Source: Lentisphaerota bacterium (GTDB lineage: Bacteria > Verrucomicrobiota > Kiritimatiellia > RFP12 > JAAYNR01). Taken from it: a DNA stretch of 39,023 nt. Every line of letters starts with the position of its first letter. Positions within the stretch are counted from its first letter, which is position 1. The stretch lies in contig VGWG01000018.1 of the NCBI GenBank assembly GCA_016873675.1, forward strand, positions 1-39,023, written 5' to 3'. The notes under the pieces are model-generated. The model did not search any database. It was given only the letters and a program-made list of their open reading frames with translations, and was not told the origin of the DNA. This document shows, piece by piece, positions 1 through 39,023 of the stretch. Made by a program: the position numbers and the translations under genes.

Positions 1-10
1 GATTAACAGG
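1..10. repeat. Outlying copy of the ACAGGATT-type repeat
   Basis: The first ten bases read GATTAACAGG, which fits the repeat units found at 452-518 on the other side of the GxxExxY gene. The stop codon of that gene (TAA on the minus strand, 3-5) lies inside this unit. The array is cut by the window edge, so its full extent is not visible. Confidence 0.45.
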
Positions 11-422
11 TTTTTTCGGGGTGGGGGGGGGGGGTGGGGTGGGGATGGGGGGGGCGGTAGGTGCGGGTCTTGCGTTTGAACTGGAGGCTTTCGGCGCCGA
101 AGTTGATGAGGAGGCCGGTCTCGACACCGGTGGCGGTGAGGTAGTGAACGAGTTGCACCTCGTGGGCGGCGCACAGGTTCTGGACGGCCTTGTTCTCGAT
201 GAGAATGCGGTCTTCAATCAGCATGTCGGCAGAGAAGTCGCCGACGGGGATACCGTCGTAGGTGACTTGGATCGGATGCTCGCAGCAGGTTTTGAGGCCG
301 GCGCGTTGCAGCTCGTAGGCCAGTGCCTTCTGGTAGACGGACTCCAGAAAGCCGGGTCCGAGCGTCCGATGGACGGCCATTGCGCAGCCGATGATCCTCT
401 GCGTTAGCGCCTCGTCTTCCAT
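3..422 (-). CDS. GxxExxY family protein (PD-(D/E)XK nuclease-like fold)
   Basis: The 139-residue product carries the family signature at G24-FLE27-SVY30, followed by a D66 ... E76-N-K78 arrangement that resembles the metal-binding core of PD-(D/E)XK nucleases. The molecular role of the family is not established, so nuclease activity is only suggested by the motif. The conserved domain ends around residue 118. The remaining tail is rich in Pro and His (PHPHPTPPPHP) and is encoded by a C-rich simple sequence (a G tract on the plus strand), so it is probably a run-on beyond the usual C-terminus. The start is supported by AAAGGA about seven bases upstream of the ATG. The gene lies 110 bp downstream of the methyltransferase on the same strand, with a repeat hairpin between them. 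Confidence 0.85.
   Translation of the reverse strand: MEDEALTQRIIGCAMAVHRTLGPGFLESVYQKALAYELQRAGLKTCCEHPIQVTYDGIPVGDFSADMLIEDRILIENKAVQNLCAAHEVQLVHYLTATGVETGLLINFGAESLQFKRKTRTYRPPHPHPTPPPHPEKTC
23..54. repeat. Homopolymeric G tract, 12 G then G4-G4-G8
   Basis: Positions 23-34 are twelve consecutive G, followed by T-GGGG-T-GGGG-AT and then eight G at 47-54. The tract lies inside the 3' end of the GxxExxY reading frame. Such tracts are prone to slipped-strand mispairing and also to assembly or sequencing error. Confidence 0.8.
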
Positions 423-451
423 GCCCAGGTCCTTTCAACGGAGATTTTTCT

Positions 452-518
452 GACAGGATTAGCAGGATTTGACAGGATTAGCCGGCTGCCACAATCCTGC
501 AAAATCCTGTCAATCCTG
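452..518. repeat. Inverted array of six CAGGATT units, about 10-bp phased
   Basis: CAGGATT occurs at 454-460, 463-469 and 473-479. Its reverse complement AATCCTG occurs at 493-499, 503-509 and 512-518. The two triplets form an imperfect inverted repeat centred near 486, able to fold as a long hairpin in the methyltransferase-GxxExxY transcript. Spacing of 9-10 bp places each unit on roughly the same face of the helix. The function is unknown; protein binding, RNA processing, partial termination or recombination ends are all possible. Confidence 0.8.
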
Positions 519-532
519 TCCAACTATTCTCT

Positions 533-2158
533 TCATCCTTTCAATCCAAAGCGGCGGGCGAGGTTTTCGGGGATGGCCTCGTGTTGCACGTGACTGGAGC
601 GGATGTGCTGCTGGAGCGTTTCCGGTTGCCACGAGTAGAGGGTGACAGCGGCGCTGGCCTGCACAGTCTGCCGCAAAGCGGGGACGATCTTCGGTTTGAA
701 GCGCGGCACGTAGATCAGCGCGGCGTCCGCGTCACCGGCAACGAGGAAGTCGGATTCCGCGTACGGTTCGAGAGTTTCGCGGTGAATCATCTGCAAGGCT
801 GTCCAAACCTGCGGGTGCTCGATTTCCACCAGGCGACCGGGGGCAACGCGGCGAGACCGCAGATAGGCGAAGTTGCCGCCAAGGCCCGGCGTTTCGCCGT
901 AGCCTTCGATCACGCGCCGCACGCGCTTCGCGCACACATCACGGCACAGGTTCTTGTCCGGTTCGTCCGCCGTCGCCTCGGTGTTCGACACGAGGATGAA
1001 GCGGCGGTTGCCGTTGTCCTCGGCGTTGAGTTTCAGAACGGCGTGCGCCGTTGTGCCGGAACCGGCGAAGAAGTCGAGAACGATGTCTTCCGGTCCGGTG
1101 GCGATGCGAAGGATTCGCTCGATGAGACCAGTTGGTTTGGGTGTTGAAAAGGTCCGGGCGTCATCCGGTAGTAGTGTTAGAAGTTCCTTTTTCGCCGTGT
1201 CGTTGTGACCAACCTCGTCGAATGTCCACCATGTTGTTGGAACCACGCCATCGCCGTGTCGTAGCATTTGTTTGTATCGTTTGAATGCGGGTACTTTGCC
1301 CTTTCCGTCCTTGCCCCAGTAGATCAGACCTTCTCCTTCATTCCGTTGGTGTTCATCTCTCGAATATGCCCAAACACGAGTGCGTTTAGGCCAGACTTCT
1401 TCTCCGGTTGTTGGGTTGGTAACTGCGTAGAACAGATTCGGGCGTTCTTCGGCGCTCTTATTGCAGGTGTAGTCACTGCACCTGAAGATCCCCTTCTCGT
1501 CCTCGTACTTGTACTGGCGGTCCTTATCCTCACCGCGTGGCAGCAGATTCCTTTGCCACATCTCCGAAAGACGGTAGACGAGGACAAACTCGTGCATCGG
1601 TGCGATGGTCTTGTGGTCGTTGGAAGATGAATACTTCTTCTGCCAGATGCAGTTGGCGACGAATGCGTTCGGGCCGAAAACCTTCTGCATCAGAAGGCCG
1701 AGTGCGTGTACCTCGTTGTCGTCGATTGACACGAAGATCGCGCCGTCTTCGCGCAGCAGGTCCTTCGCCAGCAAGAGGCGCTGGTACATGAACTCGCACC
1801 ACATGGAGTGGCGCCAATTGTCGTTGGCGTCCACGAAGCGGTCGTTGTAGACGAAGTCGCGGTTGCCGGTGTTGTAGGGCGGGTCGATGTAGATGCACTT
1901 GACGCGGCCGGCATGGGTCATGCGCAGGTAGCGGAGGGCGTCGAAATTGTCACCCTCGATGATGAGGTTGCGCCAGGGGGCGGCGCCGGCGGAGTGGTCC
2001 GGCACGAGGTCGAGCGCGACGAAGTCGGAGTTGAGGGCCTTGTCGCGGTCAATCTCGTTGGCCTCCCAGACGAGGCCGAAGCGGGTGGCGTCCCGGCGGT
2101 CACGCGCGGCGAGCAGGCGGATAAGCTCGTCCTTGGACAGGTGGTCGTATTTCGACAT
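533..2158 (-). CDS. Adenine-specific DNA methyltransferase, type III Mod-like
   Basis: The 541-residue protein has the AdoMet-dependent amino-methyltransferase motifs in beta-class order: DPPYNTG at residues 92-98 (catalytic motif IV) and DFFAGSGTT at 362-370 (AdoMet-binding motif I). The central region between them (about 150-350) is the likely target-recognition domain. This order, the length and the N-terminus match Mod subunits of type III restriction-modification systems, which methylate adenine N6 on one strand of a short asymmetric site. No Res helicase-nuclease is seen; downstream (to the left) there is only the GxxExxY gene before the window ends. GGAG lies about 11 bases upstream of the ATG, a slightly long spacing. 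It could also be an orphan methyltransferase; the sequence alone cannot decide. Confidence 0.85.
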   Translation of the reverse strand: MSKYDHLSKDELIRLLAARDRRDATRFGLVWEANEIDRDKALNSDFVALDLVPDHSAGAAPWRNLIIEGDNFDALRYLRMTHAGRVKCIYIDPPYNTGNRDFVYNDRFVDANDNWRHSMWCEFMYQRLLLAKDLLREDGAIFVSIDDNEVHALGLLMQKVFGPNAFVANCIWQKKYSSSNDHKTIAPMHEFVLVYRLSEMWQRNLLPRGEDKDRQYKYEDEKGIFRCSDYTCNKSAEERPNLFYAVTNPTTGEEVWPKRTRVWAYSRDEHQRNEGEGLIYWGKDGKGKVPAFKRYKQMLRHGDGVVPTTWWTFDEVGHNDTAKKELLTLLPDDARTFSTPKPTGLIERILRIATGPEDIVLDFFAGSGTTAHAVLKLNAEDNGNRRFILVSNTEATADEPDKNLCRDVCAKRVRRVIEGYGETPGLGGNFAYLRSRRVAPGRLVEIEHPQVWTALQMIHRETLEPYAESDFLVAGDADAALIYVPRFKPKIVPALRQTVQASAAVTLYSWQPETLQQHIRSSHVQHEAIPENLARRFGLKG

Positions 2159-2208
2159 TCGGGGCTATCTCCGGAAAAGGCGGCATCAGGGAAACTGCGA
2201 ACGGCGAA

Positions 2209-2239
2209 AGAATAGCAAATATTTTCAGAACTGTGTGAA
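2209..2239 (-). promoter_or_regulatory. Possible sigma70 promoter for the methyltransferase
   Basis: On the minus strand TTCACA (2234-2239) and TATTCT (2209-2214) are separated by 19 bases in an AT-rich pocket just upstream of the methyltransferase. The boxes are good but the spacing is long, so this is tentative. Confidence 0.25.
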
Positions 2240-2276
2240 AAGGATGATGCGGTTGGTGATCCGATCACAAACGAAA

Positions 2277-2302
2277 CGGCCGGATGCGGAGGCATCCGGC
2301 CG
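2277..2302. terminator. Perfect 11-bp hairpin, likely terminator of the ribosomal cluster
   Basis: CGGCCGGATGC (2277-2287) pairs with GCATCCGGCCG (2292-2302) around a GGAG loop; the flanking A-T adds a twelfth pair. The hairpin lies about 30 bases after the rplQ stop. In the minus direction it is followed by TTTCGTTTG, a weak U tract. In the plus direction it is followed by TCGTTTTT. It most likely ends the ribosomal transcript before the methyltransferase. Confidence 0.65.
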
Positions 2303-2329
2303 TCGTTTTTCGAACCTGCTGTCGTTCGT

Positions 2330-2728
2330 CTACGCCTGGGCGGCGGCGGGTTCTGCCGCGGCTGCGGCGGCGGGCAGGGTGACCCACTCGATCAGGGCCA
2401 TCTCGGCGTTGTCGCCGCGGCGCTGGCCGATCTTGACGATGCGGGTATAGCCGCCGGGGCGGTCGGCCATCACCGGGGCGACGGCATCGAAGAGCTTCTG
2501 CACGGCCTCGGGGCTGTTCAGGCGCGATGCGGCCAGGCGGCGCGCGGACAGCGTGCCCTTGCGCGCCAGCGTGACGATTTTCTCGGCGTCACGCCGAGTC
2601 TGCTTGGCCTTTGGCAGCGTCGTCTGGATGCGATCCCGGAGGATCAGGTTGACGACAAGCGAACGCAGGAGCTGCTCGCGGTGAGACGAACTCCGGCCGA
2701 ATTTCTTGGCTACTTTGCGGTGGCGCAT
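2330..2728 (-). CDS. rplQ: 50S ribosomal protein bL17
   Basis: The 132-residue protein begins MRHRKVAKKFGRSSSHR, the typical L17 start, and keeps the conserved GGYTRI segment near residue 92. L17 sits near the exit of the peptide tunnel in the large subunit. The last 14 residues or so are an alanine-rich tail (AAAAAAEPAAAQA) beyond the usual fold. It is the last gene of the long cluster, 112 bp after rpoA, matching the end of the classical alpha operon. Confidence 0.97.
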   Translation of the reverse strand: MRHRKVAKKFGRSSSHREQLLRSLVVNLILRDRIQTTLPKAKQTRRDAEKIVTLARKGTLSARRLAASRLNSPEAVQKLFDAVAPVMADRPGGYTRIVKIGQRRGDNAEMALIEWVTLPAAAAAAEPAAAQA

Positions 2729-2840
2729 GATGATTCCACTCCGACGGCGGCGCTCGATGCCGCGCGATCAAACATATTGTTGCTGTTACTCTTCAAAACT
2801 CCACATGACCCATTGCCTGGGGGTCCGGTTCGTCTCTCGG

Positions 2841-3878
2841 TTACTCTTCCGGAAGCGCTTCCGGCAGTGGCGTTGCACGCGCTTCCGGCCGGGGCGCCAG
2901 CAGGTTGGGGTCGAATTTGAATCCCAGGCACAGACCCAATTCGACCAGCTTGTCCTTGATCTCGTTCAGCGACTTCTTTCCGAAATTGCGATACTTCAGC
3001 ATGTCCGCCTCGGTCTTGCCCGCCAGCTCGCCCACGGAGGTGATGTTAGCGTTGTTCAGGCAGTTGGCGGCGCGGACGCTGAGTTCGATCTCGTTGACGC
3101 TCATGTTGAGGACTTTGCGCAGACGGTCGCGCTCCTCGTCGACCTTCCGCTCGGACTCCTCAAACTCGACGATTTCCTCGCTGTAGTCCACGAACACATC
3201 GAGGTGATGGCGCAGGATCGCGGCGGCGGTCTTCAGCGCCTCATCGGGGGCGACGCGGCCATCGGTCCAGATGTCGAGGACGAGCTTCTCGTAGTCGATC
3301 CGCTGGCCCACGCGGGTGTTCTCGACCGTGTAGTTGACGCGCGTCACGGGCGAGAAGATGCTGTCGATCGGAATGCGTCCGATCTCCTGTTCATCCTCCT
3401 TGTTCAACGCGGCCGGGAAGAAACCGCGGCCGGTGCGGATCTCGACCTCCATGTCGATTTCGCCGTCGCTGTCGAGCGTGGCGATGGGCTGTGTCGGATT
3501 GAGCACCTCGACGCTGTTGTCCACCTCGAAGTCACAGGCGGTGATGACGCACGGTCCTTTCCGGCGAAGGGCAATCCAGCGCGGCGCGCGGGTATAGCTC
3601 TTGAGCAGCACGCGCTTGAGGTTGAGGATGATATCGGTGACATCCTCGCTCACGCCCGGCAGCGCGCAGAACTCATGGCTGGCACCGCGAATGCGCACCG
3701 AGGTGATCGCCACACCCTCGATCGAGGAGAGCAGCACCCGGCGCAGCGCGTTGCCGACCGTACGGGCGTATCCCACCTCAAACGGCTCAGCCACAAAACG
3801 GGCGTACGTGGGGGTCTCGCCTTTTTCTTCCTTCAACACCCGCTTGGGTATTTCAAAACGACTCAAACGAATCGGCAT
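2841..3878 (-). CDS. rpoA: DNA-directed RNA polymerase subunit alpha
   Basis: This is the alpha subunit (345 residues), which nucleates polymerase assembly as a dimer. The N-terminal domain has the EVGYARTVGNALRRVLLSS dimerisation helix near residues 33-52. The C-terminal domain contains LSVRAANCLNNANI and KYRNFGKKSLNEIKDKL, the DNA- and activator-contacting part. I chose the ATG at 3878 (MPIRLSRFEIPKRV) because it has AAAGGA about eight bases upstream. An in-frame ATG 57 bases earlier would add a basic, non-homologous stretch. The Pro/Ala/Glu-rich C-terminal tail after residue 320 is not part of the fold. Confidence 0.97.
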   Translation of the reverse strand: MPIRLSRFEIPKRVLKEEKGETPTYARFVAEPFEVGYARTVGNALRRVLLSSIEGVAITSVRIRGASHEFCALPGVSEDVTDIILNLKRVLLKSYTRAPRWIALRRKGPCVITACDFEVDNSVEVLNPTQPIATLDSDGEIDMEVEIRTGRGFFPAALNKEDEQEIGRIPIDSIFSPVTRVNYTVENTRVGQRIDYEKLVLDIWTDGRVAPDEALKTAAAILRHHLDVFVDYSEEIVEFEESERKVDEERDRLRKVLNMSVNEIELSVRAANCLNNANITSVGELAGKTEADMLKYRNFGKKSLNEIKDKLVELGLCLGFKFDPNLLAPRPEARATPLPEALPEE

Positions 3879-3941
3879 GTCTGGCGTCCTTTCCGGCGCG
3901 CCCGGCCCCTTCAGGCGGCGGCGCCGTAACAGCATATGCGC

Positions 3942-4571
3942 TTAACGCGAATACAGTTCGACAATCGCCTGCTCATTGACAACAGGCGCGATCTGCTCAC
4001 GGGTCGGGATGGACAACATCTCGCCACGGAAAGACTTGGGGTCAACAGAGAGCCACGTCGGCGTCTGCTGGGACGTCGCGGCGTCGACGCTCTTGGTCGC
4101 ATAATCGCGCGACTTCGGGCGGTCCCGGACTTCGATGATGTGGCCAACCTTGATCTGCATGGAAGGCACTGTGGCCTTGCGGCCGTTGACGGTGATATGG
4201 CCGTGCAGCACAAACTGTCGGGCCGCGCGGCGGGAGGATGCAAAGCCGAGGCGGTAGACGATGTTGTCCAGCCGCGTCTCGACCAACTGCAACATGATCT
4301 CTCCGGTGACACCCTCGCGGCGCAACGCCTCTTCGAAGACCCGGTGGAACTGGCCTTCCTGCATGCCATACTGGCGGCGCAGGCGCTGCTTCTCGCGGAG
4401 CTGCTGACCGTATTCCGAGACCTTGCGCGAGCGGCGCATACCGTGCATGCCCGGAGGCGGGTGACCCTGATCGATCGGGCACTTCGCCATGTAGCAGCGG
4501 GCACCCTTGAGAAACAGCTTCATGCCCTCGCGACGGCACTTGCGGCAGACGGGACCAACATACCTACCCAT
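3942..4571 (-). CDS. rpsD: 30S ribosomal protein uS4, zinc-binding form
   Basis: The 209-residue protein is a primary 16S rRNA-binding protein that starts assembly of the 30S body. It carries C9-x2-C12 and C26-x4-C31, the zinc-binding C+ form. The S4 RNA-binding domain follows around residues 98-160 (RLDNIVYRLGFASSRRAARQ, then HGHITVNG). The start at 4571 is fixed by AGGAGGAG eight or so bases upstream; a longer reading frame exists but overlaps rpsK. The ATG overlaps the rpsK stop as TAATG, so translation is probably coupled. Confidence 0.97.
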   Translation of the reverse strand: MGRYVGPVCRKCRREGMKLFLKGARCYMAKCPIDQGHPPPGMHGMRRSRKVSEYGQQLREKQRLRRQYGMQEGQFHRVFEEALRREGVTGEIMLQLVETRLDNIVYRLGFASSRRAARQFVLHGHITVNGRKATVPSMQIKVGHIIEVRDRPKSRDYATKSVDAATSQQTPTWLSVDPKSFRGEMLSIPTREQIAPVVNEQAIVELYSR

Positions 4572-5065
4572 TAGACTCTCCTCCTTTTGCGCGCCCGGCA
4601 ACCGTTGTGCGGGATCGGCGTGCAATCCTTGATAACCGTCACATGCAGGCCAGCCGTCTGGATCGCGCGCACGGCGGACTCGCGTCCCGCGCCAGCGCCC
4701 TGAACCCGGATCTCAACCTCATGCATTCCCTTGGACACCGCCTGGCGGGCCGCATCCTGGGCAACCATCGTGGCCGCAAAGGCGGTGCACTTACGCGACC
4801 CCTTGAAGCCCGCGCGACCGGCGGAGCTCCACGAGATCACCCCGCCGCGCGCATCGGCGATCGACACGATGGTGTTGTTGAATGTGGCACGGACAAAGGC
4901 AATTCCCGCAGGAATGCTCCGTGTCCGCATCTTTTTGCCCTTGGCTTCGGCGGCGGCCTTGGCCGCATCGCCCTCGGACAACACAGCGGCCGCCTCGCTC
5001 GCGGCGGTGGGTTGCTCGACGGCAACCGATCCGTTTTCTTGTTTAACTGCTTCTTCGCTCATCAT
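4571..5065 (-). CDS. rpsK: 30S ribosomal protein uS11 with N-terminal extension
   Basis: The core from about residue 50 (FVRATFNNTIVSIAD) to the end (IPHNGCRARKRRRV) is a standard S11, which lines the mRNA exit on the platform of the small subunit. The first 45 residues or so are acidic and alanine-rich (EGDAAKAAAEAKGKK at the end), in place of the short basic N-terminus usual in S11. Three starts are possible. 5095 has purines too close to the ATG. 5065 or 5062 is a double ATG with weak GGGG upstream. 4930 has AAGGG eight bases upstream and would give a 119-residue protein without the extension. I prefer 5065 because starting at 4930 would leave an unusually long gap in a tightly packed cluster. 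Confidence 0.93.
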   Translation of the reverse strand: MMSEEAVKQENGSVAVEQPTAASEAAAVLSEGDAAKAAAEAKGKKMRTRSIPAGIAFVRATFNNTIVSIADARGGVISWSSAGRAGFKGSRKCTAFAATMVAQDAARQAVSKGMHEVEIRVQGAGAGRESAVRAIQTAGLHVTVIKDCTPIPHNGCRARKRRRV

Positions 5066-5162
5066 CAGCCCCGACTCTGGCCGCAGTCCCCGCATCCCCT
5101 TCCGCGTCGGCTTTCACCGGACGCGCAGCGGATGATCGGTGATCAGACCCGTTTAAAACCCA

Positions 5163-5558
5163 TTAACTCTTCATCGCCTGACGGGCAGCCTTATCACGGA
5201 CCGCTCCAACCGTCTTCTTGCTTCCCTTGCGTGTGCGCGCATTGGTCCGCGTGCGCTGGCCGCGGCACGGCAAGCCGCGCTTGTGGCGAGATCCGCGATA
5301 CGTGCCAATGCTGATCAGGCGGCGGATGTTCTGCGACACCTCGCGACGCAGATCCCCTTCCACACGGTAATGTTCCTGAATGAATCCGGTAATCACACGG
5401 ATATCATCAGGCGTGAGGTCGTCGGCCTTCTTCGCCGGATCAACCTTGCACTGATGCAAGACATCGATGGCCCGTTTCGGACCGATTCCATGGATATACT
5501 GGAGCGCATACTCGATGCGTTTTTTTCCCGGCACATCCACACCCATCATTCTCGGCAT
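5163..5558 (-). CDS. rpsM: 30S ribosomal protein uS13
   Basis: The 131-residue protein starts MPRMMGVDVPGKKRIEYAL and has the helix-two-turns-helix segment (YIHGIGPKRAIDVL, residues 22-35). The basic tail GLPCRGQRTRTNARTRKG reaches toward the P-site tRNA. S13 forms intersubunit bridges in the head of the 30S subunit. It lies ten bases downstream of rpmJ, the usual rpmJ-rpsM-rpsK-rpsD-rpoA-rplQ order of the alpha operon. Confidence 0.97.
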   Translation of the reverse strand: MPRMMGVDVPGKKRIEYALQYIHGIGPKRAIDVLHQCKVDPAKKADDLTPDDIRVITGFIQEHYRVEGDLRREVSQNIRRLISIGTYRGSRHKRGLPCRGQRTRTNARTRKGSKKTVGAVRDKAARQAMKS

Positions 5559-5568
5559 GGTCTCTCTC

Positions 5569-5682
5569 CTAGCCTTGGCGCTGTTTGTGGCGCGGATTGG
5601 TACAAATCACACGCACGACCCCTTTGCGCCGCACGATCCGGCAGCGTTCACAAATGCGTCGCACTGAACTGCGAACTTTCAT
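5569..5682 (-). CDS. rpmJ: 50S ribosomal protein bL36, zinc-binding form
   Basis: This short gene encodes 37 residues starting [20 protein letters not shown]. The zinc ligands C11, C14, C27 and H32 are all present. L36 is the smallest protein of the large subunit and stabilises 23S rRNA folding near domain VI. GGGGAAAG lies about six bases upstream of the ATG, and the gene sits between map and rpsM, exactly where rpmJ is expected. No infA precedes it. Confidence 0.95.
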
Positions 5683-5712
5683 GTTATCTTTCCCCGTTCA
5701 AAAAAGGGTCAC

Positions 5713-5742
5713 AGTTTAACCCGCCCGACCGCCTCTTGTCCA
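5713..5742 (-). promoter_or_regulatory. Possible internal promoter for rpmJ-rplQ
   Basis: On the minus strand TGGACA (5737-5742) and TAAACT (5713-5718) are 18 bases apart, in the 78-bp AT-richer gap between map and rpmJ. An internal start here would correspond to a separate alpha-operon promoter. This rests on the motif only. Confidence 0.35.
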
Positions 5743-5760
5743 TCACAAAATGAAAAAACA

Positions 5761-6507
5761 TTAAACAGCCGTTAAAATCTCCGCGCCGCTCGCGCTTACG
5801 GCGACCGTATGCTCGAAATGCGCAGAGGGCCGGCCGTCCTGGGTGACGACCGTCCAACCATCCCGCAGCACCGACACATCGGGCCGCCCCAAGTTGACCA
5901 TGGGCTCGATGCACAGGGTCATGCCGACCTTGAGCACCGGCCCCCGCCCCGGGCTGCCGTAATTCGGTATCTGCGGATCCTCATGCAACTGCCGCCCGAT
6001 CCCATGGCCCACGAAATCGCGGACCACGGTGCAGCCGGCCAGTCTCACCACCTGTTCCACCGCATGTGAAACATCTCCCAGTTTCACACCCGGCCGGATG
6101 GCCGCGATCCCGGCGTCGCGCGCCCGCCGGGTGGCGTCGACGAGCCGGAGGATATCCGGATCGGAGACGCCCACCAGCACCGTGGTGGCGGTGTCCCCGT
6201 GAAAGCCTTGGTACAAGACCCCCACGTCGAGACCCACCACATCCCCCGGCAGGATTCGCCGGGCACCCGGAATGCCATGGATCACCTCTTCGTTCACCGA
6301 GACGCACAGGGCGGCCGGAAACCCGCGGTAACCCAGAAAGGAGGGGGTGCCCCCCCTTTCGTCAATCAACTGTCGCGCCAGCGCATCGAGTTCCCTGGTG
6401 GTGATTCCCGGAACCACCGCCGCCGCGACCTGCCGGAGCACCTCACCCGCCAGACGGCCGCTGACGCGCATGGCGTCTAGCTCGCGACCTCGTTTGCACG
6501 TAATCAT
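5761..6507 (-). CDS. map: Methionine aminopeptidase, type I
   Basis: The 248-residue enzyme removes the initiator methionine from nascent proteins. All five metal ligands of the pita-bread fold are visible: D94 (GLDVG), D105 (HGDTATT), H168 (GHGIG), E201 (CIEPM) and E232 (HFEHTV). The substrate-binding H77 (EEVIHGIP) is also present. There is no N-terminal zinc or SH3 extension, so it is the simple type Ia form. Its ATG overlaps the adk stop by four bases (ATGA). Confidence 0.97.
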   Translation of the reverse strand: MITCKRGRELDAMRVSGRLAGEVLRQVAAAVVPGITTRELDALARQLIDERGGTPSFLGYRGFPAALCVSVNEEVIHGIPGARRILPGDVVGLDVGVLYQGFHGDTATTVLVGVSDPDILRLVDATRRARDAGIAAIRPGVKLGDVSHAVEQVVRLAGCTVVRDFVGHGIGRQLHEDPQIPNYGSPGRGPVLKVGMTLCIEPMVNLGRPDVSVLRDGWTVVTQDGRPSAHFEHTVAVSASGAEILTAV

Positions 6508-7148
6508 TTCAAAGCCCGGATCATCCGCTCGACGACTGTGTCGACGCCGCCGACGCCGTCCACCCGCTTGAGCATGCCGCGCGCGGCGTAAGCATCGATC
6601 ACGCCCGCCGTCTGCCGGTGATAGACCGCCAGCCGCTGGGCAATGGTTGCCGGAAAATCATCCGCGCGCTGGACGAGGGCGGCGGCGCAGGCGTCGCACA
6701 CGCCCGCCCGTTTCGGCGGGAGCGTCTCCACGTGGTAAACCGCCTTGCAGGCGGGGCACACCTGGCGGCCGGCGAGGCGGGCGGTGACGACGGCGTCGGC
6801 GACTTCGATCACGACCGCCGCCTTCAGCACCCCGCCACAATCGGCGAGGATGGCATCGAGAATGCCCATCTGTGGGACCGTGCGCGGGAAGCCGTCCAGC
6901 AGGTAGCGCCCGTCGTCCGGTCCCGCCCCGATCAGGTCGCTGATCATCCGTCCGATCAGCGCGTCGGGGACCAGTTCGCCGCAGCTCATGTAGCGCGCGG
7001 CCTCGGTTCCTGCAGCGGTCTTTCGGGCGACGGCCTCGCGCAGCATGTCGCCACTGGCGATGGGCGTCAGGCCCAACTGCTGCACGATGCGGGCTGCGAC
7101 GGTTCCTTTTCCGGAACCGGGAGCGCCCAGCAAGACGACGACGTCCAT
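6504..7148 (-). CDS. adk: Adenylate kinase with zinc-type LID
   Basis: The 214-residue cytosolic enzyme interconverts ATP + AMP and 2 ADP. The P-loop GAPGSGKGT is at residues 8-16. The NMP-binding segment (ASGDMLREAV) and LLDGFPRT follow, with RLAGRQVCPAC opening the LID. The LID has two CxxC pairs (CPAC and CDAC), the structural zinc site common outside enterobacteria. The position between secY and map is the classical spc-alpha junction. Confidence 0.97.
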   Translation of the reverse strand: MDVVVLLGAPGSGKGTVAARIVQQLGLTPIASGDMLREAVARKTAAGTEAARYMSCGELVPDALIGRMISDLIGAGPDDGRYLLDGFPRTVPQMGILDAILADCGGVLKAAVVIEVADAVVTARLAGRQVCPACKAVYHVETLPPKRAGVCDACAAALVQRADDFPATIAQRLAVYHRQTAGVIDAYAARGMLKRVDGVGGVDTVVERMIRALK

Positions 7149-7153
7149 ACCGA

Positions 7154-8536
7154 TTATCTCCGGGCCCGCAGGCGGCCGTGTTTCAAAAACCCGTCATAGT
7201 TGCGCATCAGCAGATGCGACTCCATCTGGCGCAGGGTGTCCAGCGCCACGCCGACGATAATCAGGAGGCTGGTGCCTCCGAAGAACGAGGCCATGCTCCA
7301 GTCGAGGCTCATCCAGCCATTGAGCACCTGAGGCAGGATGGCAACGATGAGCAGCCCGATGCCGCCGATGAGCGTCACGCGCGTCATCACCGCATCGAGA
7401 TACTCGGCGGTCGCGCGGCCGGGGCGGATGCCGGGGACGTACGAACCGTCGCGCTTCAGGTTGTCGGCGATCTGCATCGCGTTGAACTGGGTGGCGACCC
7501 AGAAGAAGCAGAAAAAGAGGACCATGGCGGAATAGACGGTCAGATGGAGGGCCGAGGTCGGGCTGGCGAGGCTCTGCCCGAAGTCACGCAGCCAGGCGAA
7601 TGCGGGAAAGCGATCACCGTCGATGCGGGCCAGCGCCGTGGCCGGGAAGCTGATCAGCGGGCCGGCAAAGATGATCGGCATCACGCCCGTGTAGTTGACC
7701 CGCAGCGGCATGTACGTGTTCTGTCCGCCATACGTGCGATTGCCCACCACGCGACGGGTTGAATGAATCGGCACGCGCCGGACGCCCTGGGTGAGCATGA
7801 CGGTGCCCATGGTGACGGCAAAGCCGAGCAGCAGCAGCAGCACCAGCTCGAAGATGTTGGCCGTCGGCTGGATGTCGCCGATGCCGATGTAGCGCTCCCA
7901 CGCGATCATCACCGCATGGGGCAGGCGACTGCAGATGTTGATCATGATAATCAGCGAGACGCCGTTGCCGATGCCGCGGGACGTGATCTGGTCGCCGAGC
8001 CACATGACAAACATCGAAGCCGAGGTCATGGCGATGATGGTCATCAGGGTGAAGCCGACGCCCGGATTCGCCACCAGGTCCACCGCGCCGAAGCCGAGAC
8101 GCTCGGGGTTCTGAAGCCCCTGGGCGAGGAAGAACGACTGGAACACGCAGATGCCGATGGTCAGGTAGCGGGTGTACTGGTTCATGCGCTGCCGGCCGCT
8201 GTCGCCCTCGCGCACCATCCGTTCCAGCGCGGGAACGACGGCGGTGAGGAGCTGCAGGATGATCGAGGCGCTGATATACGGCCAGATGCTCAGGAAGCCG
8301 ACCGCGCACTGGCTCATGGCGCCGCCGGTGAAGACGTCGAACATGCTCATCAGGCCGCCAGCGGAGCCGGTGGCCGACTCGCGCATCCGCTCCATGATCT
8401 CGTTCAGGACGCCCAAGTTGACCCCCGGCGTGGGAATCATCGAGATGAGTCGGCTGATGAACACCAGTCCGGCCGTCAGGAGGATGCGCTTGCGCAGCTC
8501 CGGTATTTTGAACGTGTTCGCAAAGGTGGCCAGCAT
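7154..8536 (-). CDS. secY: Protein translocase subunit SecY
   Basis: This is the 460-residue channel subunit of the Sec translocon in the inner membrane, with about ten hydrophobic segments. The N-terminus (LRKRILLTAGLVFISRLISM) gives the first transmembrane helix. SIWPYISASIILQLL matches the conserved TM2b-TM3 region. The basic cytoplasmic loop GVRRVPIHSTRR and the segment GIRPGRATAEYL near residue 365 contact SecA and the ribosome. It partners with SecE at 31684-31887. It lies 109 bp after rplO and five bases before adk. Confidence 0.97.
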   Translation of the reverse strand: MLATFANTFKIPELRKRILLTAGLVFISRLISMIPTPGVNLGVLNEIMERMRESATGSAGGLMSMFDVFTGGAMSQCAVGFLSIWPYISASIILQLLTAVVPALERMVREGDSGRQRMNQYTRYLTIGICVFQSFFLAQGLQNPERLGFGAVDLVANPGVGFTLMTIIAMTSASMFVMWLGDQITSRGIGNGVSLIIMINICSRLPHAVMIAWERYIGIGDIQPTANIFELVLLLLLGFAVTMGTVMLTQGVRRVPIHSTRRVVGNRTYGGQNTYMPLRVNYTGVMPIIFAGPLISFPATALARIDGDRFPAFAWLRDFGQSLASPTSALHLTVYSAMVLFFCFFWVATQFNAMQIADNLKRDGSYVPGIRPGRATAEYLDAVMTRVTLIGGIGLLIVAILPQVLNGWMSLDWSMASFFGGTSLLIIVGVALDTLRQMESHLLMRNYDGFLKHGRLRARR

Positions 8537-8645
8537 GGTTGCGCTCCTGGGTCTGGGGCCGCAGGGCCGGGTGCGGGATTCGGGGCGGGATTACTCGCAT
8601 CAGTCATCCCGTCTCCCGTCCCCGCCGTCCGCCGCGACCCGGTCA

Positions 8646-9101
8646 TTACTCTTGCGTGACTCCGATGACGACGACGGTTCCGCCAGCCGCCTCGATCTTC
8701 GCCCGCGCCGACGCGCTGAACGCATGGGCGGTGACCGTCAGTTTCCGTTCGAGGTCGCCGGTGCCGAGAATCTTGACGCCGCCCGCGTTGGCGTGGACAA
8801 GGCCAGCCTGGAAGAGCTCGCCGCCCGACACCTGGCTGCCGTCGGCAAACCGGTTCAGGGCCTTGACGTTGACCGTCTGCCACGGGACGCGGTTGGGGTT
8901 CTTGAACCCGCGCTTGGGCAGGCGCCGGACGAGCGGCATCTGGCCGCCTTCAAAGCCCAGTTTGTGCTTGTGCCCCTTGCGGGCCTTCTGACCTTTATGG
9001 CCCTTGCCTGATGTTTTGCCGTGTCCCGAGCCGGGACCGCGGCCGACGCGCTTGCGGCTTTTGCGGGCGCCCGGCGTGTTCTTTAACGTAGAGAGATCCA
9101 T
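8646..9101 (-). CDS. rplO: 50S ribosomal protein uL15
   Basis: The 151-residue protein has the extended glycine/lysine-rich N-terminus (RKRVGRGPGSGHGKTSGKGH) that threads into 23S rRNA, then a globular part with GFEGGQMPLVRRLPKRGF. L15 is a late-assembly protein of the large subunit. rpsE normally precedes it through rpmD (L30), but here only 66 bp separate rpsE and rplO, so L30 is absent from this position. Confidence 0.97.
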   Translation of the reverse strand: MDLSTLKNTPGARKSRKRVGRGPGSGHGKTSGKGHKGQKARKGHKHKLGFEGGQMPLVRRLPKRGFKNPNRVPWQTVNVKALNRFADGSQVSGGELFQAGLVHANAGGVKILGTGDLERKLTVTAHAFSASARAKIEAAGGTVVVIGVTQE

Positions 9102-9167
9102 GTTTCAAACTCCTCGTATCAAGGCTTTGGCGGCCGCCCATTCCGAGCCGGCCGCAGGTGGGATGCT

Positions 9168-9656
9168 TCAGGTGCGGGTCGCCGCGATCTCATCGGCGGT
9201 GCGCAACTGCTGCAGAGCGGCGATCGTGGCTTTGACCACATTCAGCCGGTTCTTGCTGCCGAGCGACTTGCCGATCACGTCCCGGACGCCAGCCGCTTCG
9301 AGAACGGGGCGCATGCCGCCGCCCGCGATGATGCCCGATCCGTCTGGAGCGGGCTTCAGCAGCACGCGGCCGCCGTCGCAGAACCCGACCACGTCGTGCG
9401 GGAGGGTCTTGCCGACCATCTTCACACGCATCATCTCCTTCTTCGCGCAGTCACCGCCCTTGCGGATCGCCTCGCTGACCTCGTTCGCCTTGCCGAATCC
9501 GAAGCCGACGCGTCCCCCATGGTCGCCGACGACCACCACGGCGCTGAAACTGAAACGGCGGCCGCCCTTGACCACTTTCGCGCACCGATTGACGAACACG
9601 ACGCGCTCGTCCAGGTCGCTCCCCGCGCCCTCGCGTTTGACTCTCTCTTCTCTCAC
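9168..9656 (-). CDS. rpsE: 30S ribosomal protein uS5
   Basis: The 162-residue protein has the double-stranded RNA-binding-like N-terminal domain ([21 protein letters not shown], of which GGRRF is the hallmark) and the C-terminal [13 protein letters not shown]...KSLGSKN segment. S5 lies at the mRNA entry channel and affects decoding accuracy. The start codon overlaps the rplR stop as ATGA. Confidence 0.97.
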
Positions 9657-10039
9657 TTCGCCTCCTCAGCCGCGGGAGCGGCATCCGAAATCCGCAGGCC
9701 CGCAGCAACGGCGGACTCCACGATCTGCTTGATGCGGCCGTGGTAACGGAATCCGCCGCGGTCGACGACCACGCGGGCGATTCCCTTTTCGGCTGCGGTT
9801 TTGGCGGCCTGCTCCCCCACCACCTTGGCGGTGTTCAGGTTGCAGCCGGCGGCGTCCTCCACGGCAAGCGTGGACGTGGCGGCCAGCGTATGCGAGGCCG
9901 TGTCATCGATGAACTGCACGTACATGTGCTTGTTCGAGATGTAAATCGCCATTCGCGGGCGCTCCGCCGTGCCCTGCACGCGCTGGCGGAGGCGCATGTG
10001 ACGGCGCCTGCGTTGATCCTTGCGGTTCTTCACTATCAT
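9653..10039 (-). CDS. rplR: 50S ribosomal protein uL18
   Basis: The 128-residue 5S rRNA-binding protein has an Arg-rich N-terminus ([15 protein letters not shown]) and the core segment [16 protein letters not shown]. The conserved [12 protein letters not shown] lies near residue 93. A short Ala/Glu-rich tail follows the fold. It is 20 bases downstream of rplF and coupled to rpsE. Confidence 0.97.
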
Positions 10040-10059
10040 CAGCCACTCCCGTTCAGGCG

Positions 10060-10596
10060 TTAGGCAACGGTCTTGCCCTGCTTGCGGCGAATCTGTTCGC
10101 CGACGTACTTGATGCCCTTGCCCTTGTAAGGCTCGGCGGGGTAGTAACCGCGGATGCGGGCCGCCGCCTCGCCGACAAGCTGCTTGTCGATACCCGTGAC
10201 CGTCAACTGGACGCCCTGCTTCTCGGTGACCGTGATGCCGGCGGGGATCGCATACTCTTTGGGCGACGCAAATCCGAGCGAGAGCTTCAGTTGCGCACCC
10301 TGAACCTGTGCTTTAAAGCCGGTGCCCTCGATGGAGAGCTCCTTCTTGTAGCCCTTGACCACGCCCTCGATCATGTTCTTGACCAGGGAGCGGCTCAGCC
10401 CGTGATAACTCCGTTGAACGCGCGAGTCATCCTTGCGCGACACGCGCACCGCGCCGTCGGCGACGACGGCGACGATGCCGGCGGGAAGCGTACGGGAGAG
10501 TTCACCGAGCGCGCCCTTCACGGACACCGAGCCGCCGCAGGCGGTGACGGTGACGCCGGAGGGAATGCTCACCGGTTGTTTACCGATTCTCGACAT
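10060..10596 (-). CDS. rplF: 50S ribosomal protein uL6
   Basis: The 178-residue protein begins MSRIGKQPVSIPSGV and ends in the conserved block EPYKGKGIKYVGEQIRRKQG. It contains the two similar alpha/beta domains of L6, which lie near the factor-binding site of the large subunit. Spacing to rpsH is 13 bases and to rplR 20 bases. Confidence 0.97.
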   Translation of the reverse strand: MSRIGKQPVSIPSGVTVTACGGSVSVKGALGELSRTLPAGIVAVVADGAVRVSRKDDSRVQRSYHGLSRSLVKNMIEGVVKGYKKELSIEGTGFKAQVQGAQLKLSLGFASPKEYAIPAGITVTEKQGVQLTVTGIDKQLVGEAAARIRGYYPAEPYKGKGIKYVGEQIRRKQGKTVA

Positions 10597-10609
10597 GGCA
10601 CGACACCTC

Positions 10610-11005
10610 TTACCAGATGGTACAAATCACTTCGCCGCCCAGCTTGCGCTGGCGCGCCTCTTTTCCCGTCATCACCCCATTGGAGGTGCTGACGACCGCC
10701 GTGCCCAACCCATTGAGCACCCGCGGAATATCCTGATAACCGGCAAACCGGCGCAGGCCGGGCTTGCTGATGCGGCTGACCCCGCGAATCACGGGTTCGC
10801 CGTCGGCCGCATACTTCAGCGTGAGCAACAGCACCCGCTTGGGATCGCCCGCCAGCATGAAGCCGGCGATGTAGCCCTCCTGCTTGAAGACACGGGCAAT
10901 CTCGCCCTTGAGCCTGGAACCGGGCATCTCCACTTCCTGGAGACCGGCCTTCTGCGCGTTGCGCATCCGCAGCAGCATGTCTGCGATGGGATCCGATACA
11001 CTCAT
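10610..11005 (-). CDS. rpsH: 30S ribosomal protein uS8
   Basis: The 131-residue protein has the N-terminal DPIADMLLRMRNAQKAG motif and the C-terminal VVSTSNGVMTGKEARQRKLGG block, which binds helix 21 of 16S rRNA. In E. coli S8 also represses the spc operon by binding a mimic near rplE. I could not identify such a structure by eye here. Confidence 0.97.
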   Translation of the reverse strand: MSVSDPIADMLLRMRNAQKAGLQEVEMPGSRLKGEIARVFKQEGYIAGFMLAGDPKRVLLLTLKYAADGEPVIRGVSRISKPGLRRFAGYQDIPRVLNGLGTAVVSTSNGVMTGKEARQRKLGGEVICTIW

Positions 11006-11015
11006 GACAACTCCC

Positions 11016-11201
11016 TTACCAGCTCGCCTTGGTCACACCCGGGATCTGTCCCGACACAGCCAGCTCACGGAAGCAAATGCGGCAGAGCTGGAACTTACGG
11101 ATATAGGCACGGGCGCGCCCGCAACGGGTGCACCGGCAATACGTGCGCACAGCGAACTTCGGCGTGCGTTTTGCCTTTTCCATCAAACACAATTTGGCCA
11201 T
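11016..11201 (-). CDS. rpsN: 30S ribosomal protein uS14, zinc-binding short form
   Basis: The 61-residue protein is the short zinc type of S14, with CxxC pairs in CRCTRCGR and LCRICFR, ending [12 protein letters not shown]14 sits in the head of the small subunit. The zinc-free long form of about 101 residues is not present in this window. Confidence 0.97.
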
Positions 11202-11212
11202 GGCGCAACTCC

Positions 11213-11746
11213 TTACTTTCCGGCGAACGGCATACCAAGCGCCGCGAGCAGCTCGCGGGCCACAGTGTTAGTGCGGGCCGACGTCACAAATGTGACATCC
11301 ATCCCCTTCTCCACGCTCGATCCGGTGTTGACTTCCGGGAAGATCGTATGATCCTTGATTCCGAGCGTATACCCCCCCCGTCCGTCAAAGCCGCGGGGCG
11401 AGACGCCGCGAAAGTCGCGAATGCCCGGCAGGGCGTGATTCACAAAGCGGTCGACGAACTCGTACATCCGGTCCCCGCGCAGGGTGACCTTGGCGCCGAT
11501 GACCATGCCTTCGCGCAGCTTGAAATTCGAGATGCTCTTGCGGGCCTTGCAGGTCATGGGCCGCTGACCGGTGATCTTCGTCAGATCTTCCAGCAAGGTC
11601 TTCTGTTCGTCCTTCTCGACGATCCCGAAGCCCATGTTCACCACGACCTTCTGCAGGCGGGGCACCAGCATGGGGTTTGCGAGCCCCAGCGTCTCACGCA
11701 GCTTGGGCGTAATTTTTTCCTTGTACAACTCTTTGAGTCTGGGCAT
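11213..11746 (-). CDS. rplE: 50S ribosomal protein uL5
   Basis: The 177-residue protein binds 5S rRNA and contacts the P-site tRNA and S13. It has the N-terminal block [18 protein letters not shown] (residues 24-41) and the C-terminal [13 protein letters not shown] motif. It follows rplX by nine bases. Confidence 0.97.
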
Positions 11747-11755
11747 ATCCGTCTC

Positions 11756-12076
11756 CTATCCGTGCAAGACCTTGTTTGTCGCCTTGGATACCCGTTCGAG
11801 TGTGTCGCCGGTGCGGACGCGCCGGATGCGGACGCCCTTCTTGGCCTCCGCATCATAGGGCATCACCTTGGACAACCGGATCGGGGCCTCGATCTCAACA
11901 AACCCGCCATCGGGCTTGGCCTGAGACCGGCGCACGGCCTTTTTCACCAGATTCAGACCCTCGACGAAGACGACGTTCTTGCGAAAATCGATTCGCGTGA
12001 CTTTTCCGGTCTGGCCGGCGTATTCGCCTGATATGGCGATCACCGTGTCATGCTTCTTGATGCGTGCAATGCTCAT
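11756..12076 (-). CDS. rplX: 50S ribosomal protein uL24
   Basis: The 106-residue protein starts MSIARIKKHDTVIAISG. A KOW motif follows (DTVIAISGEYAGQTGKV). L24 initiates assembly of the large subunit by binding the 5' part of 23S rRNA. The start at 12076 was preferred over an in-frame ATG at 12151, whose extra 25 residues show no homology; AAAAGAAG precedes the chosen ATG. The 119-bp gap to rplN contains short tandem CAACCCG units near 12100 and no recognisable gene. Confidence 0.96.
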   Translation of the reverse strand: MSIARIKKHDTVIAISGEYAGQTGKVTRIDFRKNVVFVEGLNLVKKAVRRSQAKPDGGFVEIEAPIRLSKVMPYDAEAKKGVRIRRVRTGDTLERVSKATNKVLHG

Positions 12077-12195
12077 GCTTCTTTTCCCGTAACGCGCAAC
12101 CCGCAACCCGCAGTTCGCCAGCCTTGCCCCGCCGGGTCCGCCCCGTGCCAAGCCAACGCTTACGCCATTGCGCGCGTGTTACTGTGCGGCTGACG

Positions 12196-12561
12196 TCAGA
12201 CCACTTCCGGCGCCAGCGAGATGATCTTCATGTAATTCCGGTCGCGCAACTCGCGCGCCACCGGACCGAAAATACGCGTGCCGATCGGATTCAGCTTGGC
12301 ATCCACGATCACGCAGGCGTTCTGGTCAAAACGGACATGCGAACCGTCAGGGCGGTTGATGGGGTGGCCGGTGCGCACGATAACCGCCGTGCAGACCTGC
12401 CCCTTCTTCACCGCGCCGGTCGGCTGCGCATCCTTGATGGCCACACGGATGACGTCGCCAATATGGGCGAAGGTCTTGCGCTGGCCGAGGATCCGGAAGC
12501 ACATGGCCAGCTTGGCGCCCGAGTTGTCGGCCACAATCAGTTCAGTTTGCTCCTGGATCAT
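12196..12561 (-). CDS. rplN: 50S ribosomal protein uL14
   Basis: The 121-residue protein starts [17 protein letters not shown] and contains the conserved [14 protein letters not shown] and [13 protein letters not shown] blocks. L14 forms bridges to 16S rRNA and is contacted by the silencing factor RsfS in other bacteria. The reading frame is open upstream through rpsQ, but the start at 12561 overlaps the rpsQ stop as ATGA and matches the family length. Confidence 0.97.
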
Positions 12562-12839
12562 GACTTCGGCGCTCCTTCCGCGGACACGACTTCGACCACG
12601 CGCCAGCGCTTCATCTTGCTCAGCGGGCGGCATTCGGTGATGATCACCGCATCGCCCACCCGCGCGGCGTTCTGCTCGTCGTGCGCGTGGAACTTCTTGT
12701 GCATGCGGATCACCTTGCCATACAGGGGGTGACGCAGCCGACGCTCGGTTTGCACCACGATCGACTTGTTCCCGCTGCGGCTCACCACCACACCCTTGCG
12801 GACCTTGCGGGATCCGCGGCTCTCTGTCGTCTCGGCCAT
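12558..12839 (-). CDS. rpsQ: 30S ribosomal protein uS17
   Basis: The 93-residue OB-fold protein has the conserved [19 protein letters not shown] and [20 protein letters not shown] segments. S17 binds the 5' domain of 16S rRNA early in assembly. Its ATG overlaps the rpmC stop (TAATG) and its stop overlaps the rplN start, so three genes are chained. Confidence 0.97.
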
Positions 12840-13036
12840 TACTTACCCGCCTCCCGCCCACGTTGTACCGTGAGCATGCTCGCAATTTCACGACGAAGCG
12901 TACGAATCCGAATCGGCTTCTCTACGCTGGCGCCGGAGTAATGCTTCAGGCGAAAGTTGCGCAAATCCTGCGACTGCTCGCGAATCCGCTGAGCCAACTC
13001 CTCCGCCCCCAGTTCCCTGAATTCCCTAGCCTTCAT
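12839..13036 (-). CDS. rpmC: 50S ribosomal protein uL29
   Basis: The 65-residue all-helical protein ([18 protein letters not shown] at the start) lies at the tunnel exit and helps bind trigger factor and SRP. The start at 13036 matches family length; an upstream in-frame ATG at 13120 would run into rplP. Residues 24-45 hold the conserved [20 protein letters not shown] region. Confidence 0.96.
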
Positions 13037-13059
13037 TGTTGTTCCGATCTCCGCTTGGA

Positions 13060-13470
13060 TCACTTGCGGGCAACCAACCGCGTGCGGATGCCCAGTTTTG
13101 TGTCGGCCAGGCGGAGGCATTCGCGGGCGGTGGCGTCCGGGACGCCGCCGACCTCGAACAACATCTTGCCCGGAACGATCACCGCAACCCAGAGCTCCGG
13201 ATTACCTTTTCCCTTGCCCATGCGCACTTCGATGGGCTTCTTGGTGACAGGCTTGTCCGGGAAGATCCGGATCCACAGCTTGCCTTTGCGTTTCATGTGG
13301 CGGTTGACTGCCACACGGCACGCCTCGATCTGCGTATTGGTGATCCAGCCCCGGGTGAGCGCCTTGATGCCATACTCTCCGTAGGCAAGCTCGGCGCCCG
13401 AGGTGGCGTGTCCCGCCCGGTTCCCTTTGGACTGCTTGCGGTGCAAGACCCGTTTAGGCATTAGTGGCAT
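13060..13470 (-). CDS. rplP: 50S ribosomal protein uL16
   Basis: The 136-residue protein begins [21 protein letters not shown]16 organises the A-site region of the peptidyl transferase centre. The start at 13470 has a strong GAGGAGGAG seven or so bases upstream and lies inside the 3' end of rpsC, a 17-base overlap. The conserved [17 protein letters not shown] block is near residue 75. Confidence 0.97.
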
Positions 13471-14128
13471 TGCTTCTCCTCCTCGTCCCGGAACGCGCCG
13501 GCTGGAAATCATCCCGGGTGCAGATCCACACCTTGATGCCGATCAAGCCGGCCGTTGTGTGGGCCTCTGCAAACCCGTAGTCGATGTTCGCACGCAGGGT
13601 GTGCAATGGCACCTTGCCCTGCTTGCTCCACTCGACGCGCGAGATCTCGGCGCCGTTGATACGGCCGCTGCAGCGGATCTTGATCCCCTCGCAGCCAATA
13701 TCCATGGCCACCTTCTCAGCCCGCTTCATGGCGCGTTTGAGGGCCACGCGGCGCTCGATCTGCTGCGCCATGCCCTCGGCAACCAACTGCGCGTTGGCGT
13801 CGGGATCGCGAACCTCGTGGATCTCCAGGTAAATCTCTTTACCCGTCTTTTTCGCCAGGTCGGCGCGGATCCGTTCGATATCCTGCCCCTTGCGGCCGAT
13901 GACCACACCGGGCCGGGCCGAAAAGATGTTGATCCGCACACGATTGGCGTAGCGCTCGATCATGATCTTGGCGATCGCGGCGCCTTCCAAACGTTTCTTG
14001 ACCTCCTCGCGGATCATCTGATCTTCCGCGAGCAGCGTGCCAAAATCACGCTTTCCGGCAAACCACCGCGAGCTCCATGCGTGGTCGACGGCGATTCGGA
14101 ATCCGATAGGATTGACTTTCTGTCCCAA
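13454..14128 (-). CDS. rpsC: 30S ribosomal protein uS3
   Basis: The 224-residue protein starts [12 protein letters not shown] and has the KH domain with [18 protein letters not shown] at about residues 74-91. The C-terminal domain contains [16 protein letters not shown]3 lines the mRNA entry tunnel and contributes helicase activity. The C-terminus is short and basic. Confidence 0.97.
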
Positions 14129-14161
14129 CGTCCTGCTCCTTCCTAAAAAAAGCCTTCGGCC

Positions 14162-14497
14162 TTAACGACCGTCGGTCAGGACCACTTTCACATGGCACAA
14201 CCGCCGGGCAATCGGACTCGCACTGCCACGGGCGCGAGGCCAGAACCGCCGCAAACGCGGCCCTTCATCAAACACCGCGAGCTGAATGCGCAGACCGTCC
14301 ACATCCAGATTGGCGTTGTTTTTCGCGTTGGCCATCGCCGACTGGATCGTCTGACCCAGCACGGCGGCCGCCTTCCGCGGGCTGAATTGCGTCACCTTCA
14401 ACGCCTCGCTGACCGTCATGCCCTGCACCTTGCGGGACAGGGGGCGGCCCTTCTGCGCCGAAAGCCGGACGTTACGGGTAATAGCCGTCACTTCCAT
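14162..14497 (-). CDS. rplV: 50S ribosomal protein uL22
   Basis: The 111-residue protein starts MEVTAITRNVRLSAQKGR. Its beta-hairpin (residues about 80-95) reaches into the exit tunnel, where changes give macrolide resistance in other bacteria. The C-terminus is short. The start at 14497 has AGGGA eight bases upstream. An ATG at 14512 overlapping the rpsS stop (TAATG) is in frame and would add MRESV; either is plausible. Confidence 0.96.
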   Translation of the reverse strand: MEVTAITRNVRLSAQKGRPLSRKVQGMTVSEALKVTQFSPRKAAAVLGQTIQSAMANAKNNANLDVDGLRIQLAVFDEGPRLRRFWPRARGSASPIARRLCHVKVVLTDGR

Positions 14498-14511
14498 AAC
14501 TGATTCCCTCA

Positions 14512-14796
14512 TTACTTCGCCGCCTTGGCCTTGTCCGTGTGGACGCCGTGCTGGCGGAATGTGCGTGTGGGGGCGAATTCGCCCAACCGGTGCCCAACCA
14601 TATTCTCGTTGATGAAAATAGGGATGTGCTGTTTGCCATTGTGAATGGCAAACGTATGGCCGACAAACTCCGGCATGATCATCGAACGGCGCGACCACGT
14701 CTTGATCGGCGTCTTCCGATTGCTCTGGCTCATCATCTCCACCTTTTTCAGCAGGTGAGCCTCGACGTACGGACCCTTCTTAATAGACCGCGGCAT
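14512..14796 (-). CDS. rpsS: 30S ribosomal protein uS19
   Basis: The 94-residue protein starts [19 protein letters not shown] and carries [23 protein letters not shown], the family core. It works with S13 in the head of the 30S subunit. Three bases separate it from rplB. Confidence 0.97.
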
Positions 14797-14799
14797 GGG

Positions 14800-15624
14800 T
14801 TATTTTCTCCCCTTGACGATAAACTTACTGGATGTTTTGCGCCGGTTGCGGGTTTTGCCGCCCTTCGACAGCTTGCCCCAGGGCGAGACCGGATGACCGC
14901 CACCTGACGTGCGACCTTCGCCGCCGCCCATCGGATGGTCCACCGGGTTCATCGCCACGCCGCGGACGGTCGGACGGATGCCCATCCACCGCTTGCGTCC
15001 GGCCTTGCCGAGCTTCACGCTGTTCCAGTCGGCGTTCCCCACCTGGCCGATCGTCGCCAAGCCCTTGGCGTTCACCCGGCGAACTTCGCCGGACGGCAAC
15101 CGCAGGTTGGCGTAGCCGTCTTCGCGCGACATCAGTTGGCAGCTATTGCCGGCGGAACGGGCGAGCTGGCCGCCCTTGCCGGGAATCAGCTCGACATTGT
15201 GCACGGTCAGCCCCAGCGGGATTTTTTCCATCGGCAGGGCATTGCCCACGGTCGGCTCGGCTTCGATCCCGGACAGGACCAAGTCGCCGACCTTGAGCCC
15301 CGTGGGCGCCAGGATGTAGCGCTTCTCGCCATCCACATAGTTGAGCAGCGCGAGATTGGCCGACCGGTTGGGATCGTAGGCGATCTCGGCGACGCGCGCC
15401 GGGATGCCCGCCTTGTCACGCCGGAAATCAACAAGCCGGTAGCGCCGTTTGACGCCGCCGCCACGGTGGCGCGTGCTGATGCGCCCCGAGTTGCCACGTC
15501 CAGCCTTGGCGCGCACCGGCTCGGTCAGCCGACGCATCGGCTTCTTCTCGGTGATCTCATCAAAGGTCTGCGCCACACGATGGCGGAGACCCGGACTTCT
15601 TGGTTTAAAGGTTTTCAGACCCAT
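14800..15624 (-). CDS. rplB: 50S ribosomal protein uL2
   Basis: The 274-residue protein contains the Arg/Gly-rich [20 protein letters not shown] block and the C-terminal [18 protein letters not shown] segment, whose histidine corresponds to the functionally important H229 of E. coli. L2 is needed for subunit association and peptidyl transferase activity. Confidence 0.98.
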
Positions 15625-15645
15625 GGATCCATTCCTCCGGCGGCG

Positions 15646-15924
15646 TTAGACGGCCTCAATGCGTTCGCCCGCACGTACGGTGACGATTGCGCGCTTCCAA
15701 TCGGGGCGGCTGGTGTGGCGGCGTGTGCGCGTCATGCAGGGCTTGCCCGCATAGTTCTGCGTACGCACGGCCAACACATGAACACCGAACTGCTCCTCGA
15801 CCGCCGCGCGGATTTCCAGCTTGTTCGCCTCGGGGGCGACCTCCAGAAGAAACGCATTCTGCGCGGCCATCGCCGTCCCTTTTTCCGTTACTTGAATCTT
15901 TCGGATGATACCGGCGTGCTTCAT
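15646..15924 (-). CDS. rplW: 50S ribosomal protein uL23
   Basis: The 92-residue protein has the core ITEKGT-like start (VTEKGTAMAAQNAFLLEV) and a C-terminal RPDWKRAIVTVRAGERI. L23 is the docking site for trigger factor and SRP at the tunnel exit. The ATG overlaps the rplD stop by four bases. Confidence 0.96.
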   Translation of the reverse strand: MKHAGIIRKIQVTEKGTAMAAQNAFLLEVAPEANKLEIRAAVEEQFGVHVLAVRTQNYAGKPCMTRTRRHTSRPDWKRAIVTVRAGERIEAV

Positions 15925-16565
15925 GCCGTCACCTCCGCCTTCCCTGTCAGACGCGTTGTGAGCGCCTCAAAACCCGCACGCGTGGCAATCACGGTGCGAA
16001 AACGAAGCAGGGAGTATACATCAACATCGCGCGCGCAGGCAACCTCTACCTTTGGAATGTTGCGCGCGGCACGCACAAGCGCGTCGTTCGCGACGTCGGT
16101 CACAAAAAGACCCGAGGTTCGCACATCGAGCTTCTTGAGCAGCGCCGCCACGAGCTTGGTCTTCGCCTCGGGCAGGTTGAGCACATCCAGAACGACCACC
16201 TGGCCGTCGGCGATCTTGGCGCTGAGCGCGCGCCGGAACGCGAGCTGCGCCACCTTGCGGTTGACCTTCTGCGCGAAGGCGTGCGGACGCGGGCCGTGGG
16301 CGACGCCGCCGCCGCGCCAGATCGGAGAACGGCGGCTGCCCGCGCGGGCGTTGCCCGTCCCCTTCTGGCGGTAGGGCTTCTTGCCGCTGCCCGCAACCTC
16401 ACCCTTGTTCTGTGTCGAAGCCGTGCCCGCGCGCCGCGCGTTCAGGGTCGCCACGACCGTATCCTTGACCGCCTGGTCGCCTTTATTCAGCACCAGCCGT
16501 TCATCCGCGAAAGCCAGCTCTCCGGCCGGTTCTCCCGTCGCGTTGAAAACTTTGATCGTACTCAT
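15921..16565 (-). CDS. rplD: 50S ribosomal protein uL4
   Basis: The 214-residue protein has the tunnel loop KPYRQKGTGNARAGSRRSP (about residues 62-80) and GGGVAHGPRP. L4 with L22 forms the narrow point of the exit tunnel. In E. coli L4 represses the S10 operon through the leader upstream of rpsJ. Here rpsJ follows fusA by seven bases, so no room exists for such a leader. Confidence 0.97.
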   Translation of the reverse strand: MSTIKVFNATGEPAGELAFADERLVLNKGDQAVKDTVVATLNARRAGTASTQNKGEVAGSGKKPYRQKGTGNARAGSRRSPIWRGGGVAHGPRPHAFAQKVNRKVAQLAFRRALSAKIADGQVVVLDVLNLPEAKTKLVAALLKKLDVRTSGLFVTDVANDALVRAARNIPKVEVACARDVDVYSLLRFRTVIATRAGFEALTTRLTGKAEVTA

Positions 16566-16571
16566 CGCTCG

Positions 16572-17201
16572 TTATCCCTTCTTCAGGGCTTTTTTGACAA
16601 AAACAACCCCGCCAACCGGGCCGGGAATGGCCCCCGCGACCAACAGCAGATTATCCTCTTTACGCACCTGCACAACCGTGAGGTTCTGCGTCGTGCGTGA
16701 CACCGAACCCATATGGCCCGGCATCCGCTTGCCCTTTTCCACCCAGCCTGGCAAGTCACGAGCGCCGATCGAACCGACACGGTTCTTCGAGTGGCCGCCG
16801 TGCGTCTTGGGGCCGCCGGCCATGCGGTAGCGTCTGACGACGCCCGCAAACCCGCGTCCCTTGGTCACGCCCTGAACATCGACAAACTTCACGCCGTCGA
16901 ACATGCCGACGTCGATCGCCTGCCCCACCGCGAGCGCCTCGCCCGTGTCCAGTTTGAACTCGTGCAACATCCGGCACGGCGCCACGCCCGCCCGGGTGTA
17001 GCGCGTCATCGCCGATTTCGTCAGGCGGTGCGCCTTCTGCGATCCAAATCCCACTTGCGCGGCGACGTAGCCGTCCTTCGCTGCGGTCTTCACTTGAATG
17101 ACCGGGCAAGGTCCGACTTCCAGCACCGTGACAGCAACCTGACGCCCGTTCGCGTCCCAGACTTGCGTCATGCCAACTTTCTTTCCAATCAAGCCTTCCA
17201 T
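16572..17201 (-). CDS. rplC: 50S ribosomal protein uL3
   Basis: The 209-residue protein begins MEGLIGKKVGMTQVWDANG and contains KTHGGHSKNRVGSIGARD and KRMPGHMGS, the extension that approaches the peptidyl transferase centre. L3 is one of two proteins that start large-subunit assembly. Confidence 0.97.
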   Translation of the reverse strand: MEGLIGKKVGMTQVWDANGRQVAVTVLEVGPCPVIQVKTAAKDGYVAAQVGFGSQKAHRLTKSAMTRYTRAGVAPCRMLHEFKLDTGEALAVGQAIDVGMFDGVKFVDVQGVTKGRGFAGVVRRYRMAGGPKTHGGHSKNRVGSIGARDLPGWVEKGKRMPGHMGSVSRTTQNLTVVQVRKEDNLLLVAGAIPGPVGGVVFVKKALKKG

Positions 17202-17216
17202 GGTTCCTCACCGTCC

Positions 17217-17525
17217 TTAAATTCGAATGGAGATGTCCACGCCGGCCGGCAGGTTGAGTTTCTTCAGCTCGTCGACCGTCTTGGCCGTCGGGCTGACGAT
17301 ATCGAGCAACCGCTTGTGAGTCCGCATTTCGAATTGATCCATGGACTTCTTGTCCACATGCGGACTGCGGTTGACCGTGAAGCGCTCGATCCGCGTAGGA
17401 AGCGGAATCGGCCCCACCACCTGCGCGCCTGTCCCACGGGCCGTTTCGATGATGTCACCGACGGCCTGGTCCAGAACCCTGTGGTCGTATGCCTGCAAAC
17501 GGATGCGTATGCGCTGTCTTTGCAT
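17217..17525 (-). CDS. rpsJ: 30S ribosomal protein uS10
   Basis: The 102-residue protein starts [20 protein letters not shown] and contains the loop [21 protein letters not shown]10 (NusE) also joins NusB and NusG in antitermination and transcription-translation coupling. The gene follows fusA by only seven bases, joining the str and S10 blocks. Confidence 0.98.
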
Positions 17526-17532
17526 GCTCTCG

Positions 17533-19659
17533 TCACCTGTTCAATACGTGTTCCCTAACTGTCCGCGGCACCACGGCGAATGCATCGGGCTCCATCGTGT
17601 AGCTTGCGCGGCCACGCGATAACGACCGAATCACCGTTGAATACCCAAACAACTCCGCCAATGGCACCCGTGCGCGAACGAGCTGCATGTCTCCACGCAC
17701 CGTCATGTCGCACACGTGTCCGCGGCGCCCGTTGATATCCCCCATGATCTCGCCGACATGATCCGGCGGGGTCACGATGCTGAGGGACATGATCGGCTCC
17801 AGCAACTCCGGAGCCGCCGCTTGCGCAGCCTCTCGGAAGGCCATCACCGCAGCAGTCCGGAACGCCACATCCGTGGCGGATTCCTCGTCCGCGATGCCCA
17901 CCTCCGTGACGCGCGCCACGACATCGGTCAACGGGTAGCGCGCAAGCACCCCCGTCAGGATGCCGTCGAGCAAGCCTTGCTCGATCCCTGCGACCAGCGC
18001 CTCGTCGGGCAGGGCCCTGCGGCTGCATGCGATTTCCACCGCATGGCCGCTGCCCCGCTCGCGCGGCGCCGCTTCCACCACGACACGGGCATAGTGGCGC
18101 TTGCCACCAAGGTCGCGGTCAAAGATATAGTCCGCCCGGCCGGTCGACGTCACGGTCTCGTAGTAGGAGACCATGGGTCGGCCGGTGTTGGCTTCCACCT
18201 TGAATTCCCGGCGGAGTCGGTCCACCAGGATTTCCAAGTGCAGCTCGCCCATTCCGCTCAGAATCAACTGCCCGGTCTCGGCATCGGTCCGAACCACGCA
18301 GGTGGGGTCTTCTGCGGAGAGCTGCTTTAAAGCGTCGTTCAATTTGTCGCGATTGGCCTGCGTCTTCGGCTCGATGGCCATGAACATCACCGGATCGGGG
18401 GCCTGGATGCGCTCAAGGGCGACCGGCTGATGTTCGGCGCACAGCGTGTCGCCCGTGGTCGCGGCCTTGAGCCCGACCACCGCGCCAATGTCCCCGGTGA
18501 CGAGCTCATCGATCTCTTCCTGGGAGTCGGCGAAAAGCCGAACCAGCTTCAACACCCGCTCGCGTTCCCTGACGCGCGGATTGTAGACATTCTGCCCCTT
18601 GCGCAACCGGCCGGCGTAGATCCGGACAAAAAAGAGCTTGCCCACGTAGGGATCGGTGGCGACCTTGAAGACCAGCGCGGCAAGGGACTCGGTGTCTTCT
18701 GGTTTTCGCGTCACCGCCGCCCCGCTCTTGACATCCGTCGCCTGAATCGCCCCAACATCTGCGGGCGACGGAAGGTAGGCGACCACGGCATCGAGGAGCT
18801 TCTGCACGCCCTTGTTGCGCAGCGCCGAGCCGCACAACACGGGAACGAGCGCGTGGGCAATGACCGCGCGCCGGATCGCGGAGCGCAGCACATCGGCCGG
18901 CACCGCCGTGTCGGCCAGATAGGCCGCAAGCACCGCTTCGTCCAGCTCGCCCAGCTGCTCGACCAGATACGCGCGGGCGGCGGCGGTCCGAGCCTGCAGC
19001 GCGTCGGGGATCGGGTGCTCCTGCATCGTCCGACCCTCGTTGGCTCCATCAAACGTGAACGCGCGCATCTCGATCAGGTCGATCACGCCGCAAAAGGTCT
19101 CCGCCTGGCCCCACGGGATCATCAGCGGCACCGCATGCGCGCCGAGCTTGCTGCGGATCTCGGCCACCACGGCGTCAAAATCGGCGCCCATGCGGTCCAT
19201 CTTGTTGATGAATGCGAGACGCGGCACACCGTAGGTGTCGGACTGGCGCCAAACCGTCTCGGATTGCGGCTGAACCCCGCCGACGGCACAAAAAACGCCC
19301 ACCGCGCCGTCCAAGACGCGCAGTGAGCGTTCCACTTCAATGGTGAAGTCCACATGCCCGGGAGTATCGATAATGTTGATCTGGCGGCCCTGCCATGCAC
19401 AGGTAATGGCGGCACTGGTGATCGTGATGCCGCGCTCACGCTCCTGGATCATCCAGTCGGTCGTGGTGTTGCCGTCGTCAACATTGCCCAGTCGATGGGT
19501 GCGACCGGCGTAAAAAAGGATACGCTCGGTCGTCGTCGTCTTGCCCGCATCAATATGCGCAATGATACCGATGTTACGGACGTCGGCCAAAGCGATAGCA
19601 CGACCGGCGGACGCAGGTCCCCCAGCCTTGCCTTTCGACTCTTTCGCCTTCACGTCCAT
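17533..19659 (-). CDS. fusA: Elongation factor G, divergent domain IV
   Basis: The translocase GTPase (708 residues) keeps all G-domain motifs: AHIDAGKT at 34-41, [13 protein letters not shown] and NKMD. Domain IV, which enters the decoding centre, is unusual. The normally conserved QTGGxGQYG loop reads [13 protein letters not shown] (about 512-524). The tip loop, usually with GSYHDVDSSE, reads [15 protein letters not shown] (about 587-601) and lacks the conserved histidine. The C-terminal domain keeps [10 protein letters not shown] chose the ATG at 19659 because GGTGAT lies seven bases upstream; an ATG at 19674 adds five residues. As the only EF-G in the str block it is probably the working translocase, though some lineages have a second EF-G elsewhere. 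Confidence 0.93.
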
Positions 19660-19728
19660 GACGCGATCACCCATCTTCCCGGTTTGTCAAAGAACAGGGG
19701 GCCGCCAGCCGGCAGCCCGTCGCGTGAC

Positions 19729-20199
19729 TTACCACGCGTAGTGCGCAAAGGCCTTGTTGGCCTGCGCCATCTTGTGCGTATCGTCCCGTTTCTTGATCAC
19801 ATTGCCCTGATTGCCATACGCCTCGAGCAGCTCCATGGCCACTGCTTTCGGCATTCCCGCGCCGCGGCGCGCGCTCGCATACTGCACCATCCAGCGGAGG
19901 GCCATCGCCAACTGACGCGGCGGACGGATCTCAACCGGCACCTGATACGTCGTGCCGCCGACGCGACGCGACTTGACCTCGACCTTCGGCCGCATGTTGC
20001 AGATCGCCAAATCCAAGACTTCGAGCGGGTTCTTGCCCGTCTTGTCGGCAATCTCCGCCAATGCGCCATAAACGATCCGCTCGGCCGTCGTCTTCTTGCC
20101 GCTGATCATCAACGCATTGATGACGCGGGCAACCAACTCGCTGTTGTACTGGGGGTCCGGAACCAACACCCGCTTCTCAGAACTACGCCTTCTTGCCAT
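19729..20199 (-). CDS. rpsG: 30S ribosomal protein uS7
   Basis: The 156-residue protein begins MARRRSSEKRVLVPDPQYNS and contains VGGTTYQVPVEIRPPRQ near residue 80. S7 nucleates assembly of the head and contacts the E-site tRNA. It follows rpsL by 25 bases; the gap to fusA is 69 bases. Confidence 0.98.
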   Translation of the reverse strand: MARRRSSEKRVLVPDPQYNSELVARVINALMISGKKTTAERIVYGALAEIADKTGKNPLEVLDLAICNMRPKVEVKSRRVGGTTYQVPVEIRPPRQLAMALRWMVQYASARRGAGMPKAVAMELLEAYGNQGNVIKKRDDTHKMAQANKAFAHYAW

Positions 20200-20224
20200 A
20201 ACCGTCCTGCCTCACCGTGCGTTA

Positions 20225-20608
20225 TTATTTCTCTTCGACTTTCGGGGTCTTCACGCCGTACTTCGACCGGCCGCGATTGCGGCCGCTCACGCCGAGGCTG
20301 TCCAGCGAGCCGCGCACAATGTGGTAACGGACACCCGGCAAATCCTTGACGCGGCCGCCGCGCACCAGCACCACGCTGTGCTCCTGCAAATTGTGCCCCT
20401 CGCCCGGAATGTACGCGCTGACTTCGTAACCGGTCGTCAGCCTCACACGCGCCACCTTGCGCAACGCCGAGTTCGGTTTCTTCGGTGTCTGGGTCTTCAC
20501 CACGAGGCAGACCCCGCGGCGCTGCGGACAAGACTTGAGCGCAGGTGATTTGCTTTTGTTGCGCAGGGGGCTTCTCCCCTTGCGCACCAGTTGGTTCGTC
20601 GTCGGCAT
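20225..20608 (-). CDS. rpsL: 30S ribosomal protein uS12
   Basis: The 127-residue decoding-centre protein starts [14 protein letters not shown] and contains [17 protein letters not shown] and [13 protein letters not shown]. The two lysines whose replacement gives streptomycin resistance in E. coli are both present, so the sequence looks sensitive-type. The aspartate of VKDLP is the residue methylthiolated by RimO in E. coli. The start at 20608 has AAAGGG about seven bases upstream; an ATG 57 bases earlier is not supported by homology. Confidence 0.98.
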
Positions 20609-20643
20609 ACGTGCCCTTTCAATTTCCCACAAAACGGAGGTGG

Positions 20644-20672
20644 AGGTTAGCAGAGCGGCCTGCACAATGCAA
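20644..20672 (-). promoter_or_regulatory. Weak promoter-like sequence between rpoC and rpsL
   Basis: On the minus strand TTGCAT (20667-20672) and TAACCT (20644-20649) are spaced by 17 bases in the 75-bp gap before rpsL, where other bacteria start the str operon. Both boxes match the consensus at only three of six positions. Confidence 0.22.
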
Positions 20673-20683
20673 GCGCAAAAATA

Positions 20684-24874
<4,191 letters not shown>

Positions 24875-24908
24875 CGTCTACCTCCCTCGTCTTCGTCGCG
24901 TTATCGCG

Positions 24909-28775
<3,867 letters not shown>

Positions 28776-28851
28776 GGTAAATGCCTCTTTGTTTTCGTCA
28801 AGGTGAGACGACGCCTGCGGCCGGTGCGCGGAAAAGAAAGAAAGGCCTGAA

Positions 28852-28876
28852 ACCGCCCGGTCGTCACACAGGCGGT
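28852..28876 (-). terminator. Possible attenuator hairpin between rplL and rpoB
   Basis: On the minus strand ACCGCC and GGCGGT pair around a 13-base loop and are followed by TTTCAGGCC and a pyrimidine-rich TTTCTTTCTTTT. In E. coli the same gap holds an attenuator that lowers rpoB relative to rplL expression. The stem is only six base pairs, so the call is tentative. Confidence 0.3.
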
Positions 28877-28900
28877 CCCAGGTTTCGTCACGTCAACGTG

Positions 28901-29284
28901 TTACTTCACGTCAACTTTTGCGCCGGCCTTTTCAAGCTGTTCCTTCAGCTTGGCCGCCTCTTCCTTGGTCACGCCGGCCTTCACAGTCTTCGGCGCGCCC
29001 TCGACAAGGTCCTTGGCGTCCTTCAGGCCCAGACCGGTGATCGTGCGCACCTCCTTGATGGCGCCGATCTTGTTCGCGCCGGCATCCACGAGGATGACGT
29101 CAAACTCGGTCTTCTCTTCCACCACGGCGGCGGCGGCGGCGGGGGCGGCGGCGGCAGCCACGGGAGCAGCGGCGCTCACACCCAGACGCTCTTCGAGGGT
29201 TTTCACCAGCTTGGACAGCTCGAGGACCGTCAGGCCCTCGATCCAGGTGACAAATTCATCAAACTTCGGATTGGTATCGCTCAT
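28901..29284 (-). CDS. rplL: 50S ribosomal protein bL12 (L7/L12)
   Basis: The 127-residue protein has an N-terminal dimerisation domain (about 1-35), a flexible Ala/Pro hinge ([17 protein letters not shown], about 37-54) and the C-terminal factor-binding domain with [20 protein letters not shown]. It forms the mobile stalk that recruits EF-Tu and EF-G. Confidence 0.98.
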
Positions 29285-29310
29285 GGTTTCCTTTTTCTTT
29301 CTGCAACCTC

Positions 29311-29325
29311 ACGCGCAGGGCGCGT
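29311..29325. other. Small GC hairpin in the rplJ-rplL gap
   Basis: ACGCGC and GCGCGT form a six-base-pair stem with a three-base loop in the 98-bp spacer between rplJ and rplL. No U tract follows in the minus direction. It may only be a structured spacer. Confidence 0.3.
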
Positions 29326-29382
29326 GCGGTGTACTGTGTGCCAGGCCGCCCGGACACCCGTCCGTCCGACCTGAGCGGAGTT

Positions 29383-29904
29383 TTACGCCGCGTTGTTCTT
29401 CTTGTCTTCGATCGCCTTCAAGACGTACAGCAGGCTGCACACCTTCTGGCTGAACACGCCAACCAATTGCGACATCGGCGCAGCCAGTGTTCCCGCCACC
29501 ATGGCGTACAACACGCGCCGGGGCGGAATCGTGGTCAACGCGTCAACATCGCCAGCTGTGAGGCGCTTGCCGTCGAGGCAGGCGCCCTTGACTGAGGCCT
29601 TGTCGTGCGTCTTGATGAACGCGACCAACATCTTGGCGACCTCGGCGACATCGCCGGTTCCGGTCACCATCGCCGTCGGACCCGTCAAATAAGGCGTCAC
29701 GTCCTCCCAGCCCAGCGACTGGGTCGCCTTGCCGAGATAGGTGTTTTTGACAACCATGACGCGGGACTTCAACGGCGCGAGCGTCGTGCGCAGCGCCGTC
29801 AGTTCCGCGACCTGCAGACCGCCGTAATTCATCACGAACGCGAAATCCGCTTCCTGCAGACGCGTGGTGACTTCCTCAAGAATGGATTCTTTTTCAGCTC
29901 TCAT
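29383..29904 (-). CDS. rplJ: 50S ribosomal protein uL10
   Basis: The 173-residue protein anchors the L12 dimers to 23S rRNA. The N-terminal RNA-binding part includes FVMNYGGLQVAELTALR and VVKNTYLGKA, and the C-terminal helix is the L12-binding site. The gap to rplA is six bases, so the usual L10 leader structure cannot lie between the two genes. Confidence 0.96.
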   Translation of the reverse strand: MRAEKESILEEVTTRLQEADFAFVMNYGGLQVAELTALRTTLAPLKSRVMVVKNTYLGKATQSLGWEDVTPYLTGPTAMVTGTGDVAEVAKMLVAFIKTHDKASVKGACLDGKRLTAGDVDALTTIPPRRVLYAMVAGTLAAPMSQLVGVFSQKVCSLLYVLKAIEDKKNNAA

Positions 29905-29910
29905 GTGACG

Positions 29911-30594
29911 TTACTCCTTGATGTCGACGCGGACGCCGACACCCATCGTCGAACACAGCGTGCAGGAACGGAAGAAGGTGCCCTTGGCGCCGGCCGGCCG
30001 CTCCGCCCGAAGGGCTTCCAAAACCGCATGCACGTTGCCGACGATCTTGTCGGCGTCGAAACTCCGCTTGCCGCAGAGCACGCACACGTTGCCGTTGCGG
30101 TCCATGCGAAACTCGACCTTGCCGCCCTTGGCCGCCGTCACCGCCGGGCCGACATCGTCGGTAACCGTGCCGGTCTTGGGGTTGGGCATCAGGCCGCGGG
30201 GACCGAGGACGCGCCCGAGCTTGCGGACCTCCTTCATCGCGTCGGTCGTCGAAATCGCCACATCAAAATCGGTCCAGCCGCTCTTGACTTTCTCGATCAG
30301 GTCGTCATAACCCGCCTCGTCGGCGCCTGCGGCCCGCGCGGCGTCGGCCTGGGCACCCGCCGCGAAGACGATCACGCGCAGCTTCTTGCCCGTGCCGTTC
30401 GGCAGACTCACCGTGCCCCGCACGGTCTGATCGGATTTCGATGTGTCCACGCCCAGCCGCAAGGCCAGCTCGACCGTTTCGTCGAACTTCGCCGCCGGGT
30501 TGGCCTTGATGAACGCCACCGCCTGCTCCAGAGTCACCGGAGCCGTGGGGGCCTTCTCCTTGATGCTGCGATACTGTTTTCCATGCTTTGCCAT
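29911..30594 (-). CDS. rplA: 50S ribosomal protein uL1
   Basis: The 227-residue protein of the mobile L1 stalk contains [20 protein letters not shown] and the signature [18 protein letters not shown]. In other bacteria it also represses its own rplK-rplA message. Confidence 0.97.
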
Positions 30595-30607
30595 AGCGCG
30601 TCACCCC

Positions 30608-31033
30608 TTAGTCTACGATCTCCACGCCCATGCTGCGCGCGGTGCCTTCGACCATCCGCATCGCCGCCGCTTCGTTCGATGCGTTCAGGTCCTGCATCTT
30701 CAGCTTCACGATCTCACGGACCTGGTCGCGGGTGACGGTGCCGACCTTGTCACGGTTCGGAACGCCCGATCCCTTGGCGAGGTTGCCGAATTTCTTCAGC
30801 AGCGCCGACGCCGGCGGGCTCTTCATGATGAAGGTAAAACTGCGGTCCTGATAGACCGTGATCACCACGGGGATGATCATGCCTCCCTTGTCTTGGGTCT
30901 TGGCGTTGAAATCCTTGCAAAACGCCATGATATTGACGCCCTGCGCGCCCAGCGCGGGGCCGATGGGCGGCGCGGGATTTGCGGCACCTGCAGGTATCTG
31001 CAGACGAACGATGCCCGTAACTTTCTTTGCCAT
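30608..31033 (-). CDS. rplK: 50S ribosomal protein uL11
   Basis: The 141-residue protein has the N-terminal [19 protein letters not shown] loop (the thiostrepton and RelA-response region) and a C-terminal rRNA-binding domain ending [15 protein letters not shown]. It is the first ribosomal gene after nusG, separated by 82 bases. Confidence 0.98.
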
Positions 31034-31115
31034 AATGAATGCCCTTTGTCAGTTGAGGCCCTCCCGGTTCCCACCCGGTCCAAACGAGCCTGCGGTTGAC
31101 GTCCGTTTCCCGGCC

Positions 31116-31670
31116 CTAGGAGACAACCCGCTCCACCTGCCAGTACTCCAGATCGACCGGGGCGGTGCGTCCGAATATCGCCACCGACACCTTCAGCTTG
31201 CCCCGGTCAGGATCTACTTCTTCAACGGTTGCGGAGAAGTTCATGAACGGTCCGTCCGTGATCTTCACCGTTTCGCCCGGCTCGAAGACGACCTTCGGCC
31301 TGGGCTTCTCCTGCTTCGCTTCCACATGGTTCACGATCGCATCCACCTCCGCCGCCGAAAGCGGACCGGGACGAGCGCCCCCAATGAACCCAATCACGCC
31401 GGACACCTCACGGATGAAGCGCCACGTCGGCTCAAGCAACTCTTTCGCATCGTCGTAAAGCGCCAGGTTGATGAAAACGTAACCCGGGAAGAACTTACGC
31501 GTCACGGTTGTCTTGACACCGTTCTTCGTCTCGGTCACCTTCTCGGTCGGCAGGATCACCTCGCCAATGTATTCCTGCATCTCCTTCTCGCGGACCTGCG
31601 CCTCGATGGTGCGCTTCACCTTCTGCTCCTGACCGGTCAACGCTTGCAGCACAAACCATTGTTTTGTCAT
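31116..31670 (-). CDS. nusG: Transcription termination/antitermination factor NusG
   Basis: The 184-residue protein has the NGN domain (starts MTKQWFVLQALTGQEQKVK; FFPGYVFINL near residues 60-69) and a C-terminal KOW domain (GETVKITDGPFMNFSATVEE). It binds RNA polymerase and, through KOW, S10 or Rho. The secE-nusG pairing is standard. Confidence 0.97.
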   Translation of the reverse strand: MTKQWFVLQALTGQEQKVKRTIEAQVREKEMQEYIGEVILPTEKVTETKNGVKTTVTRKFFPGYVFINLALYDDAKELLEPTWRFIREVSGVIGFIGGARPGPLSAAEVDAIVNHVEAKQEKPRPKVVFEPGETVKITDGPFMNFSATVEEVDPDRGKLKVSVAIFGRTAPVDLEYWQVERVVS

Positions 31671-31683
31671 CTCGGGTCCCCGC

Positions 31684-31887
31684 TCAGGTGTGGATGAACT
31701 GAAGTACCGCCTGAATCACCTTGTCGTAAACCAGTACAACAATCGCTAGCATGACGATGAAGACGATCACCACGACCGTCGACTCGATCAGTTCCTGGCG
31801 CTCCGGCCAAGTCACCCGCCTGAATTCGGCGCCAACCTCTCCAAGGAAGGCGTGAACGCGCTGACCCAACGTTTTCTCTTTGACCAT
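31684..31887 (-). CDS. secE: Protein translocase subunit SecE
   Basis: The 67-residue protein is the short single-span form: an amphipathic segment with FRRVTWPERQEL, then one transmembrane helix (VVVIVFIVMLAIVVLVYD). It clamps SecY in the membrane. It lies between tRNA-Trp and nusG. Confidence 0.95.
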   Translation of the reverse strand: MVKEKTLGQRVHAFLGEVGAEFRRVTWPERQELIESTVVVIVFIVMLAIVVLVYDKVIQAVLQFIHT

Positions 31888-31968
31888 CGGAGCCCCCGAT
31901 TGCGTTGCTACTCAATATCCTGTGCCAAACCGGTCTCCCCGGCGAGGAATGCGGCGGTTGGACAAAAC

Positions 31969-32044
31969 TGGCAGGCCAGGAGGGAATCGAACCCCCAACA
32001 ACCGGTTTTGGAGACCGGTGCTCTGCCAATTGAGCTACTGGCCT
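31969..32044 (-). tRNA. trnW: tRNA-Trp (anticodon CCA)
   Basis: The minus strand gives a full cloverleaf of 76 bases including an encoded CCA end. The acceptor stem AGGCCAG pairs with CTGGCCT, the anticodon loop is CTCCAAA, and GGTTCGATTCC forms the T arm. The discriminator is G. It is embedded between rpmG and secE, as in many bacteria. Confidence 0.96.
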
Positions 32045-32063
32045 GCGGAAATGCCTGCTTGCG

Positions 32064-32216
32064 TCACTTGGTTTCCCGGTGCAGCGTGCGCTTGCGCTCG
32101 GATGAACAGAACTTCTTGATCTCCAAGCGGTTCGTCATCGTGCGCTTGTTGCGCGTCGTCGTGTAGTTGCGCCGCTTGCATTCCGTGCAAGCCAAAATTG
32201 CGAGTTCTCTGGCCAT
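32064..32216 (-). CDS. rpmG: 50S ribosomal protein bL33, three-cysteine form
   Basis: The 50-residue protein starts [20 protein letters not shown] and ends KRTLHRETK. The first zinc pair C10 and C13 is present. In the second pair only C37 remains, the fourth ligand position being E40 (FCSSE instead of the usual CPxC). The start at 32216 fits family length; an in-frame ATG at 32258 adds a non-homologous stretch. Confidence 0.95.
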
Positions 32217-32243
32217 GATGCCTGCTCCGTTCCTGTTCGCGGC

Positions 32244-32269
32244 GCGGCCGGGCGCCAAAGCCCGGCCGC
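32244..32269. other. Strong 10-bp GC hairpin between tuf and rpmG
   Basis: GCGGCCGGGC pairs perfectly with GCCCGGCCGC around a six-base loop in the 71-bp gap after tuf. No U tract follows in the minus direction, so it is not a classical terminator. It could set a processing or stability boundary that raises tuf relative to downstream genes. Confidence 0.5.
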
Positions 32270-32287
32270 ACCCGCGCGCACGAACCG

Positions 32288-33496
<1,209 letters not shown>

Positions 33497-33535
33497 GATT
33501 TTTCTCCTGTGTACTTCCCAAGCCGTTTTGCGAGC

Positions 33536-33611
33536 TGGAGCCCACGAGCGGGATTGAACCGCTGACCTCGTCCTTACCAAGGACGTGCTCTACCAACTGA
33601 GCTACGTGGGC
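33536..33611 (-). tRNA. trnT: tRNA-Thr (anticodon GGT)
   Basis: The minus strand folds into a 76-base tRNA with encoded CCA. The acceptor stem GCCCACG pairs with CGTGGGC, the anticodon loop is TTGGTAA, and the T arm contains GGTTCAATCC. The discriminator is U. It is the first gene after the minus-strand promoter and lies 39 bases upstream of tuf. Confidence 0.96.
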
Positions 33612-33791
33612 TCGAAGACCACCCCACTTCTGCCGTGGGGCAAAAAACCCCCAACCCATCACCTACACCCCTCCAGCGACATGCGCCAGCGGTTTGTCCG
33701 ATCAGAGCAGAGCCTTTTCTCGCCTGTTATTAACTGTTAGCCAGCTCTCGATCTGGCCAGAAACGGTTCCAGCTAGAGCGAAAACCCAGAC

Positions 33792-33821
33792 ACTTTACAC
33801 AAAACCACCCGCCAGTGTCAA
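33792..33821 (-). promoter_or_regulatory. Sigma70-like promoter of the tRNA-Thr-tuf cluster
   Basis: On the minus strand TTGACA (33816-33821, perfect) and TAAAGT (33792-33797) are 18 bases apart. It points into tRNA-Thr-tuf and is the best candidate for the main promoter of the cluster. Confidence 0.7.
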
Positions 33822-33825
33822 TAGC

Positions 33826-33842
33826 GAAAAGAATTTCTTTTC
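33826..33842. promoter_or_regulatory. Perfect 17-base palindrome between the divergent -35 boxes
   Basis: GAAAAGAA (33826-33833) and TTCTTTTC (33835-33842) are exact inverted repeats around one T. The element lies four bases from the leftward -35 box and 14 bases from the rightward one. It could be an operator or an AT-rich upstream element for both promoters. Confidence 0.5.
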
Positions 33843-33856
33843 TTGTGCAATCGCCA

Positions 33857-33885
33857 TTGACACCGCGCGGAGCAAACGGTATAGT
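33857..33885 (+). promoter_or_regulatory. Sigma70-like promoter of tRNA-Val-proB
   Basis: TTGACA (33857-33862, perfect) and TATAGT (33880-33885) are spaced by exactly 17 bases, and the mature tRNA-Val starts 31 bases after the -10 box. This is the clearest promoter in the window. Confidence 0.8.
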
Positions 33886-33915
33886 ATCCGCCGTTTCTGC
33901 TTGCCCGTCCATCTT

Positions 33916-33992
33916 GGGGGATTAGCTCAGTTGGTTAGAGCACTTGCTTGACATGCAAGGGGTCACTGGTTCGAGTCCAGTATCTCCCACCA
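33916..33992 (+). tRNA. trnV: tRNA-Val (anticodon GAC)
   Basis: The sequence forms a 77-base cloverleaf with encoded CCA. GGGGGAT pairs with ATCTCCC (one G-U), the anticodon loop is TTGACAT with GAC, and the T arm contains GGTTCGAGTCC. It lies 47 bases before proB and is probably co-transcribed with it. Confidence 0.96.
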
Positions 33993-33996
33993 AATA

Positions 33997-34022
33997 AGAT
34001 CGGAGGCTCCGGCTTTCGATCT
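33997..34022 (+). other. Hairpin between tRNA-Val and proB
   Basis: AGATCG pairs with CGATCT around 14 bases, followed by TTC. It is weak as a terminator and may reduce read-through into proB or define the tRNA 3' processing boundary. Confidence 0.3.
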
Positions 34023-34039
34023 TTCAGCGCGGAGCGCCT

Positions 34040-34861
34040 ATGCACGTTGAACTCCGTTACCGTGAATTTCTCGCCGAATCACGCCGTGTGGTGGTCAAGA
34101 TCGGCACGCGGGTCATCGCCCGAAAGTCGGGCCGCCCCGATCTGCTCTACCTCAAACGAATCGTGCGACAGGTCGCCGCCCTCCGCCGGCAGGGGTACGA
34201 AGTCGTCATTGTCACCTCGGGCGCCATCGGTGCGGGCATGGAGTCGCTGGGCATCTCCCCCCGCCCGACCTTGGTCGCCGACCTGCAGATGTGCGCGGCC
34301 GTCGGACAGTCTCGCCTGATGACCCAGTACGATCTGCTCTTTGCGCGCGAAAAAATGCGCGTGGGCCAGCTCTTGCTCACCCACGCCGACTTCCAGAGCC
34401 GCGTCCGCTGCGGCAACACCCGCCGTACGCTCGAACACCTGCTGCGGGCCGGCGTGATCCCCATCATCAATGAGAACGACGTCGTCGCCGACGAGGAAAT
34501 CAAAGGCGTGCTCTCCTTCGGCGACAACGACTACCTCGCCTCGCTGGTCGTTAAACTGGTCCGTGCCGACCTGCTGATCATCCTGACCACCGTCGACGGC
34601 CTGCTCGCGCCGACCGGCCGCGCAGGAGCCATGCGCCGCGTCCCGTGTGTGGAGAAGCTCGGACCCGAGGTCTTCAAGCTCGTCAACCCCGGCGCCAACC
34701 CCCTCTCCAAGGGAGGCATGGACTCCAAACTCGCCGCCGCCCAGGCCGCCAGCCAGTCGGGGTGCTCCGTCGTGATCGCCAATGGCCGCCAGGCGAATGT
34801 CCTGACCGCGATCCTCAACAGCGCCGATGTCGGCACCCTGATTCTCGCCAACCCGCTGTAG
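34040..34861 (+). CDS. proB: Glutamate 5-kinase, short form without PUA domain
   Basis: The 273-residue cytosolic enzyme phosphorylates glutamate in the first step of proline synthesis. The amino-acid-kinase fold shows VVVKIGTRVI (17-26), VTSGAIGAGMESLG, the segment PIINENDVV and FGDNDYLASLVV, and KGGMDSKLAAAQAA. The protein ends where the C-terminal PUA domain of the E. coli-type enzyme (about 367 residues) would start. Such short forms are known in other bacteria. GGAG lies six bases upstream of the ATG. No proA is adjacent. Confidence 0.93.
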   Translation: MHVELRYREFLAESRRVVVKIGTRVIARKSGRPDLLYLKRIVRQVAALRRQGYEVVIVTSGAIGAGMESLGISPRPTLVADLQMCAAVGQSRLMTQYDLLFAREKMRVGQLLLTHADFQSRVRCGNTRRTLEHLLRAGVIPIINENDVVADEEIKGVLSFGDNDYLASLVVKLVRADLLIILTTVDGLLAPTGRAGAMRRVPCVEKLGPEVFKLVNPGANPLSKGGMDSKLAAAQAASQSGCSVVIANGRQANVLTAILNSADVGTLILANPL

Positions 34862-34943
34862 CCCCAGGCGGCGGAGGAGCGGGGCAAAACATCCCGCAGT
34901 TCTCTCTCCTGAACCCGGGTTTCTCCGCGTCGAACCGGTCCGC

Positions 34944-36890
34944 TCAGGCCAGCCCGCGCGCGACCGCTGCGAGCAGGCCGCCGTTGAGCAGCAGCGTTTT
35001 CTGGCGGTCACTCAGGGTTGCGGTCACGGCGAATGTCGTCGCGCGGGTCACGTTGCGCACGGTGGCGCGGCCGTCGCCGGCAATGGCGCCACGGAGGTCG
35101 GTGATCTCCAGGGCATCTCCCGCGGCGATGCCGTCATAGGCGGCCGGATCCTCAAACACAAACGGCACGATGCCGAAGTTGATGAGGTTGGCGAGGTGAA
35201 TGCGTTCGATACTCTTGGCGATCAGCGCCTGGACGCCGAGGTACATCGGACACATCGCCGCGTGTTCGCGGCTGGATCCCTGCCCATAACTGTCGCCCGC
35301 CACGATCACGTTGTGCCGGCCCGCGTCACGGTTGGCCGAGGCCTTGGCATAAAAGTCGCGATCCACGTTCTCGAAGACATACCGGGCGTATTGCGGGATG
35401 TTGGAGCGATACTTCAGCCGCGCGCCCGCAGGCATGATGTGATCGGTCGTGATCTTGTCGCCCACCTTGATCACCGCCACGCCCTCGAGCCGCGCAGGGA
35501 GCGGCACGCCCGCCGGGACCTTGCCGATGTTCGGACCGCGCACGATCGGCGTCCCCGCAACGCCCGTGCCCGCGGTCTCACGGAACAGAAAGAGGCTGTC
35601 ATCGATCAGGAATCGCGCGGGCGCGGCAACATCGGGCAGGCCGGACACTGCGCGCGGATCGCTGATCTTTCCGGTCAGCGCGGCGGCGGCCGCGCTCTCG
35701 GGACTGACCAGATAGACGCCCGCCGACTGTGTGCCGCTGCGTCCCTCGAAATTGCGGTTGCTCGTGCGCAGGCTCACCGCGTCGGTTCCCGGCGACATGT
35801 GGTTGCCGATGCAGAAACCGCAGGCGTTCTCCAAGATCCGGACACCCGCGCCGACGAGATCCCCCAGCAATCCCTCCTGAGCCAGCATCAACACCACCTG
35901 CCGCGAGCCGGGCGCCACGCCGACCTCCACGTCGGGATGGATCTTCCGGCCCCGCAGCATGAGCGCGACCGTCTTCAAGTCGCGGTACGATGAATTGGTG
36001 CAGGAGCCGATCAGCACTTGATTGACCGTGCGCCCCGCCAATGACGCGATCGTGGCGACATTGCCCGGCGAGTGGGGACAGGCCGCCAGAGGCTCAACTG
36101 CGTCCAGGTCGATCATGACGACCCGGTCGTAGACGGCGTCGGGGTCGGCCTGGAGCTCGACCCAGTCACCCACACGGTCTTGCGCGGCGAGGAAGGCGCG
36201 GGTGACGGCGTCACTCGGGAAGACCGAGGTGGTGACGCCCAGCTCCGCGCCCATGTTGGTGATGGTCGCCCGCGAGGGCACGTCGAGCGTCGCCACACCC
36301 GAACCCCCATACTCGATCATCGCGCCCACGTTCCCCTTGGTGCCGAAGGTCCGGAGCACGTGCAGCGCCACGTCCTTGGCGGAGACCCCGGGGCGAAGCG
36401 TGCCGCTGAGGCGGACGAGGATCACCCGGGGGCTAGTCAGATGAAACGGCCCGCCGCCCATGGCGACCGCCACGTCGATGCCGCCCGCGCCAATGGCGAT
36501 CATGCCGAGCCCGCCGCCCGTGGGCGTGTGCGAATCGCTGCCGAGCAGGGTCTTGCCCGGCTTGCCAAACCGCTCGGTGTGCAACTGGTGACAGATGCCG
36601 TTGCCCGGCCGCGAGTAGATCACGCCATAGCGCTGCGCGACGCTCTTGAGATAGGCGTGGTCATCGGCGTTCTCAAAACCGACCTGAATCGTGTTGTGAT
36701 CGACATAGCTCACCGCCAGCTCGGCCTTCGCGCGTTCGAGGCCCATGCTCTCGAACTGCAGATAGGCCATGGTGCCGGTCGCGTCCTGCGTCAGCGTCTG
36801 ATCGATGCGGATGGCGATCTCCGCCCCCGGCTTCAACTCCCCTACCACCAGATGCGCCCCGAGAATCTTCTCCACGATTGTCCTGCCCAT
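34944..36890 (-). CDS. Aconitate hydratase, Aquifex-type
   Basis: The 648-residue enzyme isomerises citrate and isocitrate in the TCA cycle. The three [4Fe-4S] ligands are visible: the cysteine of GSCTNSSYRD (near 296) and the pair in CGFCIGN (near 356 and 359). The swivel domain at the C-terminus carries DKITTDHIMPAG and GDSYGQGSSREHAA. The length and N-terminus (MGRTIVEKILGAHLV) fit the short aconitase family found in Aquifex and others rather than AcnA (about 890) or AcnB. Homoaconitase or isopropylmalate isomerase relatives share these motifs, but the fused, full domain set favours aconitase. It converges with proB; 82 bases separate the stops. Confidence 0.9.
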   Translation of the reverse strand: MGRTIVEKILGAHLVVGELKPGAEIAIRIDQTLTQDATGTMAYLQFESMGLERAKAELAVSYVDHNTIQVGFENADDHAYLKSVAQRYGVIYSRPGNGICHQLHTERFGKPGKTLLGSDSHTPTGGGLGMIAIGAGGIDVAVAMGGGPFHLTSPRVILVRLSGTLRPGVSAKDVALHVLRTFGTKGNVGAMIEYGGSGVATLDVPSRATITNMGAELGVTTSVFPSDAVTRAFLAAQDRVGDWVELQADPDAVYDRVVMIDLDAVEPLAACPHSPGNVATIASLAGRTVNQVLIGSCTNSSYRDLKTVALMLRGRKIHPDVEVGVAPGSRQVVLMLAQEGLLGDLVGAGVRILENACGFCIGNHMSPGTDAVSLRTSNRNFEGRSGTQSAGVYLVSPESAAAAALTGKISDPRAVSGLPDVAAPARFLIDDSLFLFRETAGTGVAGTPIVRGPNIGKVPAGVPLPARLEGVAVIKVGDKITTDHIMPAGARLKYRSNIPQYARYVFENVDRDFYAKASANRDAGRHNVIVAGDSYGQGSSREHAAMCPMYLGVQALIAKSIERIHLANLINFGIVPFVFEDPAAYDGIAAGDALEITDLRGAIAGDGRATVRNVTRATTFAVTATLSDRQKTLLLNGGLLAAVARGLA

Positions 36891-37227
36891 ACCCCGACAC
36901 GCTCCTTTTCCGCAGCAAACCCGAAAGTGAGCCGCCAGTTTATCAGAAAATCAGAAAGAAGAGAAAGCTGAAGCTTGTGCGCCCCTTGCAAATTTCAAAT
37001 TCAGGTTTCAGGTTTTGGGTGTTCATGAATGAGTGGTGTTTCCTGAAACGGGGAGATTCACCATGGCACAGAAAATATCTGAGCAGGAAGAGCGTGACGC
37101 GCTGCAGCGACAAGGACATCGACACAAGCGGGTTGCCCAGGAACAACAAGCCTGACTGACAAAACGTGAGTGAGCGCGTCGAGATAGCGCCTTTTGCTTG
37201 TTTTCTTGTCTGTTCTCCGAATAAAGA
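36891..37227. other. 337-base region between aconitase and the tRNA fragment
   Basis: The aconitase start has AAGGAG 11 bases upstream. The part at 36940-37020 is AT-rich and repetitive and should contain the aconitase promoter, though no clear -35/-10 pair is seen. The right part holds one possible small reading frame at 37063-37155 and then T-rich sequence. Confidence 0.5.
37063..37155 (+). CDS. Possible 30-residue peptide, unknown
   Basis: ATG at 37063 opens a 30-codon frame encoding a charged peptide (MAQKISEQEERDALQRQGHR at the start) and ends with TGA at 37153-37155. GGGGAG lies seven bases upstream, a good ribosome-binding site. It has no recognised homology and no membrane segment. 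The case rests on the Shine-Dalgarno alone, so it may be chance. Confidence 0.25.
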   Translation: MAQKISEQEERDALQRQGHRHKRVAQEQQA

Positions 37228-37281
37228 TGGTCGGGGCGGCGGGATTTGAACCCGCGACTTTCAGCGCCCAAGGCTGACGCG
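37228..37281 (-). pseudogene. 3' fragment of tRNA-Pro (TGG): probable attachment site
   Basis: The minus strand carries the 3' part of a tRNA-Pro: anticodon stem TCAGC/GCTGA with loop CTTGGGC (anticodon TGG), variable region, T arm CGGGTTCAAATCCCG, acceptor 3' strand CGCCCCG, A and CCA. The D arm and the 5' acceptor strand are missing. Identity appears to fade around tRNA position 22-23. The 3' end points left toward the chromosome and the missing 5' side faces the recombinase gene. This is what is expected of the attR of an element integrated into tRNA-Pro. Confidence 0.85.
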
Positions 37282-37431
37282 GAAACCGCAAAAACATTAA
37301 TAAAAATAACAAATAACACAACATATTAAAGATGTGTGTGTAGATGTGTGGTTTTTTTGCTTGCATTCTCTGGGAATTTCCGTCATTCTGTCACACGTCG
37401 CAACAAACAGGCGGCGGAAAGGCGGGGCGCC
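37282..37431. promoter_or_regulatory. AT-rich spacer with GATGTGTG repeats upstream of integrase
   Basis: The first 50 bases are strikingly A+T-rich for this genome. GATGTGTG occurs at 37331-37338 and again at 37343-37350, 12 bases apart. Short direct repeats beside an attachment site often serve as arm-type recombinase sites, but this role is only inferred. GGAAAGG and GGGGCG lie upstream of the integrase ATG. Confidence 0.4.
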
Positions 37432-39023
37432 ATGGGACTTGAGATCAGACGGGGGCGGGACGGGAAACTGCGGCGGTACTGGTACGGCCGTTATGACGTT
37501 GACGGCAAGACGACGGTGGTCAATCTCGGCGTGCTGATCAAGGGCACCCCGCCGCCGACCCTGAGAGAGACCGGCACGCGGTATTTTGAAGCGAGCAGGA
37601 TGAAGGCGGAGGCGGCGCTGGAAGTGGTGCGGAACGAGGCGCGGGAGAAAGGGAACGCCGAGCACTTGACCCGCCGCCTGATCGAAAGCAAGACTGGCCG
37701 GGCCGTGGAATATGTCCGCCTGGCTGACCTGGCCGACCGCTGGCGTAACCTGCCGAGGGAGTCGAAGCCGTGCGCGTCCTGGGCGGCGCAATGCGATACG
37801 GTCTTCAAGCGCTTTGCGGCTGCGGTCCGCTGCACCTTCCTGCACGAGGTGAGCCCGGAACAGGCCGCCGCCTATATCGCAGGGTTGCGTGAACATTACA
37901 CACGGCGTACGGCGCGGGGCGCGATTTTGCTGCTGCGCTCAGCCTTCGGCCGGCTGCTGCCGGCCGGGTGCGCCAACCCCTTTGAAGGTATTGTCAGCCG
38001 CAAGGGCGAAGACGAGGACGGTGACACGGTGCACCGCCGCCCCTTCACCGCCGAAGAACTGGCGCGGCTTTTCGATGCCGCGAGGCCCGATCCCTTCCTG
38101 TTCCCGCTGGTCGTGACCGCCGCCTGCACCGGGCTGCGCCGGGGCGACGTCTGCAGCCTGCCGTGGAAAGCGGTTGACTTGCGTGCGGGCACCGTGAACG
38201 TGAAGACGGCGAAGACCGGGGCGGGCGTCCAGATTCCGATCTTCCGCCCCCTGCGGGAAGTCTTCGAGGCGGCGCTCGCCGAACGCGCGGCGGGTGAGAC
38301 GTATGTTTTCCCAGAGGCGGCGCGGATGTACAAGAGCAACCGGGGCGGGTTGACATGGCGGTTCAAGAAACTGGTCACTTCGATCATGCCCGACACGGAG
38401 GACGGCGAACCCGCCGGGGACGCCGCCGTCTGCGTCGGGCGGGAGGGGCTGACCGAACGCCTGCCGGAGATCGAAGCGGCCGTGGCGGGGCGGTTCCGGC
38501 CCGAGATCGCGGTGCGGATCGCGGACACCGCGAGGCGCTACGCCGGGGGCGCTTCGATCCGGGATATCGAAAAGCAGACCGGCCGGGTAAGGTCGGGGGT
38601 TTCCGCGGACCTTCACGCCGCCGAGGATGCCATCGGGCTGCGCTTTCTGCCGACCGTCGGGGTGAAGGGGAGGGCGACAGGCGGAGGACATAAGGCGCGC
38701 ATCGCGCGACTGACGCGCACAAGTGCGTCTGGCCGGGTGCGAGCCGCCTCGATCATAGACTGGCACGCGCTGCGGGTGACGTGGGTGACATTGGCATTGT
38801 CGGCCGGCGTGCCTGTGGAGGTCGCCCGGTTGGTGACCGGCCACAAGACCGTCGAGATCGTGCTGCGGCACTACTTCAAGCCGGGCGCGGAGCACCTGCG
38901 GGCAGTCTTGGGCGACAAACTGCCTGCCGTCCTGACTGGCAACAACTCCCCCACCCCGCCCGCCCTTCCCGCCGGCGACAAACTGGGCGCGTTCCTGGCC
39001 GATCTGACCCCGGCCGAGCGCAA
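37432..39023 (+). CDS. Tyrosine recombinase/integrase with inserted HTH-like segment, 3' end outside window
   Basis: The frame is open for 530 codons to the window end. An N-terminal SAM-like core-binding domain spans about 95-180. Catalytic residues can be assigned: R236 (CTGLRRGD), K261 (TAKTG), H445 and R448 (HALR), H471 (TGHKT) and the nucleophile Y481 (RHYFKP). Between the lysine hairpin and HxxR there are about 110-120 extra residues (about 321-440), where most relatives have 20-30. Within them, GGASIRDIEKQTGRVRSGVS and ADLHAAEDAIG (372-402) read like a helix-turn-helix. A Pro-rich C-terminal extension follows Y481. The position next to a tRNA-Pro fragment indicates it integrates the element on its right. 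Confidence 0.9.
   Translation, partial: MGLEIRRGRDGKLRRYWYGRYDVDGKTTVVNLGVLIKGTPPPTLRETGTRYFEASRMKAEAALEVVRNEAREKGNAEHLTRRLIESKTGRAVEYVRLADLADRWRNLPRESKPCASWAAQCDTVFKRFAAAVRCTFLHEVSPEQAAAYIAGLREHYTRRTARGAILLLRSAFGRLLPAGCANPFEGIVSRKGEDEDGDTVHRRPFTAEELARLFDAARPDPFLFPLVVTAACTGLRRGDVCSLPWKAVDLRAGTVNVKTAKTGAGVQIPIFRPLREVFEAALAERAAGETYVFPEAARMYKSNRGGLTWRFKKLVTSIMPDTEDGEPAGDAAVCVGREGLTERLPEIEAAVAGRFRPEIAVRIADTARRYAGGASIRDIEKQTGRVRSGVSADLHAAEDAIGLRFLPTVGVKGRATGGGHKARIARLTRTSASGRVRAASIIDWHALRVTWVTLALSAGVPVEVARLVTGHKTVEIVLRHYFKPGAEHLRAVLGDKLPAVLTGNNSPTPPALPAGDKLGAFLADLTPAER

Follow-up and report, generated by a model that had tools for sequence, protein, structure and literature searches.

The tyrosine integrase gene at the right end of the window (the whole stretch of 39,023 nucleotides that was analysed) encodes an extra domain, predicted to be a folded helix-turn-helix (HTH), inside its catalytic domain. 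Such an add-on within the catalytic domain of a tyrosine integrase is apparently undescribed. Compared across homologues, it is an optional, inherited cassette, and it may well act as an auxiliary reader of the DNA just outside the core half-sites.

The gene runs as one uninterrupted frame from 37432 to 39023 on the plus strand with no internal stop codon. As the window is the entire contig C18, part of a draft genome of 3.17 Mb, and the frame runs off its end, the C-terminus of the protein is absent; a second copy on contig C99, 83% identical, extends 9 residues further. The protein belongs to the tyrosine recombinase superfamily according to its residues, fold and sequence profile. The six catalytic positions R236, K261, H445, R448, H471 and Y481 are all present and invariant over 44 homologues, which bears out the full catalytic set noted in the first-pass annotation. 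Matches were obtained with Pfam Phage_integrase (E 2e-13) and with PHROG_1, phage integrases (E 1.5e-37), XerA and lambda Int appeared among the PDB profile matches, and Foldseek aligned the whole-protein model with 1z1b (E 2e-8) and matched lambda Int and Tn1549 Int. The AlphaFold2 model, for which the window protein was aligned with related loci, has a mean pLDDT of 87 over the whole integrase. The window protein is a complex tyrosine integrase with N-terminal arm-binding-like, core-binding and catalytic domains, of which the first is a putative assignment via the AB domains of complex tyrosine recombinases, the N-terminus giving no profile match to any named AB domain. The features of the gene are:

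37432..39023, plus strand: tyrosine integrase gene, 530 codons present
37432..37656, plus strand: N-terminal arm-binding-like domain, residues 1-75 (AlphaFold strands 16-23 and 26-35, helix 50-72)
37720..37992, plus strand: core-binding helical domain, residues 97-187 (AlphaFold; lambda Int, Tn1549 Int and Xer proteins match in sequence and fold)
38137, 38212, 38764, 38773, 38842 and 38872, plus strand: catalytic codons R236, K261, H445, R448, H471 and Y481, from the 44-homologue comparison
38386..38727, plus strand: insertion zone, residues 319-432, absent from insert-less relatives
38437..38640, plus strand: inserted helical HTH domain, residues 336-403 (about 68)
residues 337-354, 357-371, 376-383 and 387-401, plus strand: helices of the HTH domain in the AlphaFold model
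38557..38634, plus strand: HTH motif proper, residues 376-401 (AlphaFold; conservation in members)
residues 387-401, plus strand: putative recognition helix, signature [RK]-[GSA]-x-[VI]-S-x-D-L

The insert is located between the post-beta-hairpin helix and the helix carrying HxxR. K261 and H445 are 184 positions apart (183 residues between them). Other full-length relatives with the insert space these two residues by 166-199 positions, and L099, L030 and L088, close relatives without it, by 75-87, which leaves an excess of about 100 residues. The distance of about 110-120 residues initially given between the lysine and HxxR was too short for this spacing, but suits the length of the insert. 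Structure prediction, proposed at first reading as the check for disorder, revealed an ordered insert with a pLDDT of 91-98 over residues ~336-403, flanked by low confidence at residues 327-330 and 410-417, suggesting a folded domain on flexible linkers. When the insert was modelled by itself, essentially the same helices were obtained as within the full protein. The HTH read from the sequence at residues 372-402 coincides with the AlphaFold helices 376-383 and 387-401, with a weak Pfam HTH_58 match under the family cut-off (E 0.0022). The PDB profile matches of the insert were HTH proteins (2lvs, E 1.5e-6), and weak profile matches to HTH_58, HTH_23, sigma70 region 4 and the resolvase HTH were scattered across the members. 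Foldseek retrieved HTHs of the RcsB/LuxR type, of KorA and of sigmaE region 4 as local matches, none with E<=0.001, the best superposing at 0.6-1.6 A over 42-51 columns. The fold predicted for the insert is that of a helical HTH; its location within the catalytic domain is confirmed by the model and common to a family of homologues.

A single-sequence search of genome contigs gave no match, and an alignment query yielded 66 loci from 84,980 species genomes, the majority being full or partial insert-containing homologues from metagenome-assembled genomes of PVC bacteria (Kiritimatiellae, Verrucomicrobia, Lentisphaerae and others). The survey of homologues suggested at the outset uncovered the insert at an identical, in-frame position in over 50 relatives assembled independently of one another, together with sister integrases lacking it. 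It is also present in L146, from a 51-kb viral contig, and absent from the close relatives L086, L088, L030 and the viral contig L099 as well as from the more distant L090-L098. Two types of match were found in 288 genomes of the window's class: an insert-less type matching in one piece, with ORFs mostly of about 410-520 aa, and an insert-containing type with longer ORFs, in which the match stops at profile position ~323. In a phylum sample of 289 genomes, the insert-containing profile was matched over its full length in the window's class only, matches outside it ending at position ~330-338. In phage and plasmid collections, coverage of the query stayed below 40%, and the best 50 Foldseek matches in the PDB and viral models were ordinary integrases, none of them seen with such an insert; the DS6A phage integrase (528 aa) is a possible parallel. 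On a FastTree phylogeny of 103 sequences, whose weak root support (0.71) bears on gain versus loss, the presence of the insert requires 5 Fitch changes, and sisters with and without it stand side by side, such as L165 next to L134/L136 with a support of 0.99. Judged from these sequences, the insert is an accessory module, inherited yet optional. In addition, a separate second C-terminal integrase fragment (profile positions 428-541) was observed in L074:9613-9966, at or just past where the complete integrase ends.

Variation among tyrosine recombinases is usually greatest at the N-terminus, while here a removable, putatively DNA-binding module sits within the catalytic domain. Lambda Int, Tn916/Tn1549 Int and the PHROG 1 integrases resemble the window protein in domain order, the RKHRH-Y residues, arm-like repeats, the core site and an Xis-like partner, but lambda Int and Tn916/Tn1549 Int lack the folded HTH between the post-hairpin helix and HxxR. 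The insertion of integron integrases is a small added element. Catalytic-domain insertions described previously comprise those of integron integrases, the beta strands of IntTn916/IntBPP-1, two strands in lambda, and Arch2 (Smyshlyaev 2021, PMC8138268), which are likewise lineage-specific within the catalytic fold and in some cases shape the DNA substrate; these are beta-strand or short insertions, whereas that of the window is an independent domain of ~68 residues. An HTH domain is not among the insertions of PMC8138268, and the term 'helix-turn-helix' is absent from its main text. The initial impression of an undescribed architecture thus held in the literature searched, mostly outside subscription journals, where no description was found.

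The integrase gene adjoins a partial tRNA gene, which serves as the int-proximal attachment site:

37228..37277, minus strand: 3' half of tRNA-Pro(UGG), from anticodon stem-loop to CCA
37266-37272, minus strand: anticodon loop of tRNA-Pro, the probable 7-bp overlap

ARAGORN found no intact tRNA at 37228-37277. Upstream of int, a tRNA 3' half or a whole tRNA (T-arm/acceptor end) was found in 50 of 57 loci, the T-arm usually lying 140-250 bp from the int ATG and antisense to int; the antisense cases are mostly 3' halves spanning the anticodon stem-loop to CCA. Strand exchange would take place at the anticodon loop. The isotypes used include Pro (three anticodons), Met, Val, Gly, Ala, Asn, Asp and His. 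Even the two copies of the same genome differ, the window copy lying at tRNA-Pro(UGG) and the C99 copy at tRNA-Met (L031:2641-2692); the intact tRNA-Met of the latter is at C35:1096-1172, with a 52-bp match at 96%, and for the window site, this draft genome yielded no intact tRNA-Pro(UGG) counterpart. None of the integrase domains correlated with the tRNA sequence of the anticodon region (partial r -0.02 to 0.06), so that isotype switching looks free, and the idea that the HTH sets the tRNA isotype was rejected. Tandem partial tRNA-Met att copies upstream of int were noticed in L055 (2-142 and 434-495) and L086 (about 3730-3800), which suggests repeated integration at one tRNA gene.

The insert-less sisters (L030, L099, L113-L133, L149-L168) are homologous elsewhere along the protein and have equal tRNA placement and ~12-bp repeats, differing in the absence of the HTH and of a conserved GGT at -14 (4/12). 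Since these sisters likewise adjoin tRNAs, a need for the HTH in tRNA targeting was rejected as well, and because they possess both placement and repeats, the HTH is not the creator of either; by this comparison it appears unnecessary for tRNA targeting or arm-site organisation. One att feature does track the HTH within the main clade, namely a GGT near -14, about 14 bp from the inferred overlap:

37284..37287, minus strand: GGTT at -15..-12 from the anticodon loop, on the element side, resembling D-loop G18G19

The G at -14 is found in 31/37 members of the main HTH clade, 4/12 insert-less members and 2/6 other (basal) HTH members, in a GGT context, and the T at -12 in 29 of the 37; in attB, the GG of the tRNA D-loop occupies the same place. 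The association of G-14 with the insert gives a Fisher p of 0.0019, ignoring phylogeny and for a position picked after inspection, and its confinement to the main clade could make it a property of the clade instead of the HTH. Beyond the GGT, the element side of HTH-clade loci displays an AT-rich pattern from -32 to -18, roughly ATTATTGGNNTTTTT, perhaps a bend or host-factor site.

The reading favoured here, to which we give about an even chance, is that the HTH is an auxiliary reader of DNA just outside the core half-sites. The inserted HTH would contact DNA 12-15 bp from the overlap, at the place of the D-loop GG in attB and of its GGT mimic in the element, and such contacts would steady the protein on core sites of weak conservation. 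Helix J of Cre sits in the DNA major groove. By analogy, the insert would emerge after the helix J equivalent, making contacts 12-18 bp from the overlap sterically reasonable. An extension of this proposal, which we consider unlikely, is that the HTH makes the family a tRNA generalist by reading landmarks that every tRNA gene shares beside the anticodon-loop core, the D-loop GG on one side and possibly the T-loop GGTTC box on the other, with very similar integrases, such as the tRNA-Pro and tRNA-Met copies of this genome, swapping tRNAs freely.

Between att and int lie two further features:

37329..37352, plus strand: two direct repeats spaced by ~12 bp, AAGATGTGTGTG / TAGATGTGTGGT, putative arm-type integrase sites
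37361..37389, plus strand: weak int promoter-like region TTGCAT ... CATTCT adjoining the arm repeats, tentative

Paired ~12-bp direct repeats occupy this interval in the relatives too, with a sequence that differs by member (GTGGGTGC, GTGTGTCC, GTGCCCCC), and 12 was the best repeat spacing in 26/59 insert-containing and 23/33 insert-less loci; shuffled sequences gave 8% and 10%. The repeats are probable arm sites, which the N-terminal domain would bind. In L034:14100-14450 and L077:15600-15800, an arm-like repeat (TTTGTGTGA, TTCCAAC) was far commoner at the far than at the int-proximal end of the element. A possible but clearly less probable role for the HTH is that of a second arm-site or operator binder on the ~12-bp repeats, aiding the intasome and repressing the int promoter, which would agree with the location of the repeats between att and the start of int. 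In partial Mantel tests ignoring phylogeny, arm-motif distance follows HTH distance when the catalytic domain is controlled for (r 0.33, p 0.001) and likewise with the N-terminal domain as the control (r 0.23, p 0.003), but the divergence of the motif tracks the HTH and the N-terminal domain alike (partial r 0.33 and 0.34). The insert-less sisters carry equal repeats at equal spacing and position, and an arm-binding-like N-terminal domain is already there, so arm-site recognition by the HTH is unsupported as put in the first-pass annotation.

The promoter-like region was found by eye at similar places in relatives, and the consensus promoter scan did not score it on the plus strand at 37361..37389. 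An int promoter overlapping att is common among tRNA-associated integrases, most int genes with such a layout being predicted to be autoregulated, as confirmed for several E. coli genes (Panis 2010, PMC2951348). On the analogy of these int/att layout findings, int is likely autoregulated here with or without the HTH; the autoregulation proposed earlier is plausible, but the HTH is unnecessary for it, as insert-less relatives have an equal layout.

The window int probably belongs to a small integrative element resembling phage satellites, which the contig end cuts short. Direct repeats of the tRNA end bound complete elements of 6.5-9.4 kb in L048, L034, L044, L068 and L077, the far copy running into tRNA sequence missing from the near copy (intactness of the far tRNA judged by eye). 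L034 and L048 (6.5-6.7 kb) encode int, an HTH_17/excisionase-like protein, a D5-type primase or DnaB-like helicase and the terminase small subunit, a gene content matching that of PICI-like phage satellites (int, xis, a replication gene, terS and att repeats). Other members depart from this plan, L044 having a primase and no recognised terS, and L068 having a piece of a capsid gene. PICI-like satellites are induced and packaged by a helper phage; L034 and L048 resemble them in gene layout. No literature linking Kiritimatiellota, integrase and satellite was found.

An HTH_17/Xis-like gene follows int in C99, L034, L048 and L068 (by eye in C99 and L068), which would suit the notion of the HTH-fold insert as a module for protein contacts, with an intasome subunit or the Xis-like HTH_17 protein, and no reader of DNA. 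HTH folds occasionally serve protein contacts, and it is compatible with such a module that the linkers are flexible and that the HTH carries little net positive charge. Yet position 387 is R or K in 44/49 members and 47/49 keep S391, both where the putative recognition helix begins, a pattern shared with DNA-binding HTHs, and we regard this notion as rather unlikely.

The HTH core columns are free of gaps in 49 diverse members, with G373, I379, S391 and L394 the steadiest of the HTH positions listed. Mean pairwise identity is 29% in the HTH core, close to the 30% of the core-binding domain, and 13-20% in the linkers; the gapless core and its identity near that of the core-binding domain suggest purifying selection. 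That the insert has no specific role, as an expendable spacer or a remnant, is thus very improbable, despite its repeated presence and absence on the tree and the poor conservation of the linkers. An assembly or frame artefact, conceivable for a gene at a contig end and raised at first as a fusion or misassembly, is refuted by the in-frame insert in the more than 50 homologous assemblies and the C99 copy, and as sister integrases lack what these homologues carry, the cassette is real.

The natural relatives with and without the insert at equivalent att sites offer a ready system in which to study how target choice might be altered with the active site untouched, and the 83%-identical pair at two tRNA genes of one genome renders the switching of tRNA targets directly testable. 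In PVC bacteria, the insert also marks what appear to be small satellite-like elements integrated at tRNA genes.

Elsewhere in the window, the elongation factor Tu ORF at 32288-33580 (minus strand) has an unusual switch-I stretch, presumably departing from the usual ERGITI-type motif, and may represent either a diverged EF-Tu or an additional copy.
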